From assembly GCA_021775755.1 (NCBI GenBank), contig JAJFHE010000023.1:1-64000 (forward strand): a DNA stretch of 64,000 bases, read 5' to 3'. The notes beneath the pieces are model-generated. The model did no database searches. It saw only the letters and a program-made list of their open reading frames with translations, and was not told where the DNA came from. This DNA is from Hyphomicrobiales bacterium (GTDB lineage Bacteria > Pseudomonadota > Alphaproteobacteria > Rhizobiales > JAJFHB01). Of the stretch, positions 1 through 64,000 are shown one piece after another. Within the stretch, counting starts at the first letter, position 1. The number at the start of each line of letters is the position of its first letter. Position numbers and translations under genes: made by a program.

Positions 1-78
1 CCGCATTCCGCCCTCGACGGCGCAACACCCGGTGAGGCATACATGATGCAATCAATCAACGAGAAGCTGGCGGCATAG
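1..78 (+). CDS. IS3-type transposase, C-terminal fragment (cut by window edge)
   Basis: The window opens inside a reading frame in frame 1 that ends with TAG at 76-78. Its 25 residues contain PHSALDGATPGEAY. A Pro-His-Ser-x-Leu-x-Gly-x-Thr-Pro-x-Glu-Ala stretch is the usual last motif of rve-type integrase domains in IS3-family transposases (OrfB), just after the third catalytic acid. The rest of the gene lies outside the window, so whether it is intact is unknown. What is seen is the motif and stop; the family is inferred. It could also belong to a related DDE integrase such as IS481. Confidence 0.6.
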   Translation, partial: PHSALDGATPGEAYMMQSINEKLAA

Positions 79-140
79 ACGAAACCCCAATCCACCTTAG
101 CAAAGCCGCCAAGCTGTCTCATGAATGGGGTCCACCTCTA
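1..140 (+). mobile_element. Right end of an insertion sequence (IS3-like), approximate boundary
   Basis: About 60 bases follow the transposase stop before the neighbouring gene seems to begin, which is the usual distance from an IS3-family transposase stop to the terminal inverted repeat. The left end is outside the window, so the inverted repeat cannot be matched and the 140 boundary is an estimate. The adjoining reading frame on the other strand changes character here: its last dozen residues, VDPIHETAWRLC, look like translation of IS terminal sequence rather than of a conserved protein. Confidence 0.45.
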
Positions 141-498
141 TACCTGTCCACACCTCCCCCGGCTGGAGGACACAGGGCAACCCAACGAGCGCGCCGGGCG
201 GCGCTGGATTCACGATCACCGCAGTCCATGCGGGCTTTGAACGAAGTCGATCAAACCAGTTCTTATACTCATAGAGCGCAAAGTGCGTAATTGTCGTGGG
301 CGCGTTTCCGCGATTTGCGACACTCGCAATAAGAAAAGCGGCTCCTTCAGTTCCCGGCACATTGATTGTCTTCGCGTTTGGCATACAGCTGATCTTGAGG
401 CGTGCGCCAGATTCGAACCAGCGCCTTACCTCAAGCGCTAAGGCCGCAGACGCGACGACTGCGGCATAAGCCGCTACTGCAATCGTCAACCAGTTCAT
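97..498 (-). CDS. Membrane-anchored hypothetical protein, probably truncated by the IS
   Basis: The 133-residue product starts with one hydrophobic segment (about residues 4-20, LTIAVAAYAAVVASAALAL), then a polar domain with the stretch ASVANRGNAPTTITHFALYEY. That looks like a small beta-rich soluble domain on an N-terminal membrane anchor. I do not recognise a named family. The ATG at 498 is preferred over an upstream TTG at 504. The gene lies 87 bases behind the caspase gene on the same strand, so the two could be co-transcribed. The natural C-terminus seems lost: after LQPGEVWTG the frame runs into the presumed IS end and stops at 97. It is best read as a 5' gene fragment that may still be expressed. 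Confidence 0.5.
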   Translation of the reverse strand: MNWLTIAVAAYAAVVASAALALEVRRWFESGARLKISCMPNAKTINVPGTEGAAFLIASVANRGNAPTTITHFALYEYKNWFDRLRSKPAWTAVIVNPAPPGALVGLPCVLQPGEVWTGIEVDPIHETAWRLC

Positions 499-585
499 AC
501 TCAATGCACCACTCCGCCCTGCTGTTCATTCAGCAGTTCATCAACTGCCTTCCCTATCCGTATCCAAACACCCCGCCCGTCCGTA

Positions 586-1437
586 TCACCACTGAGAAAG
601 TGGAACATCCTGCAGTATTCTTGACTGCGTCCAGGGACGTTGCGAACCGTTAGTTGCCGTTACAACCCTTGCCTCTACCTCCCTCATAAGCTGACTGACA
701 GTCAGGTCGCGCCCGTACTTCCGGAATGTTTGCTCAATCGCTAGGGCATACGGACTATTCTCGCCCGGCAGTCCATCACTTGCGTACTCACCGGGCTGAG
801 TGGAATAGGAAACAGCTACTCCTGCAGAAACCTGCAATCCTTCGTCACTCACCTCTGGCTCGGGAATATACGCCAAGTCTAGTCGGGCGAGACCGCGTCC
901 ATCCGACCACTCCTGCGCATTGAAGGGATCGTTTCTGCATGCATCCAGAAACAGGACGGTGTTTGTCACCCCGGCAGATACAAACTGCTCAATCAATTCA
1001 CCAACTTCAATGCCCGTATACTCGATATTCTCAAGGGACTCAAAGGGCTCCGTGTCCGCAGTCATTAGGTAGTTTTTTCCATTCACTCGCACGCCGTGCC
1101 CTGCAAAATACAGTATTACTGTACTGTTTTTGCCCGCTTCGATATCAGGGAGCATAAGCTCAATCGCGCTGCGAATTCCCCGACGCGTCAAACGCGCGCC
1201 GGTATTGTACATGGTTGAAACGTCGAAACCCATCTCGATAAACAGTTTGGTCATCAAGCGCGCGTCATCCTCGGCGTTTGGCAGATTGGCATCAAGGTGC
1301 TCATAGTGCGTAACACCAAACAGAATGACCTTGTTTCGGGCATTGGCATAAGTCGGAAGTGCAAACGCCATTAGTATGACAAGCGTTGAAACTAGCAGTG
1401 CCGTGCCACAGGTATGCGAAAATCTGGCTTGTGACAT
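586..1437 (-). CDS. Exported caspase-like protease (peptidase C14 family)
   Basis: The 283-residue product has a signal peptide or N-terminal anchor (hydrophobic residues about 11-32) followed by a caspase-fold p20-like domain. The catalytic pair is visible: His114 in YFAGHGV and Cys167 in LFLDACRND, with the expected beta-strand/NAEDDA stretch at residues 53-60. The second half contains QPGEYASDG and a C-terminal helix. Start ATG 1437 is chosen over 1530 because AAAGGA precedes it and the hydrophobic segment then begins near the N-terminus. Metacaspase-like enzymes cleave after Arg/Lys or Asp; the specificity here is unknown. An export signal places the protease outside the cytoplasm. The next gene downstream encodes a membrane-anchored fragment. 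Bacterial C14 proteins occur in stress, signalling and defence settings; nothing here decides which. Confidence 0.85.
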   Translation of the reverse strand: MSQARFSHTCGTALLVSTLVILMAFALPTYANARNKVILFGVTHYEHLDANLPNAEDDARLMTKLFIEMGFDVSTMYNTGARLTRRGIRSAIELMLPDIEAGKNSTVILYFAGHGVRVNGKNYLMTADTEPFESLENIEYTGIEVGELIEQFVSAGVTNTVLFLDACRNDPFNAQEWSDGRGLARLDLAYIPEPEVSDEGLQVSAGVAVSYSTQPGEYASDGLPGENSPYALAIEQTFRKYGRDLTVSQLMREVEARVVTATNGSQRPWTQSRILQDVPLSQW

Positions 1438-2028
1438 TTTGAACTCTGTCCTTTTGTGAGATTGGGCAAATTTCGGTCTTGAGGCTGTTTGATCCTGTGT
1501 GTTGCAGAAAGATCGATCGCACGATGACACCGATTACACACCAACCCAACCGCCCCACCCGCTAGGACAGATCACGATTTAGTCAATTTGGATGAGCTAT
1601 GATCCACAGCCATGTCCGACGACGAATGCCCCATACAGTCAGCACCAACCCTCTCCACCGCGCCCGGCACTCTCGTAAGAGCCGCGAAGGTATTGCCATG
1701 ATGGCAACACCTCACCGGTAAAGGGGTTCGTGCGACACGTATACCCTTCGGGCCGACAGCGTATGGCCATGACGGACACCGCGCCCGGCAAATGTCGAAT
1801 AATTCCACATAAGAGAAAACGGCAATAATTGCCGATATGAAGCCTTCACCAGCCAAAACGTCAATTATACGGATTTCTGTATCCGATCTGTAATTCCGGA
1901 ATAATTCCGGATTTGCCCATACATTGCGTTGACCGGCTTCTTTGGTTCCCTACTCTTCAGCGGGGTCCTACAACAGGCTTGCTCCTTGAACCTGATTGTT
2001 GTGTTCACATATCTATAGGAGGGCTGCG
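1438..2028. other. 591-base gap without a convincing gene
   Basis: No reading frame here has a plausible start, ribosome site and protein-like composition. The stretch holds a 13-base direct repeat (ACCGCGCCCGGCA at 1657-1669 and 1778-1790), a 15-base near-perfect palindrome CGGCAATAATTGCCG at 1820-1834, and tandem AATTCCGGA boxes at 1892-1912. It must contain the promoters for the caspase gene (leftward) and the small gene at 2062 (rightward), but I cannot assign -35/-10 boxes with confidence. Confidence 0.5.
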
Positions 2029-2061
2029 GTGGTTTCACAAAACCGAAAGGGAGCCCAAATT

Positions 2062-2226
2062 ATGGGTGAACGCAAAGATCGAGACGAGCACTACGCAAAC
2101 AAAGGTTCCGGAGACGCTGAGGGCAGCGGAACATACAGTCCTCCCCGGGGTCGAACGTTCGACTCAAACGCAAACGCCGACAGGAAGGCGTACGACAACT
2201 CCTGGGGACAGAAGAGAAACAGTTAG
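2062..2226 (+). CDS. Small hydrophilic protein, 54 residues, unknown function
   Basis: The ATG at 2062 has a strong ribosome site AAAGGGAG eight bases upstream. The product is very polar, rich in Gly, Asp, Asn, Arg and Ser (starts MGERKDRDEHY, ends AYDNSWGQKRNS), has no hydrophobic segment and looks disordered. An in-frame GTG at 2029, behind AGGAGGG, would add 11 residues; both starts are credible. A good rho-independent terminator follows 28 bases after the stop, which supports a real single-gene transcript. I recognise no family. It lies alone in the accessory patch between the caspase gene and tRNA-Ala. Confidence 0.6.
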   Translation: MGERKDRDEHYANKGSGDAEGSGTYSPPRGRTFDSNANADRKAYDNSWGQKRNS

Positions 2227-2253
2227 TAAATCTCTTGCAGCTTGACCTATCTT

Positions 2254-2281
2254 AGCGGCTCGCTAGCGGGCCGCTTTTTTT
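2254..2281 (+). terminator. Rho-independent terminator behind the 54-residue gene
   Basis: AGCGGC (2254-2259) pairs with GCCGCT (2270-2275), and the inner bases GCTAGC can pair further. A run of seven T follows. It lies 28 bases after the stop of the small plus-strand gene. Confidence 0.8.
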
Positions 2282-2633
2282 GTTCGTCCCTCACAACACT
2301 AGTCCCGCGATACCTTTTCACATTGCAGCGCTGCGTTTGCGAACCGCTCGCAGTTTATCCAATTAGCCAGATTAGCCACCCTTTGGGCTCCGGGTTGCCG
2401 TTCGCGGGTTAGCATTCACACCCGTACAGGGCAAGCCGTGACCGTTCGCAACAGTTCACCGCTGCTCACGGCATTTCGTTTAGCAGGATTAACAACTTTG
2501 GCAGGGGTACACCCTCCAATTCCGGGTTTTGGCGAGCCGTGCCGATACCGGCGAAATGGAGGGAAAACAGCGTCCGTTGGAACCCCAGTGGTATTTTCTC
2601 AATTTTCTGAAAATGCTAAGTCATTGAAAATAT
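2282..2633. other. 352-base gap between terminator and tRNA-Ala
   Basis: I see no gene here. The frame from 2438 ends inside the tRNA and has no ribosome site, so I reject it. The stretch lies at the 3' side of the tRNA, where island attachment sites would be. No second copy of the tRNA 3' end is visible within the window. Confidence 0.5.
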
Positions 2634-2709
<76 letters not shown>

Positions 2710-2813
2710 ACTTTATGTGCCGCCGCGTTGGGCCGCGGCGGTTGAACTTTTAGGGCGGGCAGACGCCTCGATCAAGGAAAACCTGATGCCGCGCGCCGCA
2801 CGACGCCCGGACG

Positions 2814-3260
2814 TCAGGTGTCTTCCTTGCCGCCACCGGCGACGCCGCCGATCAGACCGGTAACGTCGGATTCAGGGTCATCGTCATCGGTTTCAAGGAA
2901 CGTGTCATCTGGCGCGTCATCGTCCTCGACATCATCATCGCCGCCGAGGTCGACATCCTTGATGGCGGCAGTCTCATCGTCTTCGTCGTCGGCTTCGTCC
3001 GCCTCGACATCGGCCAGAGACACAATCTCGACGCCTTCGTCGGCCTTTTCCTCTTCCTTTTCCGGCTCGGCCGGTTTCTCAGCCGGCTTGGGCGCCGGCG
3101 CGGGCGCCGACGCGGGCGAGCGGTCCTTTGAGGGCAGCAGAGTTTCGGGAATGAACACAGCCTCGCACTTCGGACACGTCGCCGGGCTCTTGCCAAGATC
3201 GTAGAATCTTGCGCCGCAACTCGTGCAAGTGCGCTTGGTTCCAAGTTCCGGATGCACCAC
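2814..3260 (-). CDS. FYDLN acid-domain zinc-ribbon protein (TIGR02300 family)
   Basis: The 148-residue product starts with GTG at 3260 behind AGGAAGG. The N-terminal 40 residues hold two Cys pairs, CTSCGARFYDLG and CPKC, forming a probable zinc ribbon with the family signature FYDL. The rest is a low-complexity acidic tail: a Pro/Ala linker (PASAPAPAPKPAEKPAEPE), then Asp/Glu runs up to residue 140. This matches the alphaproteobacterial family of unknown function normally found beside aroA. It may bind RNA polymerase or nucleic acid, but that is only a guess. It is divergent from aroA. Confidence 0.9.
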   Translation of the reverse strand: MVHPELGTKRTCTSCGARFYDLGKSPATCPKCEAVFIPETLLPSKDRSPASAPAPAPKPAEKPAEPEKEEEKADEGVEIVSLADVEADEADDEDDETAAIKDVDLGGDDDVEDDDAPDDTFLETDDDDPESDVTGLIGGVAGGGKEDT

Positions 3261-3514
3261 GATTCACCTTCCTGCGGTTCAGAGAAATTCGCGCATCCCA
3301 TGCCATGACGCTCTAGCGCTGTCAAAGGCTAAAACACGAAGCCGAAATCCGGCTCCGGCCGGGCGCGCGCTATTGCGGAACGCCGCAAGCCCCCGAGCGG
3401 CGCCGTGACAGCCCAAAAGGGCTGTGCTAGGACCGCCCGGCTACTCCGCACGCCAAGGCGGCCTGTGCGGGGCAGCGCTTCCTGTTTCACCGCAAACCCC
3501 AGCAGAGTTCTGCA
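3261..3514. promoter_or_regulatory. Divergent FYDLN/aroA intergenic region with a strong hairpin
   Basis: The 254 bases must drive the FYDLN gene leftward and aroA rightward. At 3408-3425 there is a perfect hairpin, ACAGCCC-AAAA-GGGCTGT (7-bp stem, 4-base loop), followed by GCTAGG rather than a T-run, so it is not a simple terminator. It could be part of the aroA leader RNA or a protein site. No clear -35/-10 pair was identified. Confidence 0.4.
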
Positions 3515-4870
3515 TTGAGCGTTCACACCAAATCTCCCCTGACGGCGTGCCGCTCGCGGGGCCTTGCCGGTAATATCCGCGTACCGGGCGACAAGTCGAT
3601 TTCGCATCGCGCGCTGATCCTCGGGGCCTTAAGCGTTGGCGAGACGACAATCACGGGACTGCTTGAGGGCGATGATGTGCTTGCAACCGCCGACGCACTC
3701 AAGGCTCTTGGCGCCAGCATCGAGCGCGGCGATGACGGTACATGGCACGTCCACGGGACCGGGGTGGGCGGGTTCCAGGATCCCCGTGCCCCGCTCGATT
3801 TCGGCAATGCGGGCACCGGTGTGCGTCTCATGATGGGTGTTCTGGCAAGCCAGCCTGTAACTGCCCGGCTCACAGGAGACGCTTCGCTTTCAGGCCGGCC
3901 CATGGGGCGGGTGCTGGCGCCGCTTCAGCGAATGGGCGCCCAATGGCAGAGCGATGGCGAAACCGCCGACAGGCTGCCCGGCATTATGAAAGGCGCGGAA
4001 GCGCCGGTGCCGATCACCTATACGCTTCCCGTCGCATCGGCTCAGGTCAAAACGGCGATCCTGCTCGCCGGCCTCAATACGCCCGGCATCACCTCCGTCA
4101 TCGAGCCCAAGCCGACCCGCGATCACACAGAGCGCATGCTGAAAGGTTTTGGAGCCGATATCCGCTCGCAAACCCTGGAGCGCGGGGCCGTCCAGATCTC
4201 GGTCAAGGGACATGTGGAACTTTCGCCGCGGGCCGTGCAGGTGCCCGCCGATCCGAGCTCGGCGGCGTTTGCAATCGTTGCCGCGCTGATCACGCCAGAT
4301 TCTGAGCTGACGCTCTGCGATGTCATGCTCAACCCGACGCGCGACGGGCTTGTGAGAACGCTCATCGACATGGGCGCCGATATAAACTCCGTCAACCGGC
4401 GCGACGCGGGTGGTGAAGAGATTGCCGATCTCGTTGTGCGTTCAAGCAAACTGAGGGGTGTCGACGTGCCGCCCGAACGGGCGCCGTCGATGATTGACGA
4501 GTATCCCGTGCTCGCGGTTGCGGCGGCCTGTGCGGCGGGCACAACGCGCATGCGCGGGCTCGCCGAACTCAGGGTCAAGGAATCGGATCGGCTTGCCGCC
4601 GTCGCGACGGGACTTGCGGCGGCAGGCGTCGCCCACAGGATCGAAGGCGACGATCTCATTGTCGACGGCGGCACGGTGCCGGGCGGCGCAACAGTGGCTA
4701 CGCATATGGATCACCGTATCGCGATGGCCTTTCTGACCCTTGGACTGGCGGCTGAAAGTCCCATTACCGTCGACGATGCGACGATGATCGCCACAAGCTT
4801 TCCCGATTTCGAAACCTTGTTGCGGAACGCCGGCGCACAAATTTCCGCGGACCCGGAGGCGCGTTCATGA
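3515..4870 (+). CDS. aroA: 3-phosphoshikimate 1-carboxyvinyltransferase (EPSP synthase)
   Basis: The enzyme joins shikimate 3-phosphate and phosphoenolpyruvate to give EPSP, the sixth step of the shikimate pathway, in the cytoplasm. The product is 451 residues, the normal size. Visible signatures are [11 protein letters not shown] (substrate-binding Lys and Arg) near residue 25, [12 protein letters not shown] near residue 95, [10 protein letters not shown], and KESDRLAA near residue 350. The sequence resembles the class II (alphaproteobacterial, Agrobacterium CP4-like) enzymes more than E. coli AroA; this is inferred from motif context. The start is a TTG at 3515 without a strong ribosome site, so the true N-terminus is slightly uncertain. 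It overlaps cmk by ATGA. Confidence 0.97.
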
Positions 4871-5493
4871 TCATCGCCATCGACGGACCGGCGGCTTCGG
4901 GAAAAGGCACACTCGCACGGCGCATTGCGCAGAAGTTCGGCCTCACCTATCTCGATACCGGATCGCTCTACAGGGCGGTTGCCGCATCACTGCTTGCGGC
5001 GGGCGGCAATCCGGCGGATGAGGCGGCCGCCGCGGCGGCGGCGCGGGATGTCGTGCCCGGTTCGATCGATGAGGCAACCCTGCGCCGCGACGATATCGGT
5101 CAGGCCGCATCGGTGGTCGCCGCGCAACCCGCCGTCCGCCAGGCACTTCTCGATACACAGCGGCGCATCGCCCGCACCGGTTCCGGCGCGGTGCTCGACG
5201 GTCGTGACATCGGCACTGTGGTGTGTCCGGATGCCGATGTGAAACTCTTCGTTCAGGCCGAACCGGAGGTGCGCGCGGAGCGGCGGTACCGCGAACTCTC
5301 CGAGCGCGGACAGACCGCGAATTACGACAATGTGCTGCGTGATCTGCGAGAACGCGACGCGCGTGATCGCGAACGCGCGCAGGCGCCGTTGAAACCGGCC
5401 GATGATGCGCACTTGCTAGACACTTCGAAGTTGGATATAGAAGCGGCGTTTCGTGCGGCAGTCGATATCATCGAACGCCATAACGAAACCTAA
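4867..5493 (+). CDS. cmk: Cytidylate kinase
   Basis: The enzyme phosphorylates CMP and dCMP to the diphosphates using ATP. The 208-residue product begins with the P-loop [14 protein letters not shown] (residues 4-17), then [11 protein letters not shown] and [16 protein letters not shown], all standard for Cmk. Its ATG overlaps the aroA stop as ATGA, so the two are translationally coupled; aroA-cmk-rpsA is a widespread operon. Confidence 0.97.
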
Positions 5494-5684
5494 GGGTGGC
5501 AGCAAAGGATCTGCCCCATTTTCGCGTTCCGCAACGGTGTCTGCAAAATAGCCCCGCACGGAATTGGATACATGGAAAGCCCACAACCGGAATTCGTGCC
5601 GCCCGCGCAAGGGCCGCGCGCTCTTCGGCGTGGGACGTCCTGCGGACATTACCGTGGGCAAGCCTGATACTGTAGGTGGTTTAC
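5494..5684 (+). promoter_or_regulatory. rpsA leader region
   Basis: There are 191 bases between cmk and rpsA with no gene. The part just before rpsA is rich in short complementary stretches (for example GGACGTCC and GTCC-TGC-GGAC around 5634-5646) and could fold. S1 mRNA leaders are commonly targets of S1 autoregulation, so a structured leader is expected here, but I cannot prove a fold by eye. Confidence 0.35.
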
Positions 5685-7595
5685 ATGACAGAGCCCGCAA
5701 CGAGCTCACTCAATCCGACAACTGAAGATTTTGCCGCGCTCCTTGAAGAAACGATTGCCGGCGGCGAGGCCCTTGAAGGCACCGTGGTGGCCGGCACGAT
5801 CGTTTCGGTGGAAGCCGATTTCGCGATCATCGACGTGGGGCTCAAGACGGAAGGGCGTGTGTCGCTCAAAGAATTCCAGACCCCCGGTTCGGATGTCGAG
5901 CTTGGCGTCGGCGACGAGGTCGAAGTTTACCTCGAGCGCATCGAGAACGCGATGGGCGAAGCGGTCCTGAGCCGCGAGAAGGCCAGACGCGAAGAAAGCT
6001 GGGCACGCCTCGAGACCTCGTTTGAAGCAAATGAGCGCGTTGAAGGCATCATTTTCGGTCGCGTCAAGGGCGGCTTCACGGTTGACCTCGACGGCGCCGT
6101 GGCGTTTCTGCCGGGCAGTCAGGTCGATATCCGTCCGATCCGCGACGTCACACCTTTGATGAACATTCCGCAGCCCTTCCAGATCCTCAAGATGGACAAG
6201 CGGCGCGGTAACATTGTCGTCTCGCGCCGGGCAGTACTGGAAGAAACCCGCGCCGAGCAGCGCAGCGAACTGGTTCAAAATCTCACTGAAGGCCAGGTCG
6301 TCGAAGGCATGGTCAAAAATATTACCGACTATGGCGCGTTCGTTGACCTCGGCGGCATTGACGGCCTCCTGCACGTCACCGATATCGCGTGGCGTCGCGT
6401 CAACAATCCGAGCGACGTCCTCTCCATCGGCCAGACGGTCAACGTGCAGATCATCAAGATCAACCCGGAGACGCAGCGCATCAGCCTCGGCATGAAACAG
6501 CTCGAAGCCGATCCGTGGGATGGTGTGGAAGCGAAGTATCCGAAGAGCATGAAGGTCAAGGGCACCGTCACCAACATCACCGAATACGGTGCATTCGTGG
6601 AGCTCGAGGACGGTATCGAGGGCCTCGTGCACGTGTCGGAAATGAGCTGGACCAAGAAAAACCTCATGCCCGACAAGATCGTGTCGACCAGCCAGGAAGT
6701 GGAAGTCATGGTGCTTGACGTCGATCCGGTCAAGCGGCGTATTTCGCTCGGCCTCAAGCAATGCATGGACAATCCGTGGCTGAGCTTTGCCGACAAGTTC
6801 CCGGTCGGCACGCAGGTCGAAGGCGCCATCAAGAACATCACCGAATTCGGCCTGTTCATCGGTCTCGACGGCGAAGTGGACGGCATGGTTCACCTCTCCG
6901 ATCTCGACTGGAACCGACCCGGCGAAGAGGTGATCCAGGAGTACAAGAAGAGCGATGTCGTGAAAGCCCAGGTGCTTGAAGTCGACACCGAGAAAGAACT
7001 CATCAGCCTCGGCATTAAGCAGCTCGGCGGCGATCCGATGGAATCGCTTGGCGCAGTGCGCAAGGGCTCCGTAGTCACTTGTGAAGTCGTGTCGGTCAAG
7101 GACAACGGCCTGGAAGTCACCATCGGCGATACCGACATGGCGGCCTTCATTCGCCGCTCCGACCTCAGCCGTGACCGTTCCGAGCAGCGCCCGGAGCGAT
7201 TTGCCACCGGCGACAAGGTCGACGCCCGCGTTACGCAAATCGACAAGTCATCGCGCCGCGTCTCGGTTTCCATCAAAGCGCTTGAAATCGCAGAGGAAAA
7301 AGAGGCGGTTGCCCAGTACGGGTCGACCGATAGCGGCGCATCGCTTGGCGACATTCTCGGTGCTGCCCTGAAAAGTGCCCAGGGCGACGCGGAGCCGGAA
7401 GACGCAAATGCCGGCGACGACAGCGATGCCGGCGACGACAGTGATGCCGGCGACGAGAGCGATGCCGGCGACGAGAGCGATGCCGGTGACGAGAGCGATG
7501 CCGGCGACGAGAGCGATGCCGGTGACGGCGGCGATGCCGCTGGAGATGCCCCGTCCGGCGAGGAAGCCGAAGCGGGCGAGGACGACAAAGCCTGA
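5685..7595 (+). CDS. rpsA: 30S ribosomal protein S1 with extended acidic C-terminal repeat tail
   Basis: S1 binds mRNA on the small subunit and helps start translation. The 636-residue product holds six S1 (OB-fold) repeats between about residues 30 and 555; copies are recognisable by lines such as [19 protein letters not shown] and [22 protein letters not shown] 5685 is chosen over GTG 5676 because AGGTGG precedes it correctly. The tail is odd: after about residue 565 there are at least seven [12 protein letters not shown] hexapeptides from an 18-base tandem repeat, giving a highly acidic, presumably disordered end. Usual alphaproteobacterial S1 is about 560-570 residues, so the tail adds roughly 65. 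Confidence 0.97.
7407..7532 (+). repeat. 18-bp tandem repeat inside rpsA
   Basis: Seven in-phase units close to GATGCCGGCGACGAGAGC start at 7407, 7425, 7443, 7461, 7479, 7497 and 7515, with a degenerate unit after that. Differences are mostly single silent or Asp/Glu changes. The repeat length is a multiple of three, so copy-number change would keep the frame. Confidence 0.95.
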
Positions 7596-7648
7596 GCCGC
7601 GCTCGCGCGGTCCGGCTACTGCCGGGTGCAGACGGAATCGATTGAACC

Positions 7649-8620
7649 ATGGCGCTTGAAGCGGACATGCTGGCGGACAGGCGGCGAATGAAGCGCCGCG
7701 TTGGCCGCTGGCGTCTTCTTGCCCTGGCATTCGCGTTCATTGCGGTGGTCGGCATTGCGGTCAGCTACGTTGACGAACTTTCCCTGTTCCGGCTCGGCGA
7801 TCACATTGCGCGCGTGTCGGTGAGCGGCATCATTCTCGATGATCGCGAGCAGCAGAACCTGTTCGACAGCATCAAGGACGCCAAAGGCGCGAAAGCCGTC
7901 ATCCTTCATATCAACAGCCCGGGCGGCACGACGGCGGGCTCAGAAGCGCTGTTTGCCGCAATCCGCCGGCTGGCGACAGTCAAGCCGGTAGTGGCGGTGA
8001 TGGGCGATGTGGCGGCCTCGGGCGGTTACATCGCCGCGCTTGGCGCCGACCACATCGTGGCGCGCGGCAATTCGATCACCGGTTCCATCGGCGTGATTTT
8101 CCAATGGGCCAACTTCTCCCAGCTTTTGGAGAAGCTTGGCGTAGACGTCGAGCAGATCAAAAGCGATATCCTCAAGGCGGAGCCCAATCCATTTACGCCG
8201 ACGCCGCCGGAAGCACTTGAGGTGACGAGCGAAATGGTGCGCGACTCGCATGCCTGGTTCGTCGGCCTGGTGGCGGAGCGCCGGCCGTTCGATGCAGACC
8301 GTGCCGCGCAGCTTTCAGACGGGCGGGTATACACCGGACGCCAGGCGCTTGAGGCAAACCTAATAGACGCAATCGGCGGTGAACGTACAGCCGTTGCCTG
8401 GCTGCAGGAAACGCACGGGATTGCTGACACGCTGAAAGTCGTCGACTGGCGCCGCGACAGCATCGAACAACTCGGGCTCGGCGAACTTGCGATCGCCTGG
8501 ACGTTGCGCCAGGTGGGCCTTGCCGGTCTGGCTGACCTTATCGGTACGGGTGAAAAAATGTCGTCTCTAGAAAGACTTAGTCTTGACGGCCTGATATCGG
8601 TTTGGCACCCTGAGCCGTGA
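7649..8620 (+). CDS. sppA: Signal peptide peptidase SppA, short (36K) type
   Basis: This membrane serine protease (peptidase family S49) degrades leftover signal peptides. The 323-residue product has one membrane segment (about residues 22-40) and a single protease domain. The catalytic pair is visible: Ser124 in GDVAASGGYIAA and Lys176 in IKSDILKAEPNPF, 52 residues apart as in the Bacillus subtilis enzyme. INSPGGT (residues 89-93) forms the oxyanion region. It is a single-domain short form, unlike the 67K E. coli protein. It lies between rpsA and ihfB, a frequent order in this class. Confidence 0.93.
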   Translation: MALEADMLADRRRMKRRVGRWRLLALAFAFIAVVGIAVSYVDELSLFRLGDHIARVSVSGIILDDREQQNLFDSIKDAKGAKAVILHINSPGGTTAGSEALFAAIRRLATVKPVVAVMGDVAASGGYIAALGADHIVARGNSITGSIGVIFQWANFSQLLEKLGVDVEQIKSDILKAEPNPFTPTPPEALEVTSEMVRDSHAWFVGLVAERRPFDADRAAQLSDGRVYTGRQALEANLIDAIGGERTAVAWLQETHGIADTLKVVDWRRDSIEQLGLGELAIAWTLRQVGLAGLADLIGTGEKMSSLERLSLDGLISVWHPEP

Positions 8621-8665
8621 ATTCGGCCGGCTTTGGGCTAATCGAGGTCGGGGGGAGCGGCAAAT

Positions 8666-8959
8666 ATGATAAAATCAGAACTCATTCAGAAGATCTCGGA
8701 AGAGAATCCACATCTTTACCAGCGCGACGTTGAGCGCATCATTAACACCGTATTTGGAGAAATTGGCGGAGCGCTGGCGCGTGGCGACCGCGTGGAACTG
8801 CGCGGCTTCGGTGCGTTTTCCGTAAAGGAGCGCCCGGCACGGACGGGCCGTAATCCGCGTACCGGCGAGCCCGTATTCGTCAACGCGAAACGGGTGCCGT
8901 TTTTCAAGACGGGCAAGGAACTGCGCGAGCGCCTCAACGACAACGGCGACGACGACTGA
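8666..8959 (+). CDS. ihfB: Integration host factor subunit beta
   Basis: This subunit pairs with IHF-alpha to bend DNA at specific sites, assisting recombination, replication and sigma-54 transcription. The 97-residue product has the HU/IHF fold: helices in residues 1-40, then [26 protein letters not shown] forming the beta-arm with the intercalating Pro in NPRTG, and a C-terminal helix [11 protein letters not shown] Gly/Asp tail (NDNGDDD) ends it. The ribosome site GGGGGAG precedes the ATG. The IHF-beta assignment rests on the position behind rpsA and on the KSELIQKI start. Confidence 0.93.
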
Positions 8960-9051
8960 TTTTGGAGCGGTCGGCGGGCAGCTCATTTGAACTCGCACCC
9001 GCCGCTTAAGCACAACAGTTCGCTAGGGCGGAATCGCAAGGGTATTCGACA

Positions 9052-9384
9052 GTGAAGCGATTGATACACTGGCTGTTCGGGTTGCCGATTGCGCTTGTTG
9101 TTATCGCCATCTCGGTTGCCAACCGTGATGCGGTGAAATTCTCCGCCGATCCGTTCTCCACGGCCGAACCGTTCTTTGCCATTGAGTTGCCGTTGTTCGT
9201 TCTGTTACTGGCGGCAGGCTTTGTCGGGCTCGTTTTCGGTGGTGTCGCATCGTGGCTGTCGCAGGGAAAATGGCGCCGTGCGGCACGGCAGGCCCGAGCC
9301 GATACGATGCGCGCACGGCAGGACCACGAAACCCTCAAACGGCGTCTCGCCTCGCAAAGCGAAGCACTGCCGCCACCTAACTGA
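9052..9384 (+). CDS. LapA family (DUF1049) inner-membrane protein
   Basis: The 110-residue product has two membrane segments (about residues 5-22 and 42-65) joined by a short loop, then a basic cytoplasmic helix (KWRRAARQARADTMRARQDHETLKRRL). That is the LapA/LapB-partner layout: in E. coli, LapA helps assemble lipopolysaccharide with LapB. The start is GTG at 9052. It follows ihfB, as in many Proteobacteria. No lapB lies nearby, so any role in lipopolysaccharide control is inference. Confidence 0.8.
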   Translation: MKRLIHWLFGLPIALVVIAISVANRDAVKFSADPFSTAEPFFAIELPLFVLLLAAGFVGLVFGGVASWLSQGKWRRAARQARADTMRARQDHETLKRRLASQSEALPPPN

Positions 9385-9394
9385 GGCCTTCCTT

Positions 9395-10288
9395 ATGACC
9401 GCACAGCGCCCACAGCTGGAAGTGTCGCAAGCCACGCCGGTGCGTTGTTCGTTTGTCCGGCGGCTTGCCGCGGCCGCCGTTTTTGCGACCCCCCTTCTAC
9501 TGGGAGCCGGAACGGCGTTGCATGCGGGCGACAGCGACCGGGTGGTCGCCATCGGTGTTACGCCCGAAGGGGTAAGCTGTGTGCTCGGCGGATCGATCGG
9601 AGGTGAAATCGTCGCCGCCAGCCGGCTGGTCGACGTGATGACCCATGGCCAGGACTACACGCTTGTCGGTCTTGACGGCCCCCTTGCCACCGCCGTAGCG
9701 GTGGGAGGCGCGCGCGCCGTCCCTCCCGACGCCGATTGCGAGGATCAGTTCGAACAGGAACTCTCAATCGACGAGCGCGACACCGGCATCATGCAGACCG
9801 CAGTGCTTGGCACTCAAGACGTGATCGCGGAATACGTTGCTCCGGTGACGCATATTACCGGTGCCGAGCTTGAGGACCTGCGCCTCGATATCCGCGTCTA
9901 TCTGGACGAGAGCGGTTTCATCTATTCCGGCGTCGAACTGTCGCAAGCCATGCGTTTCGATGCCAACGGTGACGGCAAGCCCGAAATTCTGATCAATGCC
10001 ATCAACTCGCAACGCGGCAGCCAGCAACGCGGCGAGTATGCCCTCATTCTTCTGAAAGACGGCGCCAGTGGTCAGTTCAGGTCCCTGGCGGAGGAATTCA
10101 CGGATGAAACCAGCGATTTTCCGAGCCTATTGTGGGAGAACACGGTGGTCTCCGTTATCGACCTCGACGGCAACGGGAAGATGGAAATTGTTCTTTACGG
10201 GACATTTTTCTACGGCGATGGCTGGGAAGTGATAGAAATCGGCGAAACCAAAGGCACCGCCGTGTTGGGCTGCGGTTGCAGCGGGTAG
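9395..10288 (+). CDS. Exported protein with FG-GAP/calcium-loop-like repeats, unknown function
   Basis: The 297-residue product has a long basic N-region and a hydrophobic signal segment (about residues 28-46, ending near ALHAG). It has four Cys (SCVLGG, DCEDQ and a C-terminal CGCSG). Two loops, DANGDGKPEI and DLDGNGKMEI, have the Asp-x-Asn/Asp-Gly-x-Gly spacing of FG-GAP/VCBS or EF-hand-like calcium loops. I do not know the family. The start at 9395 lies 10 bases after lapA, and a longer frame would overlap lapA wrongly. The product is probably periplasmic or surface-located. Its lapA/pyrF neighbours say little about function. Confidence 0.75.
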   Translation: MTAQRPQLEVSQATPVRCSFVRRLAAAAVFATPLLLGAGTALHAGDSDRVVAIGVTPEGVSCVLGGSIGGEIVAASRLVDVMTHGQDYTLVGLDGPLATAVAVGGARAVPPDADCEDQFEQELSIDERDTGIMQTAVLGTQDVIAEYVAPVTHITGAELEDLRLDIRVYLDESGFIYSGVELSQAMRFDANGDGKPEILINAINSQRGSQQRGEYALILLKDGASGQFRSLAEEFTDETSDFPSLLWENTVVSVIDLDGNGKMEIVLYGTFFYGDGWEVIEIGETKGTAVLGCGCSG

Positions 10289-10393
10289 AACGACTTGCGT
10301 TCCGGGCTCCACACGGGCATCTGATTGCTCTATAACCCGCCCGGGCATTCCGAAGATTGGAAGCCGACCCTTACTCCTCTGGAACGGATGGCG

Positions 10394-11125
10394 ATGGCGT
10401 TTGACAATCCGATATTCTGCGCGCTGGACACGACCGACTTGGAATGGGCAGTGGCACTGGCGCACGAGCTGCACGGCCACGTCGGCGGCGTAAAGATCGG
10501 CATGGAGTTTTTTTATGCGCACGGCCGCGAGGGATATGCACGCGTTGCAGCGTCGGGGCAGCCTGTGTTTCTTGATCTGAAACTGCACGACATCCCGAAC
10601 ACGGTTGCCGGCGGGCTCGGCGCGCTTGCCTCGCTCGCCCCGGCCGTCATCAACGTGCACGCACAAGGCGGCAGTGCCATGATGCGCGCCGCCGCAGATA
10701 CTCTGCGGGGTGGCTCTGGCGCAACAAAGGTTATCGCCGTAACCCTGCTCACGAGCCTTGATGCGGACGACCTGAACGCGCTCGGTTACCGGGCCGATGG
10801 CAACGATGCGACGCAGGCGCATGTGCAAAACCTGGCGCAACTTGCACGCACGGCCGGCCTCGATGGCGTCGTTTGCTCAAGCCATGACCTCAAAGCCATC
10901 AGGCAGGCCTGCGGGCCGGATTTCCTCACCGTAGTGCCGGGCATCAGGCCGGCATCGGTCGACGCCAGCGACCAGAAACGCATCGCCACTCCGGCCTGGG
11001 CGCGCAAGAACGGCGCCGATGTTCTGGTGATCGGTCGGCCGATCACGCGAGCCGACGATCCGGTCGCGGCGGCACGTGCGATCAACGCCGAACTCACCGC
11101 TGCGGAAGCGGCATCGCGGGTTTGA
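10394..11125 (+). CDS. pyrF: Orotidine 5'-phosphate decarboxylase
   Basis: The enzyme decarboxylates OMP to UMP, the last step of pyrimidine synthesis. The 243-residue TIM-barrel product carries the catalytic Asp-Lys-x-x-Asp array in LDLKLHDIPNTV, plus VKIGMEFF near the N-terminus and VVPGIRP near the phosphate site. ATG 10394 (MAFDNPIF) is chosen with GGAA ten bases upstream; ATG 10388 would add MA. It is separated from trpF by one base. Confidence 0.96.
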   Translation: MAFDNPIFCALDTTDLEWAVALAHELHGHVGGVKIGMEFFYAHGREGYARVAASGQPVFLDLKLHDIPNTVAGGLGALASLAPAVINVHAQGGSAMMRAAADTLRGGSGATKVIAVTLLTSLDADDLNALGYRADGNDATQAHVQNLAQLARTAGLDGVVCSSHDLKAIRQACGPDFLTVVPGIRPASVDASDQKRIATPAWARKNGADVLVIGRPITRADDPVAAARAINAELTAAEAASRV

Positions 11126-11126
11126 T

Positions 11127-11774
11127 ATGACCGACGTAAAGATTTGCGGGCTTTCTGAGCGCGAGACCCTGATGACGGCGCTGGACTGCGGCGCTGCCTA
11201 TACTGGCTTTATGTTCTACGGCCCAAGCCCCCGCAACATAGACCTCGACACCGCCCGCGAACTCGCAGAAATAGTCGAAGACCGGGCACAGAAGGTTGCC
11301 GTAACGGTCGATGCCAGCGACCACCTTCTCGACAGCATCGCCGCCGCCCTGCGGCCGGATTTTGTGCAGGCACACGGTTCTGAAACCGCACGGCGGATCG
11401 AGGAAATTTCGCGCAAATTCGGTGTCGGCGTGATTAAGGCCATCAAGGTTCGCGGCGAAGAAGATGTTCAGCTTGCCGACGAGTACCGCGATTGCGCTGA
11501 TCTGCTGCTGTTTGATTCGAAGGCAGCGCCCGGTGATTCCATGGCGCTTCCAGGCGGCAACGGCGTCGCGTTTGACTGGACGCTGCTCAAGGATCACGCT
11601 TCGAAAACGCCGTTCATGCTGTCCGGCGGCCTTGATGCCGGCAATGTCGCGAAAGCCATTGCGGTCACCGGTGCGCCGGTCGTGGATGTTTCGTCCGGCG
11701 TCGAAACGGCACCGGGCGCGAAGGATTCACGACTTATCGCAAATTTCATTGAGGCCGCAAGGCGTGAAGGTTAG
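11127..11774 (+). CDS. trpF: Phosphoribosylanthranilate isomerase
   Basis: The enzyme opens phosphoribosylanthranilate to CdRP in tryptophan synthesis. The 215-residue single-domain TIM barrel starts VKICGL (catalytic Cys near residue 7), has the acid FVQAHG segment, and ends with the phosphate-binding [12 protein letters not shown] and [10 protein letters not shown]. The start ATG is one base behind the pyrF stop. It is separate from trpC, as is usual in this class, and leads straight into trpBA. Confidence 0.96.
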
Positions 11775-11818
11775 AACAGGCGCTCAGAGTTGCGAGTGAT
11801 CCAAGGGAGACGACGTCA

Positions 11819-13042
11819 GTGACTGCAAATGCGCCAAATTCCTACCGGACCGGCCCCGACGAGCGCGGCCTGTTCGGCATCTATGGCGGGCGTTTTGTAG
11901 CGGAAACCCTGATGCCGCTGATCTTGTCCCTGGAAGAGGCGTACGAGACCGCCAAGGCCGATCCTGAGTATCGGCGCGAACTCGATGGCCTGCTCGATCA
12001 CTATGTCGGCCGGCCGAGCCCGCTCTATTTCGCCGAACGGCTGACGGAGCATTTCGGCGGCGCCAAGATCTATTTCAAGCGCGACGAGCTCAACCACACC
12101 GGCTCGCACAAGATCAACAACTGTATGGGCCAGATTCTGCTGGCGCGGCGCATGGGCAAGGAACGCATCATTGCCGAAACCGGCGCTGGACAGCACGGCG
12201 TGGCGGTTGCCACCGTGGCTGCGCGGTTCGGCCTGCCGTGCGTCGTCTATATGGGCGAGACGGATATCGAGCGCCAGAAACCCAATGTCTTCCGCATGAA
12301 ACTTCTGGGCGCGGAAGTGGTACCCGTCACATCCGGTTCCGGCACCTTGAAGGATGCAATGAACGAAGCCCTGCGCGACTGGGTGACCAATGTGGAATCG
12401 ACTTTCTACATCATCGGCACAGTGGCTGGCCCGCATCCCTATCCCGCCATGGTGCGCGATTTCCAGTCGGTGATCGGTAATGAAACGCGCGAACAGATGA
12501 TGCGTGCCGAAGGCCGCCTGCCCGACAGTCTTGTCGCCTGCATCGGCGGTGGCTCCAATGCCATGGGCCTGTTTCATCCGTTCCTCGACGACAAGGACGT
12601 TGAGATTATCGGTGTTGAAGCCGGTGGACTCGGCGTCGATACGCCAGACCACGCCGCATCGCTCAATGGCGGGCGCCCGGGTGTCTTGCATGGCAACCGC
12701 ACTTACCTACTACAGGACGATGACGGACAGATCATCGAAGGCCATTCAATCTCGGCCGGTCTCGACTATCCAGGCATCGGGCCGGAACATTCCTGGCTGA
12801 GAGACAGCGGCCGCGTGACTTATGTTTCCGCAACGGACAGCGAGGCGCTTGACGCGTTTCAGCTCTGCACCAAACTTGAGGGCATCATCCCGGCGCTGGA
12901 GCCTTCGCATGCGCTTGCCTATGTCTCAAAAATCGCACCGGATAGACCCGGCGACCATCTCATGGTCATGAATATGTGCGGACGCGGCGACAAGGACGTG
13001 TTCGCCGTCGCCGGTCATCTTGGCGTGGAGATGTCAGAATGA
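11819..13042 (+). CDS. trpB: Tryptophan synthase beta chain
   Basis: This PLP enzyme condenses indole with serine to tryptophan, in complex with TrpA. The 407-residue product has the PLP lysine Lys98 in [10 protein letters not shown], the GGGSNAMG phosphate cup, and the catalytic-Glu region [10 protein letters not shown]. The start is GTG 11819 behind AAGGGAGA. It overlaps trpA by ATGA. Confidence 0.98.
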
Positions 13043-13881
13043 ATGCCAACCCCACCACACGCCTCAAGATACGCTTCGACAAACTCCGCGATGAGGGCCG
13101 CGCCGCGCTCGTCACCTTCCTCACCGCCGGCGATCCTGACTACGCGACATCTCTGAAGATCCTCAAGCAACTGCCCACCGCGGGCGCCGACGTAATCGAG
13201 TTCGGCATGCCCTTTACCGATCCGATGGCGGACGGACCGGCCATTCAGGCGTCATCGCAACGCGCCCTCAAAGCCGGGCAGAACATGATCAAGACACTGC
13301 AGATGGTGCGCGATTTCCGGGCCGGCGACCATGATACGCCGATCGTGCTGATGGGTTACTACAATCCGATCTATTGCTATGGCGTGGATCGTTTCCTGGC
13401 CGACGCGCTGGAAGCCGGCGTCGACGGCTTGATCGTCGTCGATCTGCCACCGGAAACGGACGACGAACTGTGTCTGCCGGCTCTCGACGCGGGCATAAAC
13501 TTCATTCGCCTTGCAACCCCGACCACCGACGACAAGCGGTTGCCCGCCGTTCTCGCGAACACCAGCGGTTTCGTCTACTATGTTTCTATTGCCGGGATTA
13601 CCGGAGCCGGCGCGCCGGACACCGAAAAGGTCAAGGTGCAGGTTGAAAGGATCAAGGCGAAAACCGATCTTCCCATTGCGGTTGGATTTGGCGTCAGAAC
13701 GCCGGATCAGGCCCAGGCGATCGCGGCAATCGCGGATGGCGTCGTGGTCGGCTCGGCGCTGGTCAATCTGATCCGCGACGGGATCGAGGTTGACGCCGCG
13801 GCAGACAGCATTTCGGCGAATGTAACCGGTCTTGTGAGCGATCTGGCGGAAGGCATTCGCGCCGCCGGGTCCGGAAACTAG
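13039..13881 (+). CDS. trpA: Tryptophan synthase alpha chain
   Basis: The enzyme cleaves indole-3-glycerol phosphate to indole, which is channelled to TrpB. The 280-residue TIM-barrel product has the catalytic pair Glu54 and Asp65 in [15 protein letters not shown], spaced as in Salmonella Glu49/Asp60. [11 protein letters not shown] and VVVGSALV form the phosphate site. Its ATG overlaps the trpB stop. Confidence 0.98.
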
Positions 13882-13915
13882 AGCCCCGGGGCGAAGGCGA
13901 AGGGACGGCTTTCCC

Positions 13916-14890
13916 GTGAACTGGATTAAAAATGTTGTGCGACCGAAGATTCGCGGGCTTCTGGCCAAGCGCGAATTGCCGGACAACATGTGGGTCAAGT
14001 GCCCCGAAACCGGTCAGATGGTGTTTCACCGCGACCTGGAGGCAAACCAGTTTGTCATCCCCGGCAGCGACTTCCACATGCGCGTCGACGCCACGACCCG
14101 CTTCAAGCTGCTGTTCGATGACGGCGAGTATGAGACCATCGACGTGCCGGAAGTGCCGGTCGATCCGCTGAAGTTCCGCGATGAGAGACGCTACACGGAG
14201 CGGCTCAAGGAGGCTCGCGCCAAGACCGGCATGGATGACGCGGTTCTGGTAGGCCATGGCAAGCTCGACGGTCTTGCGATTGTATCGGCGGTCCAGGATT
14301 TCGCGTTTCTCGGCGGGTCACTTGGCATGGCGGCGGGCGAAGCGCTCATTACCGGAATGCGCGCCGCCGTTGAAAAGGCTTCTCCGTTCATCCTTTTTGC
14401 GGCCGCCGGTGGCGCGCGCATGCAGGAAGGTATTCTGTCGCTCATGCAGATGCCGCGCACCACGGTCGCGGTGCAGGAGCTGCGCGAAGCGAAGCTGCCT
14501 TACATTGTCGTGCTCACACACCCGACCACGGGCGGGGTCACCGCATCTTATGCCATGCTCGGCGACGTGCATGTGGCGGAACCGGGCGCGCTGATCGGCT
14601 TTGCCGGCCCTCGTGTCATCGAACAGACGATCCGCGAGAAGCTTCCCGAAGGCTTCCAGCGCTCCGAATATCTGCTCGAACACGGAATGGTCGACATTGT
14701 CGTGCACCGTCACGACCTGCGCGACACGCTGAGCGGCATCGCACGCATGCTGATGCATGCACCGGCCCTGCCCAAAGCGAAGAAGCGGGAATCCGCGCCG
14801 AAACCCGAGGAGGCCGCACCGGACCCAGAAGCGGCCGCAGAACCCGTACCTGGGCAACCCGTGGCGGACCAAACCGAACCCTCGAACTAG
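13916..14890 (+). CDS. accD: Acetyl-CoA carboxylase carboxyltransferase subunit beta
   Basis: With AccA this subunit moves CO2 from biotin to acetyl-CoA, making malonyl-CoA for fatty acids. The 324-residue product has the crotonase-type core ([35 protein letters not shown]). The N-terminal zinc ribbon found in E. coli is reduced: only one Cys remains in [11 protein letters not shown], so the usual four-Cys cluster is absent. A Pro/Ala/Glu-rich tail of about 40 residues follows. The start is GTG 13916 behind AAGGGACGG. trpBA-accD-folC is a well-known order. Confidence 0.96.
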
Positions 14891-14916
14891 GTCGTGAACT
14901 CAACCGGAACCCTCAC

Positions 14917-16233
14917 ATGGCCCGCAGCGACGCCATTTTGAAGCGTTTGCTTTCGCTTCACCCCAAGATGATCGACCTTTCGCTTGAGCGGATAGAGCAC
15001 CTGCTCGCGCGCCTCGGCAATCCGCACGAACAGCTCGCGCCGGTTATTCATGTGGCGGGAACCAATGGCAAGGGGTCGGTCATCGCATTTCTGCGCGCCG
15101 CATTCGAGGCAGCCGGATTGCGCGTGCATGTTTACAGCTCACCGCATCTCGTGCGTTTTCACGAGCGCATCAGGCTTGGACGACCGGGCGGCGGCGAGCT
15201 TATCGAAGAGGCGGAACTTTCCGCGCTTCTGGAAGAATGCGAAAGCGCCAATGGCGGTGCGCCGATCACCTTCTTTGAAATCACCACGGCGGCGGCGTTC
15301 CTGGGCTTCGCACGCCATCCCGCAGATGTTGTGCTCCTGGAAACCGGGCTCGGCGGCCGCCTCGATGCAACCAATCTGATCGCCGAACCGCACCTCACGA
15401 TCCTCACGTCCATTTCGCTCGATCACCAACAGTTCCTAGGCGATACGCTTGCAGATATTGCGGGAGAAAAAGCCGGTATCCTGAAATGCGGCACGACGTG
15501 CATCGTCGCGCCGCAAATGGACGAAGCCTTCGGCGTTATCGAACGTTCCGCCGCGCGGCAGCGTGCACAGCTTCTTGTCGGCAGCCAGGACTGGCATGCC
15601 TTCGAACAGCATGGCCGGCTCGTCTATCAGGACGAGGCGGGGCTGCTTGACCTGCCGCTGCCCCGGCTTACCGGCCGATTCCAGATCGACAATGCCGGAA
15701 CGGCCATAGCGGCGTTGCGCACGCAGACCATTGCGCCAGTAGATGCGGCGCATATCGAACAGGCCCTCTCACAGGCCGAGTGGCCGGCACGACTTTCGCG
15801 TCTTTCAAGTGACGCGCTCCTCGGCGCGCTGCCCGCGGACAGCGAACTCTGGCTCGACGGGGGGCATAACCCAGCCGCGGGTGCGGCCGTTTCCGCAAGT
15901 CTTGCGGACCTTGAAGAACGCGTGTCGCGGCCGCTTGTGCTGATCCTCGGCATGATCAATTCGAAGGATGCAGCGGGCTATCTGTCACCGTTCGAAGGCC
16001 TCGCCCAGAAGATCATCACGGTGACCATCCCGGATGAGGAAAATGCCGTGCCCGCGGAGGATCTCGCAAACATTGCCGCAGCGCTTGGCTTCGACAGCGA
16101 AGCGGCCACGAGCATTAATGCAGCCCTGCGTGCGGCGGCACAGAGCACCGCAACACCGCCGCGCGTGCTGATATGCGGCTCGCTCTATTTTGCCGGTCAT
16201 GTTCTCGCCATCGAAAACGCCGAAGTGGTCTGA
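14917..16233 (+). CDS. folC: Folylpolyglutamate synthase / dihydrofolate synthase
   Basis: The enzyme adds glutamate to dihydropteroate and extends the polyglutamate tail of folates. The 438-residue product is a Mur-ligase-like fold with the P-loop HVAGTNGKGSVIAFL near residue 47, the folate loop YSSPHLVRFHERIR, TGLGGRLDATN, and the C-terminal domain LDGGHNPAAG. It is the last gene of the plus-strand operon; an inverted-repeat element starts 3 bases after its stop. Confidence 0.96.
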   Translation: MARSDAILKRLLSLHPKMIDLSLERIEHLLARLGNPHEQLAPVIHVAGTNGKGSVIAFLRAAFEAAGLRVHVYSSPHLVRFHERIRLGRPGGGELIEEAELSALLEECESANGGAPITFFEITTAAAFLGFARHPADVVLLETGLGGRLDATNLIAEPHLTILTSISLDHQQFLGDTLADIAGEKAGILKCGTTCIVAPQMDEAFGVIERSAARQRAQLLVGSQDWHAFEQHGRLVYQDEAGLLDLPLPRLTGRFQIDNAGTAIAALRTQTIAPVDAAHIEQALSQAEWPARLSRLSSDALLGALPADSELWLDGGHNPAAGAAVSASLADLEERVSRPLVLILGMINSKDAAGYLSPFEGLAQKIITVTIPDEENAVPAEDLANIAAALGFDSEAATSINAALRAAAQSTATPPRVLICGSLYFAGHVLAIENAEVV

Positions 16234-16236
16234 TAC

Positions 16237-16490
16237 CAAGGGCGGCAATTATTGACCCATTTCATGAGCCATTCCGGCACGCTCGACGAGGCGCGGGCCG
16301 CAGTGCGATGCGGTGTATCGGACAAGGCCCGCAACGTGGTCGACGAGCCGGGGTGGCCCACCGCAGGCCGGGTGCTTTTGCCCTCCAGCAGCGTTGCATA
16401 CTGCTTACGGTAACTGTACCGCGGCGCAGTACGCGCCTTGCCGGAGGGTAAAATCATCCCGGTGAAACGGGTCAATAATTGCCGCCCTTG
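16237..16490. mobile_element. 254-bp element with 28-bp terminal inverted repeats (MITE-like)
   Basis: CAAGGGCGGCAATTATTGAC begins the left end, at 16237; the whole 28-base arm (16237-16264) is repeated inverted at 16463-16490 with a single mismatch (27 of 28). A second, inner inverted pair TTTTGCCCTCC (16376-16386) / GGAGGGTAAAA (16443-16453) lies inside with one mismatch. There is no protein-coding frame. TA dinucleotides at 16234-16235 and 16492-16493 could be a 2-bp target duplication, as for IS630-type elements; this is inference. The element lies between folC and the trxA terminator, so it may also end or shape the folC transcript. Confidence 0.75.
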
Positions 16491-16524
16491 ATATGACGGG
16501 CCACTGCGGTTCTGGCGCATATGA

Positions 16525-16550
16525 GAAAGGCGGATCCGCCGGATCCGCCC
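16525..16550 (-). terminator. Rho-independent terminator of trxA
   Basis: On the minus strand GGCGGATCC and GGATCCGCC form a perfect 9-bp stem around a GGC loop, followed by TTTCTC. It lies 30 bases beyond the trxA stop and closes the long minus-strand run. Confidence 0.7.
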
Positions 16551-16579
16551 ACATCTTAAGCCAGTCAGTTTCACAGGGG

Positions 16580-16900
16580 TCAGATCGAGCCTTCGATCCA
16601 TTCGACAATCTTGCCCTTTGGCAAGGCGCCGACCTGAACGGAAGCGACTTCGCCGCCCTTGAAAATCATCAGTGTCGGGATGCCGCGCACGCCGTATTTG
16701 CTGGGCGTTTGCGGGTTATCGTCAATGTTGATCTTCGTGACTTTGACTTTGGTTCCAAGCTCATTGGAGATTTCCTCCAATGCCGGGCCGATCTGCTTGC
16801 ATGGGCCGCACCACTCCGCCCAGAAGTCGACAACAACGGGTTCGGAGGAATCCAGAACATCCTCCTGAAAGGAAGCATCTGATATCGGTTGCGTTGCCAT
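16580..16900 (-). CDS. trxA: Thioredoxin
   Basis: This small cytoplasmic disulfide reductase keeps ribonucleotide reductase and other proteins reduced. The 106-residue product has the active site WCGPCK with Cys31 and Cys34, DFWAEW ahead of it, and the cis-Pro in RGIPTLMIFKGGE. ATG 16900 has AAAGGA eight bases upstream. It follows addA on the same strand with a 186-base gap that could hold its own promoter. A terminator follows. Confidence 0.97.
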   Translation of the reverse strand: MATQPISDASFQEDVLDSSEPVVVDFWAEWCGPCKQIGPALEEISNELGTKVKVTKINIDDNPQTPSKYGVRGIPTLMIFKGGEVASVQVGALPKGKIVEWIEGSI

Positions 16901-17086
16901 GTTCAATCCTTTCCGACGCCGGGCTTTGCCGGCCCTATGCGAAATTGTGCCGCACCCGGACATGCTCCTGCCCCCGGTGCGGCACTCTCGTAGCGAAACG
17001 TAGGTATGCGGGTGCGCAAGGTCAAGGGCGCTTGAGCGTGCCCCCGCGGCGGACCGCAATTTCTCAACACAAAATGGCACTCGAAC

Positions 17087-20000
17087 CTACAAAGGCAGGG
17101 CGGCACTGAGCAGATTATCCGGAATTTCCATAAACCGCGGGCCGTCCGTCCATAAAAGACCCGCCTTCACGTCGCGGCCCGGGTAAATTGACCGCAGGGC
17201 AAGACGGTAAGCCGCCATTTGACGGAGATAGACGTCCGGAACGCTTTCCAGAGACACGGGTGCGGGACGGTTGGTCTTGTAATCGACAATCATGACGGCA
17301 TCGTCGCGCACGGCGATGCGGTCGATCTGACCCGATATCACAATTTCGCGACCCTCCGTATCACGCACCGGAAGATGCGCGGCAAGCGGTACTTCCGACC
17401 GGCTGCCGGAACCGAACAGCCAGGCAATGGCCGGATCGTCGAGAACGCTCAGGGCGGCGCTTAGAATTTCCTCGCGCGCCGTGACTTCCAGCGCATGTCC
17501 AGGCTGGCTCAGATAGCCCCTGCCGCGCGCCAAGCGCTCCTGCGCGGGGATATCGGGCAGGAGTTGCAGCAGTGTGTGAATGAGCCGGCCGCGGCGGAAC
17601 CGCTGTTCATCGCTGCCCTGAAGCGGCGACAATACAGGCTGGTCGTCACTTTGCCGTACAGCACCCCCCTCCGATGCGTCGAATTCGAGCTTTGAGGGGG
17701 CAAGAAACGCCGCCGCCGGGGGTTCTTCGGCGGGAGGGCCGTGCGCCCAATCGGGCGGCTCTTGCGGTGCATAGCGAAGGTCCGCCATCGCATCGTCGCC
17801 GCCCAACTGATTTGCATCTTCGTCTTCCATGCGAAGCAGCATGGTTTCACCGTTCTCGTCGGGGACTTCGCGGCAGGCCGGCTTCAGGGCTCTGGTAATC
17901 AGATCGTACCAGCAGCCCGCCGGGCGTGCCCGCTTGCCGTCGTAACCGCACACATAAAGCCGGTCCTTGGCGCGGGTCATGGCGACATAGAGCAACCGGT
18001 TGTTTTCCTCCATGACCCGGGTGCGCCAGCCGGCCCGCGCGTCTGCAATCGGTTGTGTTTCGAACGCTGCTCCCATGCGCCAGCACGGCAGGGCGACCGG
18101 CGCGCCGGTCCGATCTTCGACGTTAAGCGCCATGACCTTCGGGTCCATACGGCCTTCCGGCACGGTGCAGGTGTCCGGCAGGAACACAACACCTGCCTCC
18201 AGTCCCTTGGCGCCATGCACCGTCATGATGCGGACTTCGTTCTTGCCGTGCTCCATGTCGCGGCGGATCTGCGTGTCCGATGAGGTGATCCATTGCACGA
18301 ACCCTTCAAGGCTCGGCGCCCCGTCGCGCTCATATTGCAGGGCCTGACCGAGGAACTCATCGAGGGGGTCGTGCGCCTCCGTGCCGAGGCGCTCGACGAA
18401 ACGCTTTCGCCCCGATGGCGTGTGCCGTCCGGCAGATCCGCCGAGGACGGCGCTGTAGAACTCGAACGGCCGTTGCCATCCGGCCAGCCCCCGCCAACTC
18501 CGAAGCAGCTCGACAACGGGTGCCAGCTGTGGGTCGGCGCGCGCGGCACGGGTCAGCGCATGCCAAAGATTTCCCGGCCGATCATAGGCAATGGTCAGGA
18601 GGTCGTCATCGTCCACAGGCGTGCCGTCGGCTTTTGTGACAAGCGGGCTCTTCAGCACTTCCGCCAATGCCAGATCGTCTTCCTCCAGCAATACGAAACG
18701 GCTGAGTGAAATCAGATCCATGACCGCGATATGGCTGCCGAGCAACAACCGGTCGGCACCGGCGACGGGGATTTCACGGCGCTTCAGTTCCGACACCATG
18801 GCGTCCACGAAGGCATCGCGCCGGCGCACCAGAATGAGGATGTCGCCAGGCTCGATGGGGCGCTTGAGAGCGCCCAGTTCTTCGCTCGGCGGTGCAAACC
18901 AGCCGGCAATGGTGTCGGCAATCTTGCGCGCCAGCCGGCGGCGCGGGCTTTGCTGGCCGTCGAGATCGAGCGGCGCATCCCAGCGCACGACGTCATCCAC
19001 CTCTTCCGGTTTCACGGTCGGCCAGATCTCCACGCGGCCCGGCTGTCCGGTGCGCGAGGCAACATGCGGCGGGATATCGGAGAGTGTGAGCCCCTCGCCC
19101 GCCTTGCCCGAAAAAACGAGATCGACGGCGCGCAGAATGACCGGAACCGAGCGAAAGGATACGGTCAGCGGAACGGTGTCGAAGAGGGCTTGCGCGTTAT
19201 CAGCCTGCGCCTTGAAGTGTCGGCGCATGGCTTCGAATTCTTTCGGGTCCGCGCCCTGAAAACTGAAGATCGACTGCTTGTCGTCGCCAACCGCGAAGAC
19301 GGTGCGTACGACGTCGTCGCGCGCGCCAACGCCAACGAAAAACTCTTCGCTCAAGTGGCCGATGACCCGCCACTGCTCCGGGCTTGTGTCCTGCGCCTCA
19401 TCCACCAGAATGTGATCGAGGCCGCCGTCGAGGCGATAGAGAACCCAGGCCGCATCGGTTCCTTCGAGAAGGTCGACCGACTTCGCGATCAGGCCGTCAT
19501 AATCCAGCAGCCCGCGTGTCCGCTTTTCGTCCTCGTAACGCCGGACAATCGTCTCCGCCAGCCGCAGGAGGGCAGCGGTTGCCACACAGGTGCTGGCGGC
19601 ACGGTATCGCTGAAGCGCAAATGCCGCAGTTTCCTGCCAGGCTTCGAACCAGGCAAGGAGGTCGGGATGGCGCTCCTGAACGCCTTTGGTCACGGGCTTG
19701 GCAATCGGCGTGCGGTCGGTTTTGGTGAGAAACACATCGAACAGCGCGTCGAGCCGCGTCCGTTCCGTGGCGGCATCGAGGAGGTGGCGAATGCGCCCGG
19801 CGGCTTTGACATCATTGGCCGATCCGGTCCCCAGCTGTGCCTCCACCGCTTCAAATTCGGCACGGTCGAACGTGTCGCCAGCGACCTCGGCAGCAATACT
19901 CGCCGGCGTTGCTCCCGCCTCCAGGCCGTGCACCTCACACAGCGCCGCCATGATCCCTTCCGCATCGCCAAAGCGCTCGAATGCGGCACGCAATTCGGCC

Positions 20001-20611
20001 CGCTTGCCCAGAATTTCATTCAGGATCGCGTCGAAATCCGCCGCCTGCACATGCGCCACCACCTGGCGCAATGCACTTGCCAGCGCGCCGTCATTCTGCG
20101 CGGCGTCGAACAGCACGGCGCCGCGCAGTTCTCCCATGAGTTCACCGCGACGCTGGTCGTCGAGCACTTCAAACCCCGGCGGCACATCGGCCTCCAGGGG
20201 AAACCGGTGCAGCAGACTTTCGCAGAACGCATGGATTGTCTGAATCTTGAGGCCGCCGGGAGTTTCAAGCGCCTCGGCAAAGAGCCGGCGGGCACGCGCC
20301 AGAAACTCCGGTGCAAACCGTGCCCGCCCGGAAACCGCATGAAGCCTTTCGCTGAGCGTTTCATCGTCGAGCAACACCCAGCCGCCCAGCATGGCAAATA
20401 TGCGACTTTCCATTTCCGCCGCCGCGGCCTTCGTGAAAGTCAGGCACAAGATGCGTTCCGGCGCCGTGCCATCGAGCAGAAAACGCACCACGCGTTCTGC
20501 CAGCACCCGCGTCTTGCCGGAGCCTGCATTGGCCGAAACCCACGCAGAGGCGGTAGGATCGGACGCCGCGCGCTGGCGTTCGGTGGCGATGCGTACCGGC
20601 TCGTGGCTCAC
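17087..20611 (-). CDS. addA: Double-strand break repair helicase-nuclease AddA
   Basis: AddA is the UvrD-type helicase and nuclease subunit of AddAB, which resects double-strand ends for RecA loading, the alphaproteobacterial RecBCD equivalent. The 1174-residue product has Walker A NAGSGKTRVLAERVV near residue 28, LCLTFTKAAAAEM, the DEAQDTSPEQW motif II, VGDDKQSIFSFQGA, and the C-terminal RecB-type nuclease with the MIVDYKTNRPAP motif. GTG 20611 is chosen because it overlaps the addB stop (GTGA) and has GGGAGG upstream. Confidence 0.97.
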   Translation of the reverse strand: MSHEPVRIATERQRAASDPTASAWVSANAGSGKTRVLAERVVRFLLDGTAPERILCLTFTKAAAAEMESRIFAMLGGWVLLDDETLSERLHAVSGRARFAPEFLARARRLFAEALETPGGLKIQTIHAFCESLLHRFPLEADVPPGFEVLDDQRRGELMGELRGAVLFDAAQNDGALASALRQVVAHVQAADFDAILNEILGKRAELRAAFERFGDAEGIMAALCEVHGLEAGATPASIAAEVAGDTFDRAEFEAVEAQLGTGSANDVKAAGRIRHLLDAATERTRLDALFDVFLTKTDRTPIAKPVTKGVQERHPDLLAWFEAWQETAAFALQRYRAASTCVATAALLRLAETIVRRYEDEKRTRGLLDYDGLIAKSVDLLEGTDAAWVLYRLDGGLDHILVDEAQDTSPEQWRVIGHLSEEFFVGVGARDDVVRTVFAVGDDKQSIFSFQGADPKEFEAMRRHFKAQADNAQALFDTVPLTVSFRSVPVILRAVDLVFSGKAGEGLTLSDIPPHVASRTGQPGRVEIWPTVKPEEVDDVVRWDAPLDLDGQQSPRRRLARKIADTIAGWFAPPSEELGALKRPIEPGDILILVRRRDAFVDAMVSELKRREIPVAGADRLLLGSHIAVMDLISLSRFVLLEEDDLALAEVLKSPLVTKADGTPVDDDDLLTIAYDRPGNLWHALTRAARADPQLAPVVELLRSWRGLAGWQRPFEFYSAVLGGSAGRHTPSGRKRFVERLGTEAHDPLDEFLGQALQYERDGAPSLEGFVQWITSSDTQIRRDMEHGKNEVRIMTVHGAKGLEAGVVFLPDTCTVPEGRMDPKVMALNVEDRTGAPVALPCWRMGAAFETQPIADARAGWRTRVMEENNRLLYVAMTRAKDRLYVCGYDGKRARPAGCWYDLITRALKPACREVPDENGETMLLRMEDEDANQLGGDDAMADLRYAPQEPPDWAHGPPAEEPPAAAFLAPSKLEFDASEGGAVRQSDDQPVLSPLQGSDEQRFRRGRLIHTLLQLLPDIPAQERLARGRGYLSQPGHALEVTAREEILSAALSVLDDPAIAWLFGSGSRSEVPLAAHLPVRDTEGREIVISGQIDRIAVRDDAVMIVDYKTNRPAPVSLESVPDVYLRQMAAYRLALRSIYPGRDVKAGLLWTDGPRFMEIPDNLLSAALPL

Positions 20612-23600
20612 ATCTCGCCTCCCTGATCGCCTGTACGCGTCCATTCGCGGTGACGAGACAGATGGTCGAAGTCGCCGGCGCGATACTCGAATTCCGGTAC
20701 GGCACGCGGCACATAGGGTGTATCGGCATCGTCGAACCGCGCGATCCAGCGGGCAAGACCCTCATAGGCGGCTTGCGCCAGTTCATTGGCGTCGGCGCGC
20801 AAGAGCCCACGGCGCTCGCCCGGTGTCGCGCCACCGGTGAGGCGCAGATAAACCAGATCGGACACACTGTCGGCGGCAACATCCTTGAAGCCGCCGCGAA
20901 GGGCGATCGCCGCCTCCAGCGGCATTTGCGGCGCGAGCCCGCTCATCATTTGCTTCTGGCTCGGTGCAGCGCCCGTCTTGTAATCGAATATGATGGCGGC
21001 ATCGTCAGTGACGTCGATCCGGTCGGCCCTTGCCGTCAGCTTGAACGGCCCCGCGGGCGCATCGATAACGGCGCGGCCGGATATCTCGGCGACGCGGGCA
21101 TTGACGCCTTCAACGTCAAACGCACCGCTCTCGATGAGCCATTCGGCGATGCGTTCAAACCGCGCCCACCAGAACGCCGCCACTTCAGGGAACTCGAGAT
21201 AGTCCGCGAACTCAGCCCGGCCAAGGTCCAGAAGGCGTTCCAACGGCTCAGCGGGCGGATTGGGGAAACTTTCCAGCGCATAGCGGTGCAATATGTCGTG
21301 GATCAGCGTCCCGCGGTCGGCGGCGCCCGGATCGCCGGCAAGACGGTCAACGGGCTTAAGTTGCAAAATGTGGCGTGCATAGGCGGCATAGGGATCGCGC
21401 ACCCATTCCTCAATGCGCGTAACGCTCAAGGCGCGCGGGCGCTTGCCGACATCGGGCCTTGGCATCGGCCTCCGCACAGGCGTTGCCTCTTCGACATGAT
21501 CGAGGCCGAGCGCCCAGGCGATCCAGCGCCGGTCGGCTATTGCCTCCCCGGAACCCATCAAGACCTGCAGGCGCAGGATCCATCTGGACGGTCCCACCGG
21601 CGCGCCATCGATCTTCTCCGACCATGTCAGATAAACCTTCGCCCCATTCAGGCCCTGCACGAAGTCATGGGCGGCCAGCCCGATGCGGCGTTCGGGCGGC
21701 TCCAACCCGAAATCGCGGCGCATGGGGCGGTTGAGAAAAGGGTCGGCGGCGGAGATTTGCGGCCACACGCCCTCGTTCAGTCCGCCCAGCACCATGACGT
21801 CGGCCTGCAGGAGCCGTGCCTCCAGAAGGCCGAGGATTTGAACGCGCGGGTGGCCGGGATTTCGAGTGCGCACCAGGCGGCCCTGCATGAGGCCGGCAAA
21901 AAACGGCCCGTAGTCCGCGACGCTCAACTCCGGGACCAGATCGCGGGCCTCGAGCAGTGCTGAAAACAACTCCGCCAATGCCTCGCCGCCCTCGTCCTGC
22001 CAGACCAGTGGCACGTCGGCAGCGGGCGCAAGAGTGATCGCTTCAAGCACTTCGGCGTGCGCGGTGATGAGAGCGGCGGTGCCCAGCGCTTTGGACGTGG
22101 CGAGCGCGTCCGCGAAGGGTTGCAGCACGGCGCTCAGCTTATCGACAAACCCGCCGACATGTTCCCAATCGTCCGCCGTCATGGCCTGCACCGCACGAGG
22201 CAGGCGGTAGCCTTCGGTATCGAGGCTTTGGCGTGTACGGGCCAGGGCGCTTGCAAGGGCGGTGAAGCCCTGTGGCGCCACCGCGCCGCGCAGCGCGGCG
22301 AGTTCAAGAAGTTGCGTGAGCTTGAGAACTTCTCCGCGTTCGCGGCCAAAATGGGCAAGCGGGTGTTTGAGGAGGGCCAGCAGATGGACCGGCGCCCAGC
22401 CGCTCTCCGCCGCCTCGGCAACGACTCGGGCAAGGCTGCCCTGGGGCGTGCCCTGCAGCGGCTCACCGGCGGTGTCGTCAATGACGATGTTCCAGCGCCG
22501 CAGCTCCGAAGAGACGCGGCGCGCCAGCCGGCGGTCCGGCGTTACGAGGGCGCCAGTGCGCCCTGGTACTTCCAGGACATCGCGCAGGATAAGCGCGATG
22601 GCGAGCGCTTCTTCGCGCTGGGTCGGCGCGGTTACCGTGTGCATGCCGCCGATCGCGTCGTTTGCCGCGACCTGATCGCGCCAGACATCGGTTGCACCCG
22701 CCGGCCGCATAACCTCCGCCAACATCCGTGTGCGGGCCTCGCGCCCGGCGTCTTCTTCCACACCGGGCAACACGGCGACATCGTCGCGAGAAATGCCGAG
22801 GCGCTCCAACAGTTGCCTCATGCCGTATTGCGGATGGTCGGGGCCAACTTCGTGCCAGCTGCGCTCACCCATCGAGCGGTCAAGGCCCGGCAGCACCACG
22901 GCCCCGTTTTCAAGGCCTGCTATGGTTTTCAAGAGTTCCGCGGTTGCCGGGATGCTGCCGGTCGACCCGGCAGCGACGATCGGTGTCTTGTCGCCGCTTG
23001 AGCGCAGCCGGTCGGCGCTTGCCTTAAGCGCAAGATTGCGGCGCGCCATGGGATTGAGCAGTCCGCGGGCCTCCAGTTCGTGCGGCAGGCGGCGGCGCAG
23101 AACATCAAGAAAATCAAGGATTTCGCCCCAATGGGCGGAGAACTCTCCATCGACCAGGGCTTCCAGAGCGCTCCAGTCGGCCTGCTCGGTCTCGACCGCA
23201 TCGATCAGGCGGGCGAGTTCGTTAGCAAGATAGGACGCCTGGGCGGGAGAATGCAGGCGCGCCTCGCCGGTTTCGGCCTGACGCCCGCGTTCCCATTCCA
23301 GAATGAAGCGGGTCAGGAGCAGGCGCCGCTCCAGCGGCGATATCGCCAGGGGCAGCTCGGCTGCATCGCTTCCGCCGGCCGACACTTCACCCAGAAGCGA
23401 GAGCTCGTCCTCATCCACGTCGCCTAAGGGCGCGATGTGCGGCAGGAGCAGCGCATCGGCCGGTGCGATATCGACGAAGGTCTGCATGAAGGCGCGCGAC
23501 GCGCGCCGCGTCGGCAGCAGCACACGGTATCCTGCAAGCGCGACCGGATCGGGCGGCGGCAGGCTCACGTGCGGAAACCCGCCGGCGCACAGGGCCTGCG

Positions 23601-23667
23601 CAAGGGCGCGCAGGAAGGGCACGCCCGGGGGCACGGTAAAAACGCGCGAGCTTGGCTTAGATATCAT
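20608..23667 (-). CDS. addB: Double-strand break repair protein AddB
   Basis: This is the partner subunit of AddAB: an inactivated helicase-like body plus a C-terminal nuclease. The 1019-residue product has no complete Walker A near its N-terminus (PTRRASRAFMQTFVD), as expected for the alphaproteobacterial AddB type, and the RecB-nuclease motif AAIIFDYKTGAAPSQKQ near residue 925. ATG 23667 is behind GGGGA. It overlaps addA by four bases and follows the nucleotidyltransferase after 31 bases. Confidence 0.96.
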   Translation of the reverse strand: MISKPSSRVFTVPPGVPFLRALAQALCAGGFPHVSLPPPDPVALAGYRVLLPTRRASRAFMQTFVDIAPADALLLPHIAPLGDVDEDELSLLGEVSAGGSDAAELPLAISPLERRLLLTRFILEWERGRQAETGEARLHSPAQASYLANELARLIDAVETEQADWSALEALVDGEFSAHWGEILDFLDVLRRRLPHELEARGLLNPMARRNLALKASADRLRSSGDKTPIVAAGSTGSIPATAELLKTIAGLENGAVVLPGLDRSMGERSWHEVGPDHPQYGMRQLLERLGISRDDVAVLPGVEEDAGREARTRMLAEVMRPAGATDVWRDQVAANDAIGGMHTVTAPTQREEALAIALILRDVLEVPGRTGALVTPDRRLARRVSSELRRWNIVIDDTAGEPLQGTPQGSLARVVAEAAESGWAPVHLLALLKHPLAHFGRERGEVLKLTQLLELAALRGAVAPQGFTALASALARTRQSLDTEGYRLPRAVQAMTADDWEHVGGFVDKLSAVLQPFADALATSKALGTAALITAHAEVLEAITLAPAADVPLVWQDEGGEALAELFSALLEARDLVPELSVADYGPFFAGLMQGRLVRTRNPGHPRVQILGLLEARLLQADVMVLGGLNEGVWPQISAADPFLNRPMRRDFGLEPPERRIGLAAHDFVQGLNGAKVYLTWSEKIDGAPVGPSRWILRLQVLMGSGEAIADRRWIAWALGLDHVEEATPVRRPMPRPDVGKRPRALSVTRIEEWVRDPYAAYARHILQLKPVDRLAGDPGAADRGTLIHDILHRYALESFPNPPAEPLERLLDLGRAEFADYLEFPEVAAFWWARFERIAEWLIESGAFDVEGVNARVAEISGRAVIDAPAGPFKLTARADRIDVTDDAAIIFDYKTGAAPSQKQMMSGLAPQMPLEAAIALRGGFKDVAADSVSDLVYLRLTGGATPGERRGLLRADANELAQAAYEGLARWIARFDDADTPYVPRAVPEFEYRAGDFDHLSRHREWTRTGDQGGEM

Positions 23668-23698
23668 TGCCGTCCCCGGGATCTGCTATTGCCGCGGC

Positions 23699-24406
23699 TC
23701 AGGATCGTTTTAGCAGACTATTAGCTTCATCGAGCGCTTCAGGTGTACCGATATGCATCCAGGTGCCTTCAACCACCTGGCCAAACAGGCGGCCGGCCTC
23801 TGTGGCCCGATCCCACAAAAGGTTCATCGAAAAGGGCTCCTGAGGCGCCTTGGCGAAAAGTCTTGGGTGCACCAGGTAGATGCCGGTATTGACCAATGCC
23901 TCGCTCTCACCTGATGTGGCGCGGCGAAGCCTGCCGGAACAATCGCAAGTGAAATCGCCCGCTCCGTCATAGCCAAGTGAGTCCTTCGAAGCGAGAGCCA
24001 GAAGGCAATCCATTTCCGCATCCCGCCAGTGCAAATTTAGGGCTTCCAGCAAAGGTTCCGGTCCGTCGAACCACAGCGAGTCACCATTCGATACGTAGAA
24101 CGGGTCCGGCCCCAGCACACCCAGGGCTTTGGCAATGCCGCCGCCTGTGTCGAGCAACATGTCGCGCTCATCGGAGATATTGAACTCTGCGTCACCGCGT
24201 CCGCTGAGATGCTGTTCGATCTGCTCCGCCAGATAATGAACATTGACGACGATGGTGCGGACGCCGGCCTGCACAAGCTGATCGATGGCGCGATCGAGAA
24301 GGCTCCTGCCACCGACCTCAACCAGCGGTTTGGGCGTGTGCTCGGTGATCGGGCGCATGCGGGTGCCAAGTCCCGCCGCCAGAACCATGCCGGTGGTAGC
24401 GGTCAT
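23699..24406 (-). CDS. MurU-like sugar-1-phosphate nucleotidyltransferase
   Basis: The 235-residue product has the NTP-transferase signature GMVLAAGLGTRMRPITEHTP then KPLVEVGGR, a metal-binding SNGDSLW, and EGTWMHIGTPEAL. It best fits N-acetylmuramate alpha-1-phosphate uridylyltransferase (MurU), which with AmgK and a phosphatase recycles MurNAc straight to UDP-MurNAc. Its ATG overlaps the stop of the TsaE/AmgK fusion, which carries the matching kinase; this is the main reason for the call. Mannose-1-phosphate guanylyltransferase is the alternative. Confidence 0.85.
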   Translation of the reverse strand: MTATTGMVLAAGLGTRMRPITEHTPKPLVEVGGRSLLDRAIDQLVQAGVRTIVVNVHYLAEQIEQHLSGRGDAEFNISDERDMLLDTGGGIAKALGVLGPDPFYVSNGDSLWFDGPEPLLEALNLHWRDAEMDCLLALASKDSLGYDGAGDFTCDCSGRLRRATSGESEALVNTGIYLVHPRLFAKAPQEPFSMNLLWDRATEAGRLFGQVVEGTWMHIGTPEALDEANSLLKRS

Positions 24407-25935
24407 GACGCCGCCCGCACGTCGTGAGGCAGATGCGTGCCAAACCATTGCTTGAGAGCGGCAAGATCGGGGTGGACAAGATTGCGTTCGAGATATTCCG
24501 ACACGCGCGGCAGATGTTTCAGGTAATGGGGCTTGCCGTCACGGGCATTCAGGCGGGCAAAGATGCCGAGGATTTTAGTGGCGCGCTGCGCGCCGAGAAT
24601 GGCGTAGTCGCGCAGAAAAGCGAGTTCGTCGAAGCCTGCATCGGCACGTGCCCGGCCTTTGAGATAATAGCGCAGAAACTTTTCCTCGCGCGCAGCGCTC
24701 ACATCGATGCGCGCATCCTGCAGCAGCGAAGCGAGATCATAGGCCGGCGAACCCATGACGGCATCCTGGTAGTCGAGCAGGCCAATCCGCGATACACCGG
24801 CCTCGCGCGGCAGCCACATGAGGTTGGGCGAGTGATAGTCCCTGAGCACCCACACGGTGGGGTGCGGAGAAATAGCCGCGAACAGTTCGTCCCAAAGGGC
24901 GGCGAACTCATCACGTGCCGCTGCGGCAAGCGTATCAAGGCCGAGATGCGGCCAGAACCACTCCGTGAGTAACGCGGTTTCGGTATGGAGAGCGGTTGCG
25001 TCATAATCGGCAATCTCATGCATGGAGCCATCGCGTAGCGGGATCGACGATGCGCAATCCGTATTCGCCAGTTTTACGAGGATATCGCAGGCAACCTCGT
25101 AGGCTGTTTCGACCTCCTCGCCCGCCGGCGGCAGCGTGCCGAAGACACGGTCGCCAAAATCCGCGATCACGAGCAGGCCGCTTGCCAGGTCGTGGCTGTG
25201 CAGTTCAGGCGCGTTCAGCCCTGCTTCCCGCAGGGCCCATGTCATCGCCGCAAACGGTTTCACGCCTTCGGCCAAATGGACGATCTGGCCGTAAGTCCTG
25301 CCGTTCGACATCACCGGGCCGTTGGGTTGCGCGGGCATGTCCATCAATATCGCGTTGCCGCCGCCAGGGCAGATGAGGCGCTCGTAGCGCCGCGCCGATG
25401 CATCGCCCTGCAGGAACGTGCGCGTGCAGTTCGCAAATGCCGTGCCTGCCACAAACTCCGCGATGCGCTTCATTCGCTCAAGGCGCTTTTCCCAGCATCC
25501 ATGGCCGCGCAATGTCGCCTGACGGGCGCGGCCACCATCAGCATCGGCAAGCTCCACATCGAGCCGGTCGGGGGGAAGCCGCGGCCCCAACCGGTCGGGC
25601 CATTCAATGACGGTCAAGCCTGTTTCAAGTGCATCGTCCCAGCCAAGCTCTTCGATCTCGCTTGCCGACTCAATACGGTAGAAATCGAAATGCGACACCG
25701 GCACGCGGGTAAAATCGTAGGCCTGCACCAGCGTGAACGTGGGACTCGGCACCTCAAACCCGTCATCATCGCGCGCAAGCGCGCGGATCAAGGCGCGCGC
25801 AACCGTGGACTTGCCGGCACCGAGATCGCCATGCAGGGCGATCACGTCACTGCGGGCGGCAAACAGCGCCAGCATCGCACCCAGCGAGAGCGAGGCCGGT
25901 TCGCCGTCAAGTTTCATCTGCCATTGATGCGTCAT
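24403..25935 (-). CDS. TsaE / AmgK-type phosphotransferase fusion
   Basis: One 510-residue chain carries two enzymes. Residues 1-150 are TsaE, the ATPase of the tRNA t6A37 threonylcarbamoyl complex, with P-loop LHGDLGAGKST (35-45), SPTFTL and EWPDRLG. Residues 154-510 are an aminoglycoside-phosphotransferase-like kinase with the catalytic LRDYHSPNLMW and the metal DYQDAV, matching AmgK (N-acetylmuramate/N-acetylglucosamine kinase). This fusion is known in rhizobial genomes. The next gene, murU-like, overlaps it by ATGA and would use the AmgK product. divL lies 48 bases upstream. Confidence 0.93.
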   Translation of the reverse strand: MTHQWQMKLDGEPASLSLGAMLALFAARSDVIALHGDLGAGKSTVARALIRALARDDDGFEVPSPTFTLVQAYDFTRVPVSHFDFYRIESASEIEELGWDDALETGLTVIEWPDRLGPRLPPDRLDVELADADGGRARQATLRGHGCWEKRLERMKRIAEFVAGTAFANCTRTFLQGDASARRYERLICPGGGNAILMDMPAQPNGPVMSNGRTYGQIVHLAEGVKPFAAMTWALREAGLNAPELHSHDLASGLLVIADFGDRVFGTLPPAGEEVETAYEVACDILVKLANTDCASSIPLRDGSMHEIADYDATALHTETALLTEWFWPHLGLDTLAAAARDEFAALWDELFAAISPHPTVWVLRDYHSPNLMWLPREAGVSRIGLLDYQDAVMGSPAYDLASLLQDARIDVSAAREEKFLRYYLKGRARADAGFDELAFLRDYAILGAQRATKILGIFARLNARDGKPHYLKHLPRVSEYLERNLVHPDLAALKQWFGTHLPHDVRAAS

Positions 25936-25983
25936 CGCCGATCCGTCCGCACCTGCATCTTCCCCTCAAATGTGATGGCTGTC

Positions 25984-28539
25984 TCAGGCGGACGCTGCGG
26001 TTTCCGGCAGTTGCCCATCGGCATTGCCGCGCTTTTCTTCAGCTCGCGTTTCGCCGGCCAGATCACTTTCGACCGGTAGCGGCCCGTTTCTGGGCAAAAC
26101 GCAGGTAAAGGTCGTGCCCTCATTGGGCGTTGAATCGAGTTCCACCGCACCGCCATGCAGTTCGACGAAGCTCTTGACCAGCGACAGGCCAAGTCCCGGC
26201 CCGCGATGCTGCGCACCGGAGGGGCGCGACAGAAACCGGTCGAATATCTTGTCGCGCATTTCAGGCTCGATGCCGCGGCCGGGATCGCGCACCCACAACA
26301 GGACGTCATCCGCCCGCGCCGTGGCGCCCAACTTGATGGTGCTGCCTGGTTCGCTGAACCCGATGGCGTTCGACAGCAGATGATAAAGCACCTGACGGAT
26401 GCGCTTTTCATCCGCCACCAACGTCCCGATGTCGTCCGCCGCCTCGACTTCAAGCACGTGTCCGCTCGCGTTGACCCGGTCTTGAACGAGTTCGGTCGAT
26501 GCGGCAAGCGTCTCTGATATCTCGACATCCTGGAGTTTGAGTTCCATGGCGCCGGCGTCGATGGTGGCAAGGTCGAGGATGGCGTCGATGACACGCAGCA
26601 AAACGTTGCTCGACGAACGGATGTCGCCGACATACTCGCCCTGGCGTTCGTTCAGAGGCCCGGCAAGGCCGACCGAGAGGCCTTCGGCAAATCCGATGAT
26701 GTTGGTGAGCGGCGTGCGCAGCTCATAGGAAACATTGGAGATGAACTCCGACTTCAGCTGATCGGCGGCTTCAAGCGCCTCGGCGCGTTCGCGCAGGGCC
26801 CGCTCGATGCGCGTGGAATCGGTAATATCGCCGAATGTCAGAAGCGTTGCGCCATCGGGAAGCGGCACGCTGGCGAAGGCCAGCGTGGTGCCATCGGCAC
26901 GTTCGATCTTGTGGGCGAGCGAGGCGCGCTCGGTGCCAAGCGACGTCACCGCGAATTTAACCTTGTCCCAGAAAACATCATTGTCGTGCAGCGCCGAACA
27001 CGCGGCGATGATCTGCTCCACGTGCGGATGTTCACCGAGCATCGCCCGGTCGAACTGCCACAGCGACACAAAAGCTGAATTGAAGAGCTTGAGGGTGCCG
27101 TCGCTGCCAAACAGCGCAACGCCTTCATGCAGGTTGTCGAGGGTTTCACCCTGAACGCTGATCAGCTCGTTGTAGCGGCTTTCGAGATCAAGGCGTTCGG
27201 TGACGTTTTCATAGAGATAGGTCACGCCGCCGAAGGGATGCTGCTCCGACACGACGCGCAGCGTCTGGCCGTCGGGGAGGTGCCACCAGTCTTCGTGCGG
27301 CTCGACGCGGGTATAGGCTTCAAGCTGGCGGGCCTTCCAGGCGCGGTAGTCCGCCTGTTCGGGCAAACACCTTGTCTCGCGCAGCCGGTCGAGGATTTCG
27401 CTATCGGCCGGCTGCTCGTTGAGCCAGTCGTTGTCGAGCGACCACAGCGCGCCATAAGCGGCATTATAGAACCGCAGTTTCTGATCGGCGCCAAAGATCG
27501 CCACGGCGGTGGCCAACTTGTCGAGCGTGCTGGCATGGGCCTGAATATGACGGCGCAATTCATTCTGGGCCTCTTCCAGATTGGTCATGTCGATGGCGAA
27601 ACCCGCCGTGCCGCCTTCAAACGCGACATCGATGACGTCGAGGTTCTTGCGCGCGCCCATGACAACGGCATGCGCGCGCTGGCGCGATACGGACGAAGAC
27701 ACAAGTTCTTCGAATGCGCGTCCGCGCACCGCCGGCTCCAGAAGTTCGAGCTTGTTCTCGACAACGGATTCAATGTCGCTGGCCTCGACGGCGGAGAGGT
27801 AGGCGCGGTTCGCCCAACTGATCTGGCGATCATGATTGCGCACCCAGACGGGCATGGGAGCCTGATCGAGTATGCCGGTGAGCATGGCGACCTCATGCTC
27901 CAGTGCGCGGTACTTCTGGGCGAGCTGCGACATTTCAAGGCGCTCGCCGGTGAGACGCCTCAGTCTCAGCGTGGCCAGTCCGCCGGCTGCCCGGCCATCG
28001 GCTTCCAGCAGGTCGCCGGCACGGCTGCGCACCACGAAATTGAAAGGCGTTCCTTCACGCTTCAACGCGGCAAGTCCCTGTGACAGGGTTTCGGCAGAGG
28101 AGACTTCAAGCCATTTGGCGAAATTCGACTGGTCTTCGCGCAGTTCGGGCACACCGCGCATGTCGGGCAGGGCGCCGCCGACACGGTCGGGTTGTGCGGT
28201 ATTTCCATTCCACAGGAACAAAAGGTGAGGTTCGCTGGCGATTAATGCTTCGGCATCGTTAAGGCGCGCTTCGAACTCAAGCGCACGGGCGGTTTCACGC
28301 CGGGCCGTGCGGGTGGCGGCGGCGCGCGACAGCCACGCCCACGCGGCGGCAGCCGACAACAGGGCGCAGGCAACGAACAATACGATGGAAAATGGCGACA
28401 GTGGCAGCCCCGGCGAAAACCCGCCGGAGGGGCTCTCAACGGCAAATGCGGGGCCGCAAAATGCGGAGAACAGAACCGCCACGACGCATGCACGCACATG
28501 CCATGTCCGGACTCCTGAACGCCGTCGGCCAGCCAACAT
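25984..28539 (-). CDS. divL: DivL-like PAS-domain pseudo-histidine kinase (Tyr in place of phospho-His)
   Basis: The 851-residue product has a signal-like first segment (about 14-33), a membrane segment (about 50-71), three or more PAS-type regions between about 100 and 570, then a kinase core. The phosphoacceptor box reads SNVSYELRTPL, with Tyr605 where kinases have His; this is the hallmark of Caulobacter DivL, which works through CckA and DivK to steer CtrA. The ATPase part keeps SNAIGFSEPG, DPGRGIE and GLGLSLV. ATG 28539 is chosen because GAGGGGAAGGG precedes it. It lies beside tsaE, as in Caulobacter. Catalytic activity as a kinase is unlikely by the usual His route. Confidence 0.9.
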   Translation of the reverse strand: MLAGRRRSGVRTWHVRACVVAVLFSAFCGPAFAVESPSGGFSPGLPLSPFSIVLFVACALLSAAAAWAWLSRAAATRTARRETARALEFEARLNDAEALIASEPHLLFLWNGNTAQPDRVGGALPDMRGVPELREDQSNFAKWLEVSSAETLSQGLAALKREGTPFNFVVRSRAGDLLEADGRAAGGLATLRLRRLTGERLEMSQLAQKYRALEHEVAMLTGILDQAPMPVWVRNHDRQISWANRAYLSAVEASDIESVVENKLELLEPAVRGRAFEELVSSSVSRQRAHAVVMGARKNLDVIDVAFEGGTAGFAIDMTNLEEAQNELRRHIQAHASTLDKLATAVAIFGADQKLRFYNAAYGALWSLDNDWLNEQPADSEILDRLRETRCLPEQADYRAWKARQLEAYTRVEPHEDWWHLPDGQTLRVVSEQHPFGGVTYLYENVTERLDLESRYNELISVQGETLDNLHEGVALFGSDGTLKLFNSAFVSLWQFDRAMLGEHPHVEQIIAACSALHDNDVFWDKVKFAVTSLGTERASLAHKIERADGTTLAFASVPLPDGATLLTFGDITDSTRIERALRERAEALEAADQLKSEFISNVSYELRTPLTNIIGFAEGLSVGLAGPLNERQGEYVGDIRSSSNVLLRVIDAILDLATIDAGAMELKLQDVEISETLAASTELVQDRVNASGHVLEVEAADDIGTLVADEKRIRQVLYHLLSNAIGFSEPGSTIKLGATARADDVLLWVRDPGRGIEPEMRDKIFDRFLSRPSGAQHRGPGLGLSLVKSFVELHGGAVELDSTPNEGTTFTCVLPRNGPLPVESDLAGETRAEEKRGNADGQLPETAASA

Positions 28540-28730
28540 TGTGCCGCGACCCTTCCCCTCGTGACCCCTGATACTGATTGCAAAACCAACCGTGCGGCGC
28601 CGAAGCGGCCAAGCACTGCGAATCACTCACGCCCGCACCCGCTTCAAGATATACAGGCAAAAGAATCCACTGCCCACAGCGCGCAACGGATAAATCCCCA
28701 ATTTCCGCCTGACGCACCGCGATCCACACG

Positions 28731-28763
28731 CAAAACGCCGCCCCCCGAGATCGGAGAGCGGCG
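28731..28763 (-). terminator. Probable terminator of ahcY
   Basis: On the minus strand CGCCGC (28758-28763) pairs with GCGGCG (28736-28741) around a GC-rich loop that can pair further, followed by TTTT. It lies about 30 bases beyond the ahcY stop. Confidence 0.55.
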
Positions 28764-28793
28764 CCATGCACAATCGGTGATGTCTGGTATCGA

Positions 28794-30089
28794 TCAGTAA
28801 CGGTAGTAGTCGGGCTTGTAGGGGCCGTCCTTGGCAACAGAGATGTAATCGGCCTGTTCGGTTGAAAGCTCCGTCAGATTGGCGCCGAGTTTTGCCAGAT
28901 GAAGCCGCGCCACTTTCTCGTCGAGATGCTTGGGCAGCACGTAGACCTTGTTTTCGTAGCCGGCGTGATTGTTCCACAGCTCGATCTGCGCCAGCACCTG
29001 ATTGGTGAACGACGCCGACATGACATAGCTTGGGTGTCCGGTGGCGTTGCCGAGGTTGACGAGGCGGCCTTCGGAGAGCAGCAGCATGCGCTTCTTGTCC
29101 GCGAACTCGATCATGTCGACCTGCGGCTTGACATTGTGCCACTGGTAATTGCGCAGCGCTTCGACCTGAATTTCATTGTCGAAATGACCGATGTTGCAAA
29201 CGATCGCCATGTCCTTCATGGCGCGCATGTGATCGATCGAAATGACATCCTTGTTGCCGGTCGCGGTAACGAAGATATCAGCGGTCGAAACAACGTCGTC
29301 GAGGCGCTGAACATCGTAGCCGTCCATTGCCGCCTGAAGCGCGCAGATCGGATCGATTTCGGTGACGACAACGCGGGCACCCGAGCCGCGCAGCGACTGC
29401 GCCGAACCCTTGCCGACATCGCCGTAGCCGCACACGACCGCGACCTTGCCGGCCATCATGACATCGGTGGCGCGGCGGATGCCGTCGACCAGCGACTCGC
29501 GGCAGCCATAGCGGTTGTCGAACTTCGATTTGGTGACGCTGTCATTGACGTTGATGGCGGGAACCATGAGCTTCCCTGCCTTTTCCATCTCGTAGAGACG
29601 GTGTACGCCGGTTGTGGTTTCTTCCGACAGCCCTTTGACATCCTGCATCAAGCCGCCATGCTGTTCGTGCATGATGACCGTCAGATCGCCGCCATCGTCG
29701 AGCAGCATGTTGGGCACCCAGCCGTCAGGGCCTTCAATAGTCTGGTCGATGCACCAGTTGTATTCTTCTTCGGTTTCGCCCTTCCAGGCGAAAACCGGAA
29801 CGCCCGATGCCGCGATGGCGGCGGCGGCATGGTCCTGCGTGGAAAAGATATTGCAGCTTGACCATCTCACTTCGGCGCCAAGCGCACTCAGCGTTTCGAT
29901 CAGCACGGCCGTCTGGATCGTCATATGCAGGCAACCGACAATGCGGGCGCCCTTCAGCGGCTGTGCGGCGCCGAATTCTTCGCGCAGCGCCATGAGGCCC
30001 GGCATCTCGGTTTCGGCAATATCCATCTCCTTGCGACCCCAGTCGGCAAGCGAGATGTCGGCTACCTTGTAATCGGTGAACGCACTCAT
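28794..30089 (-). CDS. ahcY: Adenosylhomocysteinase
   Basis: The enzyme hydrolyses S-adenosylhomocysteine to adenosine and homocysteine, clearing the product of methyltransferases. The 431-residue product has the NAD-binding loop [27 protein letters not shown] near the N-terminus, and the family C-terminus KPDYYRY. ATG 30089 (MSAFTDYK) is the conserved start; a longer frame extends into non-coding DNA. I looked upstream for an S-adenosylhomocysteine riboswitch and did not see one. Confidence 0.97.
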
Positions 30090-30209
30090 CGAATAATCCT
30101 GTTTCTGTCTGGAAAGGTCCGCCCTCGGCCCGACGCGCGGGTGTGGCCGCGTCCATATATCAATGCTTGGGCCGGCGCGCAACAATCATATAAAGAAAAC
30201 TTTATATTT

Positions 30210-30494
30210 TTATTCGACCTGATCTTCGCCGAATTTCGAGGCGACGAGGGCGTCCAGGGCTTCAAGTGCCGGCTCAGCCTCGCTGCCCACGGCTTCCACC
30301 AGGATGGTCGAGCCGCAGGACGCCGCGAGCATCAACAATCCCATAATGGATGTACCCGGCACGCTCTGACCGTCGCGGGTCACTGTCACATCGGCATTGA
30401 ACTGTTCGGCGCATCTGACGAATTTCGCCGCCGCGCGCGCGTGCAGGCCCTTGGCATTGGCAATCGTGAGTTCACGGAAGTTATCGGCAGACAT
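30210..30494 (-). CDS. ptsH: HPr-type phosphocarrier protein
   Basis: The 94-residue product carries the phospho-accepting His18 in KGLHARAAAKF and the regulatory serine Ser49 in VPGTSIMGLLML, the site acted on by HPr kinase encoded nearby. It passes phosphate from EI (not in the window) to the EIIA encoded just upstream. ATG 30494 is preferred over GTG 30518. In alphaproteobacteria this set is regulatory rather than sugar-transporting. Confidence 0.93.
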   Translation of the reverse strand: MSADNFRELTIANAKGLHARAAAKFVRCAEQFNADVTVTRDGQSVPGTSIMGLLMLAASCGSTILVEAVGSEAEPALEALDALVASKFGEDQVE

Positions 30495-30533
30495 GGCCGA
30501 CCCGCTCAGATGGAGCACGCATCGCCTGGCCTG

Positions 30534-30941
30534 TCAGGTCTCTTCACCGGACAGCACCATGCTGGCCACGTTGATGTATTTCCGGCCGGCATCCTGGGCC
30601 TGGGCTATGGCGTCTTCCAGCGAGGCCTCGGAACGCACGCTGGCGAGCTTTATGAGCATCGGCAGATTGACGCCTGCAATGACCTCGACATTGGCATTGT
30701 CCATGACCGAAATCGCCAGATTCGACGGCGTGCCGCCGAACATGTCAGTCAGCAGGATTACGCCGTTGCCCGTGTCGGCGCGTTCTATGGCGGTCAGAAT
30801 ATCCGTCCGGCGCTGTTCCATATCGTCATCGGGTCCGATGGATATGGCTTCCATGTTGTCCTGTGGACCGACCACATGTTCCATGGCTGCGCGGAATTCC
30901 GCAGCGAGGCGCCCGTGGGTCACAAGAACCAGTCCGATCAT
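30534..30941 (-). CDS. PTS EIIA component, mannose family
   Basis: The 135-residue product has the EIIA-Man fold with phospho-His9 in VLVTHGRLAAEF, the LTDMFGGTPSN loop and GVNLPMLIK. No EIIB, EIIC or EIID gene lies nearby, so it probably acts as a phosphorylation-state reporter rather than in sugar uptake. GGAACTGACAT precedes the ATG. It sits 39 bases ahead of ptsH and 136 bases behind hprK. Confidence 0.93.
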   Translation of the reverse strand: MIGLVLVTHGRLAAEFRAAMEHVVGPQDNMEAISIGPDDDMEQRRTDILTAIERADTGNGVILLTDMFGGTPSNLAISVMDNANVEVIAGVNLPMLIKLASVRSEASLEDAIAQAQDAGRKYINVASMVLSGEET

Positions 30942-31077
30942 ATGTCAGTTCCATCGGTAAGGAGGCGTATCCGTCGGCGCATCGCGGCGCCAGCAGGCCT
31001 CGGATCATACACCGCCCGGCCGGGCGGCGCGGGCAAGTTCCGTTTCGTCTGCATCATTGCCGCAAGTCCCGGCGAGT

Positions 31078-31611
31078 TCAAGTTTCCTCGTCTGCGCCGT
31101 CTTGCACAGTGTGAAAATGATTTGCAAAGCCCGAGTGCACGACAGCAACAAGTGTCGCGCGAATCTTTGCCGGCGCGGATGCCTCAAATGCCCGCAGCCG
31201 CACAAGCGGGATCGAAACACCCTGCCAGCGCCGTCTTTGAGTTGTGAAGTCAGGCACCCGTTCAATCTCTTGGTCACGGCCGGCAAGTTCGACGGCGAGC
31301 CTCACCGCGACCTCATCGGTATGCGGCACGGCGATGATGCCGGCGCCGCGGACCTCAAGGCGCCCGGCGATCTCCGCCGGCGCACGCGCCATCAGTGATT
31401 GCGCATCGGCGCGCAAAATGACCTGATCGTCTGCGACCAGTCGTACCGGCAGTCCGCTCTCGCCGGTGCCATTGCCACCTTGATCGATCAGGCGCAGGGC
31501 CAGGTCGGACTTGCCGGAACCGGAATTCCCGAGCAGCAAAACGCCATGGCCCGAAATATCGACACACGTCGCATGGAGACAGGTGGGCCGGTCGGATTGC
31601 GGATTTCTCAT
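31078..31611 (-). CDS. hprK: Short alphaproteobacterial HPr kinase/phosphorylase
   Basis: The enzyme phosphorylates the regulatory serine of HPr. The 177-residue product holds only the C-terminal catalytic domain: P-loop GNSGSGKS (28-35), LVADDQVIL, and RGAGIIAVP. The N-terminal domain of Gram-positive HprK is missing, which is normal for this class. It lies between chvG and the EIIA gene. Confidence 0.93.
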   Translation of the reverse strand: MRNPQSDRPTCLHATCVDISGHGVLLLGNSGSGKSDLALRLIDQGGNGTGESGLPVRLVADDQVILRADAQSLMARAPAEIAGRLEVRGAGIIAVPHTDEVAVRLAVELAGRDQEIERVPDFTTQRRRWQGVSIPLVRLRAFEASAPAKIRATLVAVVHSGFANHFHTVQDGADEET

Positions 31612-31628
31612 GGCCAGCCGGTACTGCC

Positions 31629-33434
31629 CTAGCGGCGGCGCGCGTTGTGCGGTGCCACCGGCAGGTGGACGATAAAGCGGGCGCCGGACGGTTCCTGATC
31701 GGCGGTGCGAGCACCCGGCGCAAACCGGTTCTCAGCCCAGATCCGCCCGCCATGCGCTTCTATGATCTGTTTTGAGATACTCAGACCGAGCCCCGAGTTC
31801 CTCCCGAACGGGCCCGGGCGGTCCGTATAGAATCGCTCAAAAACCCGCTCAAGGTTGTCAGCGGGAATGCCGGGGCCATCGTCATCGACGATGATTTCGA
31901 TATCGCCGGCGAGACGGCGAGCGGAGACGCGGACGGTGCCGCCCGGTGGCGAGAATGAACGCGCATTGTCCACAAGATTGCGCACCACCTGTCCCAGCCT
32001 GCTGTCGTGCCCGAGAAGCCAGTACGCGTCGCGCCCCTCTTTCCCCTGCCCCTGTGCCTCCATTTTCAGCTCCACGGCAGCTTCGCCGTCGCGATGCATT
32101 TCGTTGCCGACGGCAACAACGGTTTCAAGCAACGTCGCCATGTCACACGGTTCCGCCTCATCGCGCGCCAGTTCCGCATCAAGCCGGGAAGCGTCGGAAA
32201 TATCCGAGATCAGACGGTCCAGACGGCGGACATCGTCCTGAACGATTTCGATCAGCCGCTCGCGCGCTTCGTCATCCTTGACCTTGGGCAGTGTTTCAAC
32301 GGCACTGCGCATGGAGGTCAGCGGATTTTTCAGCTCATGCGCCACGTCGGCGGCAAACTGTTCAATCGATTCCATGCGGTTGTAGAGCGCCGTCGTCATG
32401 TCGCGCAGAGCACCTGACAGGTGGCCGATTTCATCATGGCGACCGGTAAAGTCGGGTATTTCAACACGTTTTTGAACGCCCCTGCGAACCCTTTCCGCGG
32501 CATCGGCAAGACGCCGAACGGGCGTTGCAATGGTTCCCGCCAGAAGCACGGCAATCAGCACGGTGACAAACAGCGCGACCAGAAACACCTGGATGATCGC
32601 CCAGCGCTCGGCGCGCACAATGCCGTCGATGTCACCCGCCTCGGTGGACAGAATGAGGGCTCCGAGAATGGTGTTGAGGCGGCGGATGGGGACGGCAACG
32701 CTGACAATGATCTCGTTTTTCGAATTGATCCTGACAGCACGTGCATAGCGGCCAGACAGGGCCTCGCCGACCTCCGGAAACATACCGGCATTGTCGGCCT
32801 GCACCGTGGGCTGAACCGGCAGGCCGCGGCTGAACAGCCAGTCGTGGATACGCGTCCACAGGCGCCGGTAAAACGGCGGCTCCTCTTCGACGATCGGCTC
32901 GAGATCGAAGACCAGCACGTCGAAGTGGCCGCTTATATTGTCGGAATCGACGATGAGCGCGCTGTCGCGGTCGTAAACGCGGGCATGCAGATGGGCATGG
33001 CGTGTAATGCGCAGGAGGAACGGCGTGGTGCGTTCGGGATTGATCGGGAAGGCGAGCGAATCCACCTCTTCTTCCGCCGGCACGATCTCTTCGCCAAGCT
33101 GCAGGTCGAGAATGCGTTCGGGATCGATCGATATTGCATCGGTATCGAGGGTGACCGAACCGGCGATCGCCGCGGCAATGATCTCGGCCTGCGTCAGCAT
33201 CGATTCGTAACGCGCGGTGATCAGACCCTTGCGGAACTGACTGAGATAGAGGATGCCGGCCGTCAAGATGATCAGACCGATAATATTGACGATGACAATA
33301 CGGGCGGTCAGGCTGCGGATGTTGACCCAGGAAAACCATTGCCGCACGCGGGGATAATGCGCAGTCAACAGATGGGAAGCACCGAGGCGTTTGCCGGTGT
33401 CGCCACTGCGATCATGCTCCGTATCTGCTACCAT
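31629..33434 (-). CDS. chvG: Sensor histidine kinase ChvG
   Basis: ChvG/ChvI senses acid or envelope stress and, in rhizobia, host entry. The 601-residue product has two membrane segments (about 41-65 and 280-303), a periplasmic domain of about 210 residues between them, a HAMP linker (RRLADAAERVRRG), the phospho-His in DVAHELKNPLTSM, and an ATPase with DDGPGIP and GLGLSISKQIIEAHGG. It lies between chvI and hprK; chvI-chvG-hprK-EIIA-ptsH is the usual order. Confidence 0.95.
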   Translation of the reverse strand: MVADTEHDRSGDTGKRLGASHLLTAHYPRVRQWFSWVNIRSLTARIVIVNIIGLIILTAGILYLSQFRKGLITARYESMLTQAEIIAAAIAGSVTLDTDAISIDPERILDLQLGEEIVPAEEEVDSLAFPINPERTTPFLLRITRHAHLHARVYDRDSALIVDSDNISGHFDVLVFDLEPIVEEEPPFYRRLWTRIHDWLFSRGLPVQPTVQADNAGMFPEVGEALSGRYARAVRINSKNEIIVSVAVPIRRLNTILGALILSTEAGDIDGIVRAERWAIIQVFLVALFVTVLIAVLLAGTIATPVRRLADAAERVRRGVQKRVEIPDFTGRHDEIGHLSGALRDMTTALYNRMESIEQFAADVAHELKNPLTSMRSAVETLPKVKDDEARERLIEIVQDDVRRLDRLISDISDASRLDAELARDEAEPCDMATLLETVVAVGNEMHRDGEAAVELKMEAQGQGKEGRDAYWLLGHDSRLGQVVRNLVDNARSFSPPGGTVRVSARRLAGDIEIIVDDDGPGIPADNLERVFERFYTDRPGPFGRNSGLGLSISKQIIEAHGGRIWAENRFAPGARTADQEPSGARFIVHLPVAPHNARRR

Positions 33435-33589
33435 CTAGGGTCAGGACCCAATCGGGGTTTGCGGCAGAGCGGTCCCGACACAAGTGCCCGGCGCTCTATA
33501 GCGCCAGGCCTGCCGTAGTCAGTGGGCCGCGAAACCGGTTCTCATACCAAGCTCTGTGAAACGCGCGCCGCCCGCTATGATGAGCGGCG

Positions 33590-34300
33590 TCAGGCTTCTC
33601 TGAACCTGTAGCCGACACCGTAAAGGGTTTCAATCGCGTCGAACGCATTGTCGACCGCCTTGAACTTCTTGCGCAACCGCTTGATGTGGCTGTCAATCGT
33701 GCGGTCGTCGACATAAACCTGGTCGTCATAGGCGGCGTCCATGAGCGAATCCCGGCTCTTGACGATACCCGGCCGCTGCGCCAGCGCCTGAAGAATAAGG
33801 AATTCGGTGACCGTCAGCGTAACCGGCAGGTCTTCCCAGGTGCAGGCATGACGCTCGGGGTCCATGAGCAGCTTGCCGCGCTCGATAACCTTGGTTTCGA
33901 CATCGCCGGCGGCGGACGCCTCGCGGGGCTGTGCCCGGCGCAGTACCGCCTTGACGCGTTCGACTAAAAGACGCTGGGAGAACGGTTTGCGAATGAAATC
34001 GTCGGCCCCCATCTTGAGCCCGAACAGTTCGTCGATCTCTTCGTCTTTCGATGTCAGGAAAATGACGGGCAATTCAGACTTCTGACGCAACCGACGCAAC
34101 AGCTCCATGCCGTCCATGCGCGGCATCTTGATGTCGAGTATCGCAATGTCCGGCGGCGCATCCGCCAGGGCGGCAAGCGCCGATGCCCCGTCGGTATAAG
34201 TCTGCGTTCTGTACCCCTCGGCTTCGAGCGCCATGCTGACAGATGTCAGGATGTGGCGATCGTCATCTACAAGCGCAATCGTTGGCATTTTTTTTCCCAT
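33590..34300 (-). CDS. chvI: Response regulator ChvI
   Basis: This is an OmpR-type DNA-binding regulator. The 236-residue product has a receiver domain ([10 protein letters not shown], phospho-Asp in [21 protein letters not shown]) and a winged helix ([31 protein letters not shown]). ATG 34300 has AAGGGAC eight bases upstream. It lies 155 bases ahead of chvG, a gap large enough for a second promoter. It diverges from the HugZ-like gene, and pckA, a reported ChvI-linked gene in rhizobia, lies beyond. Confidence 0.95.
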
Positions 34301-34475
34301 TATACAGTCCCTTACGGCGCTTTAAGCGTTGAACTGGGGCAAATTGTGGCAACAATTGTATCTTGAATGCCGGGACTTATCCAAAGAATTGCGGGCAGGC
34401 CCTGTAAACTATTCAATGTCGCCGTGAAACCCGTCGCGCGGCGCCGTCACAAACGCACCGGAGAATTACTCTGCC

Positions 34476-35237
34476 ATGAACGAAAGTACGGACGGAAAAG
34501 CAAGCCCGGACGCGGAAGATGCAAACGGTCTGAGCGATGCCTGCCGCCTCGCCCGGCACGCAACCAAGGCGGCTCTGGCAACGCATGATGAAGAATTCGG
34601 CGCTCCACTGGCATCACTTGTGAGCATCGCCTTCAATCAGTCCGGCGCACCGCTATTGTTACTGTCCGATCTCGCGCGCCACAGCTCGAATATCGCAACC
34701 AACGGGCGCGTTTCGGTGCTTTTCGACCGTACCGGGGATCAGTCTGACCCGCTTGAGGGGCCACGCATCACCTATATCGGTACGGCGAAAATCACCGCAA
34801 ACGAAGCCGACCGGCAGCGATTCCTGGCGCGGCACCCCGAAGCTGCCGGCTATGCCGGGTTCTCCGATTTCAAGATGTATGCCGTAAGCGTCGACCACGT
34901 GCATTTCGTCAACGGGTTCGGCCGCATATTCACGGTTGCAGCGGACCCCGTCCTGGTGCCGGGCGAGACAGCACGAGCCTTTGCTGGGGCGGAAGCCTCC
35001 ATCGTTGATCACATGAACAAGGATCACGCGGATGCTGTTGCCCTGCTTGGCGGGAAACTCCCGGCTGCGTCACGGGGTCGCTGGCAGCTGTGCGGCTGCG
35101 ATGCAGACGGTTTCGATCTGCACAATGGCGCGCAGGGCGCCCGTCGTGATTTTCCAAGGCGACTCAACGATCCTGCAGCAACCCGGGTTACCTTCAAGTC
35201 GATGACGGATGCGGCAAGACGCTCCGGCCCTTCCTAG
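34476..35237 (+). CDS. HugZ-like / DUF2470 pyridoxamine-5'-phosphate-oxidase-fold protein
   Basis: The 253-residue product has an FMN-binding split-barrel domain (about residues 20-150, with PLASLVSIAFNQSG and LLLSDLARHSSNI) followed by a DUF2470 domain (EASIVDHMNKDHADAVALL). This layout is shared with HugZ-type haem-utilisation proteins and with general stress proteins. The exact substrate is unknown. The ribosome site GGAG is 12 bases from ATG 34476. It is divergent from chvI. Confidence 0.88.
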   Translation: MNESTDGKASPDAEDANGLSDACRLARHATKAALATHDEEFGAPLASLVSIAFNQSGAPLLLLSDLARHSSNIATNGRVSVLFDRTGDQSDPLEGPRITYIGTAKITANEADRQRFLARHPEAAGYAGFSDFKMYAVSVDHVHFVNGFGRIFTVAADPVLVPGETARAFAGAEASIVDHMNKDHADAVALLGGKLPAASRGRWQLCGCDADGFDLHNGAQGARRDFPRRLNDPAATRVTFKSMTDAARRSGPS

Positions 35238-35329
35238 AACAGGCGGTCAATCCACTGCTTTTCACCGGATTCGGCCTGTTTTTCACATCGTAAGACCTTA
35301 TGACACTTGCCCCTGCAGAGCCGTTTGCC

Positions 35330-35371
35330 TAGGTTTCGCCAGACCGGAGCGCTATGCCGGTTAGGTTTCGC
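35330..35371 (+). promoter_or_regulatory. Paired direct repeats ahead of pckA
   Basis: TAGGTTTCGC occurs at 35330-35339 and again at 35362-35371, 32 bases apart, about three helical turns. It lies 135-176 bases before the pckA start. Same-face direct repeats suit a tandem-binding OmpR-type regulator such as ChvI, whose gene is next door; binding is inference. No other features are seen in 35238-35505. Confidence 0.35.
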
Positions 35372-35505
35372 GGCAGTTTTTGCGGCAAAGACGACGCATT
35401 TGCAGTAATCTGCGGGGAGATTGCCGGCGCGGGATTTTCAGGGGACCGCCGTCCGTTTGGCAGGCACGCAAGAGGCGCCAGGCGCGGCGAACGGAGATAC
35501 GAGTT

Positions 35506-37119
35506 GTGATACTACTGGGGCGGGACATCAGCCGCATTGGTCTGGAACGAACCGGGGTGCGCGACCTCTCGGTCGCACATTGGAATACATCCACCAAGGA
35601 CCTTTACGACCTCGCGGTCGCCCGCGGCGAGGGCCGTGTGACAGACAGCGGCGCACTTGCCGTCACCACCGGACAGCACACCGGACGCTCGGCCCGGGAC
35701 AAATTCGTGCTGCGCGACGGCAACACCGAAGACACTGTTTGGTGGGATAACAACGCGGCAATCTCTACGGAGCATTTCGCGCTTTTCAGAAGCGATTTTC
35801 TGGAACACGCCAATGGCCGAGAGGTTTTCGTACAGGACCTTTTCGGCGGCGCCGACCCGGAACACCGCATCGCCGTGCGTGTCGTAACGGAATTCGCCTG
35901 GCACGCCCTCTTCATCCGCTATCTGCTGCGTGTTCCAGCCGCGGATGAACTTGAGAGTTTCGAACCGGAACTCCACATCATCAACCAGCCAAGCTTCAAG
36001 GCCGATGCGGAGCGCCACGGGGTTCGTTCGGAAACCGCCATCGCGTGCGATTTCAGCAACCGCCAGATTCTTATCGCCAACACGGAGTATGCCGGCGAGA
36101 CGAAAAAGTCGGTGTTCACGACCCTCAACTATCTCCTGCCTGAAAAAGGCGTCATGCCGATGCACTGTTCGGCCAATGTCGGCGCCGATGGAAGTGCCGC
36201 GGTGTTCTTCGGCCTGTCAGGGACCGGCAAGACGACCCTGTCATCCGATGCCGCACGCACGCTCATCGGCGACGATGAACATGGCTGGTCGGAGAACGGC
36301 ATATTCAATTTCGAAGGTGGCTGCTACGCCAAAACCATCAAACTGTCGGCGGAAGCGGAGCCGGAAATCTATGCCACGACGCAACGCTGGGGTGCGGTTC
36401 TGGAGAACGTCGTGGTCGACGGCGAAACCGGCAGACCTGATTTCGACGATGGCTCCCTGACCGAAAACGGCCGCGTCGCCTATCCGATGGATTACATTCC
36501 AAATGCCAGCGAAACCGGCCAGGCAGGACATCCGAAGAACATCGTGATGCTGACCGCGGATGCCTTCGGCGTTCTGCCGCCAATCGCCAGACTCAGTCCG
36601 TCTCAGGCGATGTACCACTTCCTGTCCGGCTACACCGCGAAAGTGGCCGGCACCGAGAAAGGTGTGGCCGGCACACAGGCGACATTTTCCACCTGCTTCG
36701 GCGCTCCCTTCATGCCGCGCCATCCAAGCGTTTACGGCAAGTTGCTGCGCGATCTGATTTCGCGCCACGGCGTTGCCTGCTGGCTGGTCAATACCGGTTG
36801 GTCGGGTGGCGCCTACGGGGTCGGCGAACGCATGCCGATCAAGGCAACGCGTGAGCTGCTCAACGCCGCGCTCGATGGCAGCCTGGCTTCGGCTGAAATG
36901 CGCAAGGACCCTTACTTCGGCTTCGAAGTGCCGGTGGCGGTCAACGGCATAGACCCGCACATTCTCAACCCGCGCGAGACCTGGTCCGATGGTGAGGCCT
37001 ACGACGAACAAGCACGCGCGCTGGTGCAGATGTTCATCGACAATTTCGAAAAGTTCGAATCCCATGTGGGCGCCGACGTAAAGGCGGCAGCACCGGCAAT
37101 CCGCGCCGCGGCGGAATAA
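35506..37119 (+). CDS. pckA: Phosphoenolpyruvate carboxykinase (ATP)
   Basis: The enzyme makes phosphoenolpyruvate from oxaloacetate and ATP, the entry to gluconeogenesis. The 537-residue product has the kinase-1a P-loop [12 protein letters not shown] (Lys near residue 242), [21 protein letters not shown]-type sequence [10 protein letters not shown], and [18 protein letters not shown] 35506 is chosen behind GGAG; a longer frame to 35380 lacks conservation. The chvGI-pckA neighbourhood is conserved in rhizobia. Confidence 0.96.
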
Positions 37120-37232
37120 GCCGGCTTGCATGATCCCGTGAACGCTTATGTTCTAGCCCGGCACCGGGGCTGGCCCCGGGCTTGGCTCTGGGGCATTGTC
37201 GCACTTGGGAGCGGGCAGCGGAACGGGACCGG

Positions 37233-38726
37233 ATGACCAAGGGCGCGGTTGCAGCGGGACATACCCTCACGGTAGAGGCGGCGGCGGGCGTGCTTGCCGA
37301 TGGCGGCAACGCCTTCGACGCGGTGATCTCAGGTCTGTGGATGGCCTGCGTCTGCGAGCCCGTTCTGGCCTCACCGGGCGGCGGCGGATTCGTGATGGCG
37401 CACGACGGTGCAACCGGGGCGACTACACTGTACGACTTCTTTGCCGTTACACCGCGCCGGAAGCGGCCGGAATCCGACATCGAGTTTCACGCCATCCATG
37501 CCGATTTCGGGCCAGTAACCCAGGAGTTTCACATCGGCCACGGCGCGTCGGCGGCACCGGGATACGTGCCCGGTCTTTATGCCGTGCATGGCGATCTTGG
37601 GCGTCTGCCCATGTCGCGGCTGATCGAGCCCGCGATCAACGCCTCCCGCTCAGGGATTGCGATGACGCCGTTTCAGGCGTTCCTTTCAGAGGTGGTACGG
37701 CCCATTCTCGATGCGACGTCCTCAAGCCGGGCGCTGTTCTCGCCGCGCGGCAAGCTACTCGCAACCGGCGATACCTATGCAAATCCCGAACTTGGCGACT
37801 TCTTCACCCGGCTCGGCGAGGGCGGCTTGGCGTTTTACCGGGACGTCGCGGTGCCGGCCCTGAGCGCCGATCAGTCCGGCAGCGGCCACTTGCGCGAGGA
37901 GGATTTCCTAAACTACGCGGTGGCACGCCGCACACCGCTCGAAGTCGACTTTTCCGGGCAAACGGTTTTCCTCAATCCGCCGCCGTCTCTTGGCGGTGCC
38001 TTCATCGCCCGGGCATTGCAGGCCTATTCGGAAGCCGGAGGAGCAGGCACTTCAACACTGGCATCGGCACTGGCATCGGCTGAAGCGGCGCGCATTGAAC
38101 ACAATGGCGATGCGGCCGCGATGCTTGCCGGCATCGGCATCGATTTGATACCGGTGCCCACCGGAGGCTCGGCCCAGCGCGGCACGACGCATATCAGTGT
38201 GATCGATGGAGATGGCAACGCGGCTGCGGCGACCGTGTCGAATGGCGAGGGCAACGGTCACATTGCCGGCGGCTTCGGGTTCATGCTCAACAACATGCTG
38301 GGTGAGGAAGACCTCAACCCGGCCGGCTTTCATGCGTGGCGCAAAGGCGAGAGGCTCGCCTCCAACATGGCGCCGACGGTGATGACAGGCGGCGACACAC
38401 TATTGGCACTCGGCAGCGGCGGATCGAACCGCATCCGCTCGGCAATGTTCCTGTCGCTGGCCCGGGCTGCGGCCGGTAACGGGGCAAGTCTGCAGCAACT
38501 CGTCAGCGCGCCGCGTTTGCATTTCGAGCGCGGCCATCTCGACTTCGAAGCGCAGTTTGAAACCGATGACATCGAGGGCCTGAAACGGGACTTTGCCGAT
38601 CACCGCGCCTGGGCCGAACCAAACCTGTTCTTCGGCGGTGTGCACGCTGTGCAGCGCGGCGCCGACGGAACCATGGATGCCGCCGGCGACCGACGCCGCG
38701 GCGGACACCATGCGGTGATCGAATGA
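37233..38726 (+). CDS. Gamma-glutamyltransferase family protein
   Basis: This Ntn-hydrolase self-cleaves and transfers or hydrolyses gamma-glutamyl groups (glutathione and related). The 497-residue product has GNAFDAVISG near residue 29, LASPGGGGFVM, and the processing site before Thr318 in QRGTTHISVID, the new N-terminal nucleophile. It then has GFMLNNML and ASNMAPTVM. No signal peptide is visible, unlike periplasmic E. coli Ggt, so the protein may be cytosolic. ATG 37233 has GGAACGGG upstream. It follows pckA by 113 bases. Confidence 0.88.
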   Translation: MTKGAVAAGHTLTVEAAAGVLADGGNAFDAVISGLWMACVCEPVLASPGGGGFVMAHDGATGATTLYDFFAVTPRRKRPESDIEFHAIHADFGPVTQEFHIGHGASAAPGYVPGLYAVHGDLGRLPMSRLIEPAINASRSGIAMTPFQAFLSEVVRPILDATSSSRALFSPRGKLLATGDTYANPELGDFFTRLGEGGLAFYRDVAVPALSADQSGSGHLREEDFLNYAVARRTPLEVDFSGQTVFLNPPPSLGGAFIARALQAYSEAGGAGTSTLASALASAEAARIEHNGDAAAMLAGIGIDLIPVPTGGSAQRGTTHISVIDGDGNAAAATVSNGEGNGHIAGGFGFMLNNMLGEEDLNPAGFHAWRKGERLASNMAPTVMTGGDTLLALGSGGSNRIRSAMFLSLARAAAGNGASLQQLVSAPRLHFERGHLDFEAQFETDDIEGLKRDFADHRAWAEPNLFFGGVHAVQRGADGTMDAAGDRRRGGHHAVIE

Positions 38727-38837
38727 GTAATCGGCAATGACGCGCGGATTTACCAAAGAAACTGACAATTGACCTGGGAGGGTCTGACAATCAATTCGGG
38801 GCGACGGTAAGTGCATGCAGAATTGCTGAGTATCCAA

Positions 38838-41675
38838 TCACCTGCGGCCCGCAAGATCCGGTTCGCCGCAACGCTCCAGGACTGCCCGGCGTGAACGGTC
38901 GCGCAGTTCGATCGCCGATGCAAATTCCTCGCCTTGCGGCTCGATCGCTGCAGCGATCCGCACCTCGATCGCCCCGCGACGTGGAAACCACTGACCACCG
39001 CGCAACACCGACCGCGTCCCCCTGATCGCCAGGGGCAGCACCGGCACGCCGGCCTCGACCGCGGTCAGAAAGGGCCCGAGGTGGAAATCCATCAGGCCCG
39101 GCTGGCGGTGCAGAGTGCCTTCGGCAAACCAAACCAGACGTTCGCCGCGCCGCGCCGCGTCGATACCTACCTTGGTGTCGGCGACGCCGCCTTGCCGGTT
39201 ATCGCGACGCACAAACAAGCTTCCAAGGCGGCGCAGGAACGGTCCTGCAACCCATTGCGAGGCGAGCTCTCGCTTGGCCACGAAAGAGAACATGCCGGAG
39301 ATTGCCGCACAAAGCACAAGGCTATCGAGGTAGCTTGCATGGTTGGTGACGATCACCACGTTGCGCGCCGGAATGTTTTCGCGCCCTTCGACATGAAGGC
39401 GCGTGCCGGTTGTTCGCAAAAACAGCCTGGCAAGTGCGCCGACAGTGGCGTGGCGCCATCGGCGAGCCGGCAGCGCGACGACAAGCGGCCATACGACAGT
39501 GGCGATCAGGCACAGCATGCCCCACCAGTATCCGGCATAAAGCGATGCACCGGCACGCCGGACAAGTCGCAGAATTCGGCCTCCGGCGGAGCTAAAGGAG
39601 AGACGGAACAGTTGCCAGAAGAGCACCCGGCGGTCCGGTGCAAGCGTGCCGGTCTCGTACAGCATGCGTGCAGCGTTGCGCCTGATTTTGCCGCTCGACG
39701 TCTTCGGTACGGTATGCGGCGGCGCAACCACGATATCATCGGGCGGCAGGTCGAGGATCTCAAGCGCAGCGTCCGCCACGGCGGTGCGAATCTGCTCGCG
39801 CGCCGCCTCGTCGTTCTGCCTGGTTTCCGCCACAACCACGAGGCGCTCGGTACCGGTCCGTCGGTCCGTGCTCGGAAACACGACGACGCTTCCCTTGCGC
39901 ACATTCTCAAGATCTCCAACGCGCTCTTCAAGCTCGTGCGGATAGATGTTGCGGCCGGCCCGGATGATGATGTCCTTAATGCGCCCTGTGATGAAGATTT
40001 CGCCGCCCACGACATAGGCAAGATCGCCACTGTCGAGCCAGTCGCCGTCGATCAGCGCACGCGTCTTCTCCGCGTTGTGAAAATAGCCTGAAGTGGTGGA
40101 CGGCCCGCGGAACTCGAGCCGGCCCTGCCGGCGGTCGGGAAGTTCGCGCCCGGCATCATCGACTATGCGCACCTCATGGCCCGGCAGCGCGGAGCCGCAG
40201 CCGACGAACTCAAGCGCCGCAGTATCGCCGGCGGCAGCCGGGCGCGCCTCACCGGTGCGCGACATTGCGGCACGGTCGATGCGGTCGATCTCAGGCAGAC
40301 GCCCCGGCGGCGAGAACGCCAGACCAACAGAGGTTTCCGCCAGACCGTAAACCGGCGCCACCACACCGGGCTTCAGGCCGAACTTCGCGAAACGTTTGGA
40401 AAAAGCTTTCAGCGTATGCGGCGCGATGGGCTCGGCGCCGTTCACCACCATGCGCAGGGAGCTCAGGTCGAGACCGGTGATGTCTGCATCCTCGATCCGC
40501 TTCAAACAAAGCTCGAAGCCGAAATTGGGCGAGGCTGAAAGCGTCGCGCGATGGCGCGCAATGGCCTTCAGCCAAGCCCTCGGGTCGGCGAGAAACGTTA
40601 GCGGCGAGAGAATGTTGGCGGTACATGCAAAATAGAGGCTGCCGAGCCAGGCGCCGATGAGCCCCATATCGTGGTAGAGCGGCAGCCAACTGACGAAGAC
40701 GTCGCTGGGGGTCACCTGTGCCGCCGCGCCCATAGCACGGATATTCGCAAGCAGGTTGGCATGGCTCAAAACAACGCCCTTGGGATCGCCGGTGCTGCCG
40801 GAAGTGTACTGGATCAGCGCGGTGTCGATGGCGCTAACCGGCATCGGTGCTGCAAGCGGCTCATAACGGCTCAATTCGTCTACCGTTGCGACGCGGCCGA
40901 GGCTTTCAACGAGCCCGCCGAGCATCGATGCGACGGCGCGAATGCGCTCTTCGGTGATTACCACGGTGGCCCCGGCATTACCGAGAATTCCGGCTTGGCG
41001 CTTCAGATGATCCTCAAGCTGCGACATGCGAAGCGGTGGATAGATAGGCACTGGAACGCACCCAGCCATCACAATGCCGAAAAACGCCTCAAAGAAGGCG
41101 GCACTCGTGGGCAGCATGATGGCGACGCGGTCGCCCGATGTGCAGCCGCCGTCGAGCAGCCCGGCCGCGACTGCCATCGCCCTGCCGCGCAAGGCGGCGT
41201 AAGTAATGACTTGCTCGTGCGCCCCGCGGTCGCGCAGCAGAATGTGTGGCCGTTCGCCATGCCGGTCGGCGTGGAAGTCGATAACGTCGATCAGGGTTTG
41301 TGCTTTTGTCGGCTCTGCGACGGGTGCCTGGTCCCGCAGATCGATGGCGTCAGCCGGCTCGGTCATTGGCGCCTCGGCACCAGACAGCGCCGCGATCAGA
41401 TCGCGCGGCGTTTCGGCCTCGACCAACAGGCGCTCGGGCAACTGAACCTTGAAATCGCGGTCGATGCGCAGCAGCAATTCCGCCCGCGACAGGCTGTCGA
41501 AGCCGAGTTCCCGGTCGAGATTGGTGTCGGCCGTCACGGACACCTGACGATTTCTTGGCTGAAGCTCGTCCGCGAGCGCGGCAACGATGGCAATTACGCG
41601 CTGAGCGACATCACCGTGCGGGAGCCCCTCCGGCGAGATTTCATTCTCGGCGTTCTGTCGTGCGGTCTCTGACAT
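38838..41675 (-). CDS. Three-part fusion: acyl carrier domain, fatty acyl-AMP ligase, PlsC acyltransferase
   Basis: The 945-residue product reads in three blocks. Residues about 15-100 form an acyl carrier domain with the phosphopantetheine serine Ser61 in LGFDSLSRAELL. Residues about 120-690 form an acyl-AMP ligase with YTSGSTGDPKGVV (290-302), PLYHDMGLIG, the family AxGAEP-type VNGAEPI, and a C-terminal RIKDIIIRAGRN then SSGKIRRN. Two hydrophobic stretches (about 720-760) lead to a PlsC/lysophosphatidate-acyltransferase domain with NHASYLD (778-784) and FAEGTLHR (Glu near 852). The chain suggests activation of a fatty acid, loading on its own carrier, and transfer to a lysolipid at the membrane. 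E. coli Aas has the two enzyme domains in reverse order and no carrier. The start is ATG 41675. Confidence 0.9.
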   Translation of the reverse strand: MSETARQNAENEISPEGLPHGDVAQRVIAIVAALADELQPRNRQVSVTADTNLDRELGFDSLSRAELLLRIDRDFKVQLPERLLVEAETPRDLIAALSGAEAPMTEPADAIDLRDQAPVAEPTKAQTLIDVIDFHADRHGERPHILLRDRGAHEQVITYAALRGRAMAVAAGLLDGGCTSGDRVAIMLPTSAAFFEAFFGIVMAGCVPVPIYPPLRMSQLEDHLKRQAGILGNAGATVVITEERIRAVASMLGGLVESLGRVATVDELSRYEPLAAPMPVSAIDTALIQYTSGSTGDPKGVVLSHANLLANIRAMGAAAQVTPSDVFVSWLPLYHDMGLIGAWLGSLYFACTANILSPLTFLADPRAWLKAIARHRATLSASPNFGFELCLKRIEDADITGLDLSSLRMVVNGAEPIAPHTLKAFSKRFAKFGLKPGVVAPVYGLAETSVGLAFSPPGRLPEIDRIDRAAMSRTGEARPAAAGDTAALEFVGCGSALPGHEVRIVDDAGRELPDRRQGRLEFRGPSTTSGYFHNAEKTRALIDGDWLDSGDLAYVVGGEIFITGRIKDIIIRAGRNIYPHELEERVGDLENVRKGSVVVFPSTDRRTGTERLVVVAETRQNDEAAREQIRTAVADAALEILDLPPDDIVVAPPHTVPKTSSGKIRRNAARMLYETGTLAPDRRVLFWQLFRLSFSSAGGRILRLVRRAGASLYAGYWWGMLCLIATVVWPLVVALPARRWRHATVGALARLFLRTTGTRLHVEGRENIPARNVVIVTNHASYLDSLVLCAAISGMFSFVAKRELASQWVAGPFLRRLGSLFVRRDNRQGGVADTKVGIDAARRGERLVWFAEGTLHRQPGLMDFHLGPFLTAVEAGVPVLPLAIRGTRSVLRGGQWFPRRGAIEVRIAAAIEPQGEEFASAIELRDRSRRAVLERCGEPDLAGRR

Positions 41676-41843
41676 ATCCCGGCAGTTCCTCGCCGGCTCG
41701 TGCTCCCCGCTCACGGGGATGGAATACCAGCGCAGGATCGGTCCCATGCCGGGTACAAGCGTTGATCTGCGTCAAGACCGGCTTGCGTCTGCCGACGCCA
41801 TGGACACTGTCGAAGTTTCCCTGGTCTTAAAATTTGGTGGATT

Positions 41844-42734
41844 TTAATCGCCGCCATAGTCTCCATCGTCAGAGGGTTCATGGTCTTGCAGGTTCATGAT
41901 ATGCGCCAGACCAACGCCGAGTATGACATTGCCATCGGCATCGATCCAGTTGCCCTTTTCGTCCATGCGCGGGGCCTGCCTGATGGATGCGTAGATCCAG
42001 ACGAGCCCGATAAACATGAGCAGTCCCGATGTGACGGCGGCAAACGCAATATCGTCCGAGGCGCCGCCCCGAGCCGCCACCGATATCGCCCCTACGGCAC
42101 TGACGAGGCCCGCCGCGAGAAAACAGCCCGCCAGTACGAAGGAGACATACTGGCGCCATGTAAAACGTCGCCGCACCCGGCCCACTGCGGGGCGCTCCCG
42201 GCCGTGTTCGTGCTCCGGCGCCCTCTTCCCGCTCACCGATTCAGCAATCGCGACCCCTGCGGTTTCCACACCGGCCATCGCACCGCCGCTCATGGCAGTG
42301 CCGGCAATTTCTCCGAGAACGCCGGCAGCTTTGTAGAGTCTTGACGGCTTGGCGGGGCCGTCGGCAGTGCTCGCTGCCGTGCCGGCAGGCGGTGGCGGCG
42401 CAACCGCAATGCTCAGCGCCTTGAGATCTTCCAGGGAGATATGTCCGAAGACATACGCCGCCGCGTCGTTCGCGGTGACGTCCGCGCCAGCGCGGTCGCA
42501 GAAAAGTGCCCCAGGTCGTCCGGTGAAACTTACAGGACCGTCCGCGAGTTCGACTATCGCGCGCGGCGAAACGCAATCATGCCCAACAGGGGGATCGAGA
42601 GCCGCGACATGCCGCAACGCACTCAAGACCTGATCTTCACCAAGCAACCCGCGCAGCTTGGAAGTGCGGTCTCCGTCAGCCACGCTCCAATCGTCGCTAA
42701 CCCCTTGAGTATGGAGCTTGATCTTATCGCTCAT
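41844..42734 (-). CDS. Membrane protein of unknown family, 296 residues
   Basis: The N-terminal 110 residues look like a soluble domain (KLHTQGVSDDWSVADGD and SFTGRPGALFCDRAG); a Pro/Ala-rich linker follows. Two membrane segments lie near residues 197-222 and 228-252, and an acidic C-terminus ends PSDDGDYGGD. I do not recognise the family; the two-helix tail resembles TM2-like proteins only loosely. ATG 42734 has GTGGGG close upstream. It lies 168 bases behind the 118-residue exported protein. Confidence 0.65.
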   Translation of the reverse strand: MSDKIKLHTQGVSDDWSVADGDRTSKLRGLLGEDQVLSALRHVAALDPPVGHDCVSPRAIVELADGPVSFTGRPGALFCDRAGADVTANDAAAYVFGHISLEDLKALSIAVAPPPPAGTAASTADGPAKPSRLYKAAGVLGEIAGTAMSGGAMAGVETAGVAIAESVSGKRAPEHEHGRERPAVGRVRRRFTWRQYVSFVLAGCFLAAGLVSAVGAISVAARGGASDDIAFAAVTSGLLMFIGLVWIYASIRQAPRMDEKGNWIDADGNVILGVGLAHIMNLQDHEPSDDGDYGGD

Positions 42735-42882
42735 GACCCCACAGCACCTGTATCTCGTTGGCCCCTGCGGTCGCCGAAACGCCTGTGGTTCGGCAAAGAT
42801 GATAGCCGATTGGCAAGGGTACCGCGGCAAAATCCGACGTGACCTTATGACACTCGCGGCGCATGCCACAATTGGCGCCCAC

Positions 42883-42914
42883 GTCAATTGGTGCCGGCGT
42901 CAATTGGTGCCGGC
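42883..42914. repeat. 16-bp tandem duplication over a stop codon
   Basis: GTCAATTGGTGCCGGC is present twice in tandem (42883-42898 and 42899-42914), with a diverged third copy to the left (ATTGGCGCCCAC). The duplicated unit includes the stop of the minus-strand gene ending at 42900. Confidence 0.85.
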
Positions 42915-43256
42915 GTCAGGGCCGCCGCAGCCAAGGTGCCCGGCATAGCGCGACCAGGCGGTCAGGTAGTGGGCGGTGCGTTCTTCGGCGGAGTGAAAGA
43001 CGTAGTGGTCGTCGGTTTCGCTGAACGGCATTTCCGAGATTGCGGTCTTATAAAGCTGGAATGCTGTTGCCGCGCAGGCACATTGCTCCTCACCCGTGCC
43101 GACCCCGGCCTCGCAGCGGGCGATCTCCTGTTTGAACGTTCGGTCGGCTTCAAGCGACCCGACAGTGGCCAATGCTATACCTGGGGCAATACCCGGGGCG
43201 ACAATGAGTGCGGCCAGACACGCCAAAACATTGAATTCAAAACCGCCTCGCCTCAA
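42900..43256 (-). CDS. Small exported protein, unknown function
   Basis: The 118-residue product has a signal peptide (hydrophobic about residues 9-30, LACLAALIVAPGIAPGIALA), then a polar helical domain with four Cys: RCEAG, QCACAAT and LGCGG. The Cys content fits a disulfide-stabilised periplasmic protein. It begins with TTG 43256 overlapping the polA stop, with GGGACGAAG upstream; another TTG lies a few codons in. I recognise no family. Confidence 0.6.
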   Translation of the reverse strand: MRRGGFEFNVLACLAALIVAPGIAPGIALATVGSLEADRTFKQEIARCEAGVGTGEEQCACAATAFQLYKTAISEMPFSETDDHYVFHSAEERTAHYLTAWSRYAGHLGCGGPDAGTN

Positions 43257-46132
43257 TGCGCTTCGTCCCAGTTGGAGGCGGCGCGGGCGTCGACCTGCAG
43301 CGGCACGGCGAGTTTGAGCACCGGCTCCGGTGCCTGTTCCATAATGCGCACCGCTACATCGATGGTCTTGTCGACCTCCGCGTCGGGCGCTTCGAAGATC
43401 AGTTCATCGTGCACCTGCAGGAGCATGCGCGCCGACAGGCCCGCCGTCTCCAGAGCCTCGTGCATGCGCATCATGGCGCGGCGGATGATGTCGGCGGCCG
43501 AGCCCTGGATCGGCGCATTGATGGCGGCGCGTTCCATGAAGGCGCGCTCGTTGGGGTTTTTGGAATTGATCTTCGGGTAGTGCGCGCGGCGTCCGAAAAC
43601 GGTTTCCACGTAGCCCAGTCGGCGCGCCGTTTCCTTCGTGTCTTCCATATATGTGCGAATGCCGGGGAAACGCGTGAAATAGGTGTCGATATAGTCCTTC
43701 GCCTCGCCGCGCGGGATCTGCAGCTGGTTGGCGAGCCCGAAGGCGGAAATGCCGTAGATAATGCCGAAGTTGATGGCCTTGGCGCGGCGGCGCACCATCG
43801 GGTCCATGCCGTCAACCGGCACGCCGAACATTTCGCTTGCGGTCATGGCGTGAATATCGAGACCGTCGGCAAACGCCTGTTTGAGCGAAGCGATGTCGGC
43901 GATATGGGCGAGCACGCGCAGTTCGATCTGGCTGTAATCGGCGCTTATCAACTTCGTGCCTTGAGGCGCGACGAAGGCGGTGCGGATGCGACGGCCCTCT
44001 TCGGTACGCACGGGGATGTTCTGAAGATTGGGGTCGGTCGACGACAACCGGCCAGTGGATGTCGAGGCGAGTGCATACGAGGTGTGCACGCGGCCCGTGT
44101 CGGGATTGATGAACTCCGGCAGCGCGTCGGTGTAGGTCGAGCGCAGCTTTGAGAGCTGGCGCCAGGCAAGCACGCGCACCGGCAGGTCGTGGCCCTGGCC
44201 GGCCAGCGCTTCGAGCACGTCGGCGCCGGTGCCCCAGGCGCCGGTTTTGGTTTTCTTGCCGCCCTCAATGCCCATCTTGTCGAACAGGATTTCGCCGAGC
44301 TGCTTGGGCGAGCCGATATTGAACTCTTCGCCGGCAAGCTGGTGGATCTCCGTAACGAGTTTCTCCATGCCCTTGGCAAAGGTGCCCGACAGGCTCGCGA
44401 GCACCGTGCGGTCGACGGTAATGCCCTCGCGTTCCATGCGCGCGAGCACCGGCACCATGGGGCGCTCCAGACGCTCATAGAGCGTTGCCATGCCTTCCGC
44501 CACGAGCCGGGGTTTAAGGATGTGCCACAGCCTGAGAGTGACATCGGCATCCTCCGCGGCATAGGCGGTCGCCTTGTTGATCGGCACCCGGTCGAAAGTG
44601 ATCTTCGACTTGCCGGAGCCCGCGACTTCCTTGAACGGGATCGGCGTGTGCCCGAGATGGCGTGTCGACAGCTCATCCATGCCGTGACCGCCAAGGCCGG
44701 TATCAAGAGCATAGGAGAGCAGCATGGTGTCGTCGAAGGGCGCCACCTCGATGCCGTAGCGCACCAGAACGAGCCAGTCGTATTTGAGGTTCTGCGCGAT
44801 CTTGAGGACGCCCGGGTCTTCAAGCAGCGGTTTCAGCAGCGCAATGGCGTCGTCGAGCGGGATCTGCGGGCCGATGTCGCCATCGAGCCCGAGATCGTCG
44901 GCACCCTTATGGGCAAGTGGAATATAGCAGGCCTCGCCGGGCTCGAGCGATAGCGAGACGCCGACGAGTTCGGCCTGCATTGCATCGAGCGATGTGGTTT
45001 CGGTGTCGACGGCAACCACGCCTTTGGCCGCGGCAAGCGCGGTCCATTCGGCGAGGCGTTCTACCGTGTTGACGGTTTCATAGCGTTCAGCGTCGAACGG
45101 CACTTTGGCAATTTCCGCCGCCACGCCCGCAACCATTGCCTGAGGCGTGCTGGCGCCTTCTCCGCCTGAAGGCGCTTGCGGCGCGGCTTCGGCTTCCCAG
45201 CCCTTGACCTCAACACTGCCTGCGTCGATAGCATCGGCATCGGCGTCGTAGACCTCCGCCATGCGGCGGGTCAGGGTCGTGAACTCCATGGCTTTCAGGA
45301 AGCCGACGAGCTTCGCGGGATCGGGGGGTTCGACGGCAAAGCTTGCCAGATCCTCTTCCACAGCCACGTCCGTCTTGAGCGTAACGAGCTCGCGCGACAG
45401 GCGTGCCTGTTCGGCGAACTCGATGAGATTTTCACGGCGTTTGTTCTGCTTGATCTCGCCGGCGCGCTCAAGCAGCGTGTCGAGATCGCCATATTCGGTT
45501 ATGAGCTGCGCGCCGGTCTTGACGCCGATACCGGGCACGCCGGGCACGTTATCGACACTGTCGCCGGCGAGCGCCTGCACCTCGATGACCTTGTCCGGCC
45601 CGACGCCGAATTTCTCAACCACCGCATCGGCATCGACGGCACGGTTCTTCATGGTGTCGTACATGAGCACAAGATCGCTGACGAGCTGCATCAGGTCCTT
45701 GTCGGACGAGATGACGGTGACGTCGGCGCCCTGGGCTTCGGCCAGGCGCGCATAGGTCGCAATCAGATCGTCAGCCTCATAGCCCTCCATCTCAACGGAG
45801 GGCACGTTGAAGGCGCGCACCGCATCGCGGATGAGGCCGAACTGGGGAACGAGGTCTTCCGGCGCGGGCGGCCGGTGTGCCTTGTATTGCGGATAGATAT
45901 CGTTGCGGAACGAGCGCCCCGAGTAATCGAATATGACCGCGAGATGGGTCGGCTTGCGCCCCTCGATCGGTTCGCTCAAGAGCTTGTAGAGCATGTTGCA
46001 GAAGCCATGAACGGCACCGGTCGGCAGCCCGTCCGACTTGCGTGTGAGAGGCGGCAGGGCGTGGTAGGCGCGGAAGATGTAGCCCGAGCCGTCAATCAGA
46101 TAGACGTGGTCGCCCTTGGAAAGCGCGGTCAT
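43253..46132 (-). CDS. polA: DNA polymerase I
   Basis: PolA fills gaps and removes RNA primers. The 959-residue product has three domains. The 5' nuclease is at about 1-300 (LIDGSGYIFRAYHALPPL, VISSDKDLMQLV, VPGVPGIGVKTG). The 3'-5' exonuclease is at about 360-560, with DTETTSLDAM keeping its acidic residues, so proofreading is probably intact. The polymerase part has DYSQIELRVLAHI and VHDELIFEAPD. ATG 46132 has AGAGGA upstream. It overlaps the next small gene by TTGA. Confidence 0.97.
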   Translation of the reverse strand: MTALSKGDHVYLIDGSGYIFRAYHALPPLTRKSDGLPTGAVHGFCNMLYKLLSEPIEGRKPTHLAVIFDYSGRSFRNDIYPQYKAHRPPAPEDLVPQFGLIRDAVRAFNVPSVEMEGYEADDLIATYARLAEAQGADVTVISSDKDLMQLVSDLVLMYDTMKNRAVDADAVVEKFGVGPDKVIEVQALAGDSVDNVPGVPGIGVKTGAQLITEYGDLDTLLERAGEIKQNKRRENLIEFAEQARLSRELVTLKTDVAVEEDLASFAVEPPDPAKLVGFLKAMEFTTLTRRMAEVYDADADAIDAGSVEVKGWEAEAAPQAPSGGEGASTPQAMVAGVAAEIAKVPFDAERYETVNTVERLAEWTALAAAKGVVAVDTETTSLDAMQAELVGVSLSLEPGEACYIPLAHKGADDLGLDGDIGPQIPLDDAIALLKPLLEDPGVLKIAQNLKYDWLVLVRYGIEVAPFDDTMLLSYALDTGLGGHGMDELSTRHLGHTPIPFKEVAGSGKSKITFDRVPINKATAYAAEDADVTLRLWHILKPRLVAEGMATLYERLERPMVPVLARMEREGITVDRTVLASLSGTFAKGMEKLVTEIHQLAGEEFNIGSPKQLGEILFDKMGIEGGKKTKTGAWGTGADVLEALAGQGHDLPVRVLAWRQLSKLRSTYTDALPEFINPDTGRVHTSYALASTSTGRLSSTDPNLQNIPVRTEEGRRIRTAFVAPQGTKLISADYSQIELRVLAHIADIASLKQAFADGLDIHAMTASEMFGVPVDGMDPMVRRRAKAINFGIIYGISAFGLANQLQIPRGEAKDYIDTYFTRFPGIRTYMEDTKETARRLGYVETVFGRRAHYPKINSKNPNERAFMERAAINAPIQGSAADIIRRAMMRMHEALETAGLSARMLLQVHDELIFEAPDAEVDKTIDVAVRIMEQAPEPVLKLAVPLQVDARAASNWDEAH

Positions 46133-46377
46133 GGGAAATCCTCTGAGAGCCGATGGAGGAGCCGTACCGGTGCACAGTAGGACAAGCCAAACAGCGCGGG
46201 AAGGGCCTGGACCGGAATTGTCGGGGATAGAGGTGACAGGATGCGTCAGTTGCAACGGCTACCGGCGAGGCGGCGTAAGACCCCTTCCTGCATCATGTTC
46301 CCGCCGCTATTTGCTCTTAACAAACCGCGGTATAGAGTGCCTGCGGATTTTTCGACTTTCAGTAGAGGTGATTCGAA

Positions 46378-47061
46378 ATGCGCTTGACGATGCGCACCGC
46401 GTGGAAAACGCTTGCCGGCGCTGCCATCGCCGCCGGCGCGGGGCTCTGCGCGCACCCGGCGGCAGCTCATCCGCATGTATGGATCTATGCCTATTCAGAC
46501 GTCGTGTTCGATGCGGAGGGCCGGATTGTGGCGCTCAACATTGAATGGGAGTTCGACGAGTTCTATTCGGTCGTGGCGGTTGAAGGGCTCGATGCCAATG
46601 GCAACGGCACCTATGAGCCGGAAGAAATCCAGCCGGTTGCGGCGGAGAACGTGACGGCGCTGGCCGAGTACAGCTATTTCACGAAGTTCGAAGTGAACGG
46701 TGCGCAAGCCGAATTCGGAGAGGTTACCGAGTACGGATCGCGGTTCGCAAACGGCCTCTACACGCTGCATATGCGCCTGCCCCTTGCCACGCCGGTCGAT
46801 CCGGCAAAACAGGCGGTCACCTACCGGATGTACGACCCCTCGTTCTATATCTCGATCGAGTACGCCAATGCGGAGGCGATTACGGCAATCGGCGCCATGC
46901 CGGAGGCGTGCGGCCTACTGCTGGTCAAATCGTCCGCCGGCCAGGACGCCAGCCAGACGCCCGAAGAAATCTACCAGGCCTATGCCGATGCATCGGAGGT
47001 CGGGGCGCTTTACGCCGATACGGTGCGGCTTGACTGCGGAGTGGCACAGCCACCGTCATGA
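46378..47061 (+). CDS. DUF1007 family exported protein (nickel/cobalt transport partner)
   Basis: The 227-residue product has a signal peptide (about 1-30, ending AAAHPHVW) and a DUF1007 body including EWEFDEFYSVV, YSYFTKFEVNG and YRMYDPSFYISIEY. Members are typically paired with NicO/RcnA-type exporters, which is the case here: the downstream gene overlaps by ATGA. A periplasmic metal-handling role is inferred. The loop DANGNGTYEPEE may bind a cation. Confidence 0.9.
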   Translation: MRLTMRTAWKTLAGAAIAAGAGLCAHPAAAHPHVWIYAYSDVVFDAEGRIVALNIEWEFDEFYSVVAVEGLDANGNGTYEPEEIQPVAAENVTALAEYSYFTKFEVNGAQAEFGEVTEYGSRFANGLYTLHMRLPLATPVDPAKQAVTYRMYDPSFYISIEYANAEAITAIGAMPEACGLLLVKSSAGQDASQTPEEIYQAYADASEVGALYADTVRLDCGVAQPPS

Positions 47062-48107
47062 GGCATGTCGTTTTCGTCCTGGCCTGCGCGGCCCTGCTTG
47101 CTGCATGGATACCGTCAGTTTCAGTGGCGGCGAGCGCCGATACGGACCGCGCCCTCATCGTGGCGCAATCGTCGTCGGGCAGCCTGTTCGCACCGAACGA
47201 AACCGCCGTGCCGCGAAACGTCAACTGGTGGACACGACTCACTGCCTATATCCGCATCAAGCAACAGGAGTTCTACCGCGCGCTTGGCAAGGCAATCCGC
47301 GAGGTCAAGGAACAGAATTCCCTCGCAGCTGCATGGTCGCTCGTGCTCTTGAGCTTCCTGTACGGCGTGTTTCATGCCGCCGGCCCGGGCCACGGCAAGG
47401 CGGTGATATCCGCCTACCTTCTTGCCGACGAGCGCCAGGTCAAACGCGGCATCATGCTTGCCCTCGCGGCCTCGGTCCTGCAGGCGGTAAGCGCCATCGT
47501 CCTGGTGACCGGTGCGCTGCTTGTCGTGACAACGGCGGGGCGGACCGCCAAATCCATCGTGCCTTACATGGAGAACGCCTCCTACGCCCTGATCTGCGCC
47601 ATCGGACTCTACATGCTGTGGACGGCGGTGCGTGGTCATGGGCACGGCCAACACCATGAACACACGCATGAATACGGGCACGGGCACGGGCACGGGCACG
47701 GGCACGGGCACGGGCACGAAGATGGGCATGGGCATGCACATATGCCGGCGCCGGTCCAGATCGGTGATGCGTGGTCGCTCCGTAAAGCCGCGTCCATCGC
47801 CTTTGCGGTCGGCATCCGGCCGTGTTCCGGGGCGGTTCTGGTGCTTGTCTTCGCAAATGCCGTGGGGCTCTACGTTGCCGGCATCGGCGCCACGTTCGCC
47901 ATGTCGTTCGGCACATTCATTACCGTGTCGGCGATTGCCGTCCTCACGGTCTATGCGAAAAACCTGTCCACAGCGCTGCTTGGCGCAGACAGTCCCTGGG
48001 CCGGGCGCATACTCCGCACGCTTTCGATCCTTGGTGCACTCGCCATCGTGTTGCTCGGCGTCATGCTGCTTTGGGGGGCGGTGACGGCACCGCGGCCGCT
48101 GCTGTAA
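47058..48107 (+). CDS. NicO/RcnA-type nickel-cobalt transporter
   Basis: The 349-residue product has a signal-like first helix, about six further membrane segments, HAAGPGHGKAVISAY (the conserved His-rich metal motif of the family) and GIRPCSGAVLVLVFA. A cytoplasmic or periplasmic loop near residue 195-230 is almost wholly His and Gly (HGHGHGHGHG), a probable metal-binding sink. It is probably an efflux system for nickel/cobalt, with the DUF1007 protein as partner. Confidence 0.92.
   Translation: MRHVVFVLACAALLAAWIPSVSVAASADTDRALIVAQSSSGSLFAPNETAVPRNVNWWTRLTAYIRIKQQEFYRALGKAIREVKEQNSLAAAWSLVLLSFLYGVFHAAGPGHGKAVISAYLLADERQVKRGIMLALAASVLQAVSAIVLVTGALLVVTTAGRTAKSIVPYMENASYALICAIGLYMLWTAVRGHGHGQHHEHTHEYGHGHGHGHGHGHGHEDGHGHAHMPAPVQIGDAWSLRKAASIAFAVGIRPCSGAVLVLVFANAVGLYVAGIGATFAMSFGTFITVSAIAVLTVYAKNLSTALLGADSPWAGRILRTLSILGALAIVLLGVMLLWGAVTAPRPLL
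47675..47718 (+). repeat. Hexanucleotide repeat in the nickel/cobalt transporter
   Basis: CGGGCA is repeated seven times without error from 47675 to 47716, coding for the His-Gly run. Further imperfect units flank it. Copy-number change would keep the frame. Confidence 0.9.
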
Positions 48108-48110
48108 GCG

Positions 48111-48422
48111 TCAATCGACAATCCGGCGCCCGCCGAGCTTGCGGTGCACCTTCTCGGCACTTTGACGCAGCACTTCCGCCGGGTCGCGGCCGAAATGCAC
48201 GCACAGGCACGACCAGTAAAAGATCACATCGCCTAGCTCATCGGCGGCTTCGGTAAGATCGGTTTTGCCGTCGCGCAGCACCTTCTTGATTTCATCGGCC
48301 ACTTCGCCCGCCTCGCCGGCAAGCCCAAGCGCCAGATAGGCAAGCTTCTCGTTGGAGATCGGCTGCCCCGGCACAACGCCGGCGACAGCCGCCACTTCGG
48401 CCGCATAGTCTTCAAGTTTCAT
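48111..48422 (-). CDS. MazG-like nucleotide pyrophosphohydrolase
   Basis: The 103-residue product has the all-helical MazG-like fold with the metal-binding acids in LAGEAGEVADEI and EAADELGDVIFYW. Such enzymes cleave unwanted nucleoside triphosphates to the monophosphate. ATG 48422 has AAAGGAACC upstream. It is convergent with the nickel/cobalt transporter, 3 bases apart, and divergent from bdhA. Confidence 0.88.
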   Translation of the reverse strand: MKLEDYAAEVAAVAGVVPGQPISNEKLAYLALGLAGEAGEVADEIKKVLRDGKTDLTEAADELGDVIFYWSCLCVHFGRDPAEVLRQSAEKVHRKLGGRRIVD

Positions 48423-48553
48423 GGCCCGGTTCCTTTCACTGTTGCCTACCGATAACGCGTGCGGTGGAGGCAAGCACGCGAATTTGACTTGATTTTCGCA
48501 CCCGCAACAGCGAAATGGTGCAATGCAACATCAAAAACCACGGAACACACTCC

Positions 48554-49336
48554 ATGCTTGAAGGCAAAACCGCCATCGTTACGGGCTCCACAAGCGGCAT
48601 CGGACTGGCGATCGCCACGTCGCTGGCCGAGGCCGGTGCAAACGTCATGCTGAACGGGCTTGGCGATGCGGACATTATTGAAAAGACCCGCGCCGAGCTT
48701 GAAAGCCAGACGAGCGCAAAGGTTGGTTTTCACGGCGCCAACATGCTCAAGCCTGAAGAGATCGAGGATCTTGTACACGACACGCAGGCGCGGTTCGGCA
48801 GTGCCGACATTCTCGTCAACAACGCGGGCATCCAGCATGTGTCGCCGGTCGAGGATTTTCCGGTTGCCAAGTGGGACGCCATTATCGCGATCAACCTGAC
48901 CGCGCCGTTTCATGCCATGCGGGCGGCGGTGCCGGCGATGAAGGAGCGCGGCTGGGGCCGCATCATCAATACCGGCTCCGCGCATGCGCTTGTCGCCTCG
49001 CCGTTCAAGGCGGCCTATGTCTCCGCCAAACACGGTATTGCCGGGCTGACGAAGACGGTGGCGCTTGAAGTCGCAGCCCACGGTGTGACGGTCAACACGA
49101 TCTGCCCGGGCTATGTGCTGACGCCGCTCGTTGAAAGCCAGATCCCCGACACCGCGAAAGCGCGCGGCATCACCGAAGACGAAGTGAAGCGCGACGTTCT
49201 GCTCGCCGCCCAGCCGACCAAGGAATTCGTGACCGTGGAACAGGTCGGCAGTTTCGCGGCATTCCTGTGTTCCGATGCGGCCGCCTCTATTACCGGTGCC
49301 GTGCTGCCGATCGACGGAGGCTGGACATCACAATGA
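48554..49336 (+). CDS. bdhA: 3-hydroxybutyrate dehydrogenase
   Basis: This short-chain dehydrogenase oxidises D-3-hydroxybutyrate to acetoacetate with NAD in polyhydroxybutyrate breakdown. The 260-residue product has GSTSGIGLAIA, NNAGIQHVSPVEDFP (residues around the substrate pocket typical of BDH), the catalytic Ser in NTGSAHALVASPFKA and YVSAKHG, and ends with DGGWTSQ. ATG 48554 is chosen. It lies 25 bases ahead of the patatin gene. Confidence 0.92.
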   Translation: MLEGKTAIVTGSTSGIGLAIATSLAEAGANVMLNGLGDADIIEKTRAELESQTSAKVGFHGANMLKPEEIEDLVHDTQARFGSADILVNNAGIQHVSPVEDFPVAKWDAIIAINLTAPFHAMRAAVPAMKERGWGRIINTGSAHALVASPFKAAYVSAKHGIAGLTKTVALEVAAHGVTVNTICPGYVLTPLVESQIPDTAKARGITEDEVKRDVLLAAQPTKEFVTVEQVGSFAAFLCSDAAASITGAVLPIDGGWTSQ

Positions 49337-49361
49337 ATGCCGGGGCAATGAGGCAGGGGCA

Positions 49362-50387
49362 ATGAGCGCCGAACGCAAGACCCGCCCGGTCAATCTGGCG
49401 CTTCAGGGCGGCGGCGCGCATGGCGCCTTTGCGTGGGGTGTGATCGACCGCCTGCTTGAGGACGGCAGGCTCACGGTAGATGCGATTTCCGGCACCAGTG
49501 CCGGCGCCATGAACGCGGTGGTGATCGCCGATGGTTATATGCAGGGAAAGGGCGATGGTGCGCGCGAGGCGTTGCACGACTTCTGGCACGCGGTGAGCGA
49601 GGCGGCCCGGACAAGCCCGATCCAGCGCACGCCGCTCGACATGATCATGGGCAACTGGAGCCTTGATTATTCGCCGGGCGTTTTGATGTTCGACCTGATC
49701 AGCCGCATGGTCTCGCCCTACGACTTCAATCCCCTCAACATCAATCCGCTGAAAACGCTGCTCGAGGGGCAGATCGACTTTGAGCGCGTGCGCTGCTGCA
49801 CCGACATCCGCCTCTTCGTCTCCGCCACCAATGTTCACACCGGCCGCGTCAAGGTGTTCGAGAACGCCGAGATCAGCGCCGATGCGGTGATGGCGTCAGC
49901 CTGTCTGCCGTATATCTTTCAGGCGGTAGAGATCGATGGCGTGCCTTACTGGGATGGCGGCTATATCGGCAATCCGGCGCTTTATCCGTTCTTCTACGAG
50001 ACGGCGACACCGGACATAATCCTGATTCAAATCAATCCGATGGAACGCAAGGAAACGCCGCGCTCGGCGCGCGATATTCTGAACCGCATGAACGAGATTT
50101 CGTTCAATGCCGCGCTGGTCAAGGAACTGCGCGCCATAGAGTTCGTATCCCGGCTCATCGACGAGGGCAAACTCGACGCGGACACCTACATGCGCGTGCG
50201 CATGCACAAGATCGGCGGCGACGGCGAACTATCGGAGCTTTCCGCCACCAGCAAGCTCAACGCGGAATGGGCATTCCTCACCCATATGCGCGACATCGGC
50301 CGCGACGCGGCGGGAGCCTGGCTGGAGGAGAACTTCAAGGCGATCGGCAAACGCGGCACGTTCGATCTCAAATCGATTTTGCATTAG
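49362..50387 (+). CDS. Patatin-like phospholipase family protein
   Basis: The 341-residue serine lipid hydrolase has the oxyanion loop LQGGGAHGAFAWG, the nucleophile Ser46 in GTSAGAMNAV, and the catalytic Asp198 in DGGYIGNPAL. No signal peptide is visible, so it is cytoplasmic. ATG 49362 has GGGGCA ahead. It follows bdhA by 25 bases, which suggests a role in mobilising polyhydroxybutyrate or membrane lipid; that is inference. Confidence 0.9.
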   Translation: MSAERKTRPVNLALQGGGAHGAFAWGVIDRLLEDGRLTVDAISGTSAGAMNAVVIADGYMQGKGDGAREALHDFWHAVSEAARTSPIQRTPLDMIMGNWSLDYSPGVLMFDLISRMVSPYDFNPLNINPLKTLLEGQIDFERVRCCTDIRLFVSATNVHTGRVKVFENAEISADAVMASACLPYIFQAVEIDGVPYWDGGYIGNPALYPFFYETATPDIILIQINPMERKETPRSARDILNRMNEISFNAALVKELRAIEFVSRLIDEGKLDADTYMRVRMHKIGGDGELSELSATSKLNAEWAFLTHMRDIGRDAAGAWLEENFKAIGKRGTFDLKSILH

Positions 50388-50397
50388 AAATGCGCGT

Positions 50398-51237
50398 ATG
50401 AACGCCCGCGCCGCCATTTGTGCCTGCCTGCTTGCACTGCTCATCGGAGCGGGGGCGGCGCGGGCCTTCGACGACCAGCCACGCAAGTATCTGCGCTTCC
50501 ATTTCGACGGCGCCGACTATTTCGGCGTTCTGGTCTCGGATACGATCTTCGAACTCGATGGCGATTTTCTGGACGGCGCGCAGGAAACCGGGCGCAGCAT
50601 TCCACTCGAGGCAGTACAACTCCTGCCGCCCGTCGTGCCATCCAAAGTCATCGGCCTTGCCTTCAATTACGCTGCCCGCGAGGGCTTCACGGCCTCAGAC
50701 CCACCGGCACTGTTCGCAAAACTGCCGAGCGCCGTGATCCCGCACGGTGCCGAAATCATCATCGCGGACGCCGCCCATGAACCGCATTTCGAAGGCGAGA
50801 TGGTGATCGTCATCGGCACGCGGGCGCGCGAAGTCTCAAGGGACGAAGCGCTCGGCCACGTGTTCGGCGTGACCATCGGCAATGACGTCACCGCGCATGG
50901 CCTACCGCAAACACCGTTCCATGTGCTGCGTGCCAAGAGCATGGACACGTACGCGCCGCTTGGTCCGTGGATCGTGCCGGGGCTCGATTACGACAATCTG
51001 ACGCTCACGACGCATGTCAACGGGGAACGTGTGCAGCACCGCTCAACGCGGCGCATGGTGCATGGTGTTGCGGAGATCGTTGCAGCAATCAGCGCTGAAA
51101 TGACGCTGGAGCCGGGCGATGTGATCTACACCGGCACGCCAGGTGGTTCGGCTGCCCTGCAGCCCGGCGATGTTGTTGAAATCACCCTTGAGGGCGTCGG
51201 CACGCTGCGCAATTCGGTTGCGGATGCTCAAAAATAG
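50398..51237 (+). CDS. Fumarylacetoacetate-hydrolase-fold protein with a signal peptide
   Basis: The 279-residue product has an FAH catalytic domain from about residue 78: SKVIGLAFNYAARE, the metal-binding HFEGEMVIVIG, TIGNDVTAH and DTYAPLGPWIV, plus IYTGTPGG. The family opens or decarboxylates beta-diketo acids. The unusual part is the first 23 residues, AICACLLALLIGAGAARA, a clear signal peptide, since most FAH proteins are cytosolic. It is 10 bases behind the patatin gene and may be co-transcribed. The substrate is unknown. Confidence 0.85.
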   Translation: MNARAAICACLLALLIGAGAARAFDDQPRKYLRFHFDGADYFGVLVSDTIFELDGDFLDGAQETGRSIPLEAVQLLPPVVPSKVIGLAFNYAAREGFTASDPPALFAKLPSAVIPHGAEIIIADAAHEPHFEGEMVIVIGTRAREVSRDEALGHVFGVTIGNDVTAHGLPQTPFHVLRAKSMDTYAPLGPWIVPGLDYDNLTLTTHVNGERVQHRSTRRMVHGVAEIVAAISAEMTLEPGDVIYTGTPGGSAALQPGDVVEITLEGVGTLRNSVADAQK

Positions 51238-51284
51238 GTCTGGGGGGCGCCGGCGACCCGTGGTTCACATTCGACCCATCGTCG

Positions 51285-52532
51285 TTAGCGCTCCAGAATG
51301 ATGTTGCTACCGGTTCGATTGACGCCCGACGGCACCGGAATGTCAGTCTGACCGTAGCCGGTGTTCAACACCAGGTTGGGTTTGGCGGACAGTGCGATGC
51401 GGTTTGCGATGATCGCGGTCCAGGCTGAACCCTCCGCCACTGGCGCATTGGAGCTAACGCTCAGTATGCCCCGCGACAGATAGAATGTCCCAAGCAAAAT
51501 TGAAGCTTTATTGCTCGAAATCTCATGCGTCCGATTTGCTGGCGCACTTCGGTCTTCAAAGAACAAAATGCCCGCCATGGGACCATCTTTTGGCGCCGTC
51601 AGATTCACAACCGAATTACTTTCAAGATAAAATATCGTTTTGTTCCCCGCGAGATAGAATCCGACATTCTCTCCGTTCAACACCGCACCTGAGCCGATCC
51701 AAAATTCTCCGTTTTCGATGACATAGATGCCCGATTCCAAGACGAAGTCGCCACCGGCTATTCGAATTCCGCCGCAATAAACGCCCGGATAGAGAATTTG
51801 CAGGCCCTTCACGCCCTTCGGGTTCGTGTAATTGGTATAGTCGCACCCGCTGTACGTCGGCGCGGGCCGGTCCGAGAGGGGATCTGGAATTGGTGGACAG
51901 TCCGTCGTGGCGCCTGGAATAAAAGCTGAGTTTGAGCCATCGACCCCTCCGGCGGAGCAAATCAGTTCAGCAGCTATCAGTGCCTTGTTCGCGACATCCA
52001 CTCCCGAGCTGCTGGTTGAATTGGAAACAACCGCGCATGTTGCTGCATTGATTTGCGCCTCCTGCCTCAACGAGACGGCGGTTGACGCCGCTTCATCCAG
52101 AGCGAGTACGCAAAGCCTGCCCCCGCCGACCGCGCGCGCAACGGCATCAGCGGATATGTTCGGCAGACTGGTCGCGAGAAAATCCGCAAAGTAAGTTACG
52201 CGCTGCTGGCTAACGCCGACTTCGACGGCGCTTCTGCCATCAATCAAACGCGCCTTAACGCTAAGGCCGGTCGTGCTGCCTCCAGCATTTGCCACCTGAG
52301 CCATGGCTACAGACCTGGCCACGGCTTCAATCTGACTGTCGCTGGCATTGGCGAGATAGAGTTCGCGCGCAGCCGCCAGTGCCGCGGCATCCGCGACACC
52401 CTGCAGTTTGCGGTCCTGCGCGGTCCAGGCCGTGTAATCCACGGCAAGCCCCAGTCCGCCCATCAAAATGGGCACGACCAGAGTAAAAACGATCGCAACC
52501 TGTCCCCCGGCATTCGCCCAGAAATTCTTCAT
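51285..52532 (-). CDS. TadG-like (Tad/Flp pilus assembly family) membrane-anchored protein, orphan
   Basis: The 415-residue product starts with GGQVAIVFTLVVPILMGGLG, the Tad-family N-terminal helix, then AVDYTAWTAQDRKLQGVAD and AADAAALAAARELYLA, which place it in the TadE/TadG group. The rest is a large Ser/Asn/Gly-rich extracellular part with repeated short beta motifs (IRIAGGDFVLESGIYVIEN), possibly a beta-helix. No tad/cpa genes lie nearby. It may be a surface or pilus-associated protein acting with a tad locus elsewhere. Confidence 0.82.
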   Translation of the reverse strand: MKNFWANAGGQVAIVFTLVVPILMGGLGLAVDYTAWTAQDRKLQGVADAAALAAARELYLANASDSQIEAVARSVAMAQVANAGGSTTGLSVKARLIDGRSAVEVGVSQQRVTYFADFLATSLPNISADAVARAVGGGRLCVLALDEAASTAVSLRQEAQINAATCAVVSNSTSSSGVDVANKALIAAELICSAGGVDGSNSAFIPGATTDCPPIPDPLSDRPAPTYSGCDYTNYTNPKGVKGLQILYPGVYCGGIRIAGGDFVLESGIYVIENGEFWIGSGAVLNGENVGFYLAGNKTIFYLESNSVVNLTAPKDGPMAGILFFEDRSAPANRTHEISSNKASILLGTFYLSRGILSVSSNAPVAEGSAWTAIIANRIALSAKPNLVLNTGYGQTDIPVPSGVNRTGSNIILER

Positions 52533-52597
52533 GAGCCTTACCTTTTCGGTATCGCGCCACAGTTCTAGGGCGCCTTGGTACGAATGACCCTAAAGGC

Positions 52598-52617
52598 AAA
52601 ACAAAAACATTTGTTTT
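52598..52617. promoter_or_regulatory. AT-rich inverted repeat between two minus-strand genes
   Basis: AAAACAAA (52598-52605) and TTTGTTTT (52610-52617) form a perfect 8-bp inverted repeat around AACA. It sits 21 bases after the stop of the response-regulator kinase and 66 bases before the TadG-like start on the minus strand. It could be a weak terminator of the former or an operator of the latter. Confidence 0.4.
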
Positions 52618-52638
52618 AGAGAACTGGTAAAGTGCCCG

Positions 52639-53859
52639 TTAAGCACGTCGCGCAGGGGAGCTTGCGAATTCTGGATGGTGTTTGTGCTGGAGCCTCGATT
52701 GCGGCAGCAAAACGCGGGCGATGGTTCCGCCTTGCGCGCGCACGTCGAATAACAGCTCTGCCCCGTGCAGCCGGACGAGTGTGCCCGCTATCGTCAGTCC
52801 GAGGCCGAGACCTTCAACGGAACGGCACAACGACATATCGGATTGCATGAAAGGCGCCAGATATCTGGCGATGTCCTCCTCGCTCATGCCCGGCCCCTCA
52901 TCGCGCACGCTTATCACCAGTTTGCCGTCCATCGAAATGTTCGCTTCGACACTCACCGTACCGTCCGAGGGCGAGAATTTGATCGCGTTGTCGACGAGAT
53001 TGGCGAGCGCTCTGCCCAGTAGGTGCAGATCGCACCTCAGCCCCACCGCCTCATCGAATCCCGAGAGTTTGAGCCGAACACCGTGTTCGCGCGCACGGTC
53101 ATGCATGGCACCATCGAATTCGGACGCGAGGCTCGACAGCGGATAGTCGCCCTCGCGCAACTCGGTGTCCTTCGACAGGACGCTGGAGTAGAGGAACATA
53201 TCGTTGAGTGTGGCGAGAAGCCGCCTGCCGCCGCCGAGAATCTCCGCAACGTAGTCTTCGTAGGACTTTGCCCCCAGCGGGCCCTCGGGATGAGCCTGAA
53301 GCACCTCGGCAAAGCCGATGATTGCGTTCAGAGGCGTGCGCAGCTCATGGCTCATGATCGACAGAAGGCCGTCTTTGCGATTGTTGATCGCCTGTGCTTC
53401 ATCACGCGCGCGGCGCAACCCGTCTTCAGCCGCGCTGGCGCGCAGAACATAGTGCACTTCGTGGGAGAACAGCGGCCAATTGACCGGTTTCGTGACGAAC
53501 GTGGTCGCACCGGCAGCAAAAGCGCGCTCGATTGAGGCTGTGTCGGACAGACTGGTAATGACGATAACCGGGGTATCGCGGTGAGCGGGGTGGTCGCGCA
53601 TCAGCTTGATAAGCTCAAACCCGTTCGTGCGCGGCATCTGCAGGTCGACGATCGCGAGATCGTAGCTCTGGGACACCAATACGTCCCACGCCGCGCTGCC
53701 ATCGGGCGCGGTCGAAACAAAGTGACCTTCCTGGCGCAGGAACACACTTGCCAGTTCGAGCATCGTGGGATCGTCATCGACCACGAGGATGCTGGCTTGA
53801 GGTTCCGTCCCCGCCGGAACGTCAGCCCTCCTGGCTGTCATATCCGCGTGCACGCGCAT
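52639..53859 (-). CDS. Receiver-domain histidine kinase (REC-HisKA-HATPase)
   Basis: The 406-residue soluble product has a receiver domain first (about 22-140: ILVVDDDPTML, phospho-Asp in AIVDLQMPRTNGF, FVTKPVNW) and then a kinase core with the phospho-His in MSHELRTPLNAIIGF, NLVDNAIKFSP, DEGPGMS and GLGLGLTIAG. No membrane segment or output domain is present, so it acts as a cytoplasmic relay. ATG 53859 is close to AGGAG. It is divergent from the hybrid kinase. Confidence 0.92.
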   Translation of the reverse strand: MRVHADMTARRADVPAGTEPQASILVVDDDPTMLELASVFLRQEGHFVSTAPDGSAAWDVLVSQSYDLAIVDLQMPRTNGFELIKLMRDHPAHRDTPVIVITSLSDTASIERAFAAGATTFVTKPVNWPLFSHEVHYVLRASAAEDGLRRARDEAQAINNRKDGLLSIMSHELRTPLNAIIGFAEVLQAHPEGPLGAKSYEDYVAEILGGGRRLLATLNDMFLYSSVLSKDTELREGDYPLSSLASEFDGAMHDRAREHGVRLKLSGFDEAVGLRCDLHLLGRALANLVDNAIKFSPSDGTVSVEANISMDGKLVISVRDEGPGMSEEDIARYLAPFMQSDMSLCRSVEGLGLGLTIAGTLVRLHGAELLFDVRAQGGTIARVLLPQSRLQHKHHPEFASSPARRA

Positions 53860-53901
53860 CAACTCCTGTTGTCTGCCGGTAGAGCGTTAGCAGGATTCCG
53901 G

Positions 53902-53916
53902 TTAAATCTGCGTTTA
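53902..53916. promoter_or_regulatory. CtrA-like box between divergent kinase genes
   Basis: TTAA-ATCTGCG-TTTA fits the CtrA consensus TTAA-N7-TTAA with one mismatch. It lies 42 bases from the start of the receiver kinase and 48 from the hybrid kinase. Another half-site TTAACC overlaps the hybrid kinase start region (53959-53963). CtrA control is inferred from the pattern only. Confidence 0.3.
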
Positions 53917-53963
53917 CGCGGAACTGCATTGCGCAGGCACCGAATGGAAGGGGGTCATTAACC

Positions 53964-56804
<2,841 letters not shown>

Positions 56805-56812
56805 CGGGGGCG

Positions 56813-57616
56813 ATGCGACACATATCCGAAATACCGGTTGCCGACCTGCGTGCCGCGCGATTCGTGCTGTGCGATATCGACGACACGCTGACCCATGAAG
56901 GCCGCCTGCCGGCCGCCGCCTATGGCGGCCTTGAAGCACTGCGCGATGCAGGTCTTGCGATCATTCCGATTACGGGCCGGCCGGCTGGATGGTGCGATCA
57001 CATTGCACGCATGTGGCCCGTGGAAGGTGTGGTCGGGGAAAACGGTGCGTTCTACTTCCGTTACGACGAAACACAACGGATTATGGAACGCGTTTACGCG
57101 CGCGATGCCGGTCAAAGGCGGAAGGACGGCGCGAAGCTCGCGGAGCTCGGCGAACTCATTCTGACGGAGGTTCCCGGTTGCGCGATATCGGCGGATCAAG
57201 CCTACCGCGAAATCGATCTGGCGATAGATTTTTCAGAAGACGTGCCAGCATTACCGCGCGAAGCCGTGACACGGATCAAGCAGCTGTTCGAGGAAAACGG
57301 CGCAACGGCAAAAATCAGCTCAATTCATGTCAATGGCTGGTATGGCGACCATGACAAACTCTTCATGGCGCGGCGGTTCCTGAACGACGTGTTTTCGTTC
57401 GATGCGGAAGCAAGTCCGCGCGAGGTGATCTTTCTTGGCGACTCGCCGAATGACGAACCTATGTTTGCGTTCTTCCCGAATGCCATCGGCGTTTCCAATA
57501 TCAAGGCGTTTGCCGACCGGCTCGCATCGCCACCCGCCTGGGTCACATCGGAGCCCGGCGGCCACGGCTTTTCGGAGTTCGCAAGCCTCATGCTCAAGGC
57601 GAGAAACGCTCAATAG
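56813..57616 (+). CDS. HAD-superfamily (Cof/sugar-phosphatase type) hydrolase
   Basis: The 267-residue product has the HAD motif I LCDIDDTLT (Asp21 and Asp23), motif II IIPITGRP, and motif IV GDSPNDEPMF, with a C2-type cap between. Mannosyl-3-phosphoglycerate and sucrose-phosphate phosphatases share this layout, but the substrate is not decided. GGGGGCG precedes ATG 56813, and the gene starts 8 bases after the hybrid kinase stop, so they are likely one transcript. Its end overlaps the convergent small gene by seven bases. Confidence 0.88.
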   Translation: MRHISEIPVADLRAARFVLCDIDDTLTHEGRLPAAAYGGLEALRDAGLAIIPITGRPAGWCDHIARMWPVEGVVGENGAFYFRYDETQRIMERVYARDAGQRRKDGAKLAELGELILTEVPGCAISADQAYREIDLAIDFSEDVPALPREAVTRIKQLFEENGATAKISSIHVNGWYGDHDKLFMARRFLNDVFSFDAEASPREVIFLGDSPNDEPMFAFFPNAIGVSNIKAFADRLASPPAWVTSEPGGHGFSEFASLMLKARNAQ

Positions 57617-57780
57617 TCGAAGCCGTCCGCAGCCGCATCCATGTCGTCTGGATCGTCGAACATCAAACTTTCGGCAGCATCGGCAGCCTCGATGCGGCCC
57701 AGCATGTGAAGCACCTCGTGCAGCTCAAAGCTCACGTTGTCGTCGATCTCCAAGAGATGTTCGTCAGTGGTGATGTACAT
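57610..57780 (-). CDS. Small acidic protein, 56 residues
   Basis: The frame starts ATG 57780 behind GGGAG and stops TGA 57610-57612. The product, beginning MYITTDEHLLEIDD, is strongly acidic, with an amphipathic middle (ELHEVLHMLGRIEAADAAES) and an acidic end (FDDPDDMDAA then DGFDY). No hydrophobic segment or Cys occurs. It is tail to tail with the HAD gene with a seven-base overlap. I recognise no family; such short acidic proteins are sometimes anti-sigma, antitoxin or metal/phosphate-handling partners, which is speculation. Confidence 0.6.
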   Translation of the reverse strand: MYITTDEHLLEIDDNVSFELHEVLHMLGRIEAADAAESLMFDDPDDMDAAADGFDY

Positions 57781-57919
57781 CGTCGTCTCCCGTGGCTGCC
57801 CGCGCCGGCTTTACGAATGCCTTTGCGGGGACTGTGGGAGGCAGATTGACAGAAGCGCCCTGAACCGGCGCGGAACGGGCCATTCATATCCGGTTCACCG
57901 GGAAAAAGGGAACTGGCCG

Positions 57920-58495
57920 TCAGCGCGGCAGCAGCTCGAAGGCCGGTTCAAACCCGCCGAGCGGCACCGGAACGGTGACGGGCTTTTGCATAAGGTTCTT
58001 GAACGTCACTGCGAGCGTTGCGCCCGAGGCCATATGCCCGACAAATGTGTCATTGATGACCATCGTCGCGTAACAGGCACGCTCATCGCAGGTTTCGATT
58101 TCAAAAAGAGCCTGAGTTCCCTCATCGACACTCAGGCCGACGCCGGAGGGGAGATGAATTTTGTGCGGCAGGGCAAGCAGCATGTGAACGGTCGCGGTAT
58201 CGGCGTCGCGTTGCACAACGACGGAAACGATCCTCTGACCGGTTTCGCGCACCGACACATACTGCGAGATCTGGCAGCTGTGTTCGGAACCATCGGCAGC
58301 GCGCTCGCAGTTGAACGCCCAGGCAGGGTCCTGACGCACGATCTCCGTCGTCGCCTCGGTGTCCGATTGTGCCGCGGGCGCCGGGCGGCCCGTGAAACCC
58401 ACAGCAAAGACAACGCAGCTCACCGCCACGGCGGTTGCCGTCGCAACACTCATCACTTCCCGCAGCGAGATACTTCGTCTCGTGGCCCGGTTCAT
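57920..58495 (-). CDS. Invasion-associated locus B (IalB) family exported protein
   Basis: The 191-residue product has a signal anchor (about residues 13-36) and an IalB domain: WAFNCERAADGSEHSCQISQ with the paired Cys, then LLALPHKIHLPSGVGLSVDEG, ETCDERACYATMVI and the second Cys pair. IalB helps Bartonella enter erythrocytes; in free-living relatives the family is common and its role unclear. ATG 58495 has GAGGG upstream; the GTG at 58516 is less likely. Confidence 0.9.
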   Translation of the reverse strand: MNRATRRSISLREVMSVATATAVAVSCVVFAVGFTGRPAPAAQSDTEATTEIVRQDPAWAFNCERAADGSEHSCQISQYVSVRETGQRIVSVVVQRDADTATVHMLLALPHKIHLPSGVGLSVDEGTQALFEIETCDERACYATMVINDTFVGHMASGATLAVTFKNLMQKPVTVPVPLGGFEPAFELLPR

Positions 58496-58636
58496 CTGGC
58501 CTGCCCTCTTACTCACGCACGCATTGTGACGCCGTTCGGTGAATCGTCCGTAAAGGCGTACGCAACACCCTACACACGAACAACATGGCGTGAAAAAGAC
58601 GCGAAAAAGTACCGGGGACCGGAGCAGGGCTGCCGG

Positions 58637-59557
58637 TTACTGGCTTTCGGTGTAGTAGTAGTTCGCTTTGCGGCCAAACAGGACCTGGCGCACCAACCGG
58701 CGCGAGCGTTCCGACCGCCGCAGCGGCTCAATGACGAACCGGGCCGCATCGTAAGCGGCAACCTTGATGCCGTCGAGCACAGGTACCGACCCGGGCGCGC
58801 GTTGCGGCATGCCAAGCTTGCGCAACGTGGCATTCATGAAACGGATCTTGTTGAGGCGCTTGACGCTGGGTGTCTTCCAGGTCACCGCGATGGAGACTGT
58901 GTAGCGCTCTCCGGTACGCACCCAGTGCGGCCACATATAGGGTAAAAACACAGCGTCGCCTTCCGCCATTTCGAAGACTTCGGCGCGGCGTTCGAACTCA
59001 GCGCGGTATTCCTGATTGCGGTGTTTGCTGGGCGAGATTTCCAGATCTTCCTCGCTGACCAGATCGCGGTCCTCGTTTTCGAAGACATGCAGATACTTGT
59101 CGCCTCTGATCTGCAGCAGCACATTCTGTTCAGCATCGACATGGAACGGGGTCGTCGAATTTGCCGACGAGACGAAAATGAATCCCTGAAAATCCTCGAG
59201 CGACTCCGCATCCGGTCCCGCGGCGCGGGCCACATCCGCGAGGCAGCTCTTGAGGAATTGCTGGTATTCGGGATCGTGCTCGACGTTTTTGATCACCATC
59301 CACGCTTGACAATCCTCAATGCGCCGGATGGTTTCTTCGATTGAAAGGTCGATGCCCGGCACCGTGCTGGGATCCTGGTTCGGCTCAACATCACCCGAGC
59401 AGTACTCGATCCGGTCCCTGTCCATCGAGCGGGCAAGCTCGATCAGGCGCGGCAGCGCAAACAGCGGATGGCCGGAGAGGTCGTGACGGGCGCGGAACGG
59501 CGCATTGGGAAACTTATCGCGCATCTGATTTTCCGGCATGGTGATTAAGGCGGTCAT
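58637..59557 (-). CDS. JmjC/cupin-like oxygenase-fold protein
   Basis: The 306-residue product has a cupin-like core with FHVDAEQNVLLQIRGDKY, where His and Asp would form the usual HxD iron site, and a later PHWVRTGERYTVSIAV with the third His. This fits the cupin_4/JmjC hydroxylase group; the substrate is unknown. Its ATG overlaps the stop of the FemAB-like gene (ATGA). It is the last gene of the three-gene cassette with the flippase. Confidence 0.82.
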   Translation of the reverse strand: MTALITMPENQMRDKFPNAPFRARHDLSGHPLFALPRLIELARSMDRDRIEYCSGDVEPNQDPSTVPGIDLSIEETIRRIEDCQAWMVIKNVEHDPEYQQFLKSCLADVARAAGPDAESLEDFQGFIFVSSANSTTPFHVDAEQNVLLQIRGDKYLHVFENEDRDLVSEEDLEISPSKHRNQEYRAEFERRAEVFEMAEGDAVFLPYMWPHWVRTGERYTVSIAVTWKTPSVKRLNKIRFMNATLRKLGMPQRAPGSVPVLDGIKVAAYDAARFVIEPLRRSERSRRLVRQVLFGRKANYYYTESQ

Positions 59558-60864
59558 TTTGAGCCTCCCTTGAGCCTGTTCTTGATGTTGATGTAGTAAC
59601 GTTTGGCCAGCGCCCGGGCGCGGCGCCACGCGGTTTCATGCGCGACGATGGCGTTGAACATCCAGCGCGGGGTCGTGCGCGCGGCAATTACTCTGTCGTG
59701 AAACGAAACCCCGTCGCGCCAGATATGGTTGATCATCGGGTGATCGGGCAGCGCGCACGAATCTATCGTCTCGACCCCACCTTCGGCGGTCAGGTGCTCC
59801 ATCACGTCAAATATGATCAGGGAGCCGGGCGAAAACCGCGCGCAGGCTTCGTCATAGGTAATCTTGGCAAGCCAGACGGTTTTGCCGCGCCGCACGGCAA
59901 ACAGCATCGCGACGGGCTCACCGTTCAGCAGCAGCCGCCAGAACAGGAGATCGCCGGCCGCATCCTGCCCGCGCAAAGCCTCATCGAAGAAGCGATGCCA
60001 TTCCGGTTTGTTCGCGATCGCGGTGCCCGAGCGGCCCTTCCAGCCGGACTTCTCCAGCGCATAGAACTGTGAAGTCCAATCCTCAAGCGGCGATCCGCTC
60101 GCACGGCTTTCGAATGTCAGCTCACCGGTTTCCGCAAGGCGCGTGCGCAGTCGCCGGAACTCCTTGCGCCGCTTGCGCGACAGGTGCGCCGTCAGATACG
60201 CCTCCACCGGCCCGTCGATCTTGTAAGCGGCGCGCTCATAGGTCGAGAGAACAGCGTCGGCGCGCCCCGAGCGCCCGACGACCCGGTTGAACGCATCGGC
60301 GACGGCCCCGCTGAGCGGCAGCTCCGGCAGGAAATATGCTCTTGCCCCCTGATCTTCCAAATAGTCCAGATAGGTTTCAATGGCCTCATCCGCGTGGGTA
60401 CGGTGCAGGAGCGGCGTACCGAGAAAACAGAAAAGATGTTGCCACCGCGAGGCGATGCGCAACGGCAGGCCGTGCAGCATGGCGTTCTGCCGGTGCAGGA
60501 AGACGCCGATCAGGACTCGGTTCCCAGCGACGCCGGCTTCACTGTTGTGACGCCAGACGAAACAGGCTTCCACCGCAGGCCCACCGGTCATGAGGTTGTT
60601 CATCGCCGCAACCGCCCACACAGGTTCGCTGGTGGGCGCCGGTTCCAGCGCGGCGCCGGCGAGCGCATGCCAGTCCGTGAGCAGGGCGTGAAAGTCGGCG
60701 GCGTCACGGACCGTTTCAACGCTTGCCGCCGTAGCGCTGGGCGTTGCGGGTTGCGCGTATAACAACGGTCTTGCGGCGGCAGCCCTCCCGGAGACGGCTA
60801 CCCTGTCGTGAACCATCGAGGCGAGGCCCCCCGAATGTGCCGTTTCATGATCTGTGCGGCGCAT
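59554..60864 (-). CDS. FemAB/GNAT-fold (BioF2-like) acyltransferase
   Basis: The 436-residue product has a variable first half and a GNAT-like core including HLSRKRRKEFRRLRTRL, KSGWKGRSGTAI, FWRLLLNGEPVAMLF and WLAKITYDEACARFSPG, as in the FemAB/Acetyltransf_6 group that adds acyl or aminoacyl groups to surface sugars. It starts on the last base of the flippase stop (TAATG) and overlaps the cupin gene by ATGA, so the three genes are translationally coupled. Confidence 0.82.
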   Translation of the reverse strand: MRRTDHETAHSGGLASMVHDRVAVSGRAAAARPLLYAQPATPSATAASVETVRDAADFHALLTDWHALAGAALEPAPTSEPVWAVAAMNNLMTGGPAVEACFVWRHNSEAGVAGNRVLIGVFLHRQNAMLHGLPLRIASRWQHLFCFLGTPLLHRTHADEAIETYLDYLEDQGARAYFLPELPLSGAVADAFNRVVGRSGRADAVLSTYERAAYKIDGPVEAYLTAHLSRKRRKEFRRLRTRLAETGELTFESRASGSPLEDWTSQFYALEKSGWKGRSGTAIANKPEWHRFFDEALRGQDAAGDLLFWRLLLNGEPVAMLFAVRRGKTVWLAKITYDEACARFSPGSLIIFDVMEHLTAEGGVETIDSCALPDHPMINHIWRDGVSFHDRVIAARTTPRWMFNAIVAHETAWRRARALAKRYYINIKNRLKGGSK

Positions 60865-62264
60865 TATCCCGCTCCACCTTCCGCATCGCTGCCGGGTCCG
60901 GGCCTCAGTTCGGGCGCGCCGAAAACGAACGCGTGCAACCCGAGCCGCTGACGAATGATGCAGTAGAGGAAAAGCGATTCAAGAATGATCGCACCGAGCG
61001 TTGCATATGCCGCGCCCAGCGGGCCAAACCGGGGAATGAGGGCGAAGTTCAAGACAACATTGGCGGCAAGCGCAATGCTCATGACCACGGCGCATATTTT
61101 CTGCTGGCCGAGCACGGTGAGGAGGGTTTCCGCGGGCCCGAGCGACGCGCGAACGATCAACCCGAGGGCGAACACGAACATGATCGGGTAGCCGGCCGTG
61201 AACTCCGGGCCAAACAGCCACAACAGCGGAATGCCCATCGCCAGAATAGCGAAGCTGGCGGCAAGTGAAGGCCAAAAGCACCACTGTACGGCCTGGCGCA
61301 TATGAGCGGAAAGATCACCGTGGCGGCCGGCACTGAAATACTCCGCAAACCGGCTGCTGAATGCCGCGGTAACCGCAAAGTGCACAAAGGCCACAAGGCT
61401 CGTCGTCTTGATCGCGGCATAGTAGACCGCGATGTCCTGCGGCGTGACGAATGTGTTGAGGATCAAAATATCGACATGCTGCATGAGCTGATAAAAGCCG
61501 TGCATCAACAATATCGGTACCGATACCGCAAACCACAGCGGCACATCGTACTCACGGCGGCCAGACCCTGCCCGTTCATCGATGCGTTTGTTCAACATGA
61601 TGAACTGCGTCACCGCGGTTACGTAGGTGGACGCAAGCGCTGCTCCCAGCGCGGTCACCGCGTTCGCTTCAAATCCCGCCCACATGGCACCGGCCAGAAA
61701 CACCAGCAACAGCAGCGGGCGCTGGATATACGGCGGAATGAGTGCCAGATCGATCCAGGATTCCGCCCGCGAAATACCGTCCTGCACATCAACGAGCGCA
61801 TAGCCCGGCAGACAGAAGAAGACGAGCACGAGCGGGACCAGATAGTAATCTTCGATTGTGCCGTGCAAGGCCACGGTCGTAACCGCGCCGACGGCAAGAA
61901 CAAGCGTTGCGACAGCCACGGAAATGAGGCGACTGCCCAGCACAAACCCCCTGAACAAAGGCCATTTTCCGGCTTCGCGGTATTCGGGCAAAAAACGCAG
62001 CACGGAGGTATTGAGCCCGATGGTCGAGAGGCCGCCGAGTAGCAGCACGAACACCCATACATAGGCGAAAATGCCAAATTCAAAGGCGCCGATCCAGCGC
62101 GCCAGGAGTATTTGCGAAAGATAGGCAAGCGCCGCGCTGGCAATGCGAATGCCGAACGCGAACAGCGCACCGCGTTGCGCCTGTGCGCCATGGCCTGTGC
62201 CACGCAGCTTTTCAGCGATCGAACCAAGCTGCGACAGCGCGAGTGACTGTCTTGCTACAGACAT
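60864..62264 (-). CDS. Oligosaccharide flippase (Wzx/MVF-like)
   Basis: The 466-residue protein has 12-14 membrane segments, starting near residue 33 (GALFAFGIRIASAALAYLSQ), with the polysaccharide-biosynthesis-family layout (LLARWIGAFEFGIFAYVWV, IILNTFVTPQDIAVYY-like segment, LGQQKICAVVMS). It probably flips a lipid-linked sugar unit across the inner membrane. No glycosyltransferase or polymerase is in the window. It heads the FemAB-like and cupin genes. Confidence 0.88.
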   Translation of the reverse strand: MSVARQSLALSQLGSIAEKLRGTGHGAQAQRGALFAFGIRIASAALAYLSQILLARWIGAFEFGIFAYVWVFVLLLGGLSTIGLNTSVLRFLPEYREAGKWPLFRGFVLGSRLISVAVATLVLAVGAVTTVALHGTIEDYYLVPLVLVFFCLPGYALVDVQDGISRAESWIDLALIPPYIQRPLLLLVFLAGAMWAGFEANAVTALGAALASTYVTAVTQFIMLNKRIDERAGSGRREYDVPLWFAVSVPILLMHGFYQLMQHVDILILNTFVTPQDIAVYYAAIKTTSLVAFVHFAVTAAFSSRFAEYFSAGRHGDLSAHMRQAVQWCFWPSLAASFAILAMGIPLLWLFGPEFTAGYPIMFVFALGLIVRASLGPAETLLTVLGQQKICAVVMSIALAANVVLNFALIPRFGPLGAAYATLGAIILESLFLYCIIRQRLGLHAFVFGAPELRPGPGSDAEGGAG

Positions 62265-62422
62265 GTCGAACGAATTCCCTGTTGTCGGCCGCGCTCGGAT
62301 TTCCGGCGCGATCTTTCCCCGGGTTCTAGAGAGACAACCTCTGCCCGTAATGACCCGAGCTATACACGCGAGTGTTTAAGATTTCGTTCGCCGCGCCCGC
62401 TCTGGGACCCGTAACCGGCATG

Positions 62423-62668
62423 TCAGTGAATGGTGATGCCGGTGACACCGAGACGCCGGGCGATCATGTCGCCAACGGTCGATTCGACGGCCTTCCACGC
62501 GGCGCTGCGCTCGGCATCGCCGCGGATCGATTGTTCGACCTTGGCGAAAGCGGCAACATCGCATGCGGCAGGGCCATGACGCGCCAGTAAGCGAACAGAC
62601 ATCTGATAGACATCGCCTGCCCTGATCTTCGCCGCAGCAGCGGTATTGCCTGTCTTAAAGTGTGCCAT
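62423..62668 (-). CDS. Small helical protein, 81 residues, unknown
   Basis: ATG 62668 has a strong GAGGAAAATT ribosome site. The product (MAHFKTGNTAAAAKIRAGD at its start) is mostly helical, slightly basic, without membrane segments, and ends DMIARRLGVTGITIH. A longer frame to 62788 has no ribosome site. It lies 158 bases ahead of the flippase and may be part of its transcript. I recognise no family. Confidence 0.6.
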   Translation of the reverse strand: MAHFKTGNTAAAAKIRAGDVYQMSVRLLARHGPAACDVAAFAKVEQSIRGDAERSAAWKAVESTVGDMIARRLGVTGITIH

Positions 62669-62891
62669 AATTTTCCTCGTGAGCCGTTTGACCCGGAAGA
62701 AGCAATCCCCGTGCCACGCCCAGATGCTGGCAAAACTGGCGCAAATGCGCAGGCGGCGACAAACCGGCTTTCGAAGTCGGCAGTGCACAAACGAATTTAC
62801 TCGGGTTGTGCTGTGGAATTCCGGCGCGTGTGCGCCTGCAACACTAAATTAACCCCAAATGGGGCAATATTCGGCTCATAACTTGGGTCTT

Positions 62892-62919
62892 TTGTACCAG
62901 AACTGGCACTCTTGTACCA
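62892..62919. promoter_or_regulatory. Direct repeats ahead of the chemoreceptor gene
   Basis: TTGTACCA occurs at 62892-62899 and 62912-62919, 20 bases apart start to start, about two helical turns, and 36 bases before the chemoreceptor start. This spacing suits a dimeric regulator or a sigma factor contact. The regulator is unknown. The 286-base gap 62669-62954 otherwise shows nothing. Confidence 0.35.
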
Positions 62920-62954
62920 ACTGATCGACCGGACTAGTCGAGGGGAATTGCACA

Positions 62955-64000
62955 ATGTTGAAGAAGATCACGCACATGAGCATCGCGGTGAAGATTCCGT
63001 TGCTTATCGCTATTGCAGCCGTTGCCGTCGCCCTTGGGGTTGGCATCTCAAGCGTCAGGACAACGACAGTTACCGCACATGAAGGCGATATGTCGAAACT
63101 GAATGCGATTCTAGCCAACCGGGCGCAGGCTTTGGAGCAGTATCTGCACTCGATCGAGCAGGATGTTCGGTCCATTGCGGCGAGCCCGTTCGCGCAGGAA
63201 GCGGTGCGCGACTTCGCATCAGCCTGGAACCTTCTCACCGGCAATCCGCAGGAAACGCTGCAGACCGCGTATATCGATGAAAACCCTCACCCCACGGGTG
63301 AAAAAGAGAAACTCGACTTTGCCCCGGGCGGTGCCTACTACCACGCGCTGCACGCCAAGTATCACCCGTGGTTCCGCAAGTTTCTCAACGAGCGTGGCTA
63401 TTACGATATTTTCCTCTTCGATCTTGAGGGCAATCTCGTCTACACAGTGTTCAAGGAGCTCGATTACGCGACCAACCTGAACAATGGCGAGTATCGGGGA
63501 ACCGATCTCGGCAATGCGTTCAGGGCCGCGGCGGCGTCGAACACGGCTGAATCATTGCATTTCTTTGATTTCGAACCCTATTCGCCCAGCCATGGCGCTC
63601 CGGCAAGCTTTATTTCGACGCCGCTTTTCGCTGAAGGCGAGAAGGTTGGCGTGCTGGTGTTCCAGATGCCGATCGGACGCATCAATCAGGTCATGTCTTC
63701 CAATGACGGCCTCGGTGAAACCGGCGAAACATTCATCATCGGCGGCGACTATCTGATGCGCAACGACTCGCGGTTCTCCGAAGAATCGACGATTCTGACC
63801 GCCAAGGTCCAGAACGCGGCCGTCGAAGCGGCACTTGGCGGAAACGCGGGCACCATTGTGGCAAGCGATTACCGCAACATGGACATTCAGTTCACCGCCC
63901 GTCCCTTTGCATTCCAGGGGGCCCAGTGGGCACTGGTTGCCGCGGTCGGCAGCGAAGAACTGGACGCCCACATTGTGAGCATGCGAAACCAGATCATACT
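62955..64000 (+). CDS. Cache-domain chemoreceptor (methyl-accepting chemotaxis protein), 5' part
   Basis: The frame runs open to the window end, giving at least 348 residues. A membrane segment (about 12-35, VKIPLLIAIAAVAVALGVGI) is followed by a periplasmic dCache-like sensor: AILANRAQALEQYLHSIEQD, YYDIFLFDLEGNLVYTV, then GETGETFIIGGDYLMRND and GAQWALVAAVGSEE. The HAMP and signalling part would lie outside. A sensor kinase or diguanylate cyclase with the same sensor is possible, so the class is inferred. ATG 62955 has GAGGGG upstream. Confidence 0.75.
   Translation, partial: MLKKITHMSIAVKIPLLIAIAAVAVALGVGISSVRTTTVTAHEGDMSKLNAILANRAQALEQYLHSIEQDVRSIAASPFAQEAVRDFASAWNLLTGNPQETLQTAYIDENPHPTGEKEKLDFAPGGAYYHALHAKYHPWFRKFLNERGYYDIFLFDLEGNLVYTVFKELDYATNLNNGEYRGTDLGNAFRAAAASNTAESLHFFDFEPYSPSHGAPASFISTPLFAEGEKVGVLVFQMPIGRINQVMSSNDGLGETGETFIIGGDYLMRNDSRFSEESTILTAKVQNAAVEAALGGNAGTIVASDYRNMDIQFTARPFAFQGAQWALVAAVGSEELDAHIVSMRNQII

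What the first reader, a model, noticed from the sequence alone, without database searches (positions are those of the whole stretch)
58637..62264. Flippase, FemAB-like and JmjC-cupin cassette with overlapping genes
The three genes overlap by 1-4 bases, which signals a joint process. A sugar flippase together with an acyl/aminoacyl transferase and an oxygenase-fold protein suggests export of a modified surface glycan or lipid, with hydroxylation as an unusual step. No glycosyltransferases are present, so the cassette may act on a carrier made elsewhere.
Basis: inference. Interest (0 to 1): 0.6.

Follow-up and report, generated by a model that had tools for sequence, protein, structure and literature searches.

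The report
Surface-sugar decorating and flipping gene trio
Three overlapping bacterial genes appear to decorate, hydroxylate and flip sugar building blocks of a sticky surface polysaccharide whose other genes lie elsewhere in the genome, and related bacteria keep these genes side by side or even fused.

Summary
In detail: a MOP/Wzx-type flippase, a tandem GNAT and a JmjC (Cupin_8) oxygenase lie on the minus strand with 1- and 4-base overlaps. They are not chance neighbours. In 150 genomes of the order, 26 of 26 close cupin orthologues have the GNAT directly upstream and 18 of 26 also the flippase. All 80 best named loci (Hyphomicrobiales where named to order) have GNAT then cupin; 38 have the trio. 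Nine carry flippase and GNAT in one open frame, one GNAT and cupin. In two genomes of another order the trio sits inside a Wzx/Wzy exopolysaccharide locus; the matching locus of this genome, on another contig, has no flippase. Of 94 genomes with the flippase, 93 also have that locus's deacetylase (not corrected for ancestry).

Best reading: a relocated "decorate, hydroxylate, flip" module for lipid-linked repeat units of a holdfast/UPP-like polysaccharide. The GNAT model resembles tRNA-dependent FemX and MprF domains more than CoA-type tandem GNATs, and the flippase–GNAT fusion copies MprF's layout, so aminoacylation is possible but unproven. Against: many GNAT–cupin pairs have no flippase beside them, many flippase–GNAT pairs no cupin, and no activity was tested. 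New variant of a known kind.

The parts
60864..62264 (-). MOP-superfamily polysaccharide flippase (Wzx-like), 466 aa, 12 hydropathy peaks
   Evidence: Polysacc_synt 30.6 bits (cut-off 28.2), MurJ 30.7 (27.4), MatE 30.9 (24.9); far below the MurJ equivalog cut-off (32.5 vs 235.55 bits); simple hydropathy count
59554..60864 (-). Tandem-GNAT (Acetyltransf_6) N-acyl/aminoacyl transferase, FemX-like fold, 436 aa, residues 1-44 of low confidence in the model
   Evidence: PF13480 2.9e-25; AlphaFold pLDDT 87.4; FemX Z 20.4, FemA 19.7, L-PGS 18.1, CoA-type tandem GNATs 14.8 or less
58637..59557 (-). JmjC/Cupin_8 Fe(II)/2-oxoglutarate oxygenase, 306 aa, no hydrophobic segment found
   Evidence: Cupin_8 2.9e-13, JmjC_2 2.2e-6; H139, D141, K154 and H211 identical in 23 hand-picked sequences; pLDDT 89.7, NO66/YcfD Z 17.8, JMJD5 17.2, FIH 15.8
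60864..60866 (-). TAATG junction, 1-base overlap flippase/GNAT
59554..59557 (-). ATGA junction, 4-base overlap GNAT/cupin; the same overlap at 62 of 80 named loci

Best explanation
The trio is the decoration-and-flipping module of a Wzx/Wzy-dependent, holdfast/UPP-like exopolysaccharide. (1) Sugars are built on undecaprenyl-PP by the WcaJ-type initiator and glycosyltransferases of the locus on contig C11 and elsewhere. (2) On the cytosolic face the FemX/HfsK-like GNAT puts an acyl or aminoacyl group on an amine of the lipid-linked repeat unit. (3) The JmjC oxygenase hydroxylates that group, or the sugar, using Fe(II), 2-oxoglutarate and O2. (4) The flippase, coupled to the GNAT, moves the finished unit to the periplasm. 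(5) Wzy, Wzc and Wza polymerise and export it. Shown from sequence: gene order, adjacency, fusions, intact oxygenase residues, predicted folds, the EPS locus without a recognised flippase, and co-occurrence. Inferred: substrate, acyl donor, order of steps 2 and 3, and every activity.
For: 26 of 26 close cupins in 150 genomes have GNAT directly upstream and 18 of 26 the full trio; 61 flippase-GNAT pairs all have the flippase first. 80 of 80 named loci have GNAT-cupin, 38 the trio; 9 flippase-GNAT open frames and 1 GNAT-cupin (rechecked). In G121 and G225 the trio lies in an EPS locus between deacetylase and Wzc. The G000 locus on C11 shares flanking genes (70/50/79% identity), deacetylase 49%, Wzc 35%, Wza 49% and Wzy 37%; the only two Polysacc_synt proteins found in G000 are the window's and one on C54. 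Flippase in 94 of 150 genomes, 93 with that deacetylase; GNAT 78 of 79; cupin 26 of 26; control gene 16 of 24, p 0.45. HxD...K...H kept in 23 sequences. Folds.
Against: 8 of 26 sampled cupins lack an adjacent flippase (two of these, G317 and G295, are cut by a contig end), as do 34 named loci with at least 3.5 kb upstream. 43 of 61 flippase-GNAT pairs have no cupin near, and 57 of 118 flippase hits and 31 of 92 GNAT hits are not in such a pair. G000 has a second flippase that could serve the EPS locus. In 3 of 20 regions the deacetylase stood without other EPS genes, so it is an imperfect marker, and only 1 of 20 held a flippase hit, at 26%: inside this order the trio was not seen in the EPS locus. 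Co-occurrence is not corrected for ancestry. HfsK could not be compared. No activity was tested.
Confidence: 0.6

Rival explanations
1. The trio decorates another envelope polymer (LPS, capsule or peptidoglycan precursor): a MurJ-like flippase with a FemX-like branching enzyme.
For: FemX and FemA are the closest folds of the GNAT; MurJ and Polysacc_synt models match the flippase about equally.
Against: MurJ equivalog score 32.5 against a cut-off of 235.55. In G121/G225 the trio is inside a Wza/Wzc/Wzy exopolysaccharide locus. The flippase goes with the EPS deacetylase in 93 of 94 genomes.
Confidence: 0.12
2. GNAT-cupin is a separate two-gene system modifying a protein, tRNA or small molecule; the flippase is a loosely attached neighbour.
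For: 34 named loci with enough upstream sequence have GNAT-cupin and no adjacent flippase. The best solved relatives of the cupin by profile are TYW5, JMJD5 and FIH, which act on tRNA or protein (recalled). The NCBIfam BspF ('crotonyl transferase') model matches the GNAT at 115 bits, cut-off 775.
Against: Flippase-GNAT is a common unit by itself (61 pairs, one order only) and is one open frame in nine loci. GNAT goes with the EPS deacetylase in 78 of 79 genomes.
Confidence: 0.15
3. A variant within the best explanation: the GNAT is an ordinary acyl-CoA-dependent N-acyltransferase and the cupin hydroxylates the acyl chain or a sugar carbon; nothing is tRNA-dependent.
For: HfsK was proposed to acylate holdfast polysaccharide and belongs to the GNAT family (PMC5362036, Discussion); most GNATs use CoA (general knowledge). 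Foldseek's own ranking puts a CoA-binding tandem GNAT (2wpw) ninth among tRNA-dependent enzymes.
Against: Z-scores favour tRNA-dependent FemX, Sba18/Sbb17 and MprF (16.4-20.4) over CoA-type tandem GNATs (14.8 or less). The CoA-loop motif [QR]xxGx[GA] (recalled) is absent from the window GNAT, and in 26 aligned sequences it occurs at most 4 times at one position, none of them in the loop at residues 338-346.
Confidence: 0.4

Closest known systems
HfsK of Caulobacter crescentus (holdfast GNAT, c-di-GMP effector)
   Same: Tandem GNAT whose closest solved structure is FemX, linked to EPS modification, short C-terminal extension with functional arginines, membrane partner proposed but unknown (PMC5362036: passages, Discussion). 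The window family also ends in a basic stretch with R417 identical in 26 of 26 aligned sequences.
   Different: That paper says HfsK's neighbours 'gave no hints' of function. Here the GNAT is coupled to a flippase and a JmjC oxygenase.
MprF (lysyl/alanyl-phosphatidylglycerol synthase-flippase)
   Same: Flippase followed by a tandem-GNAT transferase in one protein in nine relatives; the GNAT fold matches L-PGS, A-PGS and MprF (Z 16.4-18.1). MprF's layout and activity are recalled.
   Different: The flippase belongs to the MOP (Polysacc_synt/MurJ/MatE) group. Substrate most likely undecaprenyl-linked glycan, not phosphatidylglycerol. Extra JmjC partner.
UPP / holdfast Wzx/Wzy pathways of Alphaproteobacteria
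   Same: WcaJ/HfsE-type initiator, Wza, Wzc, Wzy and deacetylase on C11. A 2014 review calls the upp cluster incomplete, with Wzx and Wzy not yet identified (PMC4018554, passages).
   Different: The C11 locus carries a Wzy, unlike the upp cluster as described in that review; orthology to upp was not settled. The 2022 paper that may name the UPP flippase is not held.
JmjC oxygenases: NO66, YcfD, JMJD5, TYW5, FIH
   Same: Fold and HxD...K...H active-site pattern.
   Different: Genomic partner is a flippase-GNAT pair; the 20 closest of 23 aligned sequences share an -ANY- tail (the other three were cut before the tail).

Membership tests
JmjC Fe(II)/2OG oxygenase (cupin) | Pfam match above cut-off | tested here: met
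   Cupin_8 50.7 bits (27.4), JmjC_2 27.7 (22); JmjC PF02373 itself is below its cut-off, 14.9 (24)
JmjC Fe(II)/2OG oxygenase (cupin) | HxD...H metal triad and 2OG-binding lysine | tested here: met
   H139, D141, H211 and K154 identical in 23 sequences; the FIH spacing of 15 from H to K is recalled
JmjC Fe(II)/2OG oxygenase (cupin) | JmjC double-stranded beta-helix fold | tested here: met
   NO66 Z 17.8 (rmsd 3.4, 207 residues), YcfD Z 17.8 (3.3, 189)
JmjC Fe(II)/2OG oxygenase (cupin) | 2OG-dependent hydroxylation | not testable with these tools
   needs an enzyme assay
FemABX aminoacyl transferases | Two GNAT domains in the FemX arrangement | tested here: met
   FemX Z 20.4, rmsd 5.3 over 311 residues
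FemABX aminoacyl transferases | Sequence membership in a Fem family | tested here: not met
   Only PF13480 in Pfam at E<=1; no Fem chain in the profile search of PDB sequences at E<=1
FemABX aminoacyl transferases | Aminoacyl-tRNA donor | not testable with these tools
   fold ranking only
HfsK | Sequence orthology to CC3689 | not tested
   no Caulobacter sequence was fetched; the HfsE search of 230 genomes gave none over the cut-off
Wzx/MOP flippase | Polysacc_synt match, about 12 TM | tested here: met
   30.6 bits vs 28.2; 12 peaks in a simple hydropathy count
MurJ | MurJ equivalog score | tested here: not met
   32.5 vs 235.55 bits
MprF | LPG-synthase-type flippase domain | tested here: not met
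   the window flippase matches only MurJ, MatE and Polysacc_synt in Pfam at E<=1
BspF (NCBIfam NF047385) | Curated model score | tested here: not met
   115 vs 775 bits for the window GNAT; 157-175 for three relatives

The most novel reading that the evidence does not exclude
An 'MprF for polysaccharides': the GNAT loads an amino acid from aminoacyl-tRNA onto undecaprenyl-linked sugar units, the JmjC enzyme hydroxylates that amino acid, and a MOP flippase docked or fused to the GNAT flips it, giving a surface adhesin that carries hydroxylated amino acids. In this genome the cupin paralogue lies two bases behind a second leucyl/phenylalanyl-tRNA-transferase homologue, beside another GNAT, as if the same chemistry recurs.
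Probability: 0.22. Interest if true: 0.85.

Novelty: new variant of a known kind. Interest (0 to 1): 0.62.

Why it matters
It offers a concrete candidate for the flippase that the C11-type exopolysaccharide loci of Hyphomicrobiales lack. It gives HfsK-type GNATs, whose substrate, donor and membrane partner were left open (PMC5362036), a physical partner in the form of natural flippase–GNAT fusions. It also adds an oxygen-dependent hydroxylation step to polysaccharide assembly, which could tie surface properties to oxygen or iron supply. All three points can be tested by gene deletions in free-living genera such as Methylopila, Hansschlegelia or Kaistia.

Tried and rejected
A first own-genome search with an oxygenase family (PF13640) was not pertinent: it found two genes elsewhere. 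Peptidoglycan/MurJ reading: MurJ equivalog score far too low. Plasmid carriage: the cupin matched 2 of 72,556 plasmid records, both Paraburkholderia largidicola at 30%; phages were not searched. Wider relatives: 9 of 240 genomes of the class matched at E<=1e-10, the window's own included; outside the order the best were 5.6e-56, 1.5e-55 and 6.4e-42. The 58 weak cupin matches of the order sample are paralogues: 1 lies near a detected GNAT and 2 near a detected flippase. Looking for a Caulobacter-type hfs cluster with the HfsE model gave no genome over the cut-off among 230; in the best one (G063, 608 bits of 750) no relative of the trio was seen among the ORFs called in 20 kb. Flippase against PDB sequences: nothing at E<=1. 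GNAT profile against PDB sequences: one chance-level hit. The CoA-motif count: 14 of 26 sequences have the motif somewhere, at most 4 at one position.

Literature: cupin+GNAT+flippase+exopolysaccharide+cluster (1 paper), cupin+holdfast, flippase/GNAT/fusion/Wzx/acyltransferase, JmjC+exopolysaccharide+acyltransferase+bacterial and FemAB/flippase/exopolysaccharide/Rhizobiales (13 papers with three terms, 10 listed). No title or shown start of an abstract describes this trio. Of the 10 listed, three were opened in passages or sections (PMC11340318, PMC4018554, PMC10787603). The library lacks most subscription papers, so this absence is weak evidence.

Selections: A1 holds the window and 22 hand-picked loci. 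A2 holds the window and 25 of the 52 GNATs listed. Twenty of the 26 cupin loci were fetched, and 20 of 111 deacetylase genomes. My ORF caller keeps the longest frames and missed some genes, so synteny was counted with tblastn. The single GNAT-cupin fusion (L149) could be a sequencing frameshift.
Full report
WHAT IS THERE. The minus strand of 62264-58637 reads flippase, GNAT, cupin with overlaps of one (TAATG) and four (ATGA) bases. Pfam gives MurJ/MatE/Polysacc_synt at 1.7-2.9e-7, Acetyltransf_6 at 2.9e-25, and Cupin_8 at 2.9e-13 with JmjC_2 at 2.2e-6. The flippase scores 32.5 bits on the MurJ equivalog model (cut-off 235.55), so it is not a typical MurJ; the GNAT scores 115 on the BspF model (cut-off 775). 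Neighbours: an IalB-family protein (57920-58516, -) and an HAD-IIB phosphatase (56813-57616, +). The organism belongs with the Hyphomicrobiales: genome G277, of the same family, has a contig (9606 bases, same match position) that is named locus L070, a Hyphomicrobiales bin.

CONSERVATION. In 150 genomes of the order the cupin search gave 84 matches in 71 genomes; 26, one per genome, are close (E<=1e-80). All 26 have the GNAT immediately upstream on the same strand and 18 also the flippase upstream of it. Of the other eight, G317 and G295 are cut by a contig end. Flippase-GNAT pairs (flippase E<=1e-30, GNAT E<=1e-20, within 2.5 kb) number 61 in 57 genomes, all with the flippase first, none reversed; 43 have no cupin near, and 57 of 118 flippase hits and 31 of 92 GNAT hits are unpaired. 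GNAT lies directly upstream of the cupin in 80 of 80 and the flippase upstream of it in 38; 34 others have at least 3.5 kb upstream and no such flippase, and 8 are too short. Nine loci (four Methylopila, four Hansschlegelia, Chelatococcus sambhunathii S14) carry flippase and GNAT in one open frame; Bradyrhizobium lablabi carries GNAT and cupin in one of 713 aa. So the GNAT is the hub: it pairs with the flippase, the oxygenase, or both.

LINK TO A POLYSACCHARIDE. In genomes G121 and G225 (one genus, another order of the class) the trio (37, 34 and 34% identical to the window's) is part of a block GNAT-cupin-GNAT-flippase-GNAT-cupin between a polysaccharide deacetylase and Wzc, followed by Wza, a glycosyltransferase and Wzy. 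The window's genome has one Poly_export protein, on contig C11, inside a locus with deacetylase, Wzc, Wza, a WcaJ-type initiator (TIGR03023, 493.9 bits, cut-off 410.75) and Wzy. The two loci correspond: flanking genes 70, 50 and 79% identical, deacetylase 49%, Wza 49%, Wzy 37%, Wzc 35%. In the window's genome the block between deacetylase and Wzc is missing; the locus has no relative of the trio's flippase, and the only Polysacc_synt proteins found in the genome are the window's and one on C54. Relatives of the other block members are on C57 and C73. Of 20 deacetylase regions chosen by hand from 111 genomes with a match, 16 show Wzc and Wza beside it, one (L173) other EPS genes only, and three (L163, L164, L168) no other EPS gene; 10 have a GNAT paralogue beside the deacetylase, and one (L178) a flippase hit at 26%. 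Other flippase families would not have been seen by that search.

CO-OCCURRENCE. Across the 150 genomes the flippase occurs in 94, 93 of them with the deacetylase (E<=1e-40, 111 genomes); GNAT 78 of 79; cupin 26 of 26. A control, the HAD phosphatase next to the trio, shows 16 of 24 (Fisher p 0.45), but it is rarer than the test genes and so a weak control. None of this is corrected for ancestry.

CHEMISTRY. Cupin: 23 aligned sequences keep H139, D141, K154 and H211, the pattern of Fe(II)/2OG oxygenases (the FIH spacing is recalled). The model (pLDDT 89.7) matches NO66, YcfD, JMJD5, TYW5 and FIH at Z 15-18, and by profile TYW5 at 1.2e-7, then JMJD5 and FIH. GNAT: the model (pLDDT 87.4; residues 1-44 below 50) matches FemX 20.4, FemA 19.7, the tRNA-dependent peptide synthases Sba18/Sbb17 18.9-19.2, L-PGS/A-PGS/MprF 16.4-18.1 and an uncharacterised Bacteroides protein 16.9; CoA-type tandem GNATs start at 14.8. 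Rows within one Z are tied. Foldseek's own order is less clear: FemX first, but a CoA-binding tandem GNAT (2wpw) ninth. The window GNAT has no [QR]xxGx[GA] motif (recalled as the CoA loop); 14 of 26 sequences have it somewhere, at most 4 at one position and none in the loop at residues 338-346. Its C-terminus is basic with R417 identical in 26 of 26, recalling the arginine-bearing extension of HfsK (PMC5362036). The flippase has 12 hydropathy peaks, so both ends would face the same side, taken as the cytosol. The cupin has no such peak; the GNAT has one (306-324) that is beta strand in the model. No signal-peptide predictor was run. In the nine fusions the GNAT hangs on the flippase's C-terminus, as in MprF.

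A HINT TOWARDS AMINO ACIDS. On C73 the cupin paralogue follows, after two bases, a leucyl/phenylalanyl-tRNA-protein transferase homologue of 321 aa (PF03588 1.8e-57; TIGR00667 143.9 bits, cut-off 143.55), divergent from another Acetyltransf_6 gene. It is the second such gene in the genome; the other, on C18, lies in a frame of 231 aa and is 38% identical. It was found in no other locus fetched by then, so it is a single observation.

KNOWN WORK. HfsK is a FemX-like c-di-GMP effector proposed to acylate holdfast polysaccharide, with a putative membrane partner (PMC5362036, passages and Discussion). The upp cluster was called incomplete, without a known Wzx or Wzy, in 2014 (PMC4018554, passages). 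A conserved holdfast-like pathway is reported for Rhizobiales, Caulobacterales and Roseobacterales (PMC11340318, passages and section 11). UPP genes in Bradyrhizobium: PMC12727192 (passages). A review of the Brucella envelope was seen in passages and does not name this trio there (PMC10787603). The 2022 UPP paper that may identify a flippase is not held, so the missing Wzx is stated for 2014 only.

VERDICT. A conserved arrangement of known protein kinds, not described in the listings of the searches, most likely decorating and flipping EPS repeat units. Function is inferred from context; the acyl donor and the hydroxylation target are open.

Noticed in passing
L151 (G000:C73:78000-97900) 7883-11446: A second Leu/Phe-tRNA-protein transferase homologue (321 aa) two bases upstream of a JmjC cupin paralogue and divergent from an Acetyltransf_6 gene; suggests that tRNA-dependent transfer and hydroxylation may be paired again.
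   Followed up: partly
L154 (G000:C11:37000-56900) 2396-5774: A PhyH-type dioxygenase and a B12-binding radical SAM protein sit beside the EPS deacetylase; possibly more tailoring enzymes of the same polymer.
   Followed up: no
L093 3338-6001 and L149 4786-6924: The NCBIfam BspF model (a secretion-effector name) matches GNATs that are fused to a flippase or a JmjC oxygenase in Methylopila and Bradyrhizobium (161 and 157 bits, below the cut-off of 775), so the wider family's common role may be glycan decoration.
   Followed up: no
57737-58945 (+): A 402-aa open frame antisense to the cupin and IalB genes; probably a high-GC artefact, but it hid the cupin from my length-based ORF calls.
   Followed up: partly
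57920-58516 (-): IalB-family protein downstream of the trio; also near the trio in the same-family genome G277 (L050, 43% identity), where the HAD phosphatase homologue is on the same contig too.
   Followed up: partly
L012/L013: Closely related genomes G121 and G225 carry three Acetyltransf_6-type genes and two JmjC cupins inside one EPS locus, a rich set of tailoring enzymes for one polymer.
   Followed up: partly
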